Source of the DNA: Alloyangia pacifica | Lineage (GTDB): Bacteria; Pseudomonadota; Alphaproteobacteria; Rhodobacterales; Rhodobacteraceae | NCBI RefSeq assembly: GCF_020524285.1 | Contig: NZ_JAIVKX010000003.1 | Location: forward strand, 124,001-188,000 | Reading direction: 5' to 3' | DNA length: 64,000 nt | Shown here: positions 1-64,000 of the stretch, in pieces | Layout: every line of letters starts with the position of its first letter | How positions within the stretch are numbered: position 1 is the stretch's first letter | Position numbers and translations under genes: made by a program | Notes under the pieces: generated by a model | What the model was told of the DNA's origin: nothing | Database searches by the model: none | What the model saw: the letters and a program-made list of their open reading frames with translations, nothing else

Positions 1-658
1 CGAAGGCGATGACGATGGCCGCGGTCACCGCGATGCCGGCGAGCGGCGCCGGGATCACCTTGGTCAGCTTGGGCAGCAGCCAGATGATCGCCATGGTCAG
101 CGCCACCAGCGCCAGCATGGTCCAAAGCTGCAGGCCCGACAGCCATTCCCCGGCCGTAACGCCCGGAACCGCCGTGCCGGGCACCTTGAACTGCGTCAGC
201 TGCGCCATGAAGATCACGATCGCCAGCCCGTTGACGAAGCCCAGCATCACCGGATGCGGCACCAGCCGGATGAACTTGCCCCAATGCATGATGCCCGCGA
301 AGATCTGCAGGATGCCCATAAGCACCACCGTGGCGAAGAGATACTCGACGCCGTGATCGGCCACCAGCGCGACCATGACCACGGCGAGCGCGCCGGTGGC
401 GCCCGAGATCATCCCCGGACGGCCCCCGATCAGCGCGGTGATCAGCCCGACGAGGAAGGCGGCGTAGAGGCCGACCAGCGGGTGCACGCCCGCCACGAAG
501 GCGAAGGCCACCGCCTCGGGCACCAGCGCCAGCGCCACGGTCAGGCCCGACAGGATGTCGGTGCGGATCTGTGCGGGGGTGAGCCGCGCCGTCGGCGACA
601 GGCTCAGGTCGGGTTTCTGAATACGGCTGGCGTATCGCGCCAGGAGGGCTTTGGCCAT
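1..658 (-). CDS. SulP-family inorganic anion permease, N-terminal part (cut by window edge)
   Basis: Secondary anion (sulfate/bicarbonate/dicarboxylate class) transporter of the inner membrane. About 219 residues are visible; the rest, including any C-terminal STAS domain, lies beyond the left edge. The start ATG (complement of 656-658) is fixed by an in-frame TAG three codons upstream. The polypeptide starts [12 protein letters not shown] and soon enters the SulP core: a first membrane segment with [15 protein letters not shown], then [13 protein letters not shown], the family's characteristic proline- and glycine-rich stretch, followed by further hydrophobic helices. Substrate cannot be told from the sequence. 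It is divergent from the TauE/SafE exporter; both could handle sulfur oxyanions, but that is only suggested by proximity. Confidence 0.9.
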
Positions 659-884
659 GGGGAGCTATTCCAATCGGTCTGTTTGCGCGCGCCCTTGCCC
701 ATAAGGCACGCAGGCCACGAGCGCTACCCGGCTGCGCAGGAATTCAGCAGATCTGCCCGGATTGATGCAGATGCGCAGGGCCCTGGCACCGCTCGCGCGG
801 GTGTGAGCCCGCAAAACGGGCAATCGCCCGCCCTCGCCCCATGTGGTCCGCCGGGGAGGGAGCGCGCCGCAAGGGAGCCTGCCG

Positions 885-1625
885 TTGAACGAAACCATCC
901 TGCTGATCCTCGCCGCGCTGATCGTCGGCCTATCGAAGGGCGGCCTGGCCTCGGCCGCCGCCATCGCCGTGCCGATGCTGGCGCTGTTCATGAACCCGGT
1001 GAAGGCCGCCGCCACGCTTCTGCCGGTTTACATCGTCACCGACTGGATCGGGGTCTGGCTCTACCGGCGCAACTACTCGGCGCGCAATCTTGCCATCCTG
1101 ACGCCGTCGATCGTGCTGGGTGTGGGCATCGCCACGCTGATCACCCCCTACACGCCCGAAAGCGTGCTGCTGCTCTTCACCGGCGCCATCGGGCTCTGGT
1201 ACTGCCTGCGCGCCTGGCTTAAGCGCGGCGCCCGCGAAAAGGCCGAGGCGCGGGTGGCGCCGGGAGTCTTCTGGGGCACCACAACTGGCATCGCCAGTTT
1301 CATCACCCATTCCGGCGCGCCGCCCGCCCAGGCCTTCCTGCTGCCGCAACACCTGCCGAAGCTCGAGTTCGCCGGCACCATCGCCATCTCCTTTGCCGTG
1401 GGCAACCTCGTCAAGCTGCCGGCCTATTTCGCCATCGGCCAGCTCGACGGGCTGAACTGGGGGTTGATCAGCGGGCTGGCGGTCGCCGGCGTGGCCGGTA
1501 CCTACGCCGGACGCAAGCTCACCGCCTGGCTGCCCGAGGCGCTCTACATCCGGGTGATCCAGAGCTTTCTGTTTCTTCTGTCGCTGATCCTGCTGTTCCG
1601 CGGCACCCGCGAGCTGATCGGCTGA
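885..1625 (+). CDS. TauE/SafE-family sulfite exporter-like membrane protein
   Basis: Integral inner-membrane protein of about 246 residues, the usual TauE/SafE size (members export sulfite, sulfoacetate or other small organic anions). Visible signs are a run of about eight hydrophobic segments, an opening with IVGLSKGGLASAAAIAVP (the family's G-x-S-K-G-G motif) and a second copy of the fold after residue 125 with THSGAPPAQAFLLP. I place the start at the TTG of 885 because AAGGGAG lies about 9 bases upstream; an upstream ATG at 843 would add 14 unlikely residues. The mtnP gene follows after 57 bases in the same direction. Substrate unknown; confidence is in the family only. Confidence 0.85.
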   Translation: MNETILLILAALIVGLSKGGLASAAAIAVPMLALFMNPVKAAATLLPVYIVTDWIGVWLYRRNYSARNLAILTPSIVLGVGIATLITPYTPESVLLLFTGAIGLWYCLRAWLKRGAREKAEARVAPGVFWGTTTGIASFITHSGAPPAQAFLLPQHLPKLEFAGTIAISFAVGNLVKLPAYFAIGQLDGLNWGLISGLAVAGVAGTYAGRKLTAWLPEALYIRVIQSFLFLLSLILLFRGTRELIG

Positions 1626-1682
1626 GCCCCCCTTTTCTTCGCCGCCGCCGCGAGGCAGGCTGCGCGCAAAAGGAGACCGCGC

Positions 1683-2555
<873 letters not shown>

Positions 2556-2627
2556 CACCGAGCTTTCCGCCATTGCCCCGCGCACGAGACCGCGCCAGAC
2601 TGCCGCCGAACTGGACAGGATCCCGTC

Positions 2628-3251
2628 ATGCCCCTTGATCTATGGCTGACCTTCGTCGCCGCCTCCATCGCGCTGCTGCTGATCCCCGGCCCGACGGTGC
2701 TGCTCGTGTTGTCCTACGCGCTCTCCAAGGGCCGCTCGGTCGCGCTGGCATCGGCGGCGGGCGTGGCGCTCGGCGATTTCACCGCGATGACCCTGTCGCT
2801 TGCGGGGCTCGGCGCGCTGGTGCTAGCCTCGGCAACGGCCTTCACCGTGCTGAAATGGATCGGCGCGCTCTACCTCGTCTGGATGGGGGTGAAGCTGCTG
2901 CGCTCGGCGCCCGGTGCCGGTCTGGCCGTGCCCCGCGGCGAGGTCAGCGCCCGCGGCGTCTTTGGCCATGCCGCGGCGGTGACCGCGCTGAACCCCAAGA
3001 GCATCGCCTTCTTCATCGCCTTCGTGCCGCAGTTCGTCGACACCGGCGCTCCGCTGCTGCCGCAGTTCGCGCTGCTTGTGGCCACCTTCGTCACCCTTGC
3101 GGCGCTCAACGTGCTGGCCTATGCGCTGGCCGCCGACCGGCTGCGCCGGCTGATCGGCCGCCCCTCGGTGCTCGCCTGGCTCACACGCGCCGGCGGCGTG
3201 GCGCTGATCGCCATGGGTGCCCTCACCGCCACGCTGCGCCGCGCCGCCTGA
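2628..3251 (+). CDS. LysE/RhtB-family exporter
   Basis: Inner-membrane efflux protein of 207 residues, typical for the LysE/RhtB family that exports amino acids or their derivatives. The N-terminus contains LLIPGPTVLLVLSYAL with the conserved P-G-P motif, followed by AAGVALGDF; a mid-protein TALNPKSIAFFIAFVPQFV matches the second conserved block. About six hydrophobic helices can be drawn. A ribosome-binding AGGA lies 7 bases before the ATG. It sits between mtnP and apt in one direction with gaps of 72 and 33 bases, so co-transcription is likely; whether it exports a product of methionine/MTA metabolism is unproven. Confidence 0.88.
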   Translation: MPLDLWLTFVAASIALLLIPGPTVLLVLSYALSKGRSVALASAAGVALGDFTAMTLSLAGLGALVLASATAFTVLKWIGALYLVWMGVKLLRSAPGAGLAVPRGEVSARGVFGHAAAVTALNPKSIAFFIAFVPQFVDTGAPLLPQFALLVATFVTLAALNVLAYALAADRLRRLIGRPSVLAWLTRAGGVALIAMGALTATLRRAA

Positions 3252-3284
3252 TCCTTTCGCGCGCGGCCCGACAGGAAAGCCTGC

Positions 3285-3824
3285 ATGAAGCCCCCCAAGT
3301 CCATTCCCGATTACATCCGCACGATTCCCGACTACCCGCACGCCGGCATCCTGTTCCGCGACGTGACGCCGCTCTGCGCCGACCCGCAGGGCTTCCGCCT
3401 GGCGGTCGACCAGCTGACCCTGCCCTTCACCGGCCAGAAGATCGACAAGGTGATCGGCCCCGAGGCGCGCGGCTTCCTGCTCGGCGGCGCGGTGGCGCAC
3501 CAGCTCTCGGCGGGCTTCGCCGCGCTGCGCAAGCAGGGCAAGCTGCCGCCCCCGGTGATCGCCCAGAGCTACGCGCTGGAATACGGCGAGGCGACGGTGG
3601 AGCTCTCGGAACATGCCGTCACCCCCGGCGACCAGGTGCTGCTGGTGGATGATCTCATCGCCACCGGCGGCACCGCCGAGGCCGCGGTGGCGCTGGTCGA
3701 GCGGCTCGGCGGCACGGTGAGCGCCGCGGCCTTCATCGTCGATCTGCCCGATCTCGGCGGCCGCAAGCGGCTCGAGGCGCTCGGCGTGCAGGTGCACGCG
3801 CTGGTCGCCTACGAGGGGCTCTGA
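3285..3824 (+). CDS. apt: Adenine phosphoribosyltransferase
   Basis: Cytosolic purine-salvage enzyme: adenine + PRPP to AMP + PPi. The 179 residues match the family length. Seen directly: the N-terminal [20 protein letters not shown] block, [14 protein letters not shown], and the PRPP loop [17 protein letters not shown] near residues 115-131. GGAAAG lies about 6 bases before the ATG. Its likely adenine source is MtnP, encoded in the same run of genes. It ends in a short region holding an intergenic repeat and faces phaZ tail to tail. Confidence 0.96.
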
Positions 3825-3855
3825 GGCCATCCGGCCAAGGCCCTGCCGCGCCCGT

Positions 3856-3925
3856 CCTTCTTCTCTTTGAAAATACGCCGGGGGGTGATTTGGCCGCCAG
3901 GCCAAGAGGGGGGCAGCGCCCCCCT
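3856..3925 (+). repeat. Bipartite intergenic repeat, copy A
   Basis: Between the converging apt and phaZ. The 5' part (3856-3883) reads CTTCTTCTCTTT then GAAAATACGCCGGGG; the 3' part (3907-3925) is a hairpin of an 8-base stem, AGGGGGGC and GCCCCCCT, around an AGC loop. Other copies in the window share the same two-part build. Without a following T-run it is not a classic terminator, but it may end transcription from either side. Confidence 0.8.
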
Positions 3926-3936
3926 GGCCCCGCCGC

Positions 3937-5202
3937 TCAGGCCGCGTTGCTGTTGGCCGCCTTGCGCGGGGCGTCCGAGTTGCGGTCGATGAAGTCGAGC
4001 ACCAGTGGCCGGATGTTGTTGCGCCAGCTGCGCCCGGCGAAGATACCGTAGTGACCCGCGCCCGGTTCGAGGTGCTGGCCTTTCTTGCTGTCCGGCAGGC
4101 CGGTGCAGAGATCGAGCGCCGCGACGCATTGGCCGGGGGCCGAGATGTCGTCATTGGCGCCCTCGACGGTCATCACCGCAACGTCGGTGATCTTGCCGAC
4201 GTCGACCTTGTGCCCGTCCACCACGAAATTGTTCGAGGCGATCTCGCCGTTCTTGAAAATCCGCTCGACGGTCGAGAGGTAGAACTCGGCGGTCATGTCC
4301 ATCACCGCGAGGTACTCGTCGTAGAAGCGGTTGTGCGCGTCGTGGTCCTTGGCCTCGCCGCGCGCGACACGGAGGATCTGTTCGGAGAAGGCCTTGGAGT
4401 GGCGCTCGGCGTTCATCGACATGAAGGAGGCGAGCTGCAGCAGACCCGGGTAGACCATCCGCCCGACGCCCGCGTACTTGTAGCCGACGCGCTGGATCAT
4501 CGTCTCTTCGAGCTGGCCCATGGTCACCCGGTGGCCGAAGTCGGTGACGTCGGTGGGCGTGGCATTGGGATCGATCGGACCGCCGATGAGCGTCATCGTG
4601 CGCGGCTGCGCCGCGGGCTCGAGCTCCGCGAGATAGGCAGTGGCGGCCAGTGTCAGCGGCGCCGGCTGGCAGACCGCGATCACATTGGTGTCCGGCCCCA
4701 GCGCGCGCATGAAGTCCATCAGGTAGAGGGTGTAATCCTCGATGTCGAACTTGCCCTCGGAGACCGGGATGTCGCGGGCATTGTGCCAATCGGTGACGTA
4801 GAGCTCGCAATCGGGGAGCAGCGAGACCGCGGTGGAGCGCAGCAGCGTCGCGTAGTGGCCCGACATGGGCGCGACCAGCAGCACCTTGCGTTCCTTCGGC
4901 GGCCGGCCGACCACCTCGAAGTGCACCAGATCGCCGAAGGCCTTCTCGACCACGGTGGTCGGCTCGACCACGTGGTCGCGGCCATCGTTGCAGGTCACCG
5001 TGCGGATGCCCCAGTCGGGTTTGACCACCATGCGCTCGAAGGTGCGCTCGGTCACCTCGCCCCAAGCGGCCATCCAGCCGATCATCGGGTTGGGGAGCGC
5101 GGCGAAGGCCGGGTAAGAGGCCATGGTCCGCGCGGTGGCCCCGAGCCACTGGTTGGTGTTCCGGAAGGTTTCCATCAGGTCGTAGGTCGCCATTTGACGC
5201 AT
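3937..5202 (-). CDS. phaZ: Intracellular polyhydroxyalkanoate depolymerase
   Basis: Degrades intracellular PHB granules to 3-hydroxybutyrate units. The 421-residue protein has the alpha/beta-hydrolase layout of the Ralstonia PhaZ1 type: a segment VLLVAPMSGHYATLLRSTA, then VTDWHNARDIP, and the nucleophile region VIAVCQPAPLTLAA in which Cys178 takes the place of the serine of a lipase box, as known for this family. The C-terminal histidine is probably in GAGHYGIFAGRSWRN. The ATG at 5202 is chosen because AGGAG lies 8 bases upstream. The gene is divergent from phaC with 161 bases between the start codons. Confidence 0.95.
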   Translation of the reverse strand: MRQMATYDLMETFRNTNQWLGATARTMASYPAFAALPNPMIGWMAAWGEVTERTFERMVVKPDWGIRTVTCNDGRDHVVEPTTVVEKAFGDLVHFEVVGRPPKERKVLLVAPMSGHYATLLRSTAVSLLPDCELYVTDWHNARDIPVSEGKFDIEDYTLYLMDFMRALGPDTNVIAVCQPAPLTLAATAYLAELEPAAQPRTMTLIGGPIDPNATPTDVTDFGHRVTMGQLEETMIQRVGYKYAGVGRMVYPGLLQLASFMSMNAERHSKAFSEQILRVARGEAKDHDAHNRFYDEYLAVMDMTAEFYLSTVERIFKNGEIASNNFVVDGHKVDVGKITDVAVMTVEGANDDISAPGQCVAALDLCTGLPDSKKGQHLEPGAGHYGIFAGRSWRNNIRPLVLDFIDRNSDAPRKAANSNAA

Positions 5203-5363
5203 GCGCGTTTCTCCTGAGTTGCGGTTGCTCACGGCCTCCGGTGCCTGCGTGCCTCCCGTCACGCATCCACCGCCGATCCGGGCTTCGGACCAATTCGCCG
5301 CTTTGCCCCCCGCTCTGCCGCCGTTATTCTGCAACAGGCCGAAAGTAGGGGGGATTCGACCTT

Positions 5364-7160
5364 ATGACAACTACTCCGGGCACGGACGTCACGTCTGACC
5401 GCGCACGACTCGAAGCAAATATCGAGAAGATCGAAGCCCTTTCTCAACGCCTTATGGAAGCGATTTCGCGACGTAAGCCGATCAATCCCGCGTTAAGTGG
5501 TCCCGATCCGCTGCTCTATGGCAAGGCAGCCCATGCCTACTGGCAGGCTTGGATGAACAACCCTGCCAAGGTGTTCGAACAGCAGGTCTCCTACTGGGGC
5601 AAGGCTTTCACCCATTACCTCGAGGCGCAGACCGCGCTCGCCGGCGGACAGCTCACCCCGCCGGACGATACCGGCCCCGGGGACAAGCGGTTTTCCAACC
5701 CGCTCTGGGACAGCCATCCCTATTTCAACTTCATCAAGCAGCAATACCTGATCAGCGCCGAGGCGATCCACCGCTCGGTCGACGAGATCGTCGACCTCGA
5801 GCCCAAGGAAAAGAAGCGCCTGCGCTACTTCGCCCGGCAGATCGTCGACATGATGGCGCCGACGAACTTCTTCGCCACCAACCCCGACGCGCTGCAGAAG
5901 GCGCTGGAGACCGAGGGCGAAAGCCTGGTGAAGGGGATGGAGAACCTCGTCGCCGACCTCGAGGCGAACAACGGCGAACTGGTGGTGCGCCTGGCCGACG
6001 AGGATGCCTTCAAGCTCGGCGAGAACATCGCCACCGCCGAGGGCGAGGTGGTCTACCGCAACCGCATGATGGAGCTGATCCAGTACAAGCCCACCACCGA
6101 GAAGGTGCGCGAGACGCCGATCATCCTCTTCCCGCCGTGGATCAACAAGTACTACATCCTCGACCTGAAGCCGCAGAACAGCCTGATCCGGTATATCGTC
6201 GACCAGGGCTACACGCTCTACGTGGTCAGCTGGATCAATGCCGACGAGAGCTACAGCGACGTCGGGCTCGAGGATTACATCGAGGACGGCTATCTCGCGG
6301 CGATCCGGCTGGTGCGCGAGATGTGCGGCGTCGAGCAGGTCAATGCCGTCGGCTACTGCATCGCCGGCACGACGCTCGCGCTCACCCTGTCGCTGCTCAA
6401 GCAGCGCGGTGACAACTCGGTGAAGTCGGCGACCTTCTTCACCACGCTCACCGATTTTGCCGACCAGGGCGAGTTCACCCCCTTCCTGCAGGACGATTTC
6501 GTCGACGGGATCGAGGCCGAGATCAATGCCAGCGGCATCCTCAAGAGCTTCATCATGTCGCGCACCTTCTCGTTCCTGCGCTCGACGGACCTGATCTACA
6601 CGCCCGCCATCCGCAGCTACATGATGGGTGAGACCCCGCCGGCCTTCGACCTGCTCTACTGGAACGGCGACGGCGCCAACCTGCCCGGCAAGATGACGAT
6701 CCAGTACCTGCGCGGGCTGTGCCAGCAGAACCTCTTCGCGCGGGGCGAGTTCGAGATCCTCGGCCACAAGCTCGACATCAAGGACGTGGACGTGCCGCTG
6801 ATGTCGATCGCCGCCGAGGGTGATCACATCGCCGCCTGGAAGGACTGCTACCGCGGCGTGCAGAAGATGGGTGCACGCTCGAAGACCTTCGTGCTGTCGG
6901 AGTCCGGCCATATCGCCGGCATCGTGAACCCGCCGAGCAAGAACAAGTACGGCCACTACCTGAACACCGACCTCAAGCTCTCTGCCGAGGACTGGCAGGC
7001 AAGCGCGGACTTCCACGCCAAGGAGTCCTGGTGGCCGGTCTGGGAGGCCTGGCTGCGCAAACGCTCGGGCAAGCTGGTGCCGGCGCGCACCCCCGGCGAT
7101 TCGGCGCATCCGCCGCTTTGCCCCGCCCCGGGCGAATACGTGCGGGTGAAGGCTTCTTAA
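5364..7160 (+). CDS. phaC: Class I poly(3-hydroxybutyrate) polymerase
   Basis: PHA synthase, polymerising (R)-3-hydroxybutyryl-CoA into PHB at the granule surface. The 598 residues fit class I enzymes. The N-terminal domain with SNPLWDSHPYFNFIKQQYL precedes the alpha/beta-hydrolase core. The catalytic triad is readable: Cys332 in the box GYCIAG, Asp487 in AAEGDHIAAW, and His516 in SESGHIAGIVNPP, with LFPPWINKYYILDL around residue 250. phaP follows after 145 bases carrying PhaR-type operators. phaZ lies divergently upstream. No PhaE partner is expected for this class. Confidence 0.97.
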   Translation: MTTTPGTDVTSDRARLEANIEKIEALSQRLMEAISRRKPINPALSGPDPLLYGKAAHAYWQAWMNNPAKVFEQQVSYWGKAFTHYLEAQTALAGGQLTPPDDTGPGDKRFSNPLWDSHPYFNFIKQQYLISAEAIHRSVDEIVDLEPKEKKRLRYFARQIVDMMAPTNFFATNPDALQKALETEGESLVKGMENLVADLEANNGELVVRLADEDAFKLGENIATAEGEVVYRNRMMELIQYKPTTEKVRETPIILFPPWINKYYILDLKPQNSLIRYIVDQGYTLYVVSWINADESYSDVGLEDYIEDGYLAAIRLVREMCGVEQVNAVGYCIAGTTLALTLSLLKQRGDNSVKSATFFTTLTDFADQGEFTPFLQDDFVDGIEAEINASGILKSFIMSRTFSFLRSTDLIYTPAIRSYMMGETPPAFDLLYWNGDGANLPGKMTIQYLRGLCQQNLFARGEFEILGHKLDIKDVDVPLMSIAAEGDHIAAWKDCYRGVQKMGARSKTFVLSESGHIAGIVNPPSKNKYGHYLNTDLKLSAEDWQASADFHAKESWWPVWEAWLRKRSGKLVPARTPGDSAHPPLCPAPGEYVRVKAS

Positions 7161-7194
7161 CTTTACGTCAATTCAGCACCTTCCGCGATTTTTG

Positions 7195-7236
7195 CTGCGC
7201 TGCGGCAATAATCCTTGAAATGCTGCGGTGCAGCAT
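7195..7236 (+). promoter_or_regulatory. PhaR-type operator pair upstream of phaP
   Basis: A perfect palindrome ATGCTGC-GGT-GCAGCAT occupies 7220-7236, and an imperfect one, CTGC-GCT-GCGG, occupies 7195-7205. Both follow the CTGC-N3-GCAG pattern reported for the PHB-granule-sensing repressor PhaR in Rhodobacter and Paracoccus. They lie 70-110 bases before the phaP start codon, where PhaR represses phasin synthesis until granules titrate it. Assignment to PhaR is by motif and location. Confidence 0.75.
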
Positions 7237-7305
7237 TCATATTGTCTGTAGCCGATAGACAAAGCGCGGGGTGGGCCCGCCAGGCTGAATACGGGAATTT
7301 TAAGG

Positions 7306-7758
7306 ATGGCTAAGACTCAAGACTTCACCGCCATGATGAAGGACATGATGGGCGCGTTCCCCGTGGACACCAAGGCCATGGACGAAGCCTTCAAGACCTC
7401 TGCAACCCTGAACGAGAAGCTCTCGTCGGTTGCGCTCGAAGCGGCTGAAAAATCCACCGAGATCTCCGCCAAGTGGACCAAGGAAACCCTGGCGAAGCTC
7501 TCCGACATGTCCAAGGTCAAGAAAGAGCCGGCAGACTACGCCAAGGCGATGACCGATTTCGCGTCCGCCCAGGCTGAAGTGGCTGCCGAGAACATGGCCG
7601 CCTTCGCCGAGATCGCGAAGAAAGTGCAGATGGACACGGTCGAGCTGATGATGGCTGCCGGCAAGGACTTCACCGAAGATGCCTCCGCCGCCGTCAAGAA
7701 GGCCACGGACGACATGACCGCCGCTGCCAAGAAGACCACCACGGCAGCCGCGAAGTAA
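7306..7758 (+). CDS. phaP: Phasin, PHB granule-associated protein
   Basis: Small granule-coating protein of 150 residues, amphipathic and rich in Ala, Lys, Glu and Met, without signal peptide. The body is predicted to be almost wholly helical, with a phasin-family pattern (LNEKLSSVALEAAEKSTEIS, then FASAQAEVAAENMAAFAEIA) and an Ala/Lys/Thr-rich tail AAAKKTTTAAAK typical of alphaproteobacterial phasins. It follows phaC, lies behind PhaR-type operators and ends before a strong terminator. Codon use is strongly biased towards the commonest codons, as expected for an abundant protein. The usual downstream regulator gene phaR is not here. Confidence 0.93.
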   Translation: MAKTQDFTAMMKDMMGAFPVDTKAMDEAFKTSATLNEKLSSVALEAAEKSTEISAKWTKETLAKLSDMSKVKKEPADYAKAMTDFASAQAEVAAENMAAFAEIAKKVQMDTVELMMAAGKDFTEDASAAVKKATDDMTAAAKKTTTAAAK

Positions 7759-7838
7759 GACCGGTTTCGCTCCGAACTCCCCGGAGCGAGCAGCTGTTGC
7801 GCCTCTCCTCTCCTCCCATGTTTCCGGCGCAATGCGTG

Positions 7839-7871
7839 GGGCGGGCTCTTGCGAGCCCGCCCTTTTTCTTT
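7839..7871 (+). terminator. Rho-independent terminator after phaP
   Basis: Perfect 10-base stem GGGCGGGCTC / GAGCCCGCCC with a TTGC loop, followed directly by TTTTTCTTT. It lies 80 bases after the phaP stop codon. Confidence 0.93.
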
Positions 7872-7926
7872 GTCGCCTGCCCTGGGTCATTGTCGCGTGC
7901 CAGGCCGGGGACGGCGGCGGACCGGC

Positions 7927-9429
7927 TCAGATGCCGAAGACCGGCCCAGCCAGCAGCCGCATGGCGAGGAAGACCGCCGCGACGCTCAGGATGTTGATGA
8001 TGAAGCCCGCGCGCACCATGTCGCCCAGCGTCATACGCTCGTAGGAGAAGACGATCGCATTGGGCGGCGTCGCCACCGGCATCATGAAGGCCATCGAGGC
8101 CCCCAGCGCCACCGGCACCATCAGCCATTGCGGATCGATCCCGAGCCCGGCGGCCACCGCGCCGAGGATCGGTAGGAATGTCGCGGTCGAGGCGGTGTTG
8201 GAGGTGATCTCGGTCAGGAAGATGATCGCCACGGCGACCACGAGGATCAGCATCCACAGGTCGATCCCCTGCAGCGCCGCAACGCGTCCGCCGATCCATT
8301 CGGCCAGCCCCGTCGCGTCGAAGGCCCCGGCCAGCGCCAGCCCGCCACCGAATAGCATCAGCACCCCCCAGGGCAGCGTGCGCGCCACGTTCCAGTCGAT
8401 CACGAAGCCGTCCTTGCGGCTCACCGGGATGGCAAAGAGCAGCAGGGCCGCGGCCATGGCGATGCCGGAGTCGTTGATCGGCAGGTTCAGCGCGCCGCGG
8501 AACACCCAGGCCAGCGCCGCCGCGCCGAAGACCGCCGCGACGATCTTCTCGCCGCGCTCCATGCGGCCGAGCTCGGCATATTCGGCGTCGATCACCGAAC
8601 GCACCTCCCCCAGCTCAAGCCCCTTCATCGGGAAGACGATGCGGGTCAGCACGAAGAAGGTGAGCGGCAGCATCACCAGCACCACGGGAACCCCGATCAG
8701 CATCCACTGCAGGAAGCCGATCTCGACGCCGAAGCTGTCGGCCATGAGGCCCGCCAGCAGCGCGTTGGGCGGCGTGCCGATCAGCGTGCCGACGCCGCCG
8801 ATCGAAGCCGCGTAGGCCACCGCCAGCATCAGCGCGACGCCGAAGTTGTGCACCAACTTCTTGTCCTCGACACGGCTGTCGATGAACTCGATCACCGAGA
8901 CGCCAACCGCATACATCATCACCGCGGTGGCGGTGTTCGAGATCCACATGGACAGGAAGGCCGTGGCCAGCATGAAGCCCAGCACGATGCGCTGCGGCGT
9001 GGTGCCGATCAGCCGCACGATGAACAGCGCGATGCGCCGGTGCAGCCCCCAGCGCTGCATGCCCCCCGCCAGGATGAAGCCGCCGAGGAAGAGGAAGATC
9101 AGGTGGTTGCCGTAGCGCGCCGTCACCTCGCCCACCGGCTGGATGTCCAGCAGCGGCAGCATGACGATGGGCAGCAGCGCGGTGGCGGGCAGCGGCACCG
9201 CCTCGCTCAGCCACCAGATCACCATCCACAGCGTCAGCGCCACCAGGTGCCAGGCCACCAGCGGCATCTCGGGCGGTGCGGGCAGCAGGTAGATCAGCAG
9301 TGCCGCCAGCGGCCCGGCGATCAGCGCCACGAGCTTCGCGGACGAAATCATCTCGACTGTGCTGTCTTGCGGCGGGTGGTTGGGGTTGGTCTGCGCCTGC
9401 AACTCGCGTTCGCTGGGATCTGTCCGCAT
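7927..9429 (-). CDS. SLC13/DASS-family anion (dicarboxylate-type) symporter
   Basis: Inner-membrane transporter of about 500 residues, probably sodium-coupled, for di- or tricarboxylates, sulfate or related anions. It shows the two-fold DASS architecture: NHLIFLFLGGFILAGGMQRWG and SNTATAVMMYAVG in the first half with GTPPNALLAG, and LMLFGGGLALAGAF, TEITSNTASTATFLPIL and ATPPNAIVFSYERM in the second. The repeated SNT and PPNA motifs form the substrate/sodium sites. About a dozen hydrophobic segments are present. I choose the ATG at 9429, which has GGAG 6 bases upstream, over two earlier in-frame ATGs. Substrate not determinable. Confidence 0.9.
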   Translation of the reverse strand: MRTDPSERELQAQTNPNHPPQDSTVEMISSAKLVALIAGPLAALLIYLLPAPPEMPLVAWHLVALTLWMVIWWLSEAVPLPATALLPIVMLPLLDIQPVGEVTARYGNHLIFLFLGGFILAGGMQRWGLHRRIALFIVRLIGTTPQRIVLGFMLATAFLSMWISNTATAVMMYAVGVSVIEFIDSRVEDKKLVHNFGVALMLAVAYAASIGGVGTLIGTPPNALLAGLMADSFGVEIGFLQWMLIGVPVVLVMLPLTFFVLTRIVFPMKGLELGEVRSVIDAEYAELGRMERGEKIVAAVFGAAALAWVFRGALNLPINDSGIAMAAALLLFAIPVSRKDGFVIDWNVARTLPWGVLMLFGGGLALAGAFDATGLAEWIGGRVAALQGIDLWMLILVVAVAIIFLTEITSNTASTATFLPILGAVAAGLGIDPQWLMVPVALGASMAFMMPVATPPNAIVFSYERMTLGDMVRAGFIINILSVAAVFLAMRLLAGPVFGI

Positions 9430-9539
9430 TCTCGGCTCCGCCATCGTGGTATGGTAGTCCGGAGTGCTGCACCAGCTTTCGGGCCGAAGGGCAAGGGGCA
9501 CGGGTCACAACTGCGCGAGTTCGGCCCATGGCGGCATAG

Positions 9540-9570
9540 AAAAAGGCGCGGCCCAAGGGGGCCGCGCCTT
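9540..9570 (-). terminator. Rho-independent terminator of scoAB
   Basis: On the minus strand a 9-base perfect stem (GGCGCGGCC / GGCCGCGCC, loop of 6) is followed by TTTTT. It begins about 30 bases after the scoB stop codon. Confidence 0.88.
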
Positions 9571-9600
9571 CAAACTCTGTGCATCGGAGGCCGGAGCGGC

Positions 9601-10242
9601 TCAGTTGACGATGGTCGCCTCGGTCGCAGCGCGCAGCTCGTCCTCGGTCACACCCTCGGCGGTCTCGACGATCTTCAGACCGCCCTCGACCACATCCAGC
9701 ACGCCGAGGTTGGTGATGATCCGATCCACCACGCCCTTGCCGGTCAGCGGCAGGGTGCATTCCTTCAGCAGCTTGCTGTCGCCGTGTTTGTTGGTGTGAT
9801 CCATGACCACGATGACGCGGCCGACGCCCGCCACCAGGTCCATGGCGCCGCCCATGCCCTTGACCAGTTTGCCGGGGATCATCCAGTTCGCCAGGTCGCC
9901 GTTTTCGGCCACTTCCATGGCGCCCAGGATGGCCGCCGCGATCTTGCCGCCGCGGATCATCGCAAAGGACATGGAACTGTCGAAATACGACGTCTTGGGC
10001 AGTTCGGTGATCGTCTGCTTGCCGGCGTTGATGAGATCCGGATCCTCTTCGCCCTCATAGGGGAAGGGCCCCATGCCCAGCATGCCGTTCTCGGACTGCA
10101 GCGTGATCTCCTTGTCGCCGACGTAGTTGGCCACAAGCGTCGGGATGCCGATCCCGAGGTTCACATACATGCCGTCTTCGAGTTCCTCGGCCGCGCGCGC
10201 GGCCATCTGGTTGCGATCCCAACCCTTGATTTCTCCGGGCAT
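9601..10242 (-). CDS. scoB: 3-oxoacid CoA-transferase subunit B
   Basis: Beta subunit of succinyl-CoA:3-ketoacid (acetoacetate) CoA-transferase, which transfers CoA from succinyl-CoA to acetoacetate. The 213 residues contain YVNLGIGIPTLVANYV and the catalytic-glutamate motif QSENGMLGMGPFP (Glu51), both diagnostic for subunit B, plus GGAMDLVAGV. The start codon overlaps the scoA stop codon (TAATG), so the two are translationally coupled. In the PHB context the enzyme would activate acetoacetate derived from 3-hydroxybutyrate. The thiolase that would then cleave acetoacetyl-CoA may be the one starting at the right edge. Confidence 0.96.
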   Translation of the reverse strand: MPGEIKGWDRNQMAARAAEELEDGMYVNLGIGIPTLVANYVGDKEITLQSENGMLGMGPFPYEGEEDPDLINAGKQTITELPKTSYFDSSMSFAMIRGGKIAAAILGAMEVAENGDLANWMIPGKLVKGMGGAMDLVAGVGRVIVVMDHTNKHGDSKLLKECTLPLTGKGVVDRIITNLGVLDVVEGGLKIVETAEGVTEDELRAATEATIVN

Positions 10243-10946
10243 TACACGTCCTCCCGCTTGCGCGTGGTGCGCTGTTCGATCCGCTTCTCGTGCTCACCTT
10301 TGATGATGCGATGCACGAAGATGCCCGGCAGGTGGATGTGATCGGGGTCAAGCTCGCCCGGCTGCACGATCTCTTCCACTTCCATGACGCAGACCTTGCC
10401 GCACATGGCCGCCGGCGGGTTGAAGTTGCGCGCCGTCTTGCGGAACACGCAGTTGCCCGAGGTGTCGGCCTTCCACGCTTTGACGATGGACAGATCGGCA
10501 AAGATGCCCTCTTCGAGCACGTATTCCTCGCCGCCAAAGACCTTGGTCTCCTTGCCCTCGGCCACCACGGTGCCAACGCCGGTTTTGGTGTAGAAGCCCG
10601 GGATGCCCGCGCCGGCGGCACGCATGCGCTCGGCCAGTGTGCCCTGCGGGTTGAACTCGAGCTCAAGCTCGCCCGACAGGTACTGGCGCATGAACTCGGC
10701 GTTCTCGCCCACGTAGGAGCTCATCATCTTCTTGATCTGCTTGGTGTCGAGCAGCTTGCCGAGGCCGAAGCCATCGACGCCGCAGTTGTTCGACGCGATG
10801 GTCAGATCCTTGACGCCGCTCTCGACCATGGCATCGATCAGCAGCTCGGGGATGCCGCAGAGGCCGAAGCCGCCCGCCGCGATGGTCATCCCGTCGAACA
10901 GCAGCCCGTCCAGCGCCTCGGCGGCGGAGCCGTATACTTTCTTCAT
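10242..10946 (-). CDS. scoA: 3-oxoacid CoA-transferase subunit A
   Basis: Alpha subunit of the same heteromeric CoA-transferase, 234 residues. Seen: [20 protein letters not shown] (the glycine-rich CoA-site motif of subunit A), [29 protein letters not shown] and [20 protein letters not shown]. The ATG at 10946 has GGGAGGA 5 bases upstream. Subunit B follows with overlapping stop and start codons. The promoter must lie in the 280 bases between this gene and topA. Confidence 0.96.
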
Positions 10947-11174
10947 TTCGTCCTCCCGAAAGAAAGAGTCTGCGAGACTTGTCACCCGCGAAACATCCAG
11001 AGTCAACGAAGCCACCCGCCCCCGCGAGAGGCATCCCGCCAAGTCACCCTCGCAAACGCAGCATGACGACGCCGCATTGCAGCATCGCCTCCCGCGCGCG
11101 CCGCCGCAAGCCCCTTCCGCATGGCGGAAATATCCCCGCCGCAAGCGCAGGCGCGCGCCCGCCGGACATGAGAA

Positions 11175-11200
11175 GGCCCGCGCCAGAGGTGGCGCGGGCC
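11175..11200 (-). terminator. Probable terminator after topA
   Basis: Perfect 10-base stem GGCCCGCGCC / GGCGCGGGCC with a 6-base loop, 26 bases beyond the topA stop codon on the minus strand. It is followed by TTCTC, a weak T-run, so termination may be inefficient. Confidence 0.6.
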
Positions 11201-11225
11201 GATCCGGACCTGCGATGGACGCCCC

Positions 11226-13916
11226 TTACTCGCCCGAGTCGGCGGCTTTCTTCGCAGGAGCCTTCTTCGCCGTGGTCTTCTTGGCGGTGGTTTTCTTCGC
11301 GGTCGTCTTCTTGGCGGCGGTCTTCTTGGGTGCGGCCTTCTTCTTGCCGGACTTCGCGGCCTTCTCGGCGATCAGCTCGAGCGCCTGTTCCATGGTCACG
11401 CTGTCCGGCTCGGTGTCCTTGGGCAGGGTGGCGTTCACCTTCTCCCATTTCACGTAGGGCCCGTAGCGCCCGTCGAAGATGGCGATCTTGCCGCCGTCCG
11501 GGTGATCGCCCAGCTCCTTCAACGCCTTAGCCGCGGCGCGGCCGCGGCCGCCGGGATTCGCCCGCTTCTCGGCCAGCATCTCGACCGCGCGGTTCATGCC
11601 GATCTCGAAGACATCCGCCGGATCCTTGAGGTTGACGTAGGTCGGCTTCGCGTCGTCGGGAAGCTGGTGCATGATGTACGGGCCGAAACGCCCGAAGTTG
11701 CTCGACACCATGCCGCCCTCGGGGTGTTCACCCACCTCGCGCGGCAGCGACAGCAGCACCAACGCCTTCTCCAGCGTCATCTCGTCCTTGGACCAGCCGC
11801 GCGGCAGCGAGGCCCGCGGCGGCTTCTTGTTCTCGGGGGTCGGCTCGCCGCGCTGCACGTAGGGGCCGAAGCGCCCGGCCTTGAGCCAGATCTCGTCGCC
11901 CTGATCCTCGCCCAGCAGACGCTCGTCGCCCTCGGCCCCCTCGCCCGCGATCGGACGGGTGTAGGTGCACTCGGGGTAGTTGCCGCAACCGACGAAGCCG
12001 CCGGTGCGCGAAGTCTTGAGGTGCAGCTGCCCGGTGCCGCACTTGGGGCAGACGCGCGGGTCGGAGCCGTCCTCGCGCGGCGGATAGAGCTGCGGCGCCA
12101 GCGCGTCGTCGAGCACGTCGAGCACCTCGGAGATGCGCAGCTCGGAGGTCTCGGAGATCGCCGCCGAGAAGTCACGCCAGAATTTGCCGAGCAGCGCCTT
12201 CCAGTCCATCTCGCCCGCCGAGACCTCGTCGAGCTCGTTCTCCAGCTCGGCGGTGAACTCGTAGCCCACGTACTTGCGGAAGAAGTTGAGCAGGAAGATC
12301 GTGACGATCCGGCCCTTGTCCTCGGGGATCAGGCGGTTCTGCTCTTTCTTGACGTACTCGCGGTCCTGGATGGTGGTGATCACCGACGCATAGGTCGACG
12401 GACGCCCGATGCCCAGCTCCTCCATGCGCTTGACCAGCGTCGCCTCGGTGTAGCGCGGCGGCGGCTGGGTGAAGCTCTGGGTGCCCAGGACAGCATTGTT
12501 GTCGGCCAGGATCGACGAGACGCCCGAGGCGGCGGTGGCGCGCTCGGCCGCCTTCTCGTGCTGCGCTTTCAGACCGGACTTGGCGAAGGCCGCGGTCTCG
12601 CCCTGCATGATCTGCGGCAGGCGCTTGTCGTCATCGTCGGCAACGTCGTCGCGACCCTCTTCGTAGACCTTGAGGAAACCGTCGAACACCACGACCTGGC
12701 CGGTGGCGCGCAGACCGACCTGCTGGTCGTCCGAACCGATCTCGACCGTGGTGCGCTCGAGTTTCGCCGCTTCCATCTGGCAGGCCAGCGTGCGCTTCCA
12801 GATCAGGTCGTAGAGCTTGCGCTGGTCATCCTCGCGCAGCTTCAGATCGCCCGCGTCGCGGGTCATGTCGGTCGGGCGGATACACTCGTGCGCTTCCTGC
12901 GCGTTCTTCGCCTTGTTCTTGTAGATGCGCGGGCTGCCGGGCACGTATTCCTTGCCGAAGCGATCGCCAATGGCCTCGCGGCAGGCGGTCACCGCCTCGG
13001 GGGCCATGTCGATGCCGTCGGTCCGCATGTAGGTGATGTGCCCCGCCTCGTAGAGCCGCTGCGCCGCGTTCATGCAGGCCCGCGCGCCCATGCCGAACTT
13101 GCGGCTCGCCTCCTGCTGCAGGGTCGAGGTCATGAAAGGGGCCGAGGGGTTGCGGGTGCTGGGCCGCGCCTCGACCGAGAGGATCTTCAGAGCACGCTTG
13201 GCCACCGCCTGCACCGCCATCTCGGCCTGCGTGGCGTTTTCAAGGTCGTAACGGTCGAGCTTCTTGCCGGCGAGCGTGGTCAGCCGGGCCTCGAACTCCT
13301 GCCCGCGCGGGGTCGAGAGCAGCGCCTTCACCTGCCAGTATTCGCGGGGATTGAAGGCCTCGATCTCCATCTCGCGCTCGACGATGAGCCGCAGGCAGAC
13401 CGATTGCACGCGGCCCGCGGATCGCGCGCCCGGCAGCTTGCGCCAGAGCACCGGCGAGAGGTTGAAGCCGACGAGGTAGTCGAGCGCGCGGCGGGCGAGA
13501 TAGGCCTCGACCAGCGGCGCGTCGATCTCGCGCGGGTTCTTCATCGCCTCGGTGACCGCGGCCTTGGTGATCGCGTTGAAGGTCACGCGGCTGACCGCCG
13601 TGTCCTTCTTGATCGAGCGGCGCTTGGTCAGTGCCTCCTTCAGGTGCCACGAAATCGCCTCGCCCTCGCGATCGGGGTCGGTCGCGAGAATGAGCGCGTT
13701 GTCGCTTTTCAGCGCCTCGGCGATCGCGGAGACGTGCTTGCGCGAGTCGTTCGCGATCTCCCATTTCATGTCGAAGTCGTGCTCGGTGTCGACCGATCCG
13801 TCCTTCGGAGGCAGGTCGCGCACGTGGCCGTAGGAGGCGAGCACCGTGTAGTCGGATCCCAGATACTTGTTGATTGTCTTGGCCTTGGCCGGGGATTCGA
13901 CGACGACGACGGGCAT
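11226..13916 (-). CDS. topA: DNA topoisomerase I
   Basis: Type IA topoisomerase relaxing negative supercoils; cytosolic, 896 residues. Seen in order: Toprim domain starting MPVVVVESPAKAKTINKYLG with ATDPDREGEAISWHL (acidic metal residues), PGARSAGRVQSVCLRLI, and the active-site tyrosine Tyr296 in GHITYMRTDG. Near residue 625 is a zinc-ribbon-like CPKCGTGQLHLK then GCGNYPECTYTR, followed by repeated FGPYV/FGPYI topoisomerase C-terminal motifs. The last ~45 residues are an unstructured lysine-rich KKTTA-repeat tail, as is common in alphaproteobacterial TopA, encoded by 15-base repeats. dprA lies 154 bases upstream on the same strand, matching the frequent dprA-topA pairing. Confidence 0.97.
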   Translation of the reverse strand: MPVVVVESPAKAKTINKYLGSDYTVLASYGHVRDLPPKDGSVDTEHDFDMKWEIANDSRKHVSAIAEALKSDNALILATDPDREGEAISWHLKEALTKRRSIKKDTAVSRVTFNAITKAAVTEAMKNPREIDAPLVEAYLARRALDYLVGFNLSPVLWRKLPGARSAGRVQSVCLRLIVEREMEIEAFNPREYWQVKALLSTPRGQEFEARLTTLAGKKLDRYDLENATQAEMAVQAVAKRALKILSVEARPSTRNPSAPFMTSTLQQEASRKFGMGARACMNAAQRLYEAGHITYMRTDGIDMAPEAVTACREAIGDRFGKEYVPGSPRIYKNKAKNAQEAHECIRPTDMTRDAGDLKLREDDQRKLYDLIWKRTLACQMEAAKLERTTVEIGSDDQQVGLRATGQVVVFDGFLKVYEEGRDDVADDDDKRLPQIMQGETAAFAKSGLKAQHEKAAERATAASGVSSILADNNAVLGTQSFTQPPPRYTEATLVKRMEELGIGRPSTYASVITTIQDREYVKKEQNRLIPEDKGRIVTIFLLNFFRKYVGYEFTAELENELDEVSAGEMDWKALLGKFWRDFSAAISETSELRISEVLDVLDDALAPQLYPPREDGSDPRVCPKCGTGQLHLKTSRTGGFVGCGNYPECTYTRPIAGEGAEGDERLLGEDQGDEIWLKAGRFGPYVQRGEPTPENKKPPRASLPRGWSKDEMTLEKALVLLSLPREVGEHPEGGMVSSNFGRFGPYIMHQLPDDAKPTYVNLKDPADVFEIGMNRAVEMLAEKRANPGGRGRAAAKALKELGDHPDGGKIAIFDGRYGPYVKWEKVNATLPKDTEPDSVTMEQALELIAEKAAKSGKKKAAPKKTAAKKTTAKKTTAKKTTAKKAPAKKAADSGE

Positions 13917-14070
13917 AAATGAGACCTCATTGCAACGCTGTGCTCAAAACGGCTTGCCTGCCGCTATGGCGGCGCAAGATGTGGGACGCAAGGGGGAAAT
14001 GTCAATGTGGCCCGCTCACGGGGCCCTTGCAACACGGGCGAATTGCCACGAATTCGCGCCGCTCCGCGGC

Positions 14071-15249
14071 TCAGGACGGGCGGCTCAGCAGACCGCCGGG
14101 CAGGCGATCGAGCCGGCCTTCGAGTTCCAGATCGGTGAGCGCCGGGGCGATCTGGCCCACCTGCCCGCCAAGGTCGCGGATCACCTGATCCTCCGGCACC
14201 GGCACCGGGCCGAGCCGGTCGAGGATGCGCTGGTGCAGCGCCAGCGTCTCGGCGCGGCTGCGCCGCTCGGGCGGCGGCGGCGGGATCTCCTCGATCACCT
14301 CGGTGATGTCGGGCGGCTCCGGTCGCGCCAGCGCCTCGATCACGTCCTCGGCATGGCGCACCAGCCGGGCGCCGTCGCGCAGCAGCAGATTGCAGCCCCC
14401 GGCCCGTCCGTCGAGCGGGTGGCCGGGCACCGCCATGACCTCGCGCCCCTGGTCGAGCGCGCAGCGCGCGGTGATCAGCGAGCCCGACTTCACCGCGGCC
14501 TCGACCACCACGACGCCCTGAGCCATGCCCGAGACGATGCGGTTGCGGGTTGGGAAATGCCGCGCCTGCGGCTGCACGCCCATGGGCTGTTCGGAAAGCA
14601 GCACGCCGCGCGCCCGGATCTCGGCCGCGAGGCGCGCGTTCTCCTTGGGGTAGACCACGTCGACCCCGCCCGCCATGACCGCCGCCGTGCCGCCCTCGGC
14701 ACCGATCTCCGCACCGGCCTTCGCACCGGCCCCAAGCGCCGCGCGATGCGCCTCGGCATCGATGCCGCGCGCGAGCCCGGAGACCACGAGCCAGCCCGCC
14801 TCGGCCAGCCCCCGCGCCAGTTGCCGCGCCGTGCGCGCCCCGAGCGAGGAGGCATTGCGTGCCCCCACAAGGGCCACGGCAGGCCGGCGCAGAAGCGCCC
14901 CCTGCCCGACTACCCAGAGCAACGGCGGCGCATCTTCCATCTCGGCCAGCCCCGGCGGGTAGTCCGGCGCACCGCGAAACACCAGCCGCGCCCCGGCGCG
15001 CGCGCCCGCCGCCAATTCCGCCTGCACGACCGCCTCGGGACAGACCCTGTACCCCTCGACTCCGGCCTCGGCCGCCACCGCGGGCAGCGCCGCTAGTCCG
15101 CCCGCAGCCGAGCCATGTTCGGCCAGCAGCCGCCAGAAGGTCGTCGGACCCACGCGGCGCGAGCGCAAGAGACGGAGCCAGTCCATCCGGTCGGCTTCCG
15201 TGGTGGGTGGGAGTGGGGGGTGGTTGGAAGTCTGTGTGGGCCCGGTCAT
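14071..15249 (-). CDS. dprA: DNA-processing protein DprA
   Basis: Recombination mediator that loads RecA on incoming single-stranded DNA during transformation; cytosolic, about 392 residues. The N-terminal SAM-like helices (DWLRLLRSRRVGPTTFWRLL) precede the Rossmann-like DprA core: VALVGARNASSLGARTARQL, VVSGLARGIDAEAHRAAL, GGVDVVYPKENARL, LLSEQPMGVQPQARHFPTRN and VVVVEAAVKSGSLITARCAL. A small C-terminal winged-helix domain follows residue 330 (VIRDLGGQVGQIAPALTDLEL). The only plausible ATG is 15249; the ribosome-binding site is weak (AAGAGG, about 12 bases away). There is a Pro/Glu-rich linker with a run of prolines before the C-terminal domain. Confidence 0.95.
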   Translation of the reverse strand: MTGPTQTSNHPPLPPTTEADRMDWLRLLRSRRVGPTTFWRLLAEHGSAAGGLAALPAVAAEAGVEGYRVCPEAVVQAELAAGARAGARLVFRGAPDYPPGLAEMEDAPPLLWVVGQGALLRRPAVALVGARNASSLGARTARQLARGLAEAGWLVVSGLARGIDAEAHRAALGAGAKAGAEIGAEGGTAAVMAGGVDVVYPKENARLAAEIRARGVLLSEQPMGVQPQARHFPTRNRIVSGMAQGVVVVEAAVKSGSLITARCALDQGREVMAVPGHPLDGRAGGCNLLLRDGARLVRHAEDVIEALARPEPPDITEVIEEIPPPPPERRSRAETLALHQRILDRLGPVPVPEDQVIRDLGGQVGQIAPALTDLELEGRLDRLPGGLLSRPS

Positions 15250-15330
15250 CCTGATCCCGCCTCTTGCGAGATCCTCTCTACCCGATGACTGGTTAAGCAA
15301 GCATGAAGTCGGCCGGTCGACGCGGCCTGC

Positions 15331-15382
15331 CCTTCTTCTCTTTCAAAATACGCCGGGGAGCGCGAGGGGCAGCGCCCCTCGC
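15331..15382 (+). repeat. Bipartite intergenic repeat, copy B
   Basis: CCTTCTTCTCTTTC followed by AAAATACGCCGGGGAG (15331-15360), then a perfect hairpin GCGAGGGGC-AGC-GCCCCTCGC at 15362-15382. The full element is almost identical to the reverse complement of the copy at 34108-34161. It sits between tldD and dprA. Confidence 0.88.
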
Positions 15383-15399
15383 CTTTCGGAGATGTGCTG

Positions 15400-15471
15400 C
15401 GCCTTCGGCGCCGATCCTTGGTGCACCGCCCTCGGCGCCGGTCCTTGGTGCCGCGCCTTCGGCGCGAGGGG
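15400..15471 (+). repeat. 27-base tandem repeat, 2.7 copies
   Basis: Two full imperfect 27-base units (15400-15426 and 15427-15453) share CGCCYTCGGCGCCGRTCCTT; a third partial unit (15454-15471) then runs into a second copy of the GCGAGGGGCAGCGCC hairpin arm. Each unit contains a GGCGCC palindrome. The array lies directly after repeat copy B in the tldD-dprA gap and codes for nothing recognisable. Confidence 0.75.
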
Positions 15472-15507
15472 CAGCGCCTCTCGTACATGCAGGCACCATG
15501 GCCGCGT

Positions 15508-16929
15508 TCAGCTGCCGGCGCCGCCCACGGTGAGCCCGCCGATCATCACCGTCGGCTGCCCCACGCCCACCGGCACCCATTGCCCCTGCTTGCCGCAGTT
15601 GCCCATGCCCGGGTCGAGCGCCATGTCGTTGCCGAGCGCCCGCACGTGCTGCAGCGCCGTGGCGCCGTCGCCGATCAGCGTCGCGCCCTTCACCGGCGCG
15701 CCGACCTTGCCGTTCTTCACCCGGTAGGCCTCGGTGCAGGAGAAGACGAACTTGCCGTTGGTGATATCCACCTGCCCGCCGCCGAAGCCGACGGCCCAGA
15801 TGCCGTCCTCAAGATCCGCGACGATGTCCTGCGGGTCGGCGTCGCCGCCCTCCATGATGGTGTTGGTCATCCGCGGCATGGGCGCATGCGCATAGCTCTC
15901 GCGGCGGCCGTTGCCGGTGGCCTCCACCCCCATCAGCCGGGCGTTCTGCCGGTCCTGCATGTAGCCCACGAGGATGCCGTCCTCGATCAGCACGTTGCGC
16001 GCCGAGGGCGTGCCCTCGTCATCCACCGAGATCGAGCCGCGACGGTCCGGCATGGTGCCATCGTCGACCACGGTGACGCCCGGCGCGGCGACGCGCTGGC
16101 CCATGAGCCCGGCGAAGGCGGAGCTGCCCTTGCGATTGAAATCGCCCTCGAGCCCGTGCCCCACCGCCTCGTGCAGCAGGATCCCCGGCCAGCCCGGCCC
16201 GAGCACGATGTCCATGACGCCGGCTGGCGCATCCTCGGCCCGCAGGTTCACCAGCGCCACACGCAGCGCCTCGCGCGCCTGCGCCTGCCACGCCGAGGGC
16301 TCCAGCAGCCCGTCCAGCAGGTAGCGCCCGCCTCCCGAGGCCGCGCCCTGTTCGCGGCGGCCGTTCTCCTCGACGATGACGCTCACCGTGACGCGGGTCA
16401 TCGGCCGCACGTCAGAGACCAGCCCGCCCTCGGGGCGCAGGATCGCGACCTCCTGGCAGGAGGCGGCGATCGTGGCGGTCACCTGCACCACGCGCGGATC
16501 GAGGTCGCGGGCGAAGGCGTCGATCTCGCGCAAGGTCTCGAGCTTCACCGAGAAGCTGTGCCCGGCGATCGGATCGGCATCGGTGTAGAGCTTGCGGTTG
16601 GTGCCCGCGGGCGGCGGGGCGAGCACCCCGCCGCCATCGCCGACCGCCAGCCGTGCAGTCTCGACGGCACGCGAGATCGCCTGTTCGGAGATCTCGGTGG
16701 AATGGGCATAGCCCGCCACCTCGCCGCGCACCGCGCGCAGGCCGAAGCCCTCGGAGGCGTCGTAGCTGGCGGTTCTGATTCGCCCGTCGTCGAGCACCAG
16801 CGCCTCGCCGCGGCGGCGTTCGAGGAACAATTCGCCGTCATCGGCCCCCGCGACAGCGTTACGCAGTTGCCCCAGGGTCCGCTCCAGATCGAGGGCCGTT
16901 TCAAAGGGCCGGAAAGGGCTTTCGCTCAT
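15508..16929 (-). CDS. tldD: Metalloprotease TldD
   Basis: Cytosolic zinc peptidase subunit that works with TldE (PmbA) in degrading unstructured peptides and maturing peptide products. The 473-residue protein shows the TldD zinc motif HEAVGHGLEGDF, i.e. H-E-x-x-x-H with His253, Glu254 and His258, and the C-terminal conserved blocks GFGGGQVDITNGKFVFSC and GNCGKQGQWVPVGVGQP. Length is normal. It is divergent from ctaC across 186 bases that hold an FNR box. No tldE partner is seen in the window. Confidence 0.95.
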   Translation of the reverse strand: MSESPFRPFETALDLERTLGQLRNAVAGADDGELFLERRRGEALVLDDGRIRTASYDASEGFGLRAVRGEVAGYAHSTEISEQAISRAVETARLAVGDGGGVLAPPPAGTNRKLYTDADPIAGHSFSVKLETLREIDAFARDLDPRVVQVTATIAASCQEVAILRPEGGLVSDVRPMTRVTVSVIVEENGRREQGAASGGGRYLLDGLLEPSAWQAQAREALRVALVNLRAEDAPAGVMDIVLGPGWPGILLHEAVGHGLEGDFNRKGSSAFAGLMGQRVAAPGVTVVDDGTMPDRRGSISVDDEGTPSARNVLIEDGILVGYMQDRQNARLMGVEATGNGRRESYAHAPMPRMTNTIMEGGDADPQDIVADLEDGIWAVGFGGGQVDITNGKFVFSCTEAYRVKNGKVGAPVKGATLIGDGATALQHVRALGNDMALDPGMGNCGKQGQWVPVGVGQPTVMIGGLTVGGAGS

Positions 16930-16947
16930 GTGGTCTTCCTTTTAGAT

Positions 16948-16961
16948 TTGATCTGGATCAA
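16948..16961 (+). promoter_or_regulatory. FNR/FnrL-type binding site
   Basis: TTGATCTGGATCAA matches the FNR-family consensus TTGAT-N4-ATCAA at every fixed position. It lies in the tldD-ctaC divergent gap, 155 bases before ctaC and 19 bases before tldD. In Rhodobacteraceae, FnrL controls respiratory genes by oxygen; here it would plausibly repress or tune the aa3 oxidase at low oxygen. Function is inferred. Confidence 0.75.
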
Positions 16962-17115
16962 AAAAGTGCGCTTTTGCCGCAAGCGTTCATCTTTATTTGA
17001 TGGGCGCAATGTGCTTTTTAAAGTCCACAACAACAGGGAGGAGGCTCTTCGGGCGGCGGCTCGGGGGTGAATCCTCCTGTCCGCAGAGAAGAATGACAAC
17101 CGGATCAGGTGATAC

Positions 17116-18009
17116 ATGCGTAAACTTTCGATGCTGAAGGGCCTCGCGACCGGCACCCTCGCCGCAGCCTTGGCCGCGCCCGCCCTGGCGCAGGACTCGC
17201 TGGAACTGGTCGGCCACCCGCAGGCGGGCGGCACCGGCTTCCAGCCCGCCTCGACCGAGCTGGCGCGCGATCTTCAATGGCTCGACGGGATGCTGCTCGT
17301 GATCATCACCGCGATCTGTATCCTGGTTATCGCGCTGCTCGCCTTCGCGGTGCTGCGCTTCAACGGCAAGTCCAACCCGAACCCCAAGAGCTTCACCCAC
17401 AACACCCCGCTGGAGATCGCCTGGACGCTCGGTCCGATCGTCATCCTCGTGGTGATCGGCGCCTTCTCGCTGCCCGTGCTGTTCAAGCAGCAGGAAATCC
17501 CCGAGGGCGATGTGGTCATCAAGGTGACCGGCTACCAATGGTACTGGGGTTATGAATACGTCGGTACCGACCTCGCCTACGACGGCTACATGATCGGCGC
17601 CCCGGCGACGGGCGGCGACAACCGCATGAACCCCGAGGTTTCGGCGCAGCTTCAGGACGCCGGCTACAGCGACTCCGAGTTCCTGCTCGCCACCGACAGC
17701 GCCGTGGTGGTTCCCGTCGGCAAGACTGTGGTCATGCAGGTGACCGGCGCCGACGTGATCCACTCCTGGACCATCCCCGCCTTCGGCGTAAAGCAGGACG
17801 CCGTTCCGGGCCGCATCGCCGAGCTGTGGTTCAAGCCCGAGCGCGAAGGCGTGTTCTTTGGCCAGTGCTCGGAACTCTGCGGCATCAGCCACGCCTACAT
17901 GCCGATCACCGTCAAGGTGGTCAGCCAGGAAGCCTATGACGCCTGGCTCGCCGCCTCGCAGGAGGACGGCGGCTACGTCGACGTGCGCCAGTTCCTGGCC
18001 GCGTCCTAA
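17116..18009 (+). CDS. ctaC: Cytochrome c oxidase subunit II
   Basis: CuA-bearing subunit of the aa3-type oxidase, 297 residues, anchored by two membrane helices (about residues 55-80 and 105-130) after a cleavable N-terminal signal ending ALAAPALAQ. The CuA ligands are in [15 protein letters not shown]: Cys251, Cys255 and His259, with the earlier His in [12 protein letters not shown]. The aromatic WQWYWGYEY-like stretch (YQWYWGYEY) for electron entry is present. It opens the ctaC-ctaB-coxF-ctaG-ctaE cluster. Subunit I (ctaD) is not in the window, as is usual when it is encoded elsewhere in this family. Confidence 0.97.
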
Positions 18010-18076
18010 CCCCTTTGCAACAAGGCGGCGCGCTCGAGGAGGAGGGCGCGCCGCCAAGACCTGAATCGAGACCAAG

Positions 18077-19039
18077 ATGAGCGACCTCACCACCAACACG
18101 GCAGCCCCGGCAGTCCGCGCGTCCGAGTATGATGCGCAGTTCGGCGACTATTTCGCCCTGCTCAAGCCGCGCGTCATGACCTTGGTGGTTTTCACCGCCT
18201 TCGTCGGCCTGCTGGCCGCGCCGGTCCCGGTTCACCCCTTCGTCGGCTTCTGCGCCATCCTGTTCATCGCCGTCGGCGGCGGCGCCTCCGGCGCGCTGAA
18301 CATGTGGTGGGATGCCGACATCGACGCCGTGATGAAGCGCACCGCCAAGCGCCCGATCCCCTCGGGCCGCGTGGAGCCGGGCGAGGCGCTGGCCATCGGC
18401 CTCGCGCTCTCGGGCTTCTCCTGCGTCTTCCTCGCGCTCGCCACCAACGTGCTGGCCGGCGGTCTGCTGGCCTTCACCATCTTCTTCTACGTAGTGATCT
18501 ACACCATGTGGCTGAAGCGCTCGACGCCGCAGAACATCGTCATCGGCGGCGGCGCGGGCGCCTTCCCCCCGATGATCGGCTGGGCCGCCGCGACCGGATC
18601 GGTCAGCGTCGAGGCCGTGCTGATGTTCTGCCTGACCTTCATGTGGACGCCGCCGCACTTCTGGGCGCTCGCGCTGTTCATGCGCTCCGATTACGACGAT
18701 GCGAAGGTGCCGATGCTGACCGTGACCCACGGCCGCCGGTCGACCCGCAAGCACATCCTCGTCTACACCATCCTGCTGGCGGCGCTGGCCATCGGCACCG
18801 GCTTCACCTCGGTGGGCGGTCCGATCTACCTGGCCGTCGCGCTGGTGCTGAACGTGCTCTTCCTCAAGGGCGCCTGGGACATTTTCCGCCGCGACGAGAC
18901 CATGTCGGAAGCGGACAACTTCAAGACCGAGAAGAGCTTCTTCAAGCTCTCGCTGCTCTACCTCTTCGCGCACTTCGGCGCGATCCTGGTCGAGGCAGGG
19001 CTGGCGCGCTTCGGCATCGACCTGCTGGGAGGCTTTTGA
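18077..19039 (+). CDS. ctaB: Protoheme IX farnesyltransferase (heme O synthase)
   Basis: UbiA-superfamily inner-membrane enzyme that farnesylates heme b to heme O, the precursor of heme A in aa3 oxidase. The 320-residue protein has the prenyl-diphosphate/Mg site [19 protein letters not shown] near residue 76, the second aspartate-rich region [20 protein letters not shown] near residue 210, and about eight or nine membrane helices. Its TGA overlaps the ATG of coxF. The spacing to ctaC is 67 bases. Confidence 0.96.
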
Positions 19040-19233
19040 TGGGCATCGCGCACGAGCATGAGCTGCACCAGCGCCGCCGCGGCCGCAATATCGGCGTGGG
19101 TCTGACCCTCGCCGCCTTCATTGCGATCGTCTTCGGGCTGACCCTGGTGAAGATCGGCTCGGGCGACTTTTCCGCATCGACCGCACCGCAGGGCGCGGAA
19201 TCCGGCGCAGGTGAGGTGCAGAGTGGCAACTAA
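19039..19233 (+). CDS. coxF: CoxF-like small membrane protein of the oxidase cluster
   Basis: A 64-residue protein with a basic histidine/arginine-rich start ([17 protein letters not shown]), one membrane helix ([20 protein letters not shown]) and a short Ser/Ala/Gly-rich tail. It starts within the ctaB stop codon and overlaps ctaG by 11 bases, so translation is coupled. Small single-helix proteins at this place are conserved in alphaproteobacterial cox clusters and called CoxF; the exact function is unknown. The assignment rests on position, size and topology. Confidence 0.82.
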
Positions 19234-19807
19234 GGGGACGACAAAAACCCTCTGGTCGCTGATCGGCGTGGTGGTCTTCATGGGCGCCATGGCCTGGGCA
19301 GCGGTGCCCTTCTACAACTGGTTCTGCCGGGTCACCGGCTATGGCGGCACCACCAATGTCGCCACAGGGGACTCCTCGCAGATCCTCGAGCAGACCATCA
19401 AGATTCGCTTCGATGCCTCGAAGGACCGGGGCATGCCCTGGGAGTTCAAGCCGATGCAGACCGAGATGACGCTGCGCATCGGCGAGGATGGGCTGGCCTT
19501 CTACGAGGCGTACAATCCCACCGATCGCCCCATCGCCGGGCAGGCCGCCTACAACGTGGCCCCCTTCGATGCCGGTGCCTATTTCAACAAGATCGAGTGC
19601 TTCTGCTTCACCGAGCAGGTGCTCATGCCCGGCGAGCGGGTGGAAATGCCGGTGAGCTTCTACGTCGACCCCGAGATCGTCAACGATCCCGACGCGAAGT
19701 TCGCCAAGCACATCACGCTCAGCTACACTTTCTACGAGATCGACCTGCCAGAGGAGACGCAGGCCGCTCTCGCCAAAGAAGAAGCGGACACCAGTTCCGT
19801 GAACTGA
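19223..19807 (+). CDS. ctaG: Cytochrome c oxidase assembly protein CtaG (Cox11)
   Basis: Membrane-anchored periplasmic copper chaperone that delivers Cu to the CuB centre of subunit I. About 194 residues: one N-terminal helix ([20 protein letters not shown]), [11 protein letters not shown], and the copper-binding motif [15 protein letters not shown] followed by [11 protein letters not shown], all hallmarks of Cox11. I choose the GTG at 19223 because GAGG lies 6 bases upstream and homologues begin here; a GTG four codons earlier is possible. Stop is 25 bases before ctaE. Confidence 0.95.
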
Positions 19808-19832
19808 CCGCCTGACCAACGAGGGAAACGAG

Positions 19833-20633
19833 ATGGCGCATGCAAAGAACCACGACTACCATATCCTGCCCCCATCAGCCTGGCCGCTGATCGGCTCGGC
19901 CTCGGCCTTCGTCATGCTGTTCGGCGCGGTGCTGTGGATGCACGACAGCGGGCCGTGGATCTTCCTCGCCGGCTTCGTCGGCGTGCTCTACACGATGTTC
20001 GGCTGGTGGTCCGAGGTGATCGTGGAAAGCCGCGTCGGCGATCACACCCCGGTGGTGCAGATCGGCCTGAAATACGGCTTCATCCTGTTCATCATGTCCG
20101 AGGTGATGTTCTTCCTCGCCTGGTTCTGGTCGTTCTTCAAACACGCGCTCTACCCGATGGGTCCGAACTCGCCGGCGGTCGACGGCGTCTGGCCCCCCGC
20201 CGGGATCGAGACCTTCGACCCCTGGCACCTGCCGCTGATCAACACGCTGATCCTGCTCTGCTCGGGCGCCGCCGTGACCTGGGCGCACCACGCGCTGGTG
20301 CACGAGAACAACCGCGAGGACATGAAGTGGGGCCTGACCATCGGCATCGCCCTCGGCGTGCTCTTCACCATTTTCCAGGCCTATGAGTACAGCCACGCGG
20401 CCTTCGGCTTCTCGGGCAACATCTACGGCGCCAACTTCTTCATGGCGACCGGCTTCCACGGCATGCACGTGATCATCGGGACGATCTTCCTCTTCGTCTG
20501 CCTGCTGCGGCTGATGAAGGGCGATTTCACCCCCGACAAGCACGTCGGCTTCGAGGCCGCGGCCTGGTACTGGCACTTCGTCGACGTGGTCTGGCTGTTC
20601 CTCTTCGCCTCGATCTACATCTGGGGCGGCTGA
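19833..20633 (+). CDS. ctaE: Cytochrome c oxidase subunit III
   Basis: Seven-helix subunit of aa3 oxidase, 266 residues. Seen: the N-terminal [57 protein letters not shown] with the lipid-contacting acidic residue, [20 protein letters not shown], and the C-terminal [20 protein letters not shown], all invariant blocks. It stabilises turnover of subunit I and is needed for full activity. A GC-rich hairpin lies 43 bases after the stop codon. Confidence 0.98.
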
Positions 20634-20675
20634 GCCTTCCCGCTCCAAAGGCCCCGCGGTCTTCCAGCATTGCAG

Positions 20676-20701
20676 ACGCCCGCCGCTTTCGGCGGGCGTT
20701 T
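20676..20701 (+). terminator. Hairpin after ctaE
   Basis: Perfect 10-base stem ACGCCCGCCG / CGGCGGGCGT with a CTTT loop, then TT. The T-run is short, so this could be a partial terminator between ctaE and the downstream genes. Confidence 0.65.
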
Positions 20702-20740
20702 CGCGTCTGCCCCGGCGCCGCGGTGCTGGCCCGCGTCCGG

Positions 20741-20809
20741 CAGGCGTATTTGGGAAGAGAAGAAGCATGGGCGCTCCCCGCCCCTCTTCTTTTACCAAAT
20801 ACGCCGGGG
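20741..20809. repeat. Bipartite intergenic repeat, copies C1 (-) and C2 (+), inverted pair
   Basis: GGCGTATTTGGGAAGAGAAG (20743-20762, minus-strand orientation) faces CTTCTTTTACC then AAATACGCCGGGG (20785-20809, plus orientation), with a 22-base space. Together they could fold into a long imperfect stem. The G-rich hairpin part is absent from both. Confidence 0.75.
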
Positions 20810-20980
20810 TGGCTGCGGCGCAACGGCAGAGGCGCGAAGCCCCTGCGCCTTTGCCGCAGTTGTGCCCGGGCGGGCCTTGGCGGCTCAATCGCGCCTTGAT
20901 GTGCCCCGCGCAGAGGCGCTAAAGCAGGCAGGACGCGCAGGCGCCCCCGACACTCGACCGAACCCCGGAACCGGACTTAC

Positions 20981-21670
20981 TTGACCCGCTACCTCGCTCC
21001 TTTGCTTTTCGGCCTGATCGGCGCCGCGATCCTCGTATCGCTGGGCAGTTGGCAGCTGCGCCGGCTCGAGTGGAAGCAAGCCGTGCTGGCCGAGATCGAG
21101 GCGCGCATTTCCGGCCCGGCAGAGCCCCTGCCCCGGATGATCTCGCCCGACGAGCAGCGTTACCAGCCCGTCGCCCTGCAGGGCGAGATCCTGCCCGGCG
21201 AGATCCGCGTGCTGGTCAGCCAGAAACAGGTCGGCGCGGGCTACCGCATCATCTCGCCGTTGCGGGTGGAGGGCGCGCCGAGCGGGCCGCGCCTGCTGCT
21301 GCTCGACCGCGGCTTCACCGCCGATGCCGACAAGGACGCCGCCCGCAGCACAGGCCCGGTCACCGTGACCGGAAACCTGCACTGGCCCGACGATCGCAAC
21401 AGCTCGACGCCGGAAAACGACCTCGACGCCAATATCTGGTTCGCCCGCGACATCGGCGCAATGGCCGAGGTGCTGCAGACCGAACCCCTGCTCGTCGTGG
21501 CGCGCGAGATCGACCCCGCCGACCCCAGGATCCAGCCGCTGCCGGTCAGCCCCAGCGGCATTCCCAACGATCACCTGCAATATGCCATCACCTGGTTCTC
21601 GCTGGCCGTGGTGTGGCTGATCATGACCGGCTATTACATCCGCCGGCAGTCCAAGACAGGAAAGGCCTGA
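20981..21670 (+). CDS. SURF1-family oxidase assembly protein
   Basis: Inner-membrane protein of 229 residues that binds heme a and aids maturation of aa3 oxidase (Surf1/Shy1 family). It has one helix near the N-terminus (LAPLLFGLIGAAILVSLGSWQ, carrying the family's L-G-x-W-Q-x-x-R: LGSWQLRRLEWK), a periplasmic domain with LLLLDRGFTADADK, and a C-terminal helix (YAITWFSLAVVWLIMTGYYI) with the conserved HLQYAITWFSLA motif. The start is TTG at 20981, with GGA-rich sequence just before and no closer ATG. thrC follows after 6 bases. Confidence 0.93.
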   Translation: MTRYLAPLLFGLIGAAILVSLGSWQLRRLEWKQAVLAEIEARISGPAEPLPRMISPDEQRYQPVALQGEILPGEIRVLVSQKQVGAGYRIISPLRVEGAPSGPRLLLLDRGFTADADKDAARSTGPVTVTGNLHWPDDRNSSTPENDLDANIWFARDIGAMAEVLQTEPLLVVAREIDPADPRIQPLPVSPSGIPNDHLQYAITWFSLAVVWLIMTGYYIRRQSKTGKA

Positions 21671-21676
21671 GCCCCC

Positions 21677-23074
21677 ATGAGCTCCATGCGCTATATCTCG
21701 ACCCGTGGCAAAGCCCCCGCGCTCAGCTTCGAAGAGGCCATGCTCTCCGGCCTCGCCCGCGACGGCGGCCTCTACGTGCCCGAGACCGTGCCGGTGATGA
21801 CCCCCGGCGACATCCGCGCGCTGAACGGCCTGTCCTACGAGGAAGTCGCCTTCCGCGTCATGCGCCCCTTCGTCGGCGACAGCTTCAGCGACGAGACCTT
21901 CGGCGACCTCATCTCCAAGGCCTATGCCGGTTTCGGCCACAACGCCCGCGCGCCGATGGTACAGTTGGCGCCGAACCACTTCCTGCTGGAGCTGTTCCAC
22001 GGCCCGACGCTGGCGTTCAAGGACTTCGCCATGCAGCTCATCGGCCAGCTCTTCCAGGAGGCGCTGACCCGCCGCGGCGAGCGCGTCACCATCGTCGGCG
22101 CCACCTCGGGCGACACCGGCTCGGCGGCGATCGAGGCCTTCAAGGGGCTCGACGCGGTGGATGTCTTCATCCTCTTCCCGCATGGCCGTGTCTCGGAGGT
22201 GCAGCGCCGCCAGATGACCACGCCCTCGGAAGCCAACGTCCACGCGCTGGCGCTCGACGGGCATTTCGACGACTGCCAGGCCAAGCTCAAGGACATGTTC
22301 AACGACTTCACCTTCCGCGACGAGGTGCGGCTGGCGGGCGTGAACTCGATCAACTGGGCCCGCGTGCTGGCGCAGGTGGTCTACTACTTCTCTTCGGCGG
22401 TCTCGCTCGGCGCGCCTGACCGCAAGGTCAGCTTCACCGTGCCCACCGGCAACTTCGGCGACATCTTCGCGGGCTACATCGCCAAGAAGATGGGCCTGCC
22501 GATCGACCGGCTGGTGGTGGCGACCAACCAGAACGACATCCTGCACCGCTGCCTGTCGACCGGCGACTACCAGACCTCGGAGGTGCACCCGTCGATCAGC
22601 CCGTCGATGGACATCCAGGTCAGCTCGAACTTCGAGCGCGCGCTGTTCGACGCCTACGGCCGCGACGGCGCCGCCGTCGGCCAGCTCATGGACGAGCTGA
22701 AGGCGGGCGGCTTCCACGTCTCGCAAGGCGCGCTGCAGGCGCTGCGCGAGCATTTCGAGAGCGGCCGCGCCTCGGAGGAAGACACCCTCGCCACCATCGC
22801 GCAGGCGCGCGAGACCATGGGCGAGCTGCTCTGCCCGCACTCCGCCATCGGCGTGAAGGTGGCCGAGGAGCACCGCAGCCCGTCGGTGCCGATGATCACC
22901 CTTGCCACCGCGCATCCGGCGAAGTTCCCCGACGCCGTCGAGAAGGCCAGCGGCATCCGCCCGCCCCTGCCGGCGCGCATGGCAGACCTCTTCGACCGCC
23001 CCGAGCGCGTCACCCGCGTGCCCAACGATCTGGCGGCACTCGAAACCCTCATCCGGGAGCGTATCTCCAAGTGA
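21677..23074 (+). CDS. thrC: Threonine synthase
   Basis: PLP enzyme converting O-phosphohomoserine to threonine and phosphate; cytosolic, 465 residues, the longer ThrC class. Seen: YISTRGKAPALSFEEA at the start, the PLP lysine Lys115 in HGPTLAFKDFAMQL, TIVGATSGDTGSAAIEAF, VPTGNFGDIFAGYIAKKMG for phosphate binding, and CPHSAIGVKVAEE and TLATAHPAKFPDAV near the end. Its stop overlaps the GTG start of the M16 peptidase (GTGA). The SURF1-thrC-M16 order is widespread in Rhodobacteraceae. Confidence 0.97.
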   Translation: MSSMRYISTRGKAPALSFEEAMLSGLARDGGLYVPETVPVMTPGDIRALNGLSYEEVAFRVMRPFVGDSFSDETFGDLISKAYAGFGHNARAPMVQLAPNHFLLELFHGPTLAFKDFAMQLIGQLFQEALTRRGERVTIVGATSGDTGSAAIEAFKGLDAVDVFILFPHGRVSEVQRRQMTTPSEANVHALALDGHFDDCQAKLKDMFNDFTFRDEVRLAGVNSINWARVLAQVVYYFSSAVSLGAPDRKVSFTVPTGNFGDIFAGYIAKKMGLPIDRLVVATNQNDILHRCLSTGDYQTSEVHPSISPSMDIQVSSNFERALFDAYGRDGAAVGQLMDELKAGGFHVSQGALQALREHFESGRASEEDTLATIAQARETMGELLCPHSAIGVKVAEEHRSPSVPMITLATAHPAKFPDAVEKASGIRPPLPARMADLFDRPERVTRVPNDLAALETLIRERISK

Positions 23075-24333
23075 CCGTGCAACTGACCACCCTGAAGAAC
23101 GGCTTCCGCATCGTCTCGGAGCGCGTGCCCAGCCTGCAATCCGCCTCGCTCGGCATCTGGGTCACCGCCGGTGGCCGCAACGAGCGGCTCGAGCAGAACG
23201 GCATCGCGCATTTCCTCGAGCACATGGCCTTCAAGGGCACGAAGACCCGCAGCGCGCTGCAGATCGCCGAGGCGATCGAGGACGTCGGCGGCTACATCAA
23301 CGCCTATACCTCGCGCGAGGTGACCGCCTACTACGCCCGCGTGCTGGAGAACGACACCCGGCTCGCGATGGAGGTGATCGGCGACATCCTGATGAACCCG
23401 ATCTTCGAGCCCAAGGAGATCGAGACCGAGCGCCACGTGATCCTGCAGGAGATCGGCCAGGCGCTCGACACGCCGGACGACGTGATCTTCGACTGGCTGC
23501 AGGAGCGCGCCTACACCGACCAGGCGCTCGGGCGCACGATCCTCGGCGAGGCGGCCAACGTGAAGGCCTTCGGCCGCGACGATCTGGCGGCCTTCGTGCA
23601 GGAGCATTACGGCCCCGGCCAGATGATCCTCTCGGCCGCGGGCGCGGTCGACCACGAGGCGCTGGTGGCGCAGGCCGAGGCGCTCTTCGGCCACATGGCG
23701 CCGCGCAAGGCGCCCGGCGCCGAGAACGCGCGCTTCACCGGCGGCGAGATCCGCCGCGAAAAGACGCTCGAGCAGGCGCATATGGCGCTGGCCTTCGAAG
23801 GGCCGGGCTACCGCGACCCCAGCTTCTACACCGCGCAGATCTACTCGATCGCGCTGGGGGGCGGCATGTCCTCGCGGCTGTTCCAGGAAATTCGCGAGAA
23901 GCGCGGCCTGTGCTACACGATCTTCGCGCAGACCGGCGCCTACAGCGAAACCGGCCTCGCGACCGTCTACGCCGGCACCTCGGGCGAAGAAGTGGGCGAG
24001 CTGGCACGGCTGACCATCGACGAGATGAAGCGCGCCGCCGACGACATGTCCCCCGAGGAGGTCGCCCGCGCCCGCGCGCAGATGAAGGCCGGGCTGCTGA
24101 TGGGGCTCGAAAGCTCCTCGAGCCGCGCCGAGCGCATGGCGCGCATGGTGCAGATCTGGGGCGAGGTGCCGCCGATCGAGGAGACCGTCGAGAAGATCGA
24201 CAATGTCACCACCGGCGACGTGCGTGACTTCGCCGAGAAGATCGCTGCAGACGCCCCCGCCGCCCTGGCGCTCTACGGGCCGGTCGGCAGCGCGCCGGGC
24301 CTCGACGAGCTGCAGGCACAGCGGGCCGCCTGA
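23071..24333 (+). CDS. M16-family zinc peptidase (processing-peptidase-like)
   Basis: Zinc endopeptidase of the pitrilysin family, 420 residues, resembling the beta subunit of mitochondrial processing peptidase. The inverted zinc motif H-x-x-E-H is His47-Phe-Leu-Glu50-His51 in IAHFLEHMAFKGTKTR; the third ligand should be the Glu in the ETERHVILQEI region about 75 residues later. The C-terminal half carries GGGMSSRLFQEIREKRGLCY, the second-domain motif with the substrate-binding R/Y pair. Translation is coupled to thrC upstream and to the acetyltransferase downstream (TGATG). Confidence 0.95.
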   Translation: MTVQLTTLKNGFRIVSERVPSLQSASLGIWVTAGGRNERLEQNGIAHFLEHMAFKGTKTRSALQIAEAIEDVGGYINAYTSREVTAYYARVLENDTRLAMEVIGDILMNPIFEPKEIETERHVILQEIGQALDTPDDVIFDWLQERAYTDQALGRTILGEAANVKAFGRDDLAAFVQEHYGPGQMILSAAGAVDHEALVAQAEALFGHMAPRKAPGAENARFTGGEIRREKTLEQAHMALAFEGPGYRDPSFYTAQIYSIALGGGMSSRLFQEIREKRGLCYTIFAQTGAYSETGLATVYAGTSGEEVGELARLTIDEMKRAADDMSPEEVARARAQMKAGLLMGLESSSSRAERMARMVQIWGEVPPIEETVEKIDNVTTGDVRDFAEKIAADAPAALALYGPVGSAPGLDELQAQRAA

Positions 24334-24917
24334 TGCTGGGTCGGCGGCGGAAGTTCAGGCTCGACAGCGAGCGCCTGATCCTGCGCCCGCCGATGCATGG
24401 CGATTTCAACGCCTGGGTCGCGCTACGGCTGCAAAGCAAGGAGTACCTCACCCCCTGGGAGCCGTCCTGGGCCGAGGATCACCTCTCGCGGCGCGCCTTC
24501 ACCAACCGCGTCTACTGGGCGCAGCGCTCGATCAACGCGGGCTCGGCGGTGCCGCTCTTCCTTGTCCGGCGCGAAGATTCGGTCCTGCTCGGGGCGATCA
24601 CCCTCGACAATATCCGCCGCGGCCCGGCGCAGTCGGGCACCCTGGGCTACTGGACCGGCCAGCCCTTTGCCCGCCACGGCTACATGCGCGAGGCCATCGC
24701 CGCGCTGGTGCACCATGCCTTCGCCGACATGGACCTCAGCCGGATCGAGGCCGCCTGCCTGCCGGAGAACGTCGCCTCGCGCGGGCTGCTGGAAAGCTCC
24801 GGCTTCAAGTACGAGGGCGTGGCGCAGAGCTACCTGCAGATCAACGGCCGCTGGCGGACCCACGTTCTCTACAGCGCGCTGCGGCTGGACCGGCGCGGGC
24901 GCACGCAGGTGGGCTGA
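24333..24917 (+). CDS. GNAT acetyltransferase, RimJ/RimL type
   Basis: Acetyl-CoA-dependent N-acetyltransferase of 194 residues. The opening SERLILRPPMHGDFNAWVAL is the RimJ/RimL signature; the acetyl-CoA site lies in GYWTGQPFARHGYMREAIAAL (a variant of the Q/R-x-x-G-x-G/A loop), followed by RIEAACLPENVASRGLLESSGF. The substrate could be a ribosomal protein or another amine. The ATG overlaps the TGA of the peptidase gene. Confidence 0.88.
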   Translation: MLGRRRKFRLDSERLILRPPMHGDFNAWVALRLQSKEYLTPWEPSWAEDHLSRRAFTNRVYWAQRSINAGSAVPLFLVRREDSVLLGAITLDNIRRGPAQSGTLGYWTGQPFARHGYMREAIAALVHHAFADMDLSRIEAACLPENVASRGLLESSGFKYEGVAQSYLQINGRWRTHVLYSALRLDRRGRTQVG

Positions 24918-25025
24918 GGCCGGCCGGGGCCGCGCGGTCCCGATTTGCCCAAAGCTTACCCCACGTAAATTTTAAGCCCGCGCTGCGCGCTCCCGGTCTA
25001 GGCTGGCCCTGAAAGGAGCCCCGCC

Positions 25026-25859
25026 ATGCCGCGTTCTGTCCTCGCCGCCGCCGTCGCGCTGATCCCGCCGCTGAGTGCCCCCCTGCCCGCCGAGGCGCAG
25101 GAGCGCCGCGCCTCCCATTGCATCGCCATCGCCGACGCCGCACCGGGGATGCGCTACGTGCACAAGGCCGCCTGGACCGATCCGGTGCCCGAGTATTCGG
25201 TGCGCATCCAGTATCTGTCGCACGCCGCCTTCCTGATCCAGACCCGTGGCGGGCTCAGCGCGGTGACCGATTTCACCGGCTACATCGGCAATGTGCCGAT
25301 GATCCCCGACGTGGTCACCATGAACCACGCCCATACCAGCCACTGGACCGCCAACCCCGACCCGGCGATTCCGCATGTGCTCGAGGGCTGGGGCGATTTC
25401 GGCGAAGGCATCGAGCATCACCTCGACCTCGGCGAGATCCTGGTGCGCAATGTCTCGACCGATATCCGCTCCGCCTATGGCGGCACCGAGAAGAAGGGCA
25501 ATTCGATCTTCGTCTTCGAGGTCGAGGGGCTCTGCATCGGCCATCTCGGCCACCTGCACCACGAACCGAGCGATGCCCAATACGCGGCGCTCGGGCGGAT
25601 CGACGTGCTGATGGTCCCCGTCGACGGCGGCATGACCATGCCGCTCGACGACATGGTGCGCGTGGTCGAACGGCTGCGCAGCTCGGTGATCCTGCCGATG
25701 CACTGGTTCTCGGGCGCCTCGCTGGAACGTTTCGTCGCGGATGTGTCGGACACCTTCCCGGTCGAGCGCCGCGACAGCTCCGAGCTGGTCATCGGCCTGC
25801 GCAGCCTGCCACCGCAGCCGACGGTCATGGTGCTGCAGCCCGAATGGCTCAGCGAATGA
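25026..25859 (+). CDS. Exported metallo-beta-lactamase-fold protein
   Basis: 277 residues with a Sec-type signal peptide (VLAAAVALIPPLSAPLPAEA, cleavage likely near AEA-QE). The body has the MBL fold of the UlaG/YtnP-like hydrolases: LSHAAFLIQTRGG then VTMNHAHTSHW, GHLGHLHHEPSDAQY, VDGGMTMPLDD and ILPMHWFSG. The first metal motif, normally H-x-H-x-D-H, is His101-Ala-His103-Thr-Ser105-His106, so the aspartate ligand of the second metal is replaced by serine. The substrate is unknown. It has AAAGGAG 7 bases before the ATG and is upstream of a phosphoglycolate phosphatase gene. Confidence 0.85.
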   Translation: MPRSVLAAAVALIPPLSAPLPAEAQERRASHCIAIADAAPGMRYVHKAAWTDPVPEYSVRIQYLSHAAFLIQTRGGLSAVTDFTGYIGNVPMIPDVVTMNHAHTSHWTANPDPAIPHVLEGWGDFGEGIEHHLDLGEILVRNVSTDIRSAYGGTEKKGNSIFVFEVEGLCIGHLGHLHHEPSDAQYAALGRIDVLMVPVDGGMTMPLDDMVRVVERLRSSVILPMHWFSGASLERFVADVSDTFPVERRDSSELVIGLRSLPPQPTVMVLQPEWLSE

Positions 25860-26001
25860 GACTCCAGTCGTGCTGGACGTCGCCCCCCGGCGTCGCCAGT
25901 ATGGCCGGGCGCCGCCCTGCCGCGGTGCCGATACAGGAGCCCCGCGCCATGCCCCTCTCTCATGCCCTCTGCCAAGTCCTCTGCGCCGCAGGCCCTGCAA
26001 C

Positions 26002-26667
26002 ATGCTGAAATCCGTGGTCTTCGATCTCGACGGCACGCTGATCGACAGCGCGCCCGACCTGCACCGCGCCGCCAATGTCGTGCTGCGCAGCGAGGGGCTG
26101 CCCGAGATCACCTTCGCGCAGGCCCGCAGCTTCATCGGCAAGGGCGCCTCGGTGCTCATCGCGCGCGTGGTCGAGACCGTGGGGCTGGCAGATGATCCCG
26201 AGGCGCATCCCCGCCTGCTGGGCAAGTTCATGCACGAATACGAGCGCGATCCCGCGCTGACGGTGCTCTATCCCGGGGTGATCGACGCGCTGGCGCGGCT
26301 GGAGCTGCTCGGCTGCGCGATGGGGCTCTGCACCAACAAGCCCGAGGCCCCCACTCATATCGCGCTGAGGCACTTCGGGCTCGACCGCCACCTGCGCGCC
26401 GTGGCCAGCGCCGACACCCTGCCGGTGCGCAAGCCCGATCCCGCGCCGCTGATGAAGGTGATGCAGGATCTCGGCGGGCCCGGCCTCTACGTCGGCGACA
26501 GCGAGGTCGACGCCGAGACCGCCGAGCGCGCCGGCCTGCCCTTCGCGCTCTTCACCGAAGGCTACCGCAAGGCGCCGGTGGAGGCACTGACCCACGCCTA
26601 TGCCTTCGATCACTGGGACCAGCTTCCCGGCATCGTGGCGCAGCACTTCGGCGCGCTCGAGGCCTGA
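26002..26667 (+). CDS. gph: Phosphoglycolate phosphatase (HAD family)
   Basis: Cytosolic HAD-superfamily phosphatase of 221 residues, removing phosphate from 2-phosphoglycolate formed by oxygenation or DNA repair. Motif I is VVFDLDGTLIDSAPDL with the nucleophilic Asp, motif II lies in MGLCTNKPE, and motifs III/IV in VRKPDPAPL and YVGDSEVDAETAERA. The cap-domain sequence with RSFIGKGASVLIARV matches Gph. The ATG at 26002 begins immediately before the HAD motif; the ribosome-binding site is poor. It converges with the methyltransferase gene, stops 12 bases apart. Confidence 0.9.
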   Translation: MLKSVVFDLDGTLIDSAPDLHRAANVVLRSEGLPEITFAQARSFIGKGASVLIARVVETVGLADDPEAHPRLLGKFMHEYERDPALTVLYPGVIDALARLELLGCAMGLCTNKPEAPTHIALRHFGLDRHLRAVASADTLPVRKPDPAPLMKVMQDLGGPGLYVGDSEVDAETAERAGLPFALFTEGYRKAPVEALTHAYAFDHWDQLPGIVAQHFGALEA

Positions 26668-26679
26668 GGCGCTCGGCGC

Positions 26680-27273
26680 TCAGCGCTTGACGGCGATCAG
26701 GTCGATCAGCGCCGAGCGCCCGACGTGCCCCTGCCCCTCGCGGATATCGAGTTCGTAATCCTCGAGCACCTGCACCTTCATGTCGGCAAAGGCCTTGCGC
26801 AGCATGCCCGCGGAATAGAGGTTCTCGGCCACGCCCGGCCCGCCGGTGCCGTATTGCAGCTGCCGCGGCGTGTAGCCGTGAAGCAGCAGCACGCCGCCGG
26901 GTTTCAGCGCCTGCTTCATCTTGTCGAAGAGCATGGCCCGCCCCTCGGGGCCGACGAACTGGATGAAGATGCCGACCACCAGATCGAACTCCGCCACCGG
27001 CCACGTCCAGTCGAAGACGTCCTGCACCGAAAAATCCACGTCCACCCCGCGTTCGGCGGCCAGCCGTCGCGCCTTGTCCACCGCGGGTGCGGAGCCATCG
27101 AAGGCGGTGACCTTCAGCCCCTGACGGGCGAGATGCACCGAATTCCGCCCTTCGCCATCGGCAACGCAGAGCGCCTTGGCGCCCGGCTTCAGCCAGTGGT
27201 TTCGGCGGATCAGAACGCCCGACGGTTCGGTTCCATAGACGTAATCCTCGACGGCATATCGTTCGTCCCACAT
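26680..27273 (-). CDS. Class I SAM-dependent methyltransferase
   Basis: Small-molecule methyltransferase of about 197 residues related to the TehB/thiopurine-methyltransferase group. It starts MWDERYAVEDYVYGTEPSG, a common beginning for this subfamily; SAM-binding motif I is ALCVADGEGRNSVHLARQG, followed by VTAFDGSAPAVDKARRLA (motif II) and FDLVVGIFIQF (post-II). AGGAG lies 8 bases before the ATG at 27273. Substrate unknown; tellurite or thiol compounds are possible for relatives. Confidence 0.88.
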   Translation of the reverse strand: MWDERYAVEDYVYGTEPSGVLIRRNHWLKPGAKALCVADGEGRNSVHLARQGLKVTAFDGSAPAVDKARRLAAERGVDVDFSVQDVFDWTWPVAEFDLVVGIFIQFVGPEGRAMLFDKMKQALKPGGVLLLHGYTPRQLQYGTGGPGVAENLYSAGMLRKAFADMKVQVLEDYELDIREGQGHVGRSALIDLIAVKR

Positions 27274-27452
27274 GGGCGATGCTCCTGAAAAATATATACG
27301 TTTCAGATAGAAATTCGCCCTAGGGCGGCAAGCATGCGGCAGTTCGTTCACGCCCTTTTGTCATTGACCCCGGGGCGGCGCGCTTGCGAGAACATGACTC
27401 CATATAGCACGAAAGCGCCGCAAGTCGCGGCACAGAAGGGAAGACCCGCGCG

Positions 27453-28685
27453 ATGATCCGCCGTCCGATGCGCAACTGGCTGCCGCTTGGCCTTGCCGCA
27501 ACCCTCGCCGTCACAACTCCGACCCTTGCCCTCGCCGAGGCGGACCCTGCCGACTGGGACGCCGTCGTTGCCGAAGCCGAGGGGCAGACCGTCTACTGGA
27601 ACGCCTGGGGCGGGGCCGAGAACGTCAATGCCTTCATCGACTGGATCGGCGCGCTGGCGCAGGACGAGTACGGCGTCACGCTTGAACACGTGAAGCTCTC
27701 GGACACCGCCGAGGCGGTGAGCCGGGTGCTGGCCGAGAAGAGCGCCGGCAAGGACGACGGCGGCGCCATCGACCTCATCTGGATCAACGGCGAGAACTTC
27801 GCGGCGATGAAGCGGCAGGGGCTGCTCTATGGTCCGTGGTCTGAGGCGCTGCCGAACTGGCAGCTCACCGACCCCGAGGCCAATGCCGCGCTGACCGCCG
27901 ATTTCACCGTGCCTACCGAGGGGCTGGAAAGCCCTTGGGGCATGGCGCAGTTGGTCTTCTACCATGACACCGCCCGCCTGCCCGAGCCGCCGCGCAGCAT
28001 GGCGGCGCTGGCGGATTGGGCCGCGCAGAATCCCGGCCGTTTCACCTACCCGCAGCCGCCGGATTTCCTCGGCTCGACCTTCCTCAAGCAGGCGCTGATC
28101 GAGCTGACGCCGGACACAGGCGCCCTGTCGCAGCCGGTCGACGAGGCCGACTATGAGGCCGCCACCGCCCCGCTCTGGGACTGGCTGGATGCGTTGACGC
28201 CGAACCTCTGGCGGCAGGGCAAGGCCTACCCGCAGAACGCCCAGCGGATGATCCAGTTGATGGCCGACAGCGAGATCGACATTGGATTCGAGTTCAACCC
28301 CAACGCCGCCTCCAACGCCATCGCCAACTTCCAGCTTCCGGACACGGTGCGCAGCTTCGTCCTCGAGGGCGGCTCGCTGGGCAATGCCAGCTTCGTCGCC
28401 ATCCCCTACAACGCCAATGCTAAGGCGGGCGCCATGGTGATCGCCAACCTGCTGCTCTCGCCGCAGGCGCAGGCGCGCATGGCCAGCCCCGACGAGCTCG
28501 GCTTCGGCACCGTGCTGGCGATGGACGAGCTGTCGGACGCGGAGGTCCGGCTCTTCGACGAGATCCCCGTCGGCATCGCCACGCTCACCCCCGAGGAGCT
28601 GGGCCCCACCCTGCCCGAGCCGCACCCGTCCTGGATGGAGAAGCTCGAAGAGGACTGGACCGCGCGCTACGGCGTGGCCCCCTGA
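27453..28685 (+). CDS. ABC transporter substrate-binding protein, YnjB-like
   Basis: Periplasmic solute-binding protein of 410 residues with an N-terminal signal (NWLPLGLAATLAVTTPTLAL, cleaved near LA-EA). It belongs to the bacterial solute-binding family 1 group of E. coli YnjB: the mature protein begins ADWDAVVAEAEGQTVYWNAWGG, followed by DLIWINGENFAAMKRQGLLYG and SPWGMAQLVFYHDT. It leads a four-gene run: binding protein, permease, ATPase and a FGGY kinase. The natural substrate of this family is not established. No thiamine riboswitch is visible in the leader. Confidence 0.88.
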   Translation: MIRRPMRNWLPLGLAATLAVTTPTLALAEADPADWDAVVAEAEGQTVYWNAWGGAENVNAFIDWIGALAQDEYGVTLEHVKLSDTAEAVSRVLAEKSAGKDDGGAIDLIWINGENFAAMKRQGLLYGPWSEALPNWQLTDPEANAALTADFTVPTEGLESPWGMAQLVFYHDTARLPEPPRSMAALADWAAQNPGRFTYPQPPDFLGSTFLKQALIELTPDTGALSQPVDEADYEAATAPLWDWLDALTPNLWRQGKAYPQNAQRMIQLMADSEIDIGFEFNPNAASNAIANFQLPDTVRSFVLEGGSLGNASFVAIPYNANAKAGAMVIANLLLSPQAQARMASPDELGFGTVLAMDELSDAEVRLFDEIPVGIATLTPEELGPTLPEPHPSWMEKLEEDWTARYGVAP

Positions 28686-28697
28686 GTGGCCCGCTAG

Positions 28698-30386
28698 GTG
28701 GCCTTCTCGCTGACCCGCGCGGCGCCGGCCCTCACGCTGCTGGCGCTGCTCGGGCCGGTGGCGGCGGGTCTGGCGGGCACCCTCGCCCCGGCCTTCGGCC
28801 TGATGCCGGCGCTCGGCGGGACCGAAGCCAGCCTTGATCCCTTCCGCGCCCTGCTGGGCTGGCCGGGGCTGCCGCGCGCGGCCACCCTGTCGCTGTTCAC
28901 CGGGCTCGCGGCGACGCTGGTCTCGCTGGCGCTGACGGTGCTGATCTGCGCCGGGTGGCAGGGCACGCGGGCCTTCGCCGCGCTCGAACGCGCGCTGTCG
29001 CCGCTGCTCTCGGTGCCGCATGCCGCCGCCGCCTTCGGCCTCGCCTTCCTCATCGCCCCCTCGGGTTGGATCGCCCGGCTGATCGCCCTGCCGTTGGGAT
29101 GGGAGCGCCCGCCGGACGTGCTGATCCTGCAGGATCCGTGGGGGCTGTCGCTGATCGCCGGGCTGGTGGTGAAGGAGATGCCGTTCCTGCTGCTGATGAC
29201 CCTCGCCGCCCTGCCCGCGCTGCGCCCGGCGCAGAGCCTCGCCACGGCGCAGGCGCTCGGCTACGGGCGGGTCACCGCCTGGTTCAAGGTGATCCTGCCG
29301 CGGCTCTACCCGCAGGTCCGCCTGCCGGTCTACGCGGTGCTGGCCTTCTCGGTCTCGGTGGTCGACGTGGCGATGATCCTCGGCCCCGGCACGCCGCCGC
29401 CGCTGGCGGTGCAGGTGCTGAAATGGATGAACGATCCCGACCTCGCGATGCGCTTCCGCGCCGCCGCCGGGGCGCTGCTGCTGCTGGCGCTGACCTTGGC
29501 CGCCCTGCTGCTCTGGCGCGGCGGAGAGATCGCGCTGGCGCGCCTCTCGGCCCGCTGGCTGGTGGCCGGAGGGCGCGGCCACGCCGAACGGATGCTGCGC
29601 GGGCTGGGCCTTGGCCTCGGCGCGCTCTCGGCGGCGCTGGTGCTCTTGGGGCTGGTCGGGCTGGCGGCCTGGTCCTTTGCCGGCCTCTGGCGCTTTCCGG
29701 AGCTGCTGCCGCAGGGATGGACCCTGCGCAGCTGGATGCGCCATGGCCCCGAGTTGCTGGCGCTCTTCGGACAGACCTTGCTGATCGCCGCCACGTCGTC
29801 CGGCATCGCCATGATCCTCACCACCGCCTGCCTCGAGGCCGAGCAGCGCCATGGGCTGCGACCCGGCACCCGGGCGCTCTGGCTGCTCTACCTGCCGCTG
29901 CTGGTGCCGCAGATCGCCTTCCTACCCGGGCTGCAGGTGGCCGGACTGCTCACCGGGCTCGACGGCACGCTGGCGGCGGTCATCGCCGTGCACGTGGTCT
30001 TCGTGCTGCCCTATGCCTTCCTGTCGCTGTCGGATCCCTACCGCGCGCTCGACCCGCGCTACGCCGCAGTCGCCCACGCGCTGGGACGGGGCCCGAGCGC
30101 CACTTTCTGGCGCGTGCGCCTGCCGATGCTGCTGCGCCCCTGGCTCACCGCTGCCGCGGTCAGCGCCGCGGTGAGCGTCGGGCAGTACCTGCCGACCCTG
30201 CTGATCGGCGGAGGCCGCGTGCCGACCCTGACCACCGAGGCGCTCGCGCTCGCCTCCGGCGGCGATCGCCGGGTCATCGGGGTGACAGCGCTGGCGCAGA
30301 CCTCTGCTGCCTTCCTGTCCTTCGCCCTGGCGCTGCTGATCCCGGCGCTGGCCTGGCGCAACCGGCGGGGGATGCGGCATGGATAA
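28698..30386 (+). CDS. ABC transporter permease, YnjC-like, two fused domains
   Basis: Inner-membrane permease of 562 residues holding two BPD_transp_1-type halves in one chain, about twelve helices, as in ThiP, FbpB and YnjC. The cytoplasmic EAA loops are visible as ATAQALGYGRVTAWFKVILPRL in the first half and AVAHALGRGPSATFWRVRLPML in the second. The start is GTG at 28698, 13 bases after the binding-protein stop; the ribosome-binding site is unclear. The stop overlaps the ATPase start by 8 bases. Confidence 0.9.
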   Translation: MAFSLTRAAPALTLLALLGPVAAGLAGTLAPAFGLMPALGGTEASLDPFRALLGWPGLPRAATLSLFTGLAATLVSLALTVLICAGWQGTRAFAALERALSPLLSVPHAAAAFGLAFLIAPSGWIARLIALPLGWERPPDVLILQDPWGLSLIAGLVVKEMPFLLLMTLAALPALRPAQSLATAQALGYGRVTAWFKVILPRLYPQVRLPVYAVLAFSVSVVDVAMILGPGTPPPLAVQVLKWMNDPDLAMRFRAAAGALLLLALTLAALLLWRGGEIALARLSARWLVAGGRGHAERMLRGLGLGLGALSAALVLLGLVGLAAWSFAGLWRFPELLPQGWTLRSWMRHGPELLALFGQTLLIAATSSGIAMILTTACLEAEQRHGLRPGTRALWLLYLPLLVPQIAFLPGLQVAGLLTGLDGTLAAVIAVHVVFVLPYAFLSLSDPYRALDPRYAAVAHALGRGPSATFWRVRLPMLLRPWLTAAAVSAAVSVGQYLPTLLIGGGRVPTLTTEALALASGGDRRVIGVTALAQTSAAFLSFALALLIPALAWRNRRGMRHG

Positions 30387-31011
30387 GGGACTGGTCTTCG
30401 ACCACCTGCGCATCGCCCACCACGGCGCCGCCCTGCTGGCGCTCGACGCGACCGTCGCGCCGGGCGAGGTGCTGACCGTCATGGGCCCCTCCGGCTCGGG
30501 CAAGTCCACCCTGCTCGCGGCGATCATCGGCACGCTGGCGCCGGGGTTCACGCTGTCCGGACGGATCACGCTTGATGGCACCGAGATCACCCGGCTGCCC
30601 CCCGAGCAGCGCCGCACCGGCATCCTGTTCCAGGACGAGCTGCTGTTCCCGCACCTCTCGGTCGGCGGCAACCTTGGCTTCGGCCTGCCGCCGCGCCTGC
30701 GCGGCAGGGCCCGGCGCGAGAAGATCGACGCTGCGCTGCGCGATATCGGCCTCGAGGGCTTCGCCAAGCGCGATCCGGCCACGCTCTCGGGCGGTCAGAA
30801 GGCGCGGGTGGCGCTGATGCGCATGCTGCTTGCGGAGCCCCGCGCCTTGCTGCTCGACGAGCCCTTCTCCAAGCTCGATGCGGCCCGACGCGGCCAGATC
30901 CGCGCGCTGGTCTTCGAGCGGGCGCGGGCGCAGGGCCTGCCGGTGCTGCTGGTGACCCACGACCCCGAGGATGCCGCGGCGGCCGGCGGCCGGGTGATCA
31001 CCCTCGGTTGA
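30379..31011 (+). CDS. ABC transporter ATPase, YnjD-like
   Basis: Cytosolic nucleotide-binding subunit of 210 residues, without the extra C-terminal regulatory domain. Walker A is GPSGSGKST, the Q-loop is ILFQDELLFPHLSVGGN, the signature motif LSGGQKARVAL, Walker B ALLLDEPFSKLD and the switch histidine VTHDPEDAA. It overlaps the permease gene and precedes the kinase gene by 70 bases. Confidence 0.94.
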   Translation: MDKGLVFDHLRIAHHGAALLALDATVAPGEVLTVMGPSGSGKSTLLAAIIGTLAPGFTLSGRITLDGTEITRLPPEQRRTGILFQDELLFPHLSVGGNLGFGLPPRLRGRARREKIDAALRDIGLEGFAKRDPATLSGGQKARVALMRMLLAEPRALLLDEPFSKLDAARRGQIRALVFERARAQGLPVLLVTHDPEDAAAAGGRVITLG

Positions 31012-31081
31012 GCCCCCTTGCGGGCCGCGCCGATCCGCGAAAGGGTCGGCACGGGAGAGAGTCTTTGGGAGGAGACACACC

Positions 31082-32536
31082 TTGGAAATCGGACTGGACC
31101 TCGGCACCAGCTCGGTGATCGGCCTGCTGTGCGATGCCGGTGTGCCCCGCGCCGAGGCGCGCCGCCCGCTCACCACCGCCTCGCCCATGCCCTACGCGTC
31201 GGAGCAGGATCCCGAGGACTGGTGGCAGGCCGCCCGCGCGGTGCTGGGCGAGCTGGTCGCGCCCCTGCCGGAAGCAAGACGAAAAGGCATCAAGGCCATC
31301 GCCCTCTCGGGCCAGATGCACGGCGCGGTGCTGCTCGATGCGGCGGGCGAGGTGCTGCGCCCGGCCATGCTGTGGAACGACGGCCGCGCCCATGCCCAAT
31401 GCGCGGCCCTGCAGCAGGCGCTGCCCGAGATCGGCACGCTTGCGGGTGTCCCGCCCCTGCCCGGTTTCACCGCCCCGAAGCTGCTCTGGCTGGCGCGGCA
31501 CGAACCGGAGACCCACGCCCGCATCGCGCATGTGCTGCTGCCCAAGGACTACCTCGGCCTGCGGCTGCATGGTGGCTACGCCACCGACCCCTCGGACGCT
31601 GCGGGAACGCTCTGGTTCGACCAGGCGCAGCGGCGCTGGTCGGGCGATCTCTGCGCCGCCTCCGCGACCGACCCGGACTGGCTGCCGCCGGTGCTGGAGG
31701 GCGCCCAGGTCGCCGGACAGATCCTGCCGCGGCTCGCCGCCGAGCTCGGCCTCTCGCCCAAGCTGCAGATCGTCACCGGGGGCGGCGATGCGGCCACCGG
31801 CGCGGTCGCGGTGGGCGCGGTGGAGGATGGCACCGGGCTCATATCGCTCGGCACCTCGGGGCAGTTCCTGCTGGCCGGCAATGCATATCGCCCCAATCCC
31901 GGGGCCTTCGTCCATGCCTTCGCCCATACCCTGCCGGAACGGTGGTACCAGATGGCGGCGATGCTCAACGGCGCGCGCCCGATGGCCTGGTTCGCCGGGG
32001 TCTCCGGCGCCGAGATCGGCGCGCTGCTGCAGGAGGCGGCGGAGGTCCCCGAGACCCGCGTGCCGCTCTTCCTGCCCTATCTCACCGGCGAGCGCAGCCC
32101 GCATGGCGACCCGCACATCCGCGGCGGCTTCTTCGGGCTCGAGGACAGCACGTCCCGCGCCGCGATGATGCGCGCGGTGGTCGAGGCGGTGGCCTTCTGC
32201 TTCGCCGACGCGGTGCAAAGCTTCGGCCCCGCCGCGCAGGGGCTCGCGCCGCTGCCCGCGCTCGGCGGCGGCGCGCAGAGCGACCTGCTGCTACAGAGCG
32301 TCGCCGATGCCAGCGGGCTGAGCCTCTTCCGTCCCGAGGGCGCCACCAGCGGCCCCTCGCTGGGCGCCGCGAAGCTGGCGGCGCTGGCCACCGGGGCGCT
32401 GTCGCGCGGTGATCTGGCACGGCGCCCCGAGGCGCGCGAGGTCTTCACACCTCGCGCACCGGCGGCTCTGCAGGACCGTCTGGAAAGCTGGCGCGCGCTC
32501 TACCGCGCGCTGAAGCCGCTCGCGGCGCCGCGCTGA
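31082..32536 (+). CDS. xylB: FGGY-family carbohydrate kinase, probably xylulokinase
   Basis: Cytosolic sugar kinase of 484 residues. The ATP-binding opening IGLDLGTSSVIGLL, then SGQMHGAVLLD and LWNDGRA, the catalytic aspartate in GGGDAATGAVAVG, and the FGGY_C blocks FLPYLTGERSPHGDPH and LGGGAQSDLLLQSVAD are seen; the G-Q-M-H-G motif is typical of D-xylulose kinases. The start is TTG at 31082, with GGAGGAG about 7 bases upstream. It follows a YnjBCD-like importer, which hints that the imported solute or its product is phosphorylated here. No xylose isomerase is nearby, so the exact substrate is unsure. Confidence 0.85.
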   Translation: MEIGLDLGTSSVIGLLCDAGVPRAEARRPLTTASPMPYASEQDPEDWWQAARAVLGELVAPLPEARRKGIKAIALSGQMHGAVLLDAAGEVLRPAMLWNDGRAHAQCAALQQALPEIGTLAGVPPLPGFTAPKLLWLARHEPETHARIAHVLLPKDYLGLRLHGGYATDPSDAAGTLWFDQAQRRWSGDLCAASATDPDWLPPVLEGAQVAGQILPRLAAELGLSPKLQIVTGGGDAATGAVAVGAVEDGTGLISLGTSGQFLLAGNAYRPNPGAFVHAFAHTLPERWYQMAAMLNGARPMAWFAGVSGAEIGALLQEAAEVPETRVPLFLPYLTGERSPHGDPHIRGGFFGLEDSTSRAAMMRAVVEAVAFCFADAVQSFGPAAQGLAPLPALGGGAQSDLLLQSVADASGLSLFRPEGATSGPSLGAAKLAALATGALSRGDLARRPEAREVFTPRAPAALQDRLESWRALYRALKPLAAPR

Positions 32537-32545
32537 CCCGCGCGA

Positions 32546-33004
32546 TCAGGCCCGCTTCAGCCGCTCCTCGATGGCCTGGGCATAGTCGGCCATGCGCACC
32601 CGGAACTTCTTTTCGAGGTTGGCCCGCGCCAGCTTCAGCGACTGCACCATAAGCCGGGCCGAGAGCGTCTTGGGCTTCAGCTCGAGGTCCATTGCCACCC
32701 GCGTGCGGCTGCGCGAGAGCGCCACGAACTCGATCCGCGTCAGCACCTCGAGCCCGTCCGTCAGGCTGCGGTAGACCAGCAGGTTCGGCGCGTCCTCTTC
32801 CACCAGCGTGATATCGGCGGAGCGTGCCTTGCCACGGAAGTTGAACACCGCGTGCCAGGCATGGCTGCCCTGCCCCGCCGGGCTGATCCGCCGCAACTCG
32901 ATGCCGCGGCGCATGATCTGACGCTCGAGATGCTCGAAATTCGTCGCCTCCGCGTAGACCCGTTCGAGCGGAACCTCGATGTCTTCCTTGGTGGAGATGT
33001 CCAT
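32546..33004 (-). CDS. SRPBCC-family protein
   Basis: 152-residue cytosolic protein with a START-like helix-grip fold, judged from the pattern MDISTKEDIEVPLERVYAEATNFEHLERQIMR (split by strand and helix signs), a central FNFRGKARSADITLVEED and the long C-terminal helix. Such domains bind hydrophobic ligands in a deep cavity. No enzymatic motif can be recognised. It lies 49 bases downstream of nudC on the same strand and converges on the kinase gene with a 9-base gap. Confidence 0.78.
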   Translation of the reverse strand: MDISTKEDIEVPLERVYAEATNFEHLERQIMRRGIELRRISPAGQGSHAWHAVFNFRGKARSADITLVEEDAPNLLVYRSLTDGLEVLTRIEFVALSRSRTRVAMDLELKPKTLSARLMVQSLKLARANLEKKFRVRMADYAQAIEERLKRA

Positions 33005-33052
33005 TGCCTGCCTCGTCTACCCGTTTTTCACTCGTTACCGCTGCATCTTGGC

Positions 33053-34027
33053 TTAATCGAGGCGGTCCGCAAGCCAGTTGCGCAGCAGATGGTTGGCAAT
33101 CGAGCCGCGCCGCGCCGGCAAAATACCCGGCTCGAGCCCGGCAAAGGCGTCGGCGAGCCGCTCGCGGCTGACCCATTGCGCGTGCTCGATCTCGACCGGG
33201 TCGATGGTGATCTCCTCGCTCGACGCCTCACCGCGGCAGCCAAGCATCAGCGAGGACGGCCAGGGCCAGGGCTGGCTGGTCAGCAGCTGCACCGCGCCGA
33301 CCGAAACGCCGGTCTCCTCCATCACCTCGCGGCGCACCGCCGCCTCGACCGTCTCGCCGGGCTCGATGAAACCGGCGAGGCAGGAGTACATCCCCTCGGG
33401 CCAGCCCGGAGCCCGCCCGAGCAGGCAGGCATTGCCGCGGGTGATCAGCATGATGACCACCGGATCGGTGCGCGGAAAATGCGATGCGCCGCAATCGCGG
33501 CAGACGCGCTGCCAACCCGATTGAGTGACGTCCGACGCTTGCCCGCAGCGGGCGCAGAACCCATGTGTGTCGTGCCAGCCGAGGATCGCCTTGGCCGTCG
33601 CGGCCAGCTCGGCATCGCGCGGGGTGAGCGCCATGAGCAATGTGCGCAGCTCGACGAAGCGCGCGCCCTCCGGTGCGTCGGGGTGGACCTGCACGCTGGG
33701 ATCGACAAAGCCCTCTTCCTGCGGCGCATCGGGCTCCCAGGCGGAAATGTCGTAGGCCAGAACCACCTCGCCGTCTTCACGCCCGAGCAGCACCGGCCGC
33801 GCCCGGGCCGCGCCGAGCAGCGGGTGATCGAGCGGCAGCCGAACAAGCGCGGCGCAGGCCTCGCCGCGCGCCGCGTCATCGGCGATCAGCGGCTTGCCGC
33901 GCCAGGATACAATGCCGCGCGCACCCGGGCGCTGCATCAGCGCCGCGAGGCCCGGGATGTCGCCGCGCAGCTCCGCCGCCCGGTCGAGCCCCGATCCGCC
34001 GAATGTCACCTCTTCCGCCTGCCGCAT
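33053..34027 (-). CDS. nudC: NADH pyrophosphatase / RNA deNADding Nudix hydrolase
   Basis: Nudix enzyme that splits NAD(H) and removes NAD caps from RNA, 324 residues. The zinc site is CARCGQ and CRDCG around residues 165-190, followed by FPRTDPVVIMLI. The Nudix box is GFIEPGETVEAAVRREVMEETG in pieces G-x5-E-x7-R-E-x2-E-E, and the NudC-specific SQPWPWPSSLM follows. The ATG at 34027 has AGGAGG 7 bases upstream; upstream in-frame sequence runs through an intergenic repeat and is not coding. Confidence 0.94.
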   Translation of the reverse strand: MRQAEEVTFGGSGLDRAAELRGDIPGLAALMQRPGARGIVSWRGKPLIADDAARGEACAALVRLPLDHPLLGAARARPVLLGREDGEVVLAYDISAWEPDAPQEEGFVDPSVQVHPDAPEGARFVELRTLLMALTPRDAELAATAKAILGWHDTHGFCARCGQASDVTQSGWQRVCRDCGASHFPRTDPVVIMLITRGNACLLGRAPGWPEGMYSCLAGFIEPGETVEAAVRREVMEETGVSVGAVQLLTSQPWPWPSSLMLGCRGEASSEEITIDPVEIEHAQWVSRERLADAFAGLEPGILPARRGSIANHLLRNWLADRLD

Positions 34028-34107
34028 GCCCTGCCTCCTGATGGTCGGGCAAGGGATGGCATGCAGCGCGCGCAGTGGCAACCGATGCGCCCTTGCGCGA
34101 TGCCGGA

Positions 34108-34200
34108 GCGAGGGGCGCTGCCCCTCGCGCTCCCCGGGCGTATTTGCAAAGAGAAGAAGGGCGAAAGAAGGCTTTGCTTCTTCTCTTTCCAAATACGCAG
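34108..34200. repeat. Bipartite intergenic repeat, copies D1 (-) and D2 (+)
   Basis: Copy D1 (34108-34161, minus orientation) is complete: hairpin GCGAGGGGC-GCT-GCCCCTCGC at 34108-34128, then CCCCGGGCGTATTTGC and AAAGAGAAGAAGG. It is nearly the reverse complement of the copy at 15331-15382. D2 (34177-34200) is the short form CTTCTTCTCTTTCC plus AAATACGCAG, facing D1 across 15 bases. Confidence 0.88.
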
Positions 34201-34231
34201 CGGCGCCGCGCCCCGCCGCGCCAAAGGCGCG

Positions 34232-34283
34232 ATGCACAGGGACAATGCACAGCGACGATGCACAGGCACCATGCACAGGCACG
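34232..34283 (+). repeat. 13-base tandem repeat, four copies
   Basis: Four consecutive 13-base units, ATGCACAGGGACA, ATGCACAGCGACG, ATGCACAGGCACC and ATGCACAGGCACG, about 100 bases before the cpdB start codon. Confidence 0.9.
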
Positions 34284-34385
34284 CAGCGTCATCCGACGAT
34301 ATGGCACCCCGCGCTTGGCAAGCGTTGCAAGACTGTCTTGAAGCTGCACTATTCCGCGCAGCGACGACACTCGAAGGAGAGCAAG

Positions 34386-36362
34386 ATGCGCATGTTTCCC
34401 CAGACCCCGATCAGCCGCCGAGGCTTTCTCGCCGGCAGCGCCGCGAGTGGAGCGCTGATCGCGCTGCACCCCTATTCGGCCCGGGCCGCGGCCAACCAGG
34501 CGCACCTGCGCATCATGGAGACCACCGACCTGCACGTGCACGTCTTCCCCTACGATTACTACGCCGACAAGCCGGTCGACACCGTCGGTCTGTCGCGCAC
34601 TGCCTCGATCATCGAGAGCATCCGCGCCGAGGCCACCAACACGCTGCTGGTCGACAACGGCGACTTCCTGCAGGGCAACCCGCTGGGCGATTACATCGCC
34701 TACGAGCGCGGCATGAAGGACGGCGACATGCACCCGGTCATCACCGCGATGAACACGCTGGGCTACGACGCGGGCACCATCGGCAACCACGAGTTCAACT
34801 ACGGGCTCGGCTTCCTCGAGAAATCCGCCGCGGGCGCGAACTTCCCCATCGTCCTCGCCAACATCGCCAAGACGCAGGGCGCCACCCCGCGTGAGGACCA
34901 GACCCTGTTCAAGCCCTACGTGATCCTCGACCGCGAGATCACCGACGGCGCCGGCACCACCCATCCGATCCGCGTCGGCATCATCGGCTTCACCCCGCCG
35001 CAGGTGATGAACTGGGATCGCAAGCACCTCGAGGGCAACGTCGCGGCGCGCGACATCGTCACCACCGCCGAGGCCTGGGTGCCGCAGATGAAGGAAGAGG
35101 GCGCCGAGATCATCATCGCGCTCTCGCATTCCGGCATCGGCGCGGCGCAGCACGAGGACGGCATGGAGAACGCCTCGGTGCCGCTGGCCGCCGTCGAGGG
35201 CATCGACGCGTTGATGACCGGCCACAGCCACCTCGTCTTCCCCTCGGCCGATTACGACGGGCGCGATGCAATCGACCTCTCCGCCGGCACGATCCACGGC
35301 AAGCCCGCGGTCATGGGCGGCTTCTGGGGCTCGCACATGGGGCTCATCGACCTGCTGCTCGAGCGCGACGGCAACGCATGGAAGGTGGTTTCCACCACCT
35401 CCGAGGCGCGCCCGATCTACGAGCGCGGCGAGGACCGCAAGGTCACCGCGCTGGTCGAGGACGACCCGGAGGTGCTCGGGTCCATCCGCCCCGAGCACGA
35501 GGCGACGCTGGACTACGTGCGCCGCGCCGTGGGCGAAACCTCGGCGCCGCTCTATTCTTACTTCGCGCTGGTGGCGGATGACCCCTCGGTGCAGATCGTC
35601 TCGATCGCGCAGAGCTGGTACATCGCACAGATGATGAAGGGCACCGAGTACGAAGGGCTGCCGATCCTCTCGGCGGCGGCGCCGTTCAAGGCCGGAGGCC
35701 GCGGCGGGCCGGAATATTACACCGACGTGCCCGCGGGCCCGGTGGCGATCAAGAACGTCGCCGACCTCTACCTCTATCCCAACACGGTACGCGCGGTGAA
35801 GGTGAACGGCGCGCAGATCAAGGGCTGGCTGGAGCGCTCGGCGGGCATGTTCAACCAGATCGGGCCCGGCGCCACCGATGCGCCGCTGCTCAACCCCGAC
35901 TTCCCGAGCTACAACTTCGACGTGATCGACGGGGTGACCTACCAGATCGACCTGTCGCAGCCGGCGATGTTCGACCGCGAGGGCAACGTGGTGAACGGGG
36001 ATACCAACCGCATCGTCAACCTGAGCTACAACGGCGCACCGGTCGATCCCGAGGCCGAGTTCATCATCGCCACCAACAACTACCGCGCCTCGGGCGGCGG
36101 CAGCTTCCCCGGCGCCAAGGGCGACACCATCGTCTTCGAGGCGCCGGACACCAACCGCGACGTCATCGTGCGCTACATCGTCGAGCAGGGCACCATCAAC
36201 CCGAGCGCCGACGACAACTGGAGCTTCGCGCCGATGGAAGGCACCACGGTGCTCTTCGAGACCGGCCCCAAGGCGCGCGACTACATGGAGAGCGTGGCGC
36301 TCGACATCGAGGACGCGGGCGACAATGCGGACGGCTACGCGCAGTTCCGCGTCAAGCTCTGA
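34386..36362 (+). CDS. cpdB: 2',3'-cyclic-nucleotide 2'-phosphodiesterase/3'-nucleotidase, Tat-exported
   Basis: Periplasmic phosphoesterase of 658 residues that frees phosphate and nucleosides from cyclic and 3'-nucleotides. The start has a twin-arginine signal, TPISRRGFLAGSAASGALIA, so export is by Tat. The metallophosphatase domain shows METTDLHVHVFPYDYY, VDNGDFLQGNPLGDY, IGNHEFNYGLGFL, ALSHSGIG and MTGHSHLVFP (metal ligands); the C-terminal 5'-nucleotidase domain has NNYRASGGGSFPG with ligand-stacking aromatics. AAGGAG lies 6 bases before the ATG. Confidence 0.95.
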   Translation: MRMFPQTPISRRGFLAGSAASGALIALHPYSARAAANQAHLRIMETTDLHVHVFPYDYYADKPVDTVGLSRTASIIESIRAEATNTLLVDNGDFLQGNPLGDYIAYERGMKDGDMHPVITAMNTLGYDAGTIGNHEFNYGLGFLEKSAAGANFPIVLANIAKTQGATPREDQTLFKPYVILDREITDGAGTTHPIRVGIIGFTPPQVMNWDRKHLEGNVAARDIVTTAEAWVPQMKEEGAEIIIALSHSGIGAAQHEDGMENASVPLAAVEGIDALMTGHSHLVFPSADYDGRDAIDLSAGTIHGKPAVMGGFWGSHMGLIDLLLERDGNAWKVVSTTSEARPIYERGEDRKVTALVEDDPEVLGSIRPEHEATLDYVRRAVGETSAPLYSYFALVADDPSVQIVSIAQSWYIAQMMKGTEYEGLPILSAAAPFKAGGRGGPEYYTDVPAGPVAIKNVADLYLYPNTVRAVKVNGAQIKGWLERSAGMFNQIGPGATDAPLLNPDFPSYNFDVIDGVTYQIDLSQPAMFDREGNVVNGDTNRIVNLSYNGAPVDPEAEFIIATNNYRASGGGSFPGAKGDTIVFEAPDTNRDVIVRYIVEQGTINPSADDNWSFAPMEGTTVLFETGPKARDYMESVALDIEDAGDNADGYAQFRVKL

Positions 36363-36403
36363 CCCCGATCGGGGGCGCGGCCACGCGCCCCCTGTCCCTG
36401 CAC

Positions 36404-36985
36404 ATGCGCTGCCGCTACCTCACCCACCCGCAGATTATCGTCGATCCCGCGCTCGACGTGCCGCGCTGGCACCTGAGCGATGTCGGCAGGGCACGGGTCG
36501 CCGCGCTGGCCGCCGGCGGCGCGCTGCGGGGCACCAGCCGGATCATCTCCTCGGACGAAACCAAGGCGCTGGAAACCACGCAGCCGCTGGCCGAGGCGCT
36601 CGGGCTGCCCGTCGAGGTGCGCCCGGCGATGCATGAGAACGACCGCAGCGCCACCGGCTTCCTGCCGCCCGACGAGTTCGAGCGGCTGGCCGACCGGTTC
36701 TTTGCCGACCCCCATACCTCGGTGCGCGGCTGGGAAACGGCCGCCGAGGCGCAGGCGCGGATCCTTGGCGAGGTCTCGGCCTGTCTCGACCAGCCCGGCG
36801 ACGGCGAGGTGCTCTTCGTCGGCCACGGTGGCGTCGGCACGCTGCTCTGGTGCGCCCTGGCAGGCAGGCCCATCAGCCGCGACCACGATCAGGGGCCGGG
36901 CGGCGGCGGCAACACCTTCGCCTTTACCTGGACCCCGCGCGCGGTGCTCTCGGCCTGGCAGCCGATGGAGCGGCTCAGCGCCTGA
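36404..36985 (+). CDS. Histidine phosphatase-family protein
   Basis: 193-residue protein of the phosphoglycerate-mutase-like branch. The usual catalytic start R-H-G is here Thr-His-Pro (MRCRYLTHPQI), so the histidine is kept but its neighbours are changed; the second histidine is in LFVGHGGVGTLLW and the acidic residue probably in AMHENDRSATGF. Such T-H-P variants form a recognised subgroup; the substrate is unknown. The 3' end overlaps the converging ABM-domain gene by 11 bases. Confidence 0.82.
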   Translation: MRCRYLTHPQIIVDPALDVPRWHLSDVGRARVAALAAGGALRGTSRIISSDETKALETTQPLAEALGLPVEVRPAMHENDRSATGFLPPDEFERLADRFFADPHTSVRGWETAAEAQARILGEVSACLDQPGDGEVLFVGHGGVGTLLWCALAGRPISRDHDQGPGGGGNTFAFTWTPRAVLSAWQPMERLSA

Positions 36986-37286
36986 TCACCCCGTCCTCGA
37001 CCAGCTCGTAGTGGCGGATCAGCCGGCTCTCGACGAGGTCCTCCTCCGCCGGGTCCACATGCGGGCGGGTGTAATCCTCATCCACGAAAGCCTTGAGCGA
37101 GGCCAGGTCGCGCCAGACCATGACCACCGAGAACTCGCGCGGACTCTCGGGCCGTGCCGCGCCCGGCAGCACCTCGACGATCCCCTCGGTGCGCCGCAGC
37201 ATCGGGATCGCGACATTGTGGAAGAACTCGGCAAACTCCTCTTCCTTGCCCGGCCGGGTCACGACCTGGAAGACGCGCATGATCAT
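36975..37286 (-). CDS. Antibiotic-biosynthesis-monooxygenase (ABM) domain protein
   Basis: 103-residue ferredoxin-like dimeric alpha+beta barrel protein. It starts MIMRVFQVVTRPGKEEEFAEFF and continues with RRTEGIVEVLPG and FSVVMVWRDLASLKAFVDED, the classical ABM pattern. Members include heme-degrading and quinone monooxygenases, but many have unknown roles. Start at 37286 is supported by GGGAGG 8 bases upstream; an alternative ATG two codons later is less well placed. Confidence 0.8.
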   Translation of the reverse strand: MIMRVFQVVTRPGKEEEFAEFFHNVAIPMLRRTEGIVEVLPGAARPESPREFSVVMVWRDLASLKAFVDEDYTRPHVDPAEEDLVESRLIRHYELVEDGVIRR

Positions 37287-37423
37287 CGAACCACCCTCCC
37301 TGATACCCAAGGTTCCGGGGTGCCTGCCTGCCTCAAGGGCACCAAGCATAACACGAAATCGCGGCCTCGACATTCCCCCTCGTGACGGGTCACATGGCGC
37401 CGCCCGATCGTGAAAGGCCCGCC

Positions 37424-38107
37424 ATGACCTCCGCCCTCCCCTTCGCCGCCGTGATCTTCGACCTCGACGGCACGCTCGTGGACAGCGAGCGGGTCGCGCT
37501 CGAGGCTGGCCGGCGCGCCTTCCTGCGGTTCGGCGAGACCGTCGCGCCGGGCTTCCTCGAAGGGCTGATCGGGCGCGACCGAAACGCCGTGGCAGCGGCG
37601 CTGCTCGCGCGCTACGGCCACATCGACCAACCTCTTCTGGTGCAGGCGATCCGCGAGGAAAGCATCGCATTGCGCGAGGCGAACGGCCTGCCGCTGAAGC
37701 CCGGCGCGGTGCTGCTGATCGAGGAGATCGCGGCGCTCGGTCTGCCGATGGCGGTGGCCACCAGTTCCGGCGCGCAGGAGGCCGAACGCAAGCTGACCCT
37801 CGCCGGGCTGCGTGCGCATTTCACCGCGGTGATCGCCTTCGACCACGTGGCGAACCCCAAGCCCGCCCCCGACCCCTACCTTCTGGCCGCCGAGGCCCTC
37901 GGCCATGCGCCGGAGCTCTGCCTCGCCTTCGAGGACAGCGACACCGGCGCCGCCAGCGCCCGCGCTGCGGGCATGCGCGTGGTGCAGGTGCCCGACATGC
38001 TGCCCAGCGACGGGGCGCATGCGCACCACCTCGCCGTCTCGCTGATCGACGGCGCGCTTGCCGCGGGCCTTCCGCTGCGCACGGGCCTTGGCGGCGCCTC
38101 CGCCTAA
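37424..38107 (+). CDS. HAD-superfamily hydrolase (subfamily IA)
   Basis: 227-residue cytosolic phosphatase or phosphomutase. Motif I VIFDLDGTLVDSE, motif II AVATSSGAQEAERKL, motif III NPKPAPDPYLLAAEAL and motif IV LAFEDSDTGAASARAAGM are intact; the cap is the small helical type of beta-phosphoglucomutase relatives. The start has GAAAGG 6 bases upstream. The substrate cannot be read from sequence. Confidence 0.88.
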   Translation: MTSALPFAAVIFDLDGTLVDSERVALEAGRRAFLRFGETVAPGFLEGLIGRDRNAVAAALLARYGHIDQPLLVQAIREESIALREANGLPLKPGAVLLIEEIAALGLPMAVATSSGAQEAERKLTLAGLRAHFTAVIAFDHVANPKPAPDPYLLAAEALGHAPELCLAFEDSDTGAASARAAGMRVVQVPDMLPSDGAHAHHLAVSLIDGALAAGLPLRTGLGGASA

Positions 38108-38108
38108 A

Positions 38109-38128
38109 TTTTGATCAATCGGTCAAAA
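38109..38128 (+). promoter_or_regulatory. RutR-like palindromic operator
   Basis: TTTTGATCA-AT-CGGTCAAAA is an inverted repeat with outer arms TTTTGA/TCAAAA. Its core TTGATCA-AT-CGGTCAA differs in two positions from TTGACCA-N2-TGGTCAA, the site of the pyrimidine regulator RutR. It is 135 bases before the ABC binding-protein gene and immediately after the HAD gene stop. A TetR-family protein is the likely ligand. Confidence 0.55.
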
Positions 38129-38262
38129 TGTAACAGGTCACCTGCGCAGCCGCGTCCGATCAGGTCTTCCCACCGCCGCATTTCCGGGCAAACTCGCCGC
38201 AAGACGTGAGCAACACGCCGGAAAACTTGGCGGCCCGGCCGCCACAACACGGAGGAAGACCC

Positions 38263-39267
38263 ATGACCCCCCGCGCCTTCGCGCTGGCCGCCACTCTCAT
38301 GGCCGCCGCAACCGCCGCCTCGGCCCAGACCGCCCTGCCCTTCGCGCTCGACTGGAAATTCGAGGGCCCCTCGGCGCCCTATTTCGTTGCCATCGACAAG
38401 GGCTATTTCGCCGATGCCGGGCTCGAGGTGGAAATTTCCGCCGGCTCCGGCTCGCTCGACGCCATCCCGAAGGTGGCCACCGGCGCCTTCCCCGTCGGCT
38501 TTGCCGACATCAACTCGCTGATCAAGTTCCTCGATCAGAACCCCGGCGCGCCGGTCACCGGCGTGATGATGGTCTACGACAAGCCGCCCTTCGCCATCAT
38601 CGGCCGCAAGTCGCTGGGCGTCGAGGCGCCGAAGGACCTCGAGGGCAAGGTGCTGGGCGCGCCGCCGCCGGACGGGGCCTGGGCTCAGTTCCCGATCTTC
38701 GCCGCCGAGAACGATCTGGACGTGGATGCGATCACCATCGAGCCGGTCGGCTTCCCGACCCGCGAGCCGATGCTGGCCGAGGGCAAGGTGGCCGCCGTCA
38801 CCGGCTTCAGCTTCACCTCCTACCTCAACACCGCGCGTCTCGGCGTGGATGAGGCCGACATCTCGACCATCCTGATGGCTGACTACGGCGTCGACCTCTA
38901 TGGCAACGCGATCATCGTCAACACCGACTGGGCCGCCGAGAACGGCGCGCTGCTCGAAGGCTTCCTCGCCGCCGTCGCCGCGGGCTGGAAGGACGCGGTC
39001 GCCGATCCCGCCGCCGCGGTGGAAAGCCTCGTGTCGCGCAACCCCGCCGCCGATGCCGAACTGGAGACCCGCCGTCTCGAACTGGCGCTCGACGCCAACG
39101 TGGTCACCGACTGGACGAAGACAAATGGCTTTGGGCCGATCGACGACGCCCGCATGGCAAACGCGCTGGAGCAGATCAAGCTGACCTACGAGTTCCAGCA
39201 CGAGCCCGACGCCGCGCTCTACTTCACCGGCGACTACCTGCCCGAGGGCGGCTTCCCGCTCGAGTGA
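38263..39267 (+). CDS. ABC transporter substrate-binding protein, NMT1/THI5-like
   Basis: Periplasmic binding protein of 334 residues with a clear signal peptide (RAFALAATLMAAATAASAQ). The mature part starts TALPFALDWKFEGPSAPYFV, then AIDKGYFADAGLEVEISAGSG, the NMT1/SsuA fold of taurine, nitrate, and pyrimidine-precursor transporters. GGAGGA lies 7 bases before the ATG. With the ATPase and permease genes it forms one importer. The upstream RutR-like site suggests pyrimidines or related compounds, unproven. Confidence 0.9.
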   Translation: MTPRAFALAATLMAAATAASAQTALPFALDWKFEGPSAPYFVAIDKGYFADAGLEVEISAGSGSLDAIPKVATGAFPVGFADINSLIKFLDQNPGAPVTGVMMVYDKPPFAIIGRKSLGVEAPKDLEGKVLGAPPPDGAWAQFPIFAAENDLDVDAITIEPVGFPTREPMLAEGKVAAVTGFSFTSYLNTARLGVDEADISTILMADYGVDLYGNAIIVNTDWAAENGALLEGFLAAVAAGWKDAVADPAAAVESLVSRNPAADAELETRRLELALDANVVTDWTKTNGFGPIDDARMANALEQIKLTYEFQHEPDAALYFTGDYLPEGGFPLE

Positions 39268-39342
39268 GCCCCGGATCAAGACGCTGACCAAGACCCCCGC
39301 GCGGGGGCGCTCGCCCGCCCCCGCGCGCATGCAAGGCAAGAC

Positions 39343-40137
39343 ATGACCAACCTCATCGAGATCAAGGGCGTGCGCCACGCCTACAAGACCGCCAACGGCC
39401 CGCTGCCGGTGCTGGACGGGCTCGAGCTGTCGGTGCCCGAGGGCGGCTTCGTCGCCGTCGTCGGCCCCTCGGGCTGCGGCAAGTCCACCCTGACCAAGCT
39501 GGTCGCCGGCCTGCTGAAGCCGGACGAGGGCGAGGTCTGGCTGCACGGCGAGAAGGTGAAAAGCCCGCGCTCCACCGTCGGCATGGCCTTCCAGAACCCG
39601 GTGATGCTGGAATGGCGCTCGATCCTCAAGAACGTCATGCTGCCGCTGGAGATCGTGCCGACGAAGCTGGGCAGGAAAGAGCAGGAAGAGCGCGCGCGAT
39701 ACCTGCTCGCGCTCGTCGGTCTCGAAGGCTTCGAGGACAAGCGCCCCTCCGAGCTTTCGGGCGGGATGCGCCAGCGCGCCTCGCTCTGCCGGGCGCTGGT
39801 CCACTCCCCCGAGGTGCTGATCCTCGACGAGCCCTTCGGCGCGCTCGACGCCTTCACCCGCGAGGACCTGTGGCAGATCATGCACCAGGTGAAGGAAAAA
39901 GAGCCCTTCACCGGCGTGTTGATCACCCACGACCTGCGCGAGTCGATCTACCTCGCCGACCAGGTGGTGGTGCTCTCGGGCCGCCCGGCCCGCACCCAGT
40001 TCACCCTCGACACGGGGATCAGCGGCGCGCGCGACATCGAGCACCTCTACACGCCGCAGGCCGCCGAGATGCTCGCCACGCTGCGCCACCAGATCGAGAT
40101 CGCCCAGGGCCGCGCCCCCGCCGAGGCACCCGCCTGA
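39343..40137 (+). CDS. ABC transporter ATPase, NitT/TauT type
   Basis: 264-residue nucleotide-binding subunit. Walker A VVGPSGCGKST, Q-loop MAFQNPVMLEWRS, signature LSGGMRQRASLCRAL, Walker B VLILDEPFGALDAFTRE and the H-loop LITHDLRESIYLADQ are complete; the F-G-A-L-D-A-F-T-R-E stretch is typical of the nitrate/taurine group. Located between the binding-protein and permease genes, 75 bases after the former. Confidence 0.95.
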   Translation: MTNLIEIKGVRHAYKTANGPLPVLDGLELSVPEGGFVAVVGPSGCGKSTLTKLVAGLLKPDEGEVWLHGEKVKSPRSTVGMAFQNPVMLEWRSILKNVMLPLEIVPTKLGRKEQEERARYLLALVGLEGFEDKRPSELSGGMRQRASLCRALVHSPEVLILDEPFGALDAFTREDLWQIMHQVKEKEPFTGVLITHDLRESIYLADQVVVLSGRPARTQFTLDTGISGARDIEHLYTPQAAEMLATLRHQIEIAQGRAPAEAPA

Positions 40138-40160
40138 TGGCCCCCCACCCCCCCATGCCC

Positions 40161-40184
40161 GCTTCTTCTCTTTCCAAATACGCA
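40161..40184 (+). repeat. Intergenic repeat, copy E, inside an operon
   Basis: GCTTCTTCTCTTTCC followed by AAATACGCA, the short form of the dispersed repeat, in the 103-base gap between the ABC ATPase and permease genes. The G-rich hairpin part is absent. Confidence 0.85.
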
Positions 40185-40240
40185 TATCCCGCCGCCGAGA
40201 CCCGCGCCCCCGCCGGTCAGGCCGCGCAGCGGAGCCGCAC

Positions 40241-41002
40241 ATGACCTTCCGCCAGATCGCCGTTCCCACCCTCGCCATCGTGATCTTCCTCGCGCTCTGG
40301 GAGGCGCTGGTCTGGGTCATGGGCTGGCCGAACTACAAGATGGCCTCGCCCTCGGACCTTCTGCCCGCCTACGAACGCTACTGGAGCCTGTTCCTGACCA
40401 TGGGCTGGCAGACGCTCTGGCGCACCGTGGTGGGGCTGCTGATCGCCGTGGTCTTCGGCACCGCGCTCGGCATGGTGATGGGCTTCTCGCGCACCATGCG
40501 CGACGCGCTCTACCCTTTGCTCGTGGGGTTCAACGCCGTGCCAAAGGCGACGGTGGTGCCGATCGTCGCGCTGATGTTCGTCGGCATGCACGATTTCAAC
40601 ACCGTGCTCATCGCCTTCATGATCTCCTTTTTCCCGATCGCCGTCTCGGTCTCGATCGGCCTGTCGACGCTGGAGCCCGAGTACCGCGACATCCTGCGCT
40701 CGCTCGGCGCCAGCCAGTCGACGATCTTCTGGAAGATTGCCCTGCCCAAGACGCTGCCCGAGTTCTTCGGCGCGCTGAAGGTGGCGGTGACCCTGGCCTT
40801 CATCGGCACCAACCTGATGGAGATCGTCAGCCCGCATGGCCGCGGCCTCGGCGCGCTCTTCGACAGCGGCAAGACCAACTCCGACTACCCGCTGATGTTC
40901 GCGGTGCTGATCGCCTTGGCCTTTCTCGGCATCGTGCTCTACTACGTGGTGGTCGCGCTCGAGAAGATCTTCGCCGGCTGGGCCGAGCGGCCGCAGGGCT
41001 GA
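40241..41002 (+). CDS. ABC transporter permease, NitT/TauT type
   Basis: 253-residue inner-membrane subunit with about six helices. The EAA-type cytoplasmic loop is YRDILRSLGASQSTIFWKIALP, and the preceding GFNAVPKATVVPIVALMF is conserved in SsuC/ThiX-like permeases. It completes the three-gene importer, which is interrupted only by an intergenic repeat. The stop codon is part of a perfect inverted repeat shared with the converging AAA ATPase gene. Confidence 0.93.
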   Translation: MTFRQIAVPTLAIVIFLALWEALVWVMGWPNYKMASPSDLLPAYERYWSLFLTMGWQTLWRTVVGLLIAVVFGTALGMVMGFSRTMRDALYPLLVGFNAVPKATVVPIVALMFVGMHDFNTVLIAFMISFFPIAVSVSIGLSTLEPEYRDILRSLGASQSTIFWKIALPKTLPEFFGALKVAVTLAFIGTNLMEIVSPHGRGLGALFDSGKTNSDYPLMFAVLIALAFLGIVLYYVVVALEKIFAGWAERPQG

Positions 41003-41018
41003 TCCGGGCTCAGCCCTG
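40994..41018. terminator. Inverted repeat joining two converging stop codons
   Basis: CAGGGCTGA (40994-41002) pairs perfectly with TCAGCCCTG (41010-41018) around 7 bases. The arms contain the TGA of the permease and the TGA of the AAA ATPase. There is no T-run on either side, so intrinsic termination is uncertain; the hairpin could shield both mRNA 3' ends. Confidence 0.5.
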
Positions 41019-42161
41019 CGCCATCCGCGCCAGCAGCCAGTCCCGCATGTCCGGGTCCTCCAGCGCGTAGCGCCCGCGGCCCGGACGCCAGACCAGCTGC
41101 TTGTCGCGCAGCGCGTCCAGCGCCTTCTGCACCGCCTGCGCCGAGGTCTTGCGCCCGGCAATCCCGGCAATGCGCTGCACGGTCTTCTCGTGGAAGGGCG
41201 CGAAGTCCGAACCGTCGCGGATCAGCACCTCGAGCACCGCGCGCTGAAGCACCGTCAGCCCGTCGAAATCCGAGCCGTACTGATCCCAGACCCGCGCGCG
41301 CAGCTCGTCCGCCCGCTCCTGCAGCGTGCGCTTCAGCCCGGCGCTGCCGGGCAGCCAGGCGGCGTGCTGCTGCACCACCTCCACCAGCTTCTCGGGGCGA
41401 TGCCCCAGCAGCCGGAAAGCCGCGGCGACGTCCTCGGGATCGAGCTTGTTGTCCTCGGCCAGGCGCGGGTTGATCGCGGCCACCAGCGCCTCGACATAGG
41501 GCCGGCCCAGGGTCGGAAAATCTTCGACCCGGGCGCCGTAGAACGGCTGCTGGTTGGTCGAGAGCAGCCCCGCCAGCCCGTCGCGGTTCGAACCGGTGCA
41601 GAGCACGAAGAGCCGCGCCCCCTCGGGCCGCTGGTTCATCGCATCGCGCGCCGCCTTGAGCGCGAACATGGCGTCGAGCCCGGCCTCGGTGGTGACCGCC
41701 TGCTGCGCCTCGTCGATGAGGAAGACGACGTCCGATTTTGCCCGCGCGCCGATCTCCAGCAGCGCATCGGTGAGGGTGAGGCTCCGGCCCTCGGCCACGC
41801 CGCCGATCTCGGCCCGCAGCCCGCCGATGGTGATCGCCTTGATCGGCAAGGCCCGCGCCGCCCGTTCGACCGGGCTTGGCATGGCGGCGATCTCGGCGGC
41901 CAGCGCATCTGCAATGAGCTGGCCCGGGTCGGCCTTGCGGTCGGACCAGAGGTCGACCAGGACCGGATGATCGCCCCGCGCCCTGAGCACCGGCAGCAGG
42001 TCGCGGCGCAGGAAGGTGCTCTTGCCGGTGCGCCGCGGCGCCGCCAGCATCAGCCCCGAGGGGCTGCCCATCAGCGGGTCGAGCGAGAGCCGCTCGGCAA
42101 TCGCCTGCGCCAGCTCCTTGCGCGGAACGTAGAACTCGCCACGGTTGCCGCTTTCGGTCAT
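41010..42161 (-). CDS. Stand-alone AAA+ ATPase with ORC1/Cdc6-like layout
   Basis: 383-residue cytosolic P-loop ATPase. N-terminal part EFYVPRKELAQAIAERL precedes Walker A in MLAAPRRTGKSTFLRRDLL; Walker B is VVFLIDEAQQAVTTEAG and a sensor-I-like region LFVLCTGSNRDGLAGL follows. The last ~100 residues look like a winged helix (LTVLQRAVLEVLIRDGSDF then VQKALDALRDKQLVWRPGRGRYAL). This order resembles archaeal-type/ORC-like ATPases found singly in bacteria, sometimes in defence or mobile elements. The gene stands alone, divergent from the SRP RNA gene. The ATG at 42161 has AAAGGG 7 bases upstream. Function unknown. Confidence 0.8.
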   Translation of the reverse strand: MTESGNRGEFYVPRKELAQAIAERLSLDPLMGSPSGLMLAAPRRTGKSTFLRRDLLPVLRARGDHPVLVDLWSDRKADPGQLIADALAAEIAAMPSPVERAARALPIKAITIGGLRAEIGGVAEGRSLTLTDALLEIGARAKSDVVFLIDEAQQAVTTEAGLDAMFALKAARDAMNQRPEGARLFVLCTGSNRDGLAGLLSTNQQPFYGARVEDFPTLGRPYVEALVAAINPRLAEDNKLDPEDVAAAFRLLGHRPEKLVEVVQQHAAWLPGSAGLKRTLQERADELRARVWDQYGSDFDGLTVLQRAVLEVLIRDGSDFAPFHEKTVQRIAGIAGRKTSAQAVQKALDALRDKQLVWRPGRGRYALEDPDMRDWLLARMAQG

Positions 42162-42277
42162 GGAGGGGCCCTTTCGCTGCATACTGCGCGCCGGCGGACA
42201 CGCGACTTTATAGCGCCTTTGGTAAAGCAAGGTAGATCTCGCGCATCCCCCGGCAATAGCAGGGGCGTTCAGAATTT

Positions 42278-42303
42278 TACCCCTTCTAGGATAAATCGGG
42301 GTA
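42278..42303. promoter_or_regulatory. Inverted repeat TACCCC-N14-GGGGTA between AAA ATPase and SRP RNA
   Basis: TACCCC (42278-42283) and GGGGTA (42298-42303) flank an AT-richer 14-base centre containing TAGGATAAAT. It is 80 bases upstream of the SRP RNA and 117 upstream of the ATPase start. It may belong to the promoter of either. Confidence 0.3.
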
Positions 42304-42383
42304 GAGCCCGCCACCTGTCGTGGCAAAAAATCTCTGCCCTGCCCCCCTTGCGGTCCCCGCCCCCGAGGGCCTATATCTCGCCC

Positions 42384-42480
42384 CGAGAGGTTGGCGCGGG
42401 CAGGCGCCTCGCCAACCCGGTCAGGTCCGGAAGGAAGCAGCCGTAACGAGCCCCGCTTGGGTCGTTGTCCAGCCTCTCAC
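42384..42480 (+). ncRNA. ffs: Signal recognition particle RNA, small bacterial (4.5S) type
   Basis: RNA scaffold of the signal recognition particle, about 97 bases. The ends GAGAGGTTGG and CCAGCCTCTC pair as the basal helix, and the apical hairpin has the invariant Ffh-binding sequence GGTCAGGTCCGGAAGGAAGC followed by AGCCGTAACGA. The size and the single-helix form without an Alu domain are normal for alphaproteobacteria. Exact ends are estimated from the closing helix. Confidence 0.97.
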
Positions 42481-42551
42481 CTACCCCCACATTCAGGGTC
42501 TTATGCTGCCACCGCGCTTGCGGTGGCCATTGGCGCCGTGCGTCCGACCGC

Positions 42552-42582
42552 AAAAGAAAACGCGCCGGGATGCCCGGCGCGT
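42552..42582 (-). terminator. Rho-independent terminator of the response regulator gene
   Basis: On the minus strand, a perfect 9-base stem (CGCGCCGGG / CCCGGCGCG, 3-base loop) is followed by TTTTCTTTT, 32 bases after the stop codon. Confidence 0.92.
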
Positions 42583-42612
42583 GTCTGGTCGTTGCCACGA
42601 AGATTTCCGGCT

Positions 42613-43275
42613 TCAGAACAGCCCGGCTTCCTTGGCAAGAAGCGCGGCCTGCGTGCGGTTCGAGGCGCCGATCTTGCGGTAGAGCGTCTTCACGTGCAGC
42701 TTCACGGTCGGCTCGCGGATGTCGAGATCGCGGGCGATTTCCTTGTTCGACTTGCCCTGGGTCAGCCCCTCGAGCACCTCCAGCTCGCGCGGCGACAGAC
42801 GCTCGGCCATCGGGTGGCTCGGCGCGGCCTCTTCCTGGCGCATGAAGTCCAGCGGGGCGTATTGCTCGCCCATCGCCATGAACCGCACGGCGTTGACCAG
42901 CGACTTCGCCGAGAGGGTCTTGGGCAGGAAGCCCGCGGCGCCGGCCTCGAGCACCTGCTCGGCAACGTCGCGGCTGGCGGTGCCGGAGATGATCGCGACT
43001 CGGTGCGACCCCTCCAGCGCGCGCATCTTGTTGAAGCCTTCGAGCGCGTTCATGCCCGGCATCGAGTAGTCGAGAAGCACGAGATCGAACTGCTCGCCCG
43101 CCTTCACCAGCGCCTCGGCCTCGGAATAGCTTGCCACGCAGACCGTCTCGAAAGTACCTTCACCTTCAAGGAAAATCTGCAGCGTATCGCGGAGGAGATC
43201 GTGGTCGTCGGCGATCAAAACGCGAAGCACATTGGCCGATCTGGTTACCACATGCGCCGCCTGCTGTGCCATCAT
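42613..43275 (-). CDS. LuxR/FixJ-type response regulator
   Basis: 220-residue two-component regulator. The receiver domain (about 16-135) has RVLIADDHDLLRDTL with the acidic pocket, phospho-acceptor Asp69 in LVLLDYSMPGMNALEG, a Ser/Thr in AIISGTASRD, and the lysine in AAGFLPKTLSAKSL. The C-terminal GerE helix-turn-helix reads RLSPRELEVLEGLTQGKSNK then EIARDLDIREPTVKLHVKTL. Start at the first of two adjacent ATGs, with GGGAG 8 bases upstream. A hybrid kinase gene lies 925 bases away on the other strand and is the likely partner. It ends in a strong terminator. Confidence 0.95.
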   Translation of the reverse strand: MMAQQAAHVVTRSANVLRVLIADDHDLLRDTLQIFLEGEGTFETVCVASYSEAEALVKAGEQFDLVLLDYSMPGMNALEGFNKMRALEGSHRVAIISGTASRDVAEQVLEAGAAGFLPKTLSAKSLVNAVRFMAMGEQYAPLDFMRQEEAAPSHPMAERLSPRELEVLEGLTQGKSNKEIARDLDIREPTVKLHVKTLYRKIGASNRTQAALLAKEAGLF

Positions 43276-43397
43276 GGTCCGTCTCCCTGCAACCTCTCGG
43301 CGAATCGCCGTTCATCTTTCTCTAAACAAATAGCAAAACTAACGGCTGATTGCGGTTAAATTATGGACAAAGGGGGGCGTATTGCTCCGCCCTGTGA

Positions 43398-43414
43398 CAT
43401 GACGACGGGTCATG
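43398..43414. promoter_or_regulatory. Palindrome CATGAC-GACGG-GTCATG
   Basis: Perfect 6-base arms with a 5-base centre, 123 bases upstream of the response regulator gene. Possible operator; no known consensus recognised. Confidence 0.35.
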
Positions 43415-43548
43415 CTTCTCCCGCGCCTCACGCCCCGATCCGCCAAATCCCGCCGACGGCACGATTTCCTCGCTCCGGTCCCGCGACGGCAAGGCTGCGC
43501 GCCCGAAAGAATGCGCCTATTGCCTCGCCACCGAAGGAGCCGCGGATG

Positions 43549-43570
43549 CCCCTACCCGGACGGATAGGGG
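43549..43570. promoter_or_regulatory. Palindrome CCTACCC-GGAC-GGATAGG upstream of sensor operon
   Basis: Arms extend to CCCCTACCC / GGATAGGGG with one mismatch. It lies 76-97 bases before the start codon of the exported protein gene. The same pattern, CCTATCC-N4-GGATAGG, recurs before the glycosyltransferase genes at 46960-46977, which marks it as a candidate operator, possibly of the adjacent LuxR-type regulator. Confidence 0.55.
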
Positions 43571-43645
43571 CCCCTCCCATTGCCCCGATACCGCTTTTGT
43601 CGCGTATGTGACAGTATCCGACCACCCACCAAGGAGTCGCAAATC

Positions 43646-44173
43646 ATGTTCGGTCTTCCGCCCCTGCGCGCCCTCGTTTTCCTTGCGGCCTGTGCCGTGC
43701 CGATGGCCTCCGTAGCGGTCACGGCGGATGAGGCATTGCCCGCGCCCGCGGAGGAGCCCCTGCTCGTGGTGAGCGGCGCGATCACCAACACCAACGTCGG
43801 TGACACGGCGACCTTCGACTTCGACATGCTCGAAGCGCTGGACACCCGCACTTTCACCACCAAGACCATCTGGACCGATGGCGACCAGGTTTTCACCGGC
43901 GTACAGCTCAGTGACCTGATGGAGCTCGTCGGGGCCGAAGGGACCGAGATCAAGGCGACCGCGATCAACGACTACGCGGTGACCATCCCCAGCGAGGACT
44001 GGGTCGATGGCGGGCCGATCGTCGCGTTCCTCAACCACGGCGAGAAGATGCCGGTGCGCAACAAGGGCCCGCTGTGGATCGTCTACCCCTTCGATCAGAA
44101 GCCCGAGTACCAGACCGAGCAGATTTATTCCCGCGCGATCTGGCAGTTGGACCGCATCATCGTTCTTGACTAG
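43646..44173 (+). CDS. Exported molybdopterin-oxidoreductase-fold protein lacking cysteine
   Basis: 175 residues with a signal peptide (RALVFLAACAVPMASVAVTA). The mature part matches the small oxidoreductase molybdopterin-binding (sulfite-oxidase) fold: LLVVSGAITNTNVGDTATFD, FDMLEALDTRTFTTKTIWTD, GVQLSDLMELVGAEG, IPSEDWVDGGPIVAFLNHGE and KGPLWIVYPFDQ. Catalytic members hold molybdenum through a cysteine, but the only cysteine here is in the signal peptide, so it is unlikely to be a redox enzyme of that kind. AAGGAG lies 9 bases before the ATG. A hybrid sensor kinase gene follows after 26 bases; a sensory role in the periplasm is inferred. Confidence 0.82.
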   Translation: MFGLPPLRALVFLAACAVPMASVAVTADEALPAPAEEPLLVVSGAITNTNVGDTATFDFDMLEALDTRTFTTKTIWTDGDQVFTGVQLSDLMELVGAEGTEIKATAINDYAVTIPSEDWVDGGPIVAFLNHGEKMPVRNKGPLWIVYPFDQKPEYQTEQIYSRAIWQLDRIIVLD

Positions 44174-44199
44174 GACGCGCGGTTCGGGCCCATGGAGGC

Positions 44200-46830
44200 A
44201 TGGTGAACTTGAATCTGCCCGACGAGACTTCAACCCATAGCCGAACCACCCTGGTGCAGACCGGGGGCGCGGCCTCCGCGCTTCTGCTCTGCGTGGGCCT
44301 CGTTGTCTGGCTCGGCTGGCTGGTCCTGAGAGAGATCGACGACTTCTCCGTCGCGAATTCCGACAACCTGCAGTGGAGCCTCGCCCAGGCCGACGTGGAA
44401 TTCCTGCAGTTCCGTCTGGCGATGAAGGAAGCCCAGGACAATCCCGACGCGATGGAGGATGTCCGCCGCCGCTTCGACATCTTCTACAGCCGCATGGTGA
44501 CCATGAGCAGCGGGCGGGTGTTTCACGCCCTGCGCGAGTCGGTGCAGTCGTCCGCGCCGCGCATGCGGGTGCTCGATTTCCTGGAAAACACCGTTCCGCT
44601 GATCGACGGGCCAGACGACGTCTTTCTCGCCGAGTTGCCCGCGCTGCTCGAAGAGTCCGAGCAGGTGACCGCGGACGTCCGCGCCTTCTCGCTGGCCGCG
44701 CTCACCGCCTTTGCCGAGGTTTCGGATTCCCGGCGCGAGGGCATCACGGAGCTGATGATCTACATCGCCGCCGTGCTTCTGGCCCTGTTCATCGGCCTGA
44801 CCCTTCTGGCCTACGCCATGTTCCGCCTGTTCCGGCTCGCGCAGAAGCGCGCCGACGCGCTGCAGTTTGCCAGCACGCGGATGAAGACCATCGTGCAGAC
44901 CTCGCCGAACGCCATCGTGGTGACCGACGAGGTGGGCGTGGTGCGCGAGTTCAACACCGCGGCAGAGGCGCTCTTCGGCTATACCCGCGCCGAGGCGGTG
45001 GGGCGGCTTGCGCTGGAGCTGATGGTTCCGGCGGACACGCTGGCCCGGCACCAGCTCGGTGCGCTGGCCTTCCTCGACGAGCACCGCCGGCCGCGGCTCG
45101 ACGAGCAGCATTTCGAGATCACGCTGCAGACCCGCGACCAGCATCTCTTCCCTGCCGAGATCTCGGCCGACCGCGCCGAGGCCGACAACCCGCTCTACGT
45201 GTTCTACATTCGCGACATCTCGAACTGGAAGGAAGCCGAGGAACAGCTCACCGACGCCCGCGACCGCGCGCTTGCGGGCGAACGCACCAAGTCCGAGTTC
45301 CTGGCGGTGATGAGCCACGAGATGCGCACCCCGCTGAACGGGCTGCTCGGCGCCATGCAGCTGATGCGCGATCACAGCCTGACCACGCGCCAGAGCGACT
45401 TGCTCGACCGCATGCAGAGCTCGGGCCGGCTGCTGCTTGAACTGGTGAACGACGTGCTCGATCTCGCCAAGTTCGAGGCCGGAAAGATGCGGGCCGAAGA
45501 AGCCCCCTTCTCGATCAACCGCCTGCTCAACGGGCTGATGGAGACGGCCCAGCCGCTGGCCCAGACCTATGGCAACGAGCTGAACTGGCGCTGGTGCGGC
45601 CCCGAGGGCGACGGCGCCATCGGCGACGCACGGCGCCTGCGGCAGGTGCTGCTGAACCTCGTCGGCAATGCGCTGAAGTTCACCCGCGACGGCACCGTCG
45701 AGGTCGAGGTCGAATATCTCGACGCCGCGCAGACCGAGATCGAGTTCCGCGTCATCGACAATGGCATCGGCATCGCCGAGAAGGACCTCGCCCGGATCTT
45801 CCAGGATTTCGAGACGCTGGATTCCTCCTACGCCCGCGAAGCCGGCGGCACCGGGCTCGGGCTCGGCATCGCGCGGCGCTTCATGCGCCTCATGGGCGGA
45901 GAGATCGGCGCCGAGAGCGAACCCGGCGAAGGCAGCCTGTTCTGGATCCGCGTGCCGCTGACCCCGTCCGAGGATGTCGGCGCGGTGCCGGAAGAGCCCC
46001 GCGACTGCCCCGACAAGCCGCAGCGTCCGCTTGACGTGCTGCTGGTCGAGGACAATGAGATCAACCGCTTCATCGTGCGCGAGATGCTCGAGGGCGAGGG
46101 CCACAAGGTCACCATCGCCGAGAACGGGCAGGCCGGCGTGGACATGGCCGAGCTGCACCGCTTCGACGTGATCCTGATGGACATCTCGATGCCGGTCATG
46201 GATGGCACCACCGCCTCGGGGCACATCCGCCGCGGCACCGGCGCCTGCGCCGAGGTGCCGATCATCGCCCTTACCGCCCATGCCCTGCCCGAGGAGCGCG
46301 AACGCTTCCGCAAGGTCGGGATGACCGCCTGCCTGACCAAGCCGATCGAGCGCCCGCTGCTGCTGCGCACGCTGGCGCAGGTGACGTCCGGCGAGATTCC
46401 CGCGCTCCCCGACACCCCCGCCCCGGCGGCGCCCTCCGCCCCGCCCGTCCTAACCGTGGTGGAGCCGTCGGCAGAGGCACCGGCCGATCCGGCCCACGGC
46501 CTGCTCGACGAGGAACGCCTGCGCGCCTTCCTCTCCGAGGTGCCGCGCGCCGCGGCCAACAAGCTGCTGGAACGGTTCTTCGCCGAGATGGACCGCAATA
46601 TCGCCGCGCTCGCCGAAACCGCGCCCGACGATCCCGACCTCGCCCCCGTGGCGCATCAATGCGCCGGCTCCTGCGGCCCGTTCGGCGCCGAGGCGCTGCG
46701 CCGCGCCCTGGGACGTATCGAGACGCAGGTGAAGCGCGGCGAGCAGCCCGACAAGGCCGAGCTCGAGGCGCTGGCCGATCTCTGGCAGCAGAGCCGCAGC
46801 GCTCTGGAAGCCCGACTCGAAGCAGCCTGA
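44200..46830 (+). CDS. Hybrid sensor histidine kinase (PAS-HisKA-HATPase-REC-Hpt)
   Basis: 876-residue inner-membrane kinase. Domains: helix at about 25-46 (LLLCVGLVVWLGWLVL), periplasmic helical region of about 140 residues, second helix at about 188-210, PAS domain about 225-340 (QTSPNAIVVTDEVGVVREFN), HisKA with His373 in SHEMRTPLNGLLGAMQ, HATPase with NLVGNALKF and GTGLGLGIA, receiver with Asp661 in LMDISMPVMDG, and a C-terminal phosphotransfer domain with His819 in VAHQCAGSCGPFGAEA. This is a complete internal phosphorelay whose natural output would be a separate response regulator such as the one at 42613-43275. The ATG at 44200 versus GTG at 44203 is undecided. A strong terminator follows. 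Confidence 0.95.
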   Translation: MVNLNLPDETSTHSRTTLVQTGGAASALLLCVGLVVWLGWLVLREIDDFSVANSDNLQWSLAQADVEFLQFRLAMKEAQDNPDAMEDVRRRFDIFYSRMVTMSSGRVFHALRESVQSSAPRMRVLDFLENTVPLIDGPDDVFLAELPALLEESEQVTADVRAFSLAALTAFAEVSDSRREGITELMIYIAAVLLALFIGLTLLAYAMFRLFRLAQKRADALQFASTRMKTIVQTSPNAIVVTDEVGVVREFNTAAEALFGYTRAEAVGRLALELMVPADTLARHQLGALAFLDEHRRPRLDEQHFEITLQTRDQHLFPAEISADRAEADNPLYVFYIRDISNWKEAEEQLTDARDRALAGERTKSEFLAVMSHEMRTPLNGLLGAMQLMRDHSLTTRQSDLLDRMQSSGRLLLELVNDVLDLAKFEAGKMRAEEAPFSINRLLNGLMETAQPLAQTYGNELNWRWCGPEGDGAIGDARRLRQVLLNLVGNALKFTRDGTVEVEVEYLDAAQTEIEFRVIDNGIGIAEKDLARIFQDFETLDSSYAREAGGTGLGLGIARRFMRLMGGEIGAESEPGEGSLFWIRVPLTPSEDVGAVPEEPRDCPDKPQRPLDVLLVEDNEINRFIVREMLEGEGHKVTIAENGQAGVDMAELHRFDVILMDISMPVMDGTTASGHIRRGTGACAEVPIIALTAHALPEERERFRKVGMTACLTKPIERPLLLRTLAQVTSGEIPALPDTPAPAAPSAPPVLTVVEPSAEAPADPAHGLLDEERLRAFLSEVPRAAANKLLERFFAEMDRNIAALAETAPDDPDLAPVAHQCAGSCGPFGAEALRRALGRIETQVKRGEQPDKAELEALADLWQQSRSALEARLEAA

Positions 46831-46848
46831 CCCTCGCGCGCGACCCCG

Positions 46849-46890
46849 AAGGGCCGAGTCGGCAGACACCCGACTCGGCCCTTTGCTTTG
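46849..46890 (+). terminator. Rho-independent terminator after the hybrid kinase gene
   Basis: Perfect 12-base stem GGGCCGAGTCGG / CCGACTCGGCCC (46851-46862, 46870-46881) with a 7-base loop, followed by TTTGCTTTG. It closes the sensor operon. Confidence 0.92.
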
Positions 46891-46959
46891 CCCCGCGCCG
46901 CTTTCCCGCCCCGCTTCGCCACAGTCCTGCCGCGCTCTTCCCGGACGCGGGGTAGAGCG

Positions 46960-46977
46960 CCTATCCGAGTGGATAGG
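46960..46977. promoter_or_regulatory. Palindrome CCTATCC-GAGT-GGATAGG upstream of glycosyltransferase operon
   Basis: Perfect 7-base arms with a 4-base centre, 148 bases before the first glycosyltransferase start codon and downstream of the kinase terminator. It matches the palindrome at 43549-43570 in sequence and spacing. The repetition in two neighbouring leaders supports an operator. Confidence 0.6.
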
Positions 46978-47124
46978 TCTCTCGCCACTTGCCCCATCCC
47001 GCTCCCCTCTGGTGCGGGCGACAGCATCCCGAAACAGCCGATAAACATTGATCATCGGGCATTGGTCGCCCGGTCCTGTAACCTGTTTCTCGATCCTGCC
47101 CCCGGCAGAGAAGGATGCCCGAAG

Positions 47125-48039
47125 ATGCCCCGCTTTTCCGTCGTCATTCCCTGCTACAACGCCGAGGCGACCATCGCCGAGACCATCGAGAGCCTGCTCG
47201 CGCAGACCGAACACGACTGGGAAGCGCTGATCATCGACGACGGCTCCAGCGACGACACTCGCCTGATCGCCGCCTCCATGGCCGGGATCGACATGCGCTT
47301 CCGCCTGATGAAGAGCAGCGGCGTCGGCCCGAGCGCGGCGCGCAACATGGCGCTGGCGGAAGCCGACGGCGAGATCATCGCCTTCCTCGATGCCGATGAC
47401 ACCTGGCACCCGGAAAAGCTCGAGAGGCTCGACGCCTTCTTCGAGGACGAGAGCGCCGATGCCTGCTTCGGCCGGGTCACGCTGTCGAACGGCCGCACCA
47501 TCGGCACGGTCACCGGCCCCTACGAGGGCACGCTGACGCTGGAGGCGCTTTTCGCCGAGAACCCGGTCTTCACCATGTCCAACATGGCGATCCGTCTCGA
47601 GAGCTTCCTCGCCAGCGGCGGTTTCAACACCGAGATCACCCAGAACGCCGACCTCGAATGGCTGGTCCGCCTGATCGGCGACGGCGCCCGCGTGGTCGGC
47701 ATCGACGCGGCGCTGGTCACCTACCGCACCTCGGACACCGGGCTGTCCTCGGACCTCGAGGGCATGAAAGCGGGTCGTGGCCAGGCGCTGCTGAGCGCGG
47801 CGCGCTACGGCTTCCGCAGCACCGCCCGCAACGAGGCCGCGCACCTGCGCCAGCTCGCCGCCCGCGCCCTGCGCGTCGGCGCCCCCGGCCGGCAGGCCCT
47901 GCGCCTCGGCCTGTCGGGCTGCACCACCAGCCTCAGTGGCTGGTTCTCCAATCCGTTCCACGGCGCGCGCGTGCTGACCGGCGCGCTGCTCGCCGCGGTG
48001 CTGCCCCGTCCGTTGCGCGACGCGCTCTTTTCGCGCTGA
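47125..48039 (+). CDS. Glycosyltransferase family 2, first of three
   Basis: 304-residue GT-A-fold enzyme. MPRFSVVIPCYNAEATIAET and LIIDDGSSDDT form the nucleotide-sugar site; GPSAARNMALAEADGEIIAF leads to the D-x-D metal motif LDADDTWHPEKL; TQNADLEWLVRL probably includes the catalytic Asp. The N-terminal half is catalytic; a C-terminal helical tail ends near the membrane-like LTGALLAAVLPRPLRDALF. AAGGA is 9 bases before the ATG. It is followed by a second family 2 gene after 19 bases; the product is probably an exopolysaccharide or glycoconjugate. Confidence 0.92.
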   Translation: MPRFSVVIPCYNAEATIAETIESLLAQTEHDWEALIIDDGSSDDTRLIAASMAGIDMRFRLMKSSGVGPSAARNMALAEADGEIIAFLDADDTWHPEKLERLDAFFEDESADACFGRVTLSNGRTIGTVTGPYEGTLTLEALFAENPVFTMSNMAIRLESFLASGGFNTEITQNADLEWLVRLIGDGARVVGIDAALVTYRTSDTGLSSDLEGMKAGRGQALLSAARYGFRSTARNEAAHLRQLAARALRVGAPGRQALRLGLSGCTTSLSGWFSNPFHGARVLTGALLAAVLPRPLRDALFSR

Positions 48040-48058
48040 TCCACAAGGAGCTTCGCCC

Positions 48059-49039
48059 ATGCCACGCGCCTCGATCATCGTCACGGCCAGCAATGCCGCA
48101 GACCGGCTGCAGGACACCCTGCGCAGCCTCTGCGCGCAGAGCTTTCCGGACTTCGAGATCCTCGTGGTCGACGATGGCTCGACGGACGACAGCGCCGAGC
48201 TGGCAGAAGCGTTCGGCGATCTGCGCATCCGCGTGCTCCGTCAGCGCACCCGCGGTACCGCCGGCGCGCGCAATACCGGCATCGCCGCCGCGCGCGGCTG
48301 CTTTGTCGGCTTCTGCGACGCCGGCGATTGCTGGGCGCCGACCAAGCTCGCAGAGCACGTGGCGCAGTTCCAGGCCTCGCCGGCCGTCGGCCTGAGCTAC
48401 TCCGGCTCCGAGGCGCTCGGCCCGAACGGGCGGCGCGCGGCGCTGTGGAAGACCCCGCGCAAGCGCGGCATCGGGGCGGCAGAGATCTTCAAGCGCAACC
48501 CCGTCGGCCCGGCCTCTGCCGCGATGATCCGCCGCGCCGCGCTCGACAGCGTCGCCTTCCGCCCGCCGCATGAAAGCGAGCGCGACTGGTGGTTCGACGA
48601 GACCTTCCGGCAGGTCGAGACGCTCGAGCTCTGGCTGCGTTTTGCCCTGGTCAGCGACTGGGAGATCGTGGGCATCCCCTCCCGGCTCTGCAGCTGCTGC
48701 AGCGCCGAGACCACCGTCCCGCCCGTCTCCGTGGGCAAGCAGATCGCTGCCTGGGAGCGCATGGTGACCAAGCTGTCGGCGCAGGACCGGCACTTCTTTG
48801 GCCGCCACGCCGCCGCCGCACGCGCCTATCACCTGCGCCACCTGGCGCGCTGCGCCATTCTCGCCGGAGAGGCTCCGCGCGCCGCCCAGCTGCTGCGCGC
48901 CGCGCTCGCCTCCTCGCTGCGCCCGCTCGCCGAAGAGCCCCGGAAGACGCTGGCGATCTGCGCCTCCGGCCTCGTCCTCTACCTGTCCCGCTTGCCGCTC
49001 TTCGCCCGCCTCCCGGGCGCGCGCGGCAGGTCGGCCTGA
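48059..49039 (+). CDS. Glycosyltransferase family 2, second of three
   Basis: 326 residues. It has ASIIVTASNAADRLQDTLRS, ILVVDDGSTDDSAELAE and GTAGARNTGIAAARGCFVGF. The metal-binding D-x-D position reads CDAGDCWAPTKL, so the third residue is Gly in place of Asp; the HESERDWWFDETFRQVETLE region may supply other acidic residues. Activity may be altered or use a different metal arrangement. AAGGAG lies 9 bases before the ATG. Co-directional with its neighbours. Confidence 0.88.
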   Translation: MPRASIIVTASNAADRLQDTLRSLCAQSFPDFEILVVDDGSTDDSAELAEAFGDLRIRVLRQRTRGTAGARNTGIAAARGCFVGFCDAGDCWAPTKLAEHVAQFQASPAVGLSYSGSEALGPNGRRAALWKTPRKRGIGAAEIFKRNPVGPASAAMIRRAALDSVAFRPPHESERDWWFDETFRQVETLELWLRFALVSDWEIVGIPSRLCSCCSAETTVPPVSVGKQIAAWERMVTKLSAQDRHFFGRHAAAARAYHLRHLARCAILAGEAPRAAQLLRAALASSLRPLAEEPRKTLAICASGLVLYLSRLPLFARLPGARGRSA

Positions 49040-49065
49040 CCCCACATCGCATGGAGATACAGCCA

Positions 49066-50067
49066 ATGCTACGCATAGCCCATCTTCACGACGACCGGAC
49101 CGCGGGCGACCTGTCCCGCTATCTGGCATTTCTGGGCCGCGATCCCGCGCTGGCCGCCACCGCCGAGCACCGCGCCGTTCCGGTGTCGCGCCTGGTCGCC
49201 GGCGCTGCGGCGATCGACGCCAACGTGATCGTCTCGCACCTGCCGCTGACCTGGCAGAGCCTGCCCGGCCTGATGATGCTGCGCGCGCGCCATCCGCAGG
49301 CGAAGCTCGTGCATGTCGAACACCTGCATTGCGAGGGCTCCTCTGTGATCAGCCGCAACCGCGCCCGCCGGCGCGCCATGCTGCGGTCCGGCTATGCTCT
49401 GTTCAACCACGTGGTCGCGCTCGGCACGGCGCAGGCGCGCTGGATGCGCCGCCACGCGCTGGTCGCCCCGGCGCAGCTTTCGGTGATCCCGCCCTTCGCC
49501 GAGCTCGACTCCTTTGCCGCCCTGCCCGGCCCGCGGGGCCAGGTCAGGCGCATCGGCGCGATCGGGCGCCTGCACCGCCAGAGCGGCTTCGACCTGCTGA
49601 TCGAGGCCTTCAGCGTCGTGTCCAATTCCGAGGCGCGGCTCGACATCTTCGGGGACGGGCCGCAGCGCGCCGAGCTGCGCGCGCTCGCGCGTCACGACCT
49701 GCGCATCCGGGTGCATGGCAACACCACCCGGCTCTCGGCCCTGCGCCAGTCGGATGCCATCGCCATGCCGTCGCGCTGGCAACCCTCGCCGCTGGCCGCC
49801 CGCGAGGCGCAGGCGGCGGGCCGCCTGCTGCTGCATTCCGGGCGTGACGGCCTGTCGGACCTGCAGGGGCCGGGCGTGCTGACCGTGGCCGACCTTTCGG
49901 TCGCCGCATGGAGCCGGGCGCTAAGCGATGTGCTGGCCGAGACCGCCCCGGCCCCGCGCGAGCCCGCCGACACCGCGCGCGAGCTGACCGTGCAGGGCTG
50001 GCAGGGGCTGCTTGACCGCCTCACCTGCCGCCAGAAGGCCGGGCGCGGCGCGCTGGCCGTGATCTGA
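49066..50067 (+). CDS. Glycosyltransferase family 4-like (GT-B fold)
   Basis: 333 residues, MLRIAHLHDDRTAGDLSRYL at the start and the GT-B donor-site half from about residue 160: RRIGAIGRLHRQSGFDLLIE, RLDIFGDGPQRAELRAL, VHGNTTRLSALRQSDAIAMP and SPLAAREAQAAGR, where the glutamate of the E-x7-E motif would lie. The ATG at 49066 is preferred to one at 49051 since GGAG is 9 bases before it. It ends the three-gene glycosyltransferase run and converges on the LysR gene with an 8-base gap. Confidence 0.88.
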   Translation: MLRIAHLHDDRTAGDLSRYLAFLGRDPALAATAEHRAVPVSRLVAGAAAIDANVIVSHLPLTWQSLPGLMMLRARHPQAKLVHVEHLHCEGSSVISRNRARRRAMLRSGYALFNHVVALGTAQARWMRRHALVAPAQLSVIPPFAELDSFAALPGPRGQVRRIGAIGRLHRQSGFDLLIEAFSVVSNSEARLDIFGDGPQRAELRALARHDLRIRVHGNTTRLSALRQSDAIAMPSRWQPSPLAAREAQAAGRLLLHSGRDGLSDLQGPGVLTVADLSVAAWSRALSDVLAETAPAPREPADTARELTVQGWQGLLDRLTCRQKAGRGALAVI

Positions 50068-50075
50068 ACACCGGA

Positions 50076-51002
50076 TCAGACGGCGCAGAGCGCCGCCTGC
50101 CGCCGCCCCTGCGCCACCAGCCAGTCGCGCAGCGCCCGGCCCATCGGCTTCTCGAGGCTCGCACGATCCCAGGCCAGCCCGTAGGGCACCGAGAGCGGCA
50201 TGCGCAGACCGAAGGGCACCACCAACCGGCCGCTGGCCAGCTCCTCGCCGATCATCGCGAGCTGCCCGAGAACGAATCCCCGCCCCGCCACAGCGGCATC
50301 AATGGCGCTCGACGAAAGGGCGAAGCTCAGCGCCGCCCCCTCGGAGGCAGGCGGGCGGGCCACGCCGCAGTGCGCCGCCCATTCCTTCCAGCCGGGCACC
50401 TGGTGGGCCGCGAAGCTCTCCATCCAGACGACCTGCAGCAAGGGAAATTCGAAGATCTCCTCGGGGCGTGCCAGCACGCGCCCCTGCAGCAGCGACGGCG
50501 CGCAGGCGGGCACGATGCAGTCGGTGAACAGCTCGGCATACTGGCCGTGCGGCGGGCTGTCGTCGAAATAGAGCCGGAAGTCGACGTTCTCGCGCGTCAG
50601 GTCCGGCTCGATCTCGGTGCCCACCAGCCGCACCGGTGCGCCGGGATGCTCGGCGGTCCATTCGAACAGCCGCGGCCCCAGCCACTTGTTGGTCACCGTG
50701 GTGAGCGAGCTGATGACGAACCCCCGGCTGTTGCGCGCCCGAGCCAGCGCCTCGCCCGCATGGGCGAGCTGCGCAAACCCCTTGCTCAGCTCGGCATGGT
50801 AGACCCGGCCCCAGCTGGTCAGTTCGAGCTGCCGCCCGCGCCGCTCCAGCAGGGCGACCCCCAGATGCGCCTCGATCCGCCGCACCTGCTGACTGATCGC
50901 GCCGGAGGAAACGCCCAGCTCCTCGGCGGCGCGGCGCACCGAGCCGCAGCGGCCCACGGCCTCGAAGGCCTGCATGGCGCGCAGATGGGGCAGTCCGGGC
51001 AT
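50076..51002 (-). CDS. LysR-family transcriptional regulator (GcvA-like)
   Basis: 308-residue regulator. The N-terminal winged helix LRAMQAFEAVGRCGSVRRAA then EELGVSSGAISQQVRRIEAH is typical of the GcvA/AmpR-like branch; the effector domain runs from about residue 90. AAGGA is 6 bases before the ATG at 51002. Its usual divergent target is not evident: upstream lies the 3' end of the RTX gene in the same direction. The target is unknown. Confidence 0.9.
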   Translation of the reverse strand: MPGLPHLRAMQAFEAVGRCGSVRRAAEELGVSSGAISQQVRRIEAHLGVALLERRGRQLELTSWGRVYHAELSKGFAQLAHAGEALARARNSRGFVISSLTTVTNKWLGPRLFEWTAEHPGAPVRLVGTEIEPDLTRENVDFRLYFDDSPPHGQYAELFTDCIVPACAPSLLQGRVLARPEEIFEFPLLQVVWMESFAAHQVPGWKEWAAHCGVARPPASEGAALSFALSSSAIDAAVAGRGFVLGQLAMIGEELASGRLVVPFGLRMPLSVPYGLAWDRASLEKPMGRALRDWLVAQGRRQAALCAV

Positions 51003-51090
51003 GAGGGTCCTTTGCAGGCGGGTGTCAGGGCGCGCGCGGAGTGAACCATGCGTCCCGCCGCTTGCCAAGTCGTTGGCGACAAGGGCCGGA

Positions 51091-54000
51091 TCAGAGCAGG
51101 AAATCGTCCTCGGTCAGCTCTTCGTCGGACTGCACCAGCAGGGTCTGCGCCGCGCCGTCGATGTCGAAGCTGAGGCTGGCGGTGCCGTCCTCCTGGCTCA
51201 GCGCCGCCATCAGCGCCTCGCCGTCCGCCCATTGCCCGAGCTGCGTCAGGTCGATGCGGTCGGCCCCGGAGAAATCGGTGATGGAGACGGTGCCCGCCGC
51301 CGCGCTGACGCCGAAGGTATCGTCGCCCGCGCCGCCGGTCAGCGTATCGTCGCCGCCGCCGCCCCAGAGCGTGTCATCCCCGTCGCCACCTTCGAGCAGC
51401 TCGTCCTCGTCGGTGCCGGTCAGCTCGAGATGCGGCGCGCCGTCCTCGTCCAGCCACCACAGGCTGCCGTCCTGCGAGACGCTCACGTCGCTGATCTCGC
51501 CCTGCAGCGCGGTGTCGCCCGATCCGCCGAGCAGGTTGGTGAGCCGCGCGCTGCCGTTCGGCACCACGCCCTCGCCCTCGGCGATCTGCTCCCCGTCCTT
51601 CTCGACGTACATGAAGCCGGTCTCGTCGATGCCCACGGTCCAGCTCGCCGTCTCGCCCTCGAACAGCGCATCCTCGGCCACGATGTAGTGGGTGTAGCCG
51701 CCCTGGCTGACCGAGAAGACCACGGCATCGCTCGGCCCGAGCTGCCCAAAGGCGATCCGATCCTCCTCCGCCCCGCCGAACTCGAAGACCTGCTGGCCGC
51801 GCGCCTCGGTGAGATCGTCAAAGCGCAGCTCCGCAGAGAACTCGAAGGCGCCGCCGATCTGCGGCAGGCTGTCATCGGTCAGCTCGGGCTCGGCGGGATC
51901 GCTGGTGTCTTCCGCGTCATCCCCCGCGCCGTCCTCGGGCGCCGCGGGATCGAGGACGGTGGAGCCTGCCTCCGGCGTCCAGACCTGATCCCCCTGCACC
52001 AGGCTGACGTCGCTCATCTCGCCCTGCAGCGTGGCCGAGCCCGAGCCGCCGAGCAGGTTCGCCAGCCTCTCGCTGTCCGAAGGTACCAGCCCGTCCCCCT
52101 CGGCGATCTGCACCCCGTCCTTCTCGATGTACATTAAGCCGGTCTCATCGACGCCGACGGTCCAGGTCGCGGTCTCGCCCTCGGTGATCGCGTCCTCGGC
52201 AACGATCAGCGCGGTGACCCCGTCCTGCACGATCTCGAAGAGCACCGCGTTGCTGGGACCGAGCTGTCCGAAGGTGATCCGGTCCTCGCTCTCCCCGCCG
52301 AACTCGAAGACCCGCTGGTCGCGCGCGCCGGAGATGTCGTCGAAGCGCAGCGTCGCCTCGAATTCGAAGGCCCCGTCGATCTGCGGGAGCTCATCCGCGC
52401 CGTCAGGGTCGGGGCCCGGGTCCGTGGTCTCGCCAGTGTCCGCCGGATCGGTCGAGTCAGACGAGTCGGTCGGATCAGACGGGTCGCTGGGCTCGGAAGG
52501 ATCGGAGGTTCCGCCAGTCCCGGTACCGTCATCCACGCCCGTGCCCGCATCTCCGCTCTCGTCCGAGAGCCAGGTGCCGCTCGCCTGGGTGATCGATACG
52601 TCCGAGATGTCGCCGACCAATGCCGTCTCGCCGGCGCCACCGAGCAGGTTGCTCAGCCGCTCGCTGTCCGCAGGCACCACGCCGTCGCCCTCGGCGACCT
52701 GCACCCCGTCCTTCTCGACGAACATGAAACCGGTTTCGTCGACTCCGACGGTCCAGGTGGCGGTCTCGCCCTCGACAAGGGCATCCTCGGCAACGATGAG
52801 CCAGCTCGCCCCGTCCTGCCCGATCTCGAAGAGCACCGCGGTGCTGGGGCCGAGCTGGCCGAAGGTCAGACGGTCCTCGTCCGCGCCGCCGAATTCAAAC
52901 ACCTTCTGACCCTGCGCCGCCGACAGATCATCGAAGCGGATCGTCGCCTCGAACGCAAAGGCCCCGTCGATCTGCGGCAGCTCGCCCGTGGTCTCGACCG
53001 GGTCGGCCGGGTCTTCAGGATCGACGGGATCAACCGGATCCACGGGGTCGGTCGGGACATCGGGATCGCTCTCCTCGCTCGCGGCCGGAATGCCCATGGC
53101 CTGCAGCTGCGCTGCCGAGGACACCTCGGAGGCCAGCACGCCGACCAGCGTCAGCGCCACGCCGCCGGGGAAGCTCAGCACCGCATCGCCGGTGCCGTCG
53201 CCGACCGTGTCGCTCACCGTGACATCAACCACGTCCACCGGGTTGCCCTCGGCATCGGTCAGCCCCGTGACGTCCAGCAGGTCGTTGCCCGCGTAGGTCC
53301 CGTCACCAAGCTCGGTCGGCGCCACGAAGCCCTGCACCGCGTCGAGCCCGCCGCCGTCCGACAGCGCCAGCGTGTCGGCCCCGGCGCCGAGGATGATGTG
53401 CTCGACCTCGTCGTAGACCAGCGTGCTGGTGCCATCGCTGACGCTGCCGATCTCGGGGTTGATGTCGCCCAGGTCGATGCGCAGTCCGTCGGTGACCAGC
53501 GACAGGTCGAGCGTGTCGCCCAGCACCTCGTCGACGCCCTCGGCGTCCACCGTGTCATTGCCGAAATCGTTCTCGATGTGGAAGGTGTCGTCGCCCCAGC
53601 CGCCCCAATAGCTGTCGTCGCCGGTGCCGCCCCAGAGCGCGTCGTTGCCATAGGAGCCGCGCATCCAGTCGTTGCCCGCGCCGCCGTGGATCGTGTCGCT
53701 GCCCTCGTTGCCCTCGAGCGTGTCGTCGCCGTCGCCGCCGCTGACGTAATCGTCGCCCTCCTGGCCGTAGAGCGAGTCGCTGCCCGCGCCGCCCTCCAGC
53801 GAGTCGCCCCCCTCGTTGCCCGAGAGGGAATCGTCGCCCGCGCCGCCGATCACCGTGTCGGCGCCGGTGCCCGCGTGCACCGTGTCGCCGCCGTCGCCGC
53901 CGTAGATCAGGTCGTCCCCGGCATAGCCGAGAAGGCTGTCGTCCCCCGCCCCGCCCGAGAGCGTGTCACTGCCGTCGCCGCCGCCCAGCGTGTCCGCGCC

Positions 54001-54267
54001 CGCGCCGCCGGTGAGCAGGGTGAAATAGCTCCAGTCGGTGCCCGCGCCGAGCTGCGCATCGAAGACCGCCGGCGCCGTGGCGTCACCGATCTGGAAGCTG
54101 CCGCCGTCGTAGGTGAGGAAGAGCACGAGGTTGGCCTGGTCGAACTCGACGTCGACGCCGTCGGGCAGCCCCGAGAGATCGAGCGTGTGCCCGGCGGAGC
54201 TTTCGGAGATCCCCGCCCAGAAAGCCGGGTCGTTCCAATTCTCCTGCGTCACCGCGTAGACCGTCAT
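51091..54267 (-). CDS. RTX-type secreted calcium-binding protein with three LamG-like repeats
   Basis: Very acidic 1058-residue protein without Sec signal, expected to leave by a type I system. Domains: N-terminal module MTVYAVTQENWNDPAFWAGI of about 85 residues common in Rhodobacteraceae RTX proteins; calcium-binding nonapeptide repeats (G-G-x-G-x-D) at about 87-240; a linker region; three ~135-residue jelly-roll repeats at about 428-566, 625-762 and 800-935, each with FDDL, VFEFGG, TFGQLGPS, EGETATWTVGVDETG and KDGVQIAEG-type blocks; a second short RTX block at about 945-985; and an acidic C-terminus. Linkers are Asp/Pro/Ser repeats (DPVDPVDPVDPEDPADPV). Likely an adhesin or matrix protein. 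No T1SS genes are nearby. Confidence 0.92.
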   Translation of the reverse strand: MTVYAVTQENWNDPAFWAGISESSAGHTLDLSGLPDGVDVEFDQANLVLFLTYDGGSFQIGDATAPAVFDAQLGAGTDWSYFTLLTGGAGADTLGGGDGSDTLSGGAGDDSLLGYAGDDLIYGGDGGDTVHAGTGADTVIGGAGDDSLSGNEGGDSLEGGAGSDSLYGQEGDDYVSGGDGDDTLEGNEGSDTIHGGAGNDWMRGSYGNDALWGGTGDDSYWGGWGDDTFHIENDFGNDTVDAEGVDEVLGDTLDLSLVTDGLRIDLGDINPEIGSVSDGTSTLVYDEVEHIILGAGADTLALSDGGGLDAVQGFVAPTELGDGTYAGNDLLDVTGLTDAEGNPVDVVDVTVSDTVGDGTGDAVLSFPGGVALTLVGVLASEVSSAAQLQAMGIPAASEESDPDVPTDPVDPVDPVDPEDPADPVETTGELPQIDGAFAFEATIRFDDLSAAQGQKVFEFGGADEDRLTFGQLGPSTAVLFEIGQDGASWLIVAEDALVEGETATWTVGVDETGFMFVEKDGVQVAEGDGVVPADSERLSNLLGGAGETALVGDISDVSITQASGTWLSDESGDAGTGVDDGTGTGGTSDPSEPSDPSDPTDSSDSTDPADTGETTDPGPDPDGADELPQIDGAFEFEATLRFDDISGARDQRVFEFGGESEDRITFGQLGPSNAVLFEIVQDGVTALIVAEDAITEGETATWTVGVDETGLMYIEKDGVQIAEGDGLVPSDSERLANLLGGSGSATLQGEMSDVSLVQGDQVWTPEAGSTVLDPAAPEDGAGDDAEDTSDPAEPELTDDSLPQIGGAFEFSAELRFDDLTEARGQQVFEFGGAEEDRIAFGQLGPSDAVVFSVSQGGYTHYIVAEDALFEGETASWTVGIDETGFMYVEKDGEQIAEGEGVVPNGSARLTNLLGGSGDTALQGEISDVSVSQDGSLWWLDEDGAPHLELTGTDEDELLEGGDGDDTLWGGGGDDTLTGGAGDDTFGVSAAAGTVSITDFSGADRIDLTQLGQWADGEALMAALSQEDGTASLSFDIDGAAQTLLVQSDEELTEDDFLL

Positions 54268-54663
54268 CGCACATACCTTGCACCAGTGTTCCCCAACGCC
54301 CGGGGACTCGAACCCAGAGGGGAATCAAACACACGGGCGCCGGTCTGCGCCCAGAAGTAAGTCCGGATAGGGACAAGATGCGACAACTTTAAGGCGCCAC
54401 CCCCGAACAGGGCTCGGCTTGCGCAACAGCAAGCAGGCCTGCGCGAGATTGTCTCGATTTCATCTAAAATTTTGGAGCATCAGGTGGGGCCGTCTACCGC
54501 CCGGAGCAGGCCGCCACCAGACACCCGCAAAGGTTCGCCCCAAGTCTTCGCCTAGGCAGAAATATCCCGGGGGAGCCCGAAGGGCGGGGGCAGCGCCCCC
54601 TCTTCAATGCAAAAAAGGCGAGGCCCCGCCCCGCCTTGCATCACGGCCGGAAGCTGTGGGCGC
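54268..54663 (-). other. 396-base gap upstream of the RTX gene
   Basis: Contains the promoter region of the RTX gene (on the minus strand), a half-copy of the CCTATCC palindrome (54365-54371), an AT-rich patch near 54460-54475 (CTAAAATTTTGG) and a degenerate copy of the dispersed repeat (54552-54600). No gene seen. Confidence 0.6.
54552..54600 (+). repeat. Bipartite intergenic repeat, copy F, degenerate
   Basis: CTAGGCAGAAATATCCCGGG then GGAG, followed by a perfect hairpin GGGGGC-AGC-GCCCCC (54586-54600). The hairpin with AGC loop matches copies at 3907 and 15362; the TTCTTCTCTTT half is eroded. Confidence 0.6.
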
Positions 54664-54993
54664 TCAGGCCATGCCCTTCTTGCGCTCGAGCATGCCGCGC
54701 AGATCCTCGGCCTCGTGCCGGGCCTCGCGCAGACCCTCCATGGCGGCCGAGAGCTCGGCCTCGGTCTGCGCCAGCTGGTTGGTCAGCTCGGCCTCGCGCT
54801 GCTGCAGGTAGGTGATCGCCTGGTCGCGGGTCTCCTCGGCCTCGTGCAGCTCGCGGCTCATCTTCTCGAGCTGGTCGACATCGGCCTGAGCGACCCGCTT
54901 GAAGCGGTGCACCAGCCAGTTGGCGAACCATCCCATGCAGAAGGCCACGAAGAGGATGACCGCCGTCGCGATCACGAATTCCGTCCGGTTCAT
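54664..54993 (-). CDS. Small membrane-anchored coiled-coil protein
   Basis: 109 residues: short N-terminus, one membrane helix (VIATAVILFVAFCMGWFANW), then a continuous charged helix with heptads (QLEKMSRELHEAEETRDQAI, LQQREAELTNQLAQTEAELS) to the end. Its ATG overlaps the stop codon of the OmpA-domain gene (ATGA), so it is made with it. No domain name can be given; a structural or scaffolding partner of the OmpA-domain protein is plausible. Confidence 0.82.
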   Translation of the reverse strand: MNRTEFVIATAVILFVAFCMGWFANWLVHRFKRVAQADVDQLEKMSRELHEAEETRDQAITYLQQREAELTNQLAQTEAELSAAMEGLREARHEAEDLRGMLERKKGMA

Positions 54994-56981
54994 TCTTCTG
55001 CCCCTTCCATGGCTGTCTCGCCCGTCTCTGCCTCGTCCTGCGCCGCGTCGTCCTGCGCGGCGTCACTATTTTCCGAGGTGCCCGCGTCGCCGGTTGCGCC
55101 CGCGTCATCCGCCGTCTCGGCGCCTTCCTGCTCGATCTGTTCGAGCGCCGTCGGCTCTTCCTCGGTCGGCTCCGGACGGACCAGCTTGAATTCGATCCGG
55201 CGGTTCGCCTCGCGGCCCTCTTCGGTACTGTTATCCGCAATCGGCATGGTTTCGCCATAGCCTTTCACGCGGTAGCTCGAGGTCAGCACGCGGCGGTTGC
55301 GCAGCGCATCGAGCACCGACTGCGCGCGGTCGCGGCTCAGCGCCTCGTTCATCGACTCGCGGCCCTGGCTGTCGGTGTGGCCCTGGATCTCCAGCGGGAT
55401 GTCGCCGCAGAGCTTCAGCAGCTCGGCCAGCTCGTCCATGATGTCCTTGGCCGAGGCGTCGAGATTGGCCGAGCCCGGCTCGAAGCTGATCTTGCGGTCG
55501 CCGATGATCTCGACGATCTGCGCCTCGCATTGCTCGGGGGTGGGGATGCCCAGCTCGGGGTCGAGCTTTTCCTGGTAGGTGACGTCGATCTCGAAGTCGG
55601 CGCCATCGCCCAGCTTGTCCGTCAGCAGCCCGGCGATCTCGGCATTGGCATCCTGGTTGCCGGTATTGCCCGAGACCCGCACCAGATCCGGGGTCACCCG
55701 CAGCGCGCCGTTGCTCAGGTATCCCAGCGCCTCGAGCCCGGTCAGCACGCGGGCCGACCAGCCGGTCGGCAGCCCCTCGACGACACGCGCGGCGGTATAG
55801 ACGCTTTCCGAGCCGAAGAGCGCCTTGGCCAGGCTGTCCGCGGTCTCGCGCGCGAGGTCGGAGTTGATCCGGCCGCGCAGCTGCACCGAGCCCTCGGGCG
55901 AGAGCGTGGCGGTGAACTCCGGCGGGCCCTGATCGCTGTCCTGCGGTGCCTCCGGCAGCGTGGCATGCAGCGCGAAGACCTGCGGCAGCGCGGCTTCGAG
56001 CTCGCCCACCACCCGGTCGAAGAGCCCCTGGTCGGTGCCTTCGGGCGCCACCAGCGAAACATCGGCGTTGGAGAAGGTCACCGCGCCGCCGCCCAGGTCC
56101 TGCACCGCCGCGATCGCCATGGCCCCGGCCTCGCCCCAGCGGCGCGACGGCACGCCGAGCCCGAGGCGGCAGTTGGCGTTGCCTTCGAAGCCCGCGTTGG
56201 CCGCAGCCTCGAGAATACGCTTCCGCGCCGCCTCGGTGTCGGCAGAGCAGGCGTCGAAGCGCAGCCCCTCCTCGTCCATCAGGAAGCGCAGGGTGAAGGG
56301 CGAGATCACCGGGCGCGGCGCCGAGAGGTCCAGCGTCAGCTCGATGCCGTTCGGGGCCCGGCGTCGCAGGCTGCGCTCGAGCTCGCGCCGCGAGGCCTCG
56401 CTGTCGGTCATCGCCTTGATGTGCACGCGGCCCGCCGAGACCGAGATCTTCGAGCGCGGCAGATCCTCGAGCGCCCGACCGGCAAAATCGACGGCGGCGT
56501 TCCAGCCCGCAGGACGCGGGAAATCGGCCTCTTCCAACAGGTCCGCGACCTGCTGGTCGCCCTGTGTCATCTCGGACAAAACGCCGAGCAGCCGCTCGCG
56601 GTCGGTCTCTCCGGGAACCAGCCCGATGATCGAGATGCCGGACTCGTTGCGCAGGATCTCCATCGAGAAGCGCGGGGCCTCGATCGCCTCGGCGTCGGCG
56701 ACCAGCATCTGGTCGATCACCCGCGCGGAATCCACCACCGAGCCGGCCACGGTCATCGCGCGGAATCGCGCCGCCTCGTCGGGGGCGGTGCCGATCAGGA
56801 AGACCTGCAAGCCGTTCACGTCGACCTCGGCCCAGCTCTGCCCATCGCGGGTCAGCGCGTCGGCGACATCCTGCCGCGAGGCTTTTTCGACCATCTGCAT
56901 AGAGAAGACGGCGGTGCCGACGCAGAGCGCGGCGGCGGCAGCAAAGGCGGTGGCCGGAAGGAGATAGCCGGAAAGGCGCAT
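54990..56981 (-). CDS. OmpA-domain protein with N-terminal membrane anchor
   Basis: 663 residues. An N-terminal helix (YLLPATAFAAAAALCVGTAV) is followed by about 450 residues of alternating alpha/beta repeats resembling BON modules (SWAEVDVNGLQVFLIGTAPD; GSVQLRGRINSDLARETADS), then a peptidoglycan-binding OmpA domain with GDIPLEIQGHTDSQGRESMN and ALSRDRAQSVLDAL, and a final ~60-residue Glu/Asp/Ala/Thr tail. The anchor lacks a lipobox, so an inner-membrane protein reaching the wall is likely. ATG at 56981 with AAGGGA about 8 bases upstream. Coupled to the coiled-coil gene. Confidence 0.87.
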   Translation of the reverse strand: MRLSGYLLPATAFAAAAALCVGTAVFSMQMVEKASRQDVADALTRDGQSWAEVDVNGLQVFLIGTAPDEAARFRAMTVAGSVVDSARVIDQMLVADAEAIEAPRFSMEILRNESGISIIGLVPGETDRERLLGVLSEMTQGDQQVADLLEEADFPRPAGWNAAVDFAGRALEDLPRSKISVSAGRVHIKAMTDSEASRRELERSLRRRAPNGIELTLDLSAPRPVISPFTLRFLMDEEGLRFDACSADTEAARKRILEAAANAGFEGNANCRLGLGVPSRRWGEAGAMAIAAVQDLGGGAVTFSNADVSLVAPEGTDQGLFDRVVGELEAALPQVFALHATLPEAPQDSDQGPPEFTATLSPEGSVQLRGRINSDLARETADSLAKALFGSESVYTAARVVEGLPTGWSARVLTGLEALGYLSNGALRVTPDLVRVSGNTGNQDANAEIAGLLTDKLGDGADFEIDVTYQEKLDPELGIPTPEQCEAQIVEIIGDRKISFEPGSANLDASAKDIMDELAELLKLCGDIPLEIQGHTDSQGRESMNEALSRDRAQSVLDALRNRRVLTSSYRVKGYGETMPIADNSTEEGREANRRIEFKLVRPEPTEEEPTALEQIEQEGAETADDAGATGDAGTSENSDAAQDDAAQDEAETGETAMEGAEE

Positions 56982-57043
56982 CAATGCGTCCCTTTCTTGA
57001 TCATATTTTCATCTCTGATACGCCCGCCCTCGGGTCGGCGCAA

Positions 57044-58012
57044 TCACGCCAACAGGGCGACGGCGAAAAACAGCACGGGCAGCAGACCGGCATCGCGATT
57101 GGCCCGGAACAGCTTCAGCAATACGCCATTGTCGTTCACGTCGAGTTTGCGCATCTGCCACATCATGTGCCAGCCAAAGGCCCAAGGTCCGGCGATCAGG
57201 ATCACCAGTTGCAGGATCTCGCCGCGCGGCGCGGCCAGCACCACCGCGAGCCCCATCAGCGCGACCGAGATCACCAGGAAGCGGGCCAGCATCGCCGGCG
57301 TCCGGTCGTCGCCGAACAGGCGCGCGGTGGATTTCACCCCGATCAGCGCGTCGTCTTCCTTGTCCTGGTGGGCGTAGATCGTGTCGTAGAACAGCGTCCA
57401 GGCCATGCCCGAGAAATACAGCGCCACGGCGGGCCAGCCGAGACTGCCGCTATGCGCCGTCCAGGCCAGCAGCGCGCCCCAGTTGAAGGCGATGCCGAGG
57501 AAGACCTGCGGCCACCAGGTGAAGCGCTTGGCAAAGGGGTAGATCGCCACCGGGCCCAGGGCCACGACGCCCATCAGGATCGCCATCGGCGGGAAGGTCA
57601 GCAGGATCGCAAAGGAGATCAGGCACTGGATGATCGCCCAGGCCAGCGCCTGCTTCACGCTCACCTGCCCCGAGGGGATCGGGCGCGAGGCGGTGCGCGC
57701 CACCGAACCGTCGAAGTCGCGGTCGGTGATGTCGTTCCAGGTGCAGCCGGCGCCGCGCATCAGGCAGGCACCGATGCCGCAGCCGACGAAGATCCACAGG
57801 TCGAACCAGCGCGCCTGCCCGTCCGCCACCATCGACAGCAGCAGACCCCACCAGCAGGGCAGCAGCAGCAGCCACGTGCCGATCGGCCGGTCGGCGCGCG
57901 AGAGGCGCAGGTAGGGGCGGCTCCAGGCCGGGGCATGGTGATCCACCCAGTTGCCGCGGACGGCGTCGGAAACCTGTCCTTCGGGATCTGGCGCTGCGCC
58001 GGGATGGGTCAT
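57044..58012 (-). CDS. ubiA: 4-hydroxybenzoate polyprenyltransferase
   Basis: Inner-membrane ubiquinone-biosynthesis enzyme, 322 residues, attaching the polyprenyl chain to 4-hydroxybenzoate. The first aspartate-rich motif is CTWNDITDRDFDGSVARTAS with RPIPSG; the second is DTIYAHQDKEDDALIGVKST. About eight or nine membrane helices are present. The start codon at 58012 faces rsmE with only 12 bases between the start codons. Confidence 0.95.
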   Translation of the reverse strand: MTHPGAAPDPEGQVSDAVRGNWVDHHAPAWSRPYLRLSRADRPIGTWLLLLPCWWGLLLSMVADGQARWFDLWIFVGCGIGACLMRGAGCTWNDITDRDFDGSVARTASRPIPSGQVSVKQALAWAIIQCLISFAILLTFPPMAILMGVVALGPVAIYPFAKRFTWWPQVFLGIAFNWGALLAWTAHSGSLGWPAVALYFSGMAWTLFYDTIYAHQDKEDDALIGVKSTARLFGDDRTPAMLARFLVISVALMGLAVVLAAPRGEILQLVILIAGPWAFGWHMMWQMRKLDVNDNGVLLKLFRANRDAGLLPVLFFAVALLA

Positions 58013-58024
58013 ATGGTCCGCCTC

Positions 58025-58753
58025 ATGACTGCTAAGGTACGCCTGTATGTAGACGACCCGCTGGGCGCGGGACAACCGGTCGCTCTCGAGAGGGAGCAGG
58101 CCCACTATCTCTTTTCCGTGATGCGGCTGCCGGTCGGCGCGCCGGTCGCCCTGTTCAACGGGCGCGACGGCGAATGGCTTTCCGAGGTCTCCGAGGCCGG
58201 CAAGAAGGGGGGCACGCTCACCTGCGTCGCGCAGACCCGCCCGCAGGGCACGCCGCCCGATCTCTGGCTGCTCTTCGCGCCGATCAAGAAGGCGCGCACC
58301 GATTTCATCGTCGAGAAGGCGGTGGAGCTGGGCGTGCGGCGCATCGTGCCGGTGCAGACCGCCTTCACCAACTCCGAGCGCATCCGGCAGGACCGGCTGC
58401 AGGCCCATGCGGTCGAAGCCGCCGAACAATGCGGCGCCACCTTCGTGCCCGAAGTCGCCGAGTTGCAGAAGCTAGAGCGCCTGCTGGCAGAATGGGACAC
58501 CCGCCGCCTGCTGTTCTGCGACGAGGCCTCCGCCGGGGGTGGCACCGACTATGCCGCCGCGCTGTCCGGGGAGCCCGCACCCTGGGCCGTTCTGATCGGC
58601 CCCGAGGGCGGCTTCTCCGAGCAGGAACGCAGCAAGCTGCACGGCATGGAGCAGTCCACGGCCATCGCCCTCGGCCCACGCATCCTGCGCGCCGACACGG
58701 CGGCAGTTTCGGCGCTGACCCTCTGGCAGGCGCATTGCGGGGACTGGGCGTGA
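58025..58753 (+). CDS. rsmE: 16S rRNA (uracil1498-N3)-methyltransferase
   Basis: SPOUT-class methyltransferase modifying U1498 of 16S rRNA; 242 residues. Seen: VRLYVDDPLGAGQPVALERE with QAHYLFSVMRLPVG in the N-terminal PUA-like domain, the RsmE motif VEKAVELGVRRIVPVQTAFT, and the knotted SAM site VLIGPEGGFSEQERSK with LGPRILRADTAAVSAL. The ATG at 58025 gives the family length; an in-frame ATG at 58013 is possible. It overlaps the following acetyltransferase (GTGA). Confidence 0.94.
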   Translation: MTAKVRLYVDDPLGAGQPVALEREQAHYLFSVMRLPVGAPVALFNGRDGEWLSEVSEAGKKGGTLTCVAQTRPQGTPPDLWLLFAPIKKARTDFIVEKAVELGVRRIVPVQTAFTNSERIRQDRLQAHAVEAAEQCGATFVPEVAELQKLERLLAEWDTRRLLFCDEASAGGGTDYAAALSGEPAPWAVLIGPEGGFSEQERSKLHGMEQSTAIALGPRILRADTAAVSALTLWQAHCGDWA

Positions 58754-59607
58754 TCCGCCGCGTTCTGCCCGGCGATGCGGCGGCGCTCGAGGCCTTCCTG
58801 TCGCAGCACGCCGAGACCTCGATGTTCCTGCGCGGCAATATCGCGATCGCCGGATTGGGCGACAGCACGCATCCCTATGCCACCACCGTTCACATCTGGC
58901 CCGAGACCGGCCCGATCCGCGCCGCCTTCGGCCGCACCACCAAAGGCGACGTCATGTGCCAGGCGCCGGACGCGCCGACGGAGGTGTTCCGCGCCTATGC
59001 CGCAGAGATCGCCGACCTGCCCGTCGCCGCGGTCACCGGTGCGCCGGAGGCCTCCGCCGCGCTGCTCAAGGCCATGGGCCTCGGCCCGGGGGCCTTTCGT
59101 CTCAACCACGTCGAACCGCTTTACCGGCTCGACCTCGCGACGCTCGCGCCCAGTTCCGAGACGCTGCGCCGCCCGGAGCCCCGAGACGTCGACCTGCTTG
59201 CCGAGTGGTTCTTCGACTACGGCGTCGACACCGGCATCGGCGGCAGCGGCGAGGCCGGACGCGATGCCGCGCACGCGCGCGCCGCGCAGAGCCTCACCCG
59301 CCCCGCGCTGCGCCTGATGATCGAGGACGGCACCGCCGTCGCCATGAGCGACTTCAACGCCGAGGTCGCCGATATCGTCCAGCTCGGCGGCGTCTTCGTG
59401 CCGCGCGCATTGCGCAACGGCGCGCGGGCCCGGCGCGTGGTCCACGCCCAGCTCTGCGAAGCGCGCGCGCGCGGCATCCGCACCGCCGTGCTCTTCGCCA
59501 ACAACCCGGCTGCGGCGCGCGCCTACGAGGCCATCGGATTCACGCACATCGGCGGCTACCGTGTCGCGATCCCGCACAGCCCGCAGGCAGCGAGGGCCGA
59601 GGCATGA
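58750..59607 (+). CDS. GNAT-family N-acetyltransferase (two-part)
   Basis: 285 residues. The C-terminal half (about 145-280) has the acetyl-CoA fold: VADIVQLGGVFVPRALRNGA, RARRVVHAQLCEARARGIRT and FANNPAAARAYEAIGFTHIG. The N-terminal half (SMFLRGNIAIAGLG) resembles a degenerate second GNAT-like domain. The start is GTG at 58750 overlapping the rsmE stop. Substrate unknown. Confidence 0.85.
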   Translation: MIRRVLPGDAAALEAFLSQHAETSMFLRGNIAIAGLGDSTHPYATTVHIWPETGPIRAAFGRTTKGDVMCQAPDAPTEVFRAYAAEIADLPVAAVTGAPEASAALLKAMGLGPGAFRLNHVEPLYRLDLATLAPSSETLRRPEPRDVDLLAEWFFDYGVDTGIGGSGEAGRDAAHARAAQSLTRPALRLMIEDGTAVAMSDFNAEVADIVQLGGVFVPRALRNGARARRVVHAQLCEARARGIRTAVLFANNPAAARAYEAIGFTHIGGYRVAIPHSPQAARAEA

Positions 59608-60131
59608 GCTTTCTGCGTCCCGAGGCCAAGGCGACCCTGATCCGCTGGCGCGAGGTTCTGGCGGGCGTCGGAACCATGGCGCTCGGCCTCTACTGGGCGC
59701 TGTTCACCGGCGGGCTGCTGGGGCTGATCGGCTGGGCCGTGGCGCTGGCCGGTGCGGCGCTGACCTTCGCCGGGGTGCAGCGCGCGCGCTTCCGCACCGG
59801 CACCGGCGGGCCGGGCATGGTGCAGGTCGTGGAAGGGCGGATCAGCTATTTCGGCCCGCTCACCGGCGGGTTCGCCGATTTCTCCAGCCTCACCGCCCTC
59901 ACCCTCGATCCGACCGCGAGGCCGCCGCACTGGCTGCTGCGCAGCGAGGACGGCACGACGCTGGCGATCCCGCTCAACGCGGAAGGCTCGGACCAGCTCT
60001 TCGACGTCTTTGCGCAATTGCCGGGGCTGCAGACCGAGCGGATGCTCTCGAAGATGCAGGCGGGCGGCTCCGCACCGGTGCTCATCTGGCAGCGCGCCAG
60101 CGCACAAAACCACGTCCTCCGTCTGCATTGA
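59604..60131 (+). CDS. Two-helix membrane protein of unknown function
   Basis: 175 residues. Two hydrophobic segments near the N-terminus (VGTMALGLYWALFTGGLLGL and IGWAVALAGAALTFAG) are followed by a cytosolic beta-rich domain (GMVQVVEGRISYFGPLTGGF, LDPTARPPHWLLRSEDGTTL). No named family is recognised. Its ATG overlaps the acetyltransferase stop (ATGA) and gshA follows after 66 bases, so it is part of the rsmE-gshA operon. Confidence 0.8.
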   Translation: MSFLRPEAKATLIRWREVLAGVGTMALGLYWALFTGGLLGLIGWAVALAGAALTFAGVQRARFRTGTGGPGMVQVVEGRISYFGPLTGGFADFSSLTALTLDPTARPPHWLLRSEDGTTLAIPLNAEGSDQLFDVFAQLPGLQTERMLSKMQAGGSAPVLIWQRASAQNHVLRLH

Positions 60132-60197
60132 CAAGGGCTTCGGTTCCGCCCATCCCTGACGCTCGACACCCAAGGCGATCAAGATCGGAGCCCAGCT

Positions 60198-61568
60198 ATG
60201 TCCATCCCTCAATCCGGCGGCGGGCCGATCGAGCATCACGCGCAGCTTGGCGAGTACCTCGAAGACGGCATCAAGCCCAAGGACGACTGGCGCATCGGCA
60301 CCGAACACGAGAAGTTCGGCTACCTGACCGACACCCATGAGCCCCTTCCCTACGACGGGCCGCGCTCGATCCGCGCGGTGCTGGAAGGGCTGCGCGACCG
60401 CCACGGCTGGGCCGAGGTCAACGAGGGCGGCAATCTCATCGGACTGACCAAGGACGGCGCGAACGTCTCGCTCGAGCCCGGCGGCGCGCTGGAACTGTCC
60501 GGCGCCCCGCTCGAGACCATCCACCAGACCTGCGACGAGGTGAACGAGCACCTGCGCGAGGTAAAGGGCATCGCCGACGAGATCGGCGTGGGCTTCATCG
60601 GCCTTGGTGCCGCGCCCGAGTGGACGCACGAGGAAATGCCCCTCATGCCCAAGGGCCGCTACAAGCTGATGGACGCCTACATGGGCAAGGTCGGCACCAC
60701 CGGCACCACGATGATGCGGCGCACCTGCACGGTGCAGGTGAACCTCGACTTCGGCTCCGAGCTGGACATGATCAAGAAGATGCGCGTGGCGCTGGCGCTG
60801 CAGCCGGTGGCCACCGCGCTCTTTGCCAACTCGCCCTTCCTCGAGGGCAAGCCGAACGGCATGAAGAGCTACCGCTCCTACGTCTGGCGTCACCTCGATG
60901 ACGCGCGCACCGGCATGCTGCCCTTCGTCTTCGACGAGGGCTTCGGCTTCGAGAGCTACGTGGAATACGCGCTCGATGTGCCGATGTACTTCGTCTACCG
61001 CGACGGCAAGTACATCGACGCGCTCGGCCAGTCCTTCCGCGACTTCATGGCGGGCCGCCTGCCCGCCCTGCCGGGCGAGAAGCCGACGCTCTCGGATTGG
61101 GCCGACCACCTGACCACGCTGTTCCCCGAGGCGCGGATGAAGAAGTTCATCGAGATGCGCGGCGCCGATGGCGGCCCGTGGCGCCGGCTCTGCGCTCTGC
61201 CCGCCTTCTGGGTCGGGCTGACCTACGACCAGGGCGCGCTCGACGCCGCTTGGGACCTGGTGAAGGGCTGGGACGCCGAGACCCGCCAGGGTCTGCGCGT
61301 CGCCGCCTCCGAGCAGGCGCTGCAGGCCGAGGTGGGCGGCATCCGCATGCACGACCTCGCGGCGCAGGTGCTGGAGATCGCCGAGGCAGGCCTCAAGTCG
61401 CGCGCCCGGCCCGGCGCCGGCGGGCTGCTGCCCGACGAGACGCATTTCCTGAACGCGCTGAAGGAAAGCGTCGAGAGCGGCACCGTGCAGGCCGACGAGA
61501 TGCTGGCGCACTACGAGGGCGACTGGGGCGGCGACCTGTCGAAGATCTACGGCGCCTACAGCTACTGA
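60198..61568 (+). CDS. gshA: Glutamate-cysteine ligase, proteobacterial GCS2/plant-like type
   Basis: First enzyme of glutathione synthesis, ATP-dependent, 456 residues. It belongs to the alphaproteobacterial/plant group, not the E. coli type: DDWRIGTEHEKFGYLTDTHE, SLEPGGALELSGAPLETIHQ, YMGKVGTTGTTMMRRTCTVQ and VNLDFGSELDMIKKMRVALA are typical. In plant relatives two cysteine pairs give redox control; their partners are not obvious here. It ends the rsmE operon at a strong terminator. Confidence 0.96.
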   Translation: MSIPQSGGGPIEHHAQLGEYLEDGIKPKDDWRIGTEHEKFGYLTDTHEPLPYDGPRSIRAVLEGLRDRHGWAEVNEGGNLIGLTKDGANVSLEPGGALELSGAPLETIHQTCDEVNEHLREVKGIADEIGVGFIGLGAAPEWTHEEMPLMPKGRYKLMDAYMGKVGTTGTTMMRRTCTVQVNLDFGSELDMIKKMRVALALQPVATALFANSPFLEGKPNGMKSYRSYVWRHLDDARTGMLPFVFDEGFGFESYVEYALDVPMYFVYRDGKYIDALGQSFRDFMAGRLPALPGEKPTLSDWADHLTTLFPEARMKKFIEMRGADGGPWRRLCALPAFWVGLTYDQGALDAAWDLVKGWDAETRQGLRVAASEQALQAEVGGIRMHDLAAQVLEIAEAGLKSRARPGAGGLLPDETHFLNALKESVESGTVQADEMLAHYEGDWGGDLSKIYGAYSY

Positions 61569-61590
61569 CGTTCCGCCACGACCAGAAAAT

Positions 61591-61621
61591 CAAACCGCCC
61601 GGTCCGACGACCGGGCGGTTT
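61591..61621 (+). terminator. Rho-independent terminator after gshA
   Basis: Perfect 10-base stem CCGCCCGGTC / GACCGGGCGG with CGAC loop, then TTT. It is preceded by AAA and could also act on the other strand. Confidence 0.85.
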
Positions 61622-62370
61622 GCGTTTGCGCCCTGCGCCTGGCGACCTCTCACGCTGCTGCGGAGGGCTGTGGCGCACAACGCTGCGCCAAGACGACGGC
61701 TGACAAGAGCCTGCCCTGCGACTAGCGACACGGGTGCGGCGTCGGCAATAGCAGTGTCGGCGATTTTTGAAGGGGAATGCGGGGGCGGTGCTGCAGCTTC
61801 AAGTTCCTCGACGCCACGCACTGGGTGGGGGCTGAAACGGCGTGGCGCCGAGGGAAGCCATATGCAGCTACATCTCAAGTTATCCTCCGGAAATCGGGCG
61901 AGACTAAGGAACGCCTGCGGCCTTCGTGCAGCAGGCCAGGTGGATTTTCACGGATCGGCAAGGGGCCGCTCAAAAGCCCGCCGGAGCAGCAGGAAATCGC
62001 CCACAAAGAGGCCTGTCCGTCTAGCCGCAAGATTTTTCGGGATTTCTGCCGCGAGCGACCAAGCGCCTCCCGCGCCCATCGCGTGACGCACCTGCGCAAT
62101 GGCGCGGGGAGTCCCACGCCGACGCGCCTCTCTCTTGCATGAAGACAATGGCGGGAATTCGGACCCAATAAGACCCCACTAAGGCGCGGTCTGCGAGAAT
62201 GCCGCCCGGATGTCTCCCTGGCACCCTTGCACCCTTGCACCCTTGCACCCTTGCACCCTTGCACCCAGGATAGCACCCGCCGCCTCTGCGACGAGCGCGC
62301 GGCCGAATGGAGAGCTCTGGCCCGCGTTCTCCGAATCGCGCCTCTGCCCCCGCACCGCCCGGCGGCACGA
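61622..62370. other. 750-base gene-poor region
   Basis: No reading frame here has the codon pattern, length or family similarity of a real gene; possible frames are broken or low in complexity. The sequence seems less GC-rich than its neighbours. It ends with an 8-base tandem repeat. It may be remains of an inserted element or decayed genes; no transposase or integrase fragment can be named. Confidence 0.55.
62221..62266 (+). repeat. 8-base tandem repeat, GCACCCTT, five copies plus partial
   Basis: Five perfect consecutive copies of GCACCCTT followed by a partial one (GCACCC). Lies about 100 bases downstream of the RsbW-like gene. Confidence 0.95.
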
Positions 62371-62880
62371 TCAGCGCAGCCTGTCGGACCCGCCGGAACC
62401 CTCCGCTGCGCACTCAGGCTCGCGCGCCACCGCGATCTCAAGGATATTTTCGCCGGCGTCGCGGCGATAGCTCACCTCCGAGGCGAGCCGCCGGATCAGG
62501 TACCAACCGAAGCCGCCCTCCGGCAGATCGCCATCGTGCCCCAGAGGTTTCAGCCTCCCCTCGGGCAGGACAAGACCCGGCATGGGCGCCCCACGATCGC
62601 GGAGCTGCAGGCAGATCGCGCCGGGCAGCTCCAGCAGCCGGACCTGGATGCGCCCCGCACCCTGCCCCGCGTAGGCGTGTTCGACGATATTGTTCAATGC
62701 CTCGGCCAGAACCAGTTCCACGATCCCCCTGAACTGCGGGCCATATCCGCCGCGAACGAGCGCCTCCGTCGCCCGGACGAGGGCCCGGCGCACGTCCATC
62801 GGTGAGCTGCCGATCTCCAGAGTCATCTCGGGGCATAGCGGGTGCTGGTTATCGCTCCTCTTTGCGGAACTGAGAGCCAT
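62371..62880 (-). CDS. RsbW/SpoIIAB-like serine kinase anti-sigma factor
   Basis: About 169 residues with a GHKL ATPase domain: ELVLAEALNNIVEHAYAGQG (N-box) and LPEGGFGWYLIRRLASEVSY (G-box); the middle has LQLRDRGAPMP. Such proteins hold a sigma factor and phosphorylate a STAS-domain antagonist, which is encoded directly upstream (62896-63270). The ATG at 62880 has AGGG 9 bases upstream; an ATG three codons earlier is possible. No sigma factor or PP2C phosphatase gene is seen nearby. Confidence 0.88.
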   Translation of the reverse strand: MALSSAKRSDNQHPLCPEMTLEIGSSPMDVRRALVRATEALVRGGYGPQFRGIVELVLAEALNNIVEHAYAGQGAGRIQVRLLELPGAICLQLRDRGAPMPGLVLPEGRLKPLGHDGDLPEGGFGWYLIRRLASEVSYRRDAGENILEIAVAREPECAAEGSGGSDRLR

Positions 62881-62895
62881 CGCCGCCATCCCTGA

Positions 62896-63270
62896 TCAGT
62901 GGCCCGGCGCATCCGAGCCGAAGCGGAGCGCCGGCTCGGACAGCGCCGAGGCCTCCGCCGCGGCCAAGGTCGGGAAGAGGACAAAGATCGTTTCCATCCG
63001 GGTGAGCCGGAAGAGCTTGTCCACCATTGGCGTCAGCCCAGCGAGGTCCAGCTGCTGGCCGGGCGCCATAGACTTCTTCACTGCAACGATCGCACCGAGA
63101 CCGCTGGAATCGATGAACTCCACCGCCGAAAGATCGAGGATCACCCTGCGCGCCTCCGGCAACAGCGCCGCGCGCATGGCATCCTTGAACTGGATCGCCG
63201 CCGCTGCGTCGATGCGTGGCGCACCGACGGTGATCACCTGCGGCTCCGTTCCCCGGCACGTCAGTTTCAT
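62896..63270 (-). CDS. STAS-domain anti-sigma factor antagonist (RsbV/SpoIIAA-like)
   Basis: 124-residue STAS protein: VILDLSAVEFIDSSGLGAIV includes the phospho-acceptor serine, probably Ser55 in the D-S-S-G motif; LDLAGLTPMVDKLFRLTRME follows. Its counterpart kinase is encoded 15 bases downstream. The start at 63270 has AGAGG about 8 bases upstream. The leader contains 16-17-base repeats. Confidence 0.9.
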   Translation of the reverse strand: MKLTCRGTEPQVITVGAPRIDAAAAIQFKDAMRAALLPEARRVILDLSAVEFIDSSGLGAIVAVKKSMAPGQQLDLAGLTPMVDKLFRLTRMETIFVLFPTLAAAEASALSEPALRFGSDAPGH

Positions 63271-63288
63271 GTGTGCTACCTCTGACAG

Positions 63289-63370
63289 GTGTCTTTCCCG
63301 AGCCGTGTCTTTCCCCGAACCGTGTCTTTCGCCGAACCGCGTCTTCCACGAACCGCGACAGTCCCCGAAA
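63289..63370 (+). repeat. 16-17-base imperfect tandem repeat, five copies
   Basis: Units start at 63289, 63305, 63322, 63339 and 63355; the best-kept form is GTGTCTTTCCCCGAACC, the last two are eroded. They lie directly upstream of the STAS gene (minus strand), within its promoter or leader, and 190 bases before the thiolase start. Confidence 0.88.
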
Positions 63371-63556
63371 GGCGACCGACCCCGGAAAGACCCCGGAAAG
63401 GCGTCCGCGCTCAGACGGGCCCCGGACCAGCGCCAACGGCACGCGGAGCGCCCCTGTGCATTGCCCAAGCCCCGACAAGCGCCCATATTCTCGGCAAGCT
63501 AGACGGCAATCCTTACCATTCGGTATTCAGGTGCCGTATCCGTGGGAGGAGAGAGC

Positions 63557-64000
63557 ATGCAGGATGTGGTGATAACCGGTGCCGCGCGCACCGCGATGGG
63601 AGGGTTCCAGGGGATGCTGTCCGGGCTCGGCGCCGCCGAGCTTGGCGGCGCGGCGATCCGCGCGGCCCTGTCCGAGGCCGGACGCCCGGCGGTCGACGAG
63701 CTGCTGATGGGCTGCGTGCTGCCCGCCGGACAGGGCCAGGCCCCGGCCCGGCAGGCCGGCTTCAAGGCCGGGCTCGGCGAGGAGGTCCCGGCTACCACGC
63801 TCAACAAGATGTGCGGCTCGGGCATGAAGGCGGCGATGATGGCCTGGGACCGGCTGGCGCTCGGCCAGGCCGAGGTGATGGTCGCGGGCGGCATGGAGAG
63901 CATGACCAACGCGCCCTACCTGCTGCCGAAGATGCGCGGCGGCGCGCGGCTCGGCCACGGCGAGGTGGTCGACCACATGTTCCTCGACGGGCTCGAGGAC
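63557..64000 (+). CDS. Thiolase (acetyl-CoA acetyltransferase), N-terminal part (cut by window edge)
   Basis: The first 148 residues of a thiolase-fold acetyl-CoA C-acetyltransferase, open to the right edge. [18 protein letters not shown] is the thiolase start; the active-site nucleophile Cys is in [17 protein letters not shown], and [18 protein letters not shown] follows, as in biosynthetic/acetoacetyl-CoA thiolases. GGGAGGAG is close to the ATG. In this genome it could serve PHB synthesis or acetoacetyl-CoA breakdown along with ScoAB; the choice needs the missing C-terminus and context. Confidence 0.93.

Follow-up and report, generated by a model that had tools for sequence, protein, structure and literature searches.

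Organisation of the locus

The 64,000-nucleotide stretch of the Alloyangia pacifica genome analysed here (the window; contig NZ_JAIVKX010000003.1, positions 124,001 to 188,000) contains a trio of signalling genes followed by a group of glycosyltransferase genes (Table 1). The first of two genes lying in the order pruR, kinase encodes an exported protein which, judged by its sequence, belongs to PruR, a pterin-binding family with solved structures. Only 26 bases separate the pruR stop codon from the ATG of the kinase gene, and a response regulator gene lies divergently. A first-pass annotation, made from the letters alone, had described these three genes, and their positions, the 26-base gap included, were confirmed, as were the one-domain-plus-GerE build of the divergent regulator and its Asp69. 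The PAS domain and WX7E motif of the kinase, both palindromes, the hairpin and the glycosyltransferase operon behind it are absent from that annotation. A simple terminator scan did not flag the hairpin at 46847-46885, and a sigma-70 promoter scan, in which 0 promoters were found, was uninformative.

Table 1. Genes and sequence features of the pruR locus, in window coordinates.
Feature	Position	Strand	Remarks
NarL/LuxR-type response regulator	42613..43275	-	220 aa; Asp69; GerE HTH; Pfam Response_reg 4.1e-21, GerE 5.8e-21
Operator-like palindrome CCTACCCGGACGGATAGG	43551..43568	.	77 bp before pruR start; 1 mismatch to CCTATCC-N4-GGATAGG
pruR, exported predicted pterin-binding protein, SUOX fold without Mo-ligating Cys	43646..44173	+	Sequence and fold match
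DTB-type hybrid histidine kinase	44200..46830	+	876 aa; periplasmic helical domain with WX7E (W59...E67), PAS, HisKA (H373), HATPase, REC (D661), Hpt (H819)
Terminator-like hairpin after kinase	46847..46885	+	16 pairs, 7-nt loop; ViennaRNA -31.6 kcal/mol for 55-base stretch
Perfect operator-like palindrome CCTATCCGAGTGGATAGG	46960..46977	.	147 bp before glycosyltransferase operon
Family 2 glycosyltransferase, first gene of proposed target operon	47125..48039	+	Pfam Glycos_transf_2 1.1e-35, scanned from 47074; start codon chosen by eye
Family 2 glycosyltransferase	48059..49039	+	Pfam 4.2e-32
Group 1/family 4 glycosyltransferase	49069..50067	+	Pfam Glyco_trans_1_4 7.2e-17

The hybrid kinase

PAS (227-322), HisKA, HATPase, REC and Hpt domains were all recognised in the kinase by Pfam, and H373, D661 and H819 are invariant in 22/22 aligned kinases, results that together uphold the HisKA, REC and Hpt residues named in the first-pass annotation. 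The WX7E motif (W59-X7-E67 in the window kinase) is found in 22 of the 24 aligned kinases, the other 2 having WX7D. Its best NCBIfam match is the TorS model TIGR02956 (E 2.3e-110), at 370.2 bits below the equivalog cut-off of 676.5 bits, and BaeS does not appear among the 25 NCBIfam matches listed; it is by way of this TorS model that the kinase falls within PruR-DTB, whose kinases are those most like TorS or BaeS. With the periplasmic domain alone, a PDB profile search gave ten matches, none of them convincing (best E 0.086), and those of Foldseek were weak, the best being QseG-QseE (PDB 9m08; E 0.022) and none lying below 0.001.

An output through c-di-GMP was ruled out for this kinase, as no GGDEF or EAL output domain was found in its Pfam scan. 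Across the family, a one-query search gave a diguanylate-cyclase match directly downstream of PruR at 1 of 76 places.

The divergent regulator and its linkage to the kinase

The regulator has the receiver domain with phospho-acceptor Asp and the GerE helix-turn-helix of NarL/FixJ-type proteins, scoring below the cut-off of the NarL model (116 vs 250 bits), and D69 is invariant in 18/18 aligned sequences. Because a second full trio is present in the same genome (contig C3, about 466.6-470.4 kb) and the arrangement recurs in Rhodobacteraceae, the trio is no chance neighbourhood. In a sample of 100 genomes of this family, the regulator, a conserved and mostly divergent neighbour of pruR, adjoins 40 of the 45 PruR kinases bearing an Hpt domain vs 1/20 of those without a detected Hpt (Fisher 6e-11, uncorrected for kinship), and PruR is present in 46/48 genomes with the regulator vs 12/52 without it. 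The co-occurrence of the three genes across the family, which the first-pass annotation had put forward as a check, is thereby established, and this conservation points to a phosphorelay to the LuxR-type regulator, as had been supposed there, as the likeliest output of the pair, with the regulator as its proposed end point.

That the main target of the PruR-DTB kinase is a different regulator, and the LuxR-type gene a neighbour with an input of its own, is unlikely in view of this linkage, although three Hpt kinases away from contig ends lack an adjoining regulator, and relatives of the regulator are found in polysaccharide loci without PruR (3/20) or beside other kinases. When partners were exchanged within genomes (32 swaps), the native pairing gave the closest agreement between kinase-core and regulator distances, though only narrowly (0.733 vs 0.732).

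A palindrome common to pruR and polysaccharide genes

The palindrome was derived from an alignment of six upstream regions, in which positions 43551-43568 form a conserved block. Allowing 2 mismatches, the window holds 2 sites vs 0.09 expected in shuffles, and the genome (5.7 Mb) has just two exact CTATMC-N4-GKATAG sites, of which that at 46960-46977 is one, the reversed controls giving 0. This M/K-degenerate motif, which was widened after viewing these same loci, lies upstream of pruR at 28/42 trio loci vs 0/19 kinase loci lacking both regulator and Hpt; its arms-swapped control occurs at 6/42 trio loci and two other controls at 0/42. As first defined (11 or more of 14), the motif was present at 22/42 trio loci vs 0/19 Hpt-less ones, with the arms-swapped control at 5/42 and 1/19, this control being a poor one because the half-sites are kept in it.

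A clear palindrome before pruR is missing at 14 of the 42 trio loci, the second trio of Alloyangia pacifica included. This absence, together with the fact that binding by the regulator is a prediction, would fit a palindrome recognised by a different transcription factor acting on the same operons, a reading to which we give a small chance. However, the number of sites follows the presence of the regulator: with up to 1 mismatch, the 48 genomes that have it contain 79 sites against 13 for the reversed controls, and the other 52 contain 10 against 13. The half-site also varies with the recognition helix of the regulator, position five of the arm nearer pruR being C in 11/11 loci whose regulator has an EPT helix and, where the helix is EVT or EAT, A in 11 of 17 loci, C in 5 and T in 1 (p 9e-4, uncorrected).

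Polysaccharide genes lie near 11/42 trio loci vs 0/33 other PruR loci; at the other 31 trio loci there is none within 6.5 kb. A wzz-like gene was found in 11 of the 100 family genomes, 10 of which possess the regulator, and the palindrome stands shortly upstream of this gene in 9 of these 10 and is lacking there in the single regulator-less genome. The wzz-like gene is missing from the window genome, in which 7 of 19 further sites within 2 mismatches were viewed, none of them before an obvious polysaccharide gene. In one family genome (G006), a polysaccharide cluster with two palindrome sites is located on a contig other than those of the trios.

The exported protein

In the PDB, the exported protein matches Agrobacterium PruR with E 4.4e-39, which rules out an orphan protein of no described kind. 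Its structure model gives TMt values of 0.93-0.96 with 7rkb, 7kos and 7kou, and in the structure alignment it is 48% identical to 7kos (Agrobacterium tumefaciens PruR). N108, Y110 and W166 correspond to the pterin-site residues N102, Y104 and W160 of Agrobacterium PruR, as mapped through the PDB-match alignment and the equal Tyr-Trp spacing, and are invariant in 26/26 sequences. A putative N-terminal secretion signal was read by eye from the sequence. The only cysteine, residue 16, lies inside it, in agreement with the first-pass annotation, which had seen none after the signal peptide and had set its reading against homologues having the catalytic cysteine; such homologues number 0/30, no cysteine occurring from window residue 36 onward in any of the 30 aligned sequences. 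The sensing role beside the kinase that had been surmised there gains support from the PruR match, and most likely the protein has no enzymatic function and serves the kinase as a ligand-binding partner in the periplasm.

It is rather improbable that the protein senses something other than free pterin, be it molybdopterin, a metal or redox state. The fold is common to sulfite oxidases, and the review PMC13259868 describes the in vivo ligand as unsettled even in Agrobacterium. However, the sulfite oxidases share it at lower similarity, the nearest structures being PruR, one of them with neopterin bound; the pterin-site residues are kept and the cysteine is absent. An enzymatic role as a sulfite oxidase-type molybdoenzyme, hinted at by a sub-threshold Pfam Oxidored_molyb match (22.2 vs 24 bits), is scarcely conceivable and was rejected for lack of a mature cysteine, the Mo ligand of the enzymes of the sulfite oxidase family.

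Relation to known systems

The primary paper on PruR-DTB is said to be that of Greenwich et al., published in PNAS in 2024. In PMC13259868, the name PruR-DTB (DcpA-TorS-BaeS) is already given to PruR paired with a TorS/BaeS-type kinase whose periplasmic domain is DcpA-like, with Ruegeria pomeroyi WP_011045932.1 as an example; the first-pass annotation had known of no described system of this build, a point on which it is not upheld. These kinases are given no output in that review, and the term 'response regulator' occurs 0 times. Both the family of the exported protein and the PruR-DTB pairing are already known. Among the matches listed in a search of the literature on PruR-DcpA/DTB and the half-sites, judged by titles and abstract starts, only PMC13259868 has the system as its subject. 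As far as the literature searched goes, the NarL/LuxR-type third member, the palindrome and the polysaccharide link are new.

TorT-TorS-TorR and QseG-QseE also combine a periplasmic partner protein with a sensor kinase, but they differ in partner fold, ligand and type of regulator; TorS is, like the window kinase, a REC-Hpt hybrid. NarL and NarP share the REC plus GerE build with the regulator. NarL sites likewise consist of 7-base inverted half-sites; the window palindrome differs in its 7-4-7 spacing and in the half-site itself. As in PruR-DTB systems, pruR shares a two-gene operon with the gene of a kinase having a DcpA-like WX7E periplasmic domain, PAS, HisKA, HATPase and REC, but the locus adds a C-terminal Hpt, of which the figure legend in PMC13259868 mentions none for its example, as well as a conserved NarL-type regulator and the palindrome common to pruR and polysaccharide genes. 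The PruA-PruR-DcpA system of Agrobacterium tumefaciens resembles it in PruR, the WX7E periplasmic domain and the link to polysaccharide; its output is c-di-GMP turnover, according to PMC13259868, whereas that of the window system would be a phosphorelay to a DNA-binding regulator.

Proposed pathway

The sequences show the family membership, the pterin-site residues, WX7E, the relay residues, the linkage of regulator to Hpt kinase and the palindrome common to pruR, wzz-like and glycosyltransferase genes. The locus is likely to encode a pterin-sensing pair of the PruR-DTB kind, enlarged by a response regulator dedicated to it that controls the sensor and polysaccharide/glycosyltransferase operons, and the neighbouring DNA and the relatives suggest that the pair signals to this partner to switch sugar-coat (biofilm) genes through a common DNA site. 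A reduced pterin in the periplasm would bind PruR, which would dock on the periplasmic helical domain of the kinase through WX7E and set the kinase/phosphatase balance. Phosphate would then pass from H373 to D661, H819 and finally D69 of the divergent NarL-type regulator, whose phosphorylated dimer would bind CTATMC-N4-GKATAG and control its own sensor operon together with polysaccharide/glycosyltransferase operons. Which pterin is concerned, the docking, the phosphotransfer, the DNA binding and the positive or negative sign of the control are what we infer.

We also lean, somewhat less firmly, towards the view that the Hpt-bearing PruR-DTB branch in Rhodobacteraceae is a dedicated pterin-to-polysaccharide transcription relay, in which a NarL-type regulator, co-evolving and having an operator code of its own (CTATCC for the EPT helix, mostly CTATAC for EVT/EAT), would control exopolysaccharide clusters, even unlinked ones. 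If so, evolution would have coupled one and the same periplasmic pterin sensor to sessile life two times, through transcription in this branch and through c-di-GMP elsewhere, and externalised pterins would control polysaccharide genes by transcription in Rhodobacteraceae, alongside the c-di-GMP pathway of Agrobacterium. Since the output proposed here for PruR-DTB comprises a regulator, a DNA site and target operons, the pathway can be tested by gel shift and reporter assays.

In favour of the pathway, a pteridine-reductase candidate (TGX3RXG, YX3K; contig C8, 45158-45892) is present in the genome from which the window comes. Against it, relatives of the regulator also adjoin Hpt kinases without the docking domain (L116 and L124).

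Identity of the Exported Protein and Its Kinase

In a search of solved structures, the exported protein matches those entitled 'Pterin Binding Protein' (7kos/7kou, E 4.4e-39; 7rkb, E 2.3e-38; 7kp2 and 7kom more weakly), and its AlphaFold2 model (pLDDT 88.5) is fitted by Klebsiella PruR with neopterin at TMt 0.96 and by Agrobacterium PruR at TMt 0.93-0.95, sulfite oxidases ranking far lower. The pterin-site residues include N102, Y104 and W160 in Agrobacterium PruR, according to the review PMC13259868; N108, Y110 and W166 of the window protein align to these, being invariant in 26/26 aligned proteins. As the first-pass annotation had claimed, cysteine is absent past the signal peptide; the protein falls 1.8 bits short of the cut-off of the Pfam molybdopterin-oxidoreductase family. 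The position, order and strands of the three genes were confirmed in the window sequence, as were, by Pfam, the HisKA, REC and Hpt domains of the kinase, alongside PAS and HATPase. Right past the regulator gene, 42385-42481 (+) matches Rfam RF00169 at 56.6 bits, which makes it a gene for the bacterial small SRP RNA.

Features of the trio and its palindromes in the window
Feature	Coordinates	Strand	Remarks
NarL/LuxR-type regulator	42613-43275	-	divergent from pruR
pruR, exported protein	43646-44173	+	
hybrid kinase	44200-46830	+	starts 26 bases past pruR
palindrome	77 bp before pruR		at most 2 mismatches to CCTATCC-N4-GGATAGG
perfect palindrome	147 bp before GT2-GT2-GT4 operon		

The periplasmic part of the kinase carries, as W59-X7-E67, the WX7E motif given for DcpA-like domains in the review PMC13259868; among 24 aligned kinases the Trp is present in all, and the end residue is Glu in 22 and Asp in 2. 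Its model is all-helical (pLDDT 87.5), and because it resembles known folds weakly (QseE with QseG, Adeh_2942 and NarQ; best E 0.022), 'four-helix sensor' is no more than a suggestion. The PruR matches together with the WX7E-bearing periplasmic part make this pair a PruR-DTB system, a name already in print for such pairs (PMC13259868). The initial view that no system of this build had been described is not supported, the pair being known; the proposed three-gene relay with its predicted operator and polysaccharide targets is new as far as the literature was searched, an earlier mention of the regulator in the primary literature being possible.

An upstream step of the system may also be encoded in this genome. 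The protein that scores highest there against E. coli FolM (27%, E 5e-12) carries YX3K and TGAGKRLG, the latter fitting TGX3RXG, the pteridine-reductase motif (PMC13259868), and is a plausible PruA/FolM-type enzyme.

Linkage of the Regulator across the Family

Among 100 genomes of the same family, each at least 90% complete, PruR was found at E 1e-10 or better in 58, at 76 places, all of which were examined. The partners are 45 kinases with REC and Hpt and 20 kinases without detected Hpt; the remaining places hold one diguanylate cyclase, one partial kinase, eight partnerless genes and one broken PruR frame. The trio's expected co-occurrence held, the regulator adjoining 40/45 Hpt-bearing kinases (38 divergent, two upstream on the same strand) vs 1/20 without detected Hpt, an 867-aa kinase whose Hpt may have been overlooked by the profile. 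Two of the five exceptions lie at contig ends, and three have no regulator beside them. With the one partial kinase, which the regulator also adjoins, these make 42 trio loci. PruR is present in 46 of the 48 genomes in which the regulator was detected (E 9.4e-54 or better) vs 12/52 others, kinship uncorrected. On sequence grounds, the regulator is taken to belong to the window's PruR-DTB system.

Partner distances were compared over the 41 trio loci that include a kinase core; the presence of two trios in each of five genomes allowed 32 swaps. The native pairing was best, by small margins, for PruR with the periplasmic domain (r 0.632) and with the regulator (0.583), and for the regulator with the periplasmic domain (0.668) and with the kinase core (0.733). 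It was unremarkable for PruR with the kinase core (11/32 swaps equally good) and for the periplasmic domain with its own core (12/32).

At four loci (L125, L126, L128 and L129, in genomes G089, G095, G029 and G079), a docking-domain kinase and the regulator lie near each other, adjacent pruR being absent; partnerless PruR genes occur at other places in G095 and G029, which suggests split systems. At L116 (G036) and L124 (G012), a member of the same regulator family diverges from an Hpt hybrid kinase that gives no docking-domain match, so further inputs may feed the same output. The window's genome encodes a third PruR-like protein (G000:C7:173619-174029; L036 5602-6168 -, L104), 36% identical, with Asp at the pterin-site Asn position and no kinase or cyclase match alongside.

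The Palindrome

Alignment of six upstream regions (the window, L005-L008 and L010) revealed a conserved block, CCTAYCC-N4-GGRTAGG. At up to two mismatches to CCTATCC-N4-GGATAGG, the window contains two sites vs 0.09 expected, and its genome 21 vs 7 reversed controls; the GT2-GT2-GT4 operon starts past the hairpin that follows the kinase. This form (at least 11/14) precedes pruR at 22/42 trio loci vs 0/19 Hpt-less kinase loci, at 2/5 Hpt loci without an adjacent regulator and at 1/9 others; the arms-swapped control gives 5/42 and 1/19 for the first two classes.

A wider form, CTATMC-N4-GKATAG (at least 11/12), picked after those counts and on the same loci, precedes pruR at 28/42 trio loci vs 0/19 Hpt-less ones, 1/5 and 1/9, with trio-locus controls of 6/42 (arms-swapped), 0/42 (reversed) and 0/42 (a third control). 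The second trio of the window's genome has no such site before pruR. Genome-wide, at up to one mismatch, the 48 regulator genomes hold 79 sites, some of them those of the trios, vs 13 reversed controls, and the 52 others 10 vs 13. In the arm on the pruR side, the only one scored, the fifth base follows the regulator's recognition helix: C at 11/11 loci with EPT; A in 11/17, C in 5 and T in 1 with EVT/EAT. In genome G082, a partnerless pruR (L050) has an upstream palindrome (11/12), and the regulator lies within a polysaccharide cluster on a different contig (L114).

Putative Polysaccharide Targets

Taken as a whole, a pterin-sensing pair and regulator relay acting via the palindrome on polysaccharide genes is a rather probable reading, slightly less so because the wider motif was chosen on the loci on which it was counted. 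Polysaccharide genes lie within ~6.5 kb of 11/42 trio loci vs 0/33 other PruR loci, the broken-frame one excluded (p 0.0017, kinship uncorrected). Counted as such were the WecG/TagA glycosyltransferase-sugar transferase fusion, wzz-like and wzy-like genes, the wzx flippase and homologues of the window glycosyltransferases. The 11 include the window itself, seven with the same cluster, perhaps of one clade, and L061 and L067, with partial WecG matches only. The wzz-like and wzy-like names were assigned from gene position and appearance, the copies scanned giving no Pfam family.

The wzz-like gene occurs in 11/100 genomes, ten with the regulator, the window's genome being without it. At up to one mismatch to the wider form, a site stands ~0.1-0.2 kb before the matched stretch in 9/10 regulator genomes (reversed controls, 0/11); none was found in G005, which has the regulator, or in G049, the sole one without it. 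In G006, where cluster and trios are on different contigs, a perfect site falls between the wzz-like and wecG-like genes, and wzx-GT2-GT2 is preceded by a second site; the genes are named by look. Of 20 regulator places examined without adjacent PruR, three show polysaccharide genes. Seven of 19 further near sites in the window's genome were inspected, none standing before an obvious polysaccharide gene.

Other genes recur in these neighbourhoods. Seven relatives (L013, L015, L016, L018, L021, L023 and L030) carry a large membrane-protein-like gene close to the trio, the L030 copy (1033 aa) having no Pfam match. Lookalikes, by eye, of RTX/calcium-binding-repeat secreted proteins are found by the regulator or palindrome in the window (51091-54267, -) and at L065, L071, L077, L119, L121 and L166. 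Similar epimerase-like genes, resembling UDP-sulfoquinovose synthase, adjoin the palindrome or regulator at L171 4022-5434 (G022) and L122 4547-5767 (G091).
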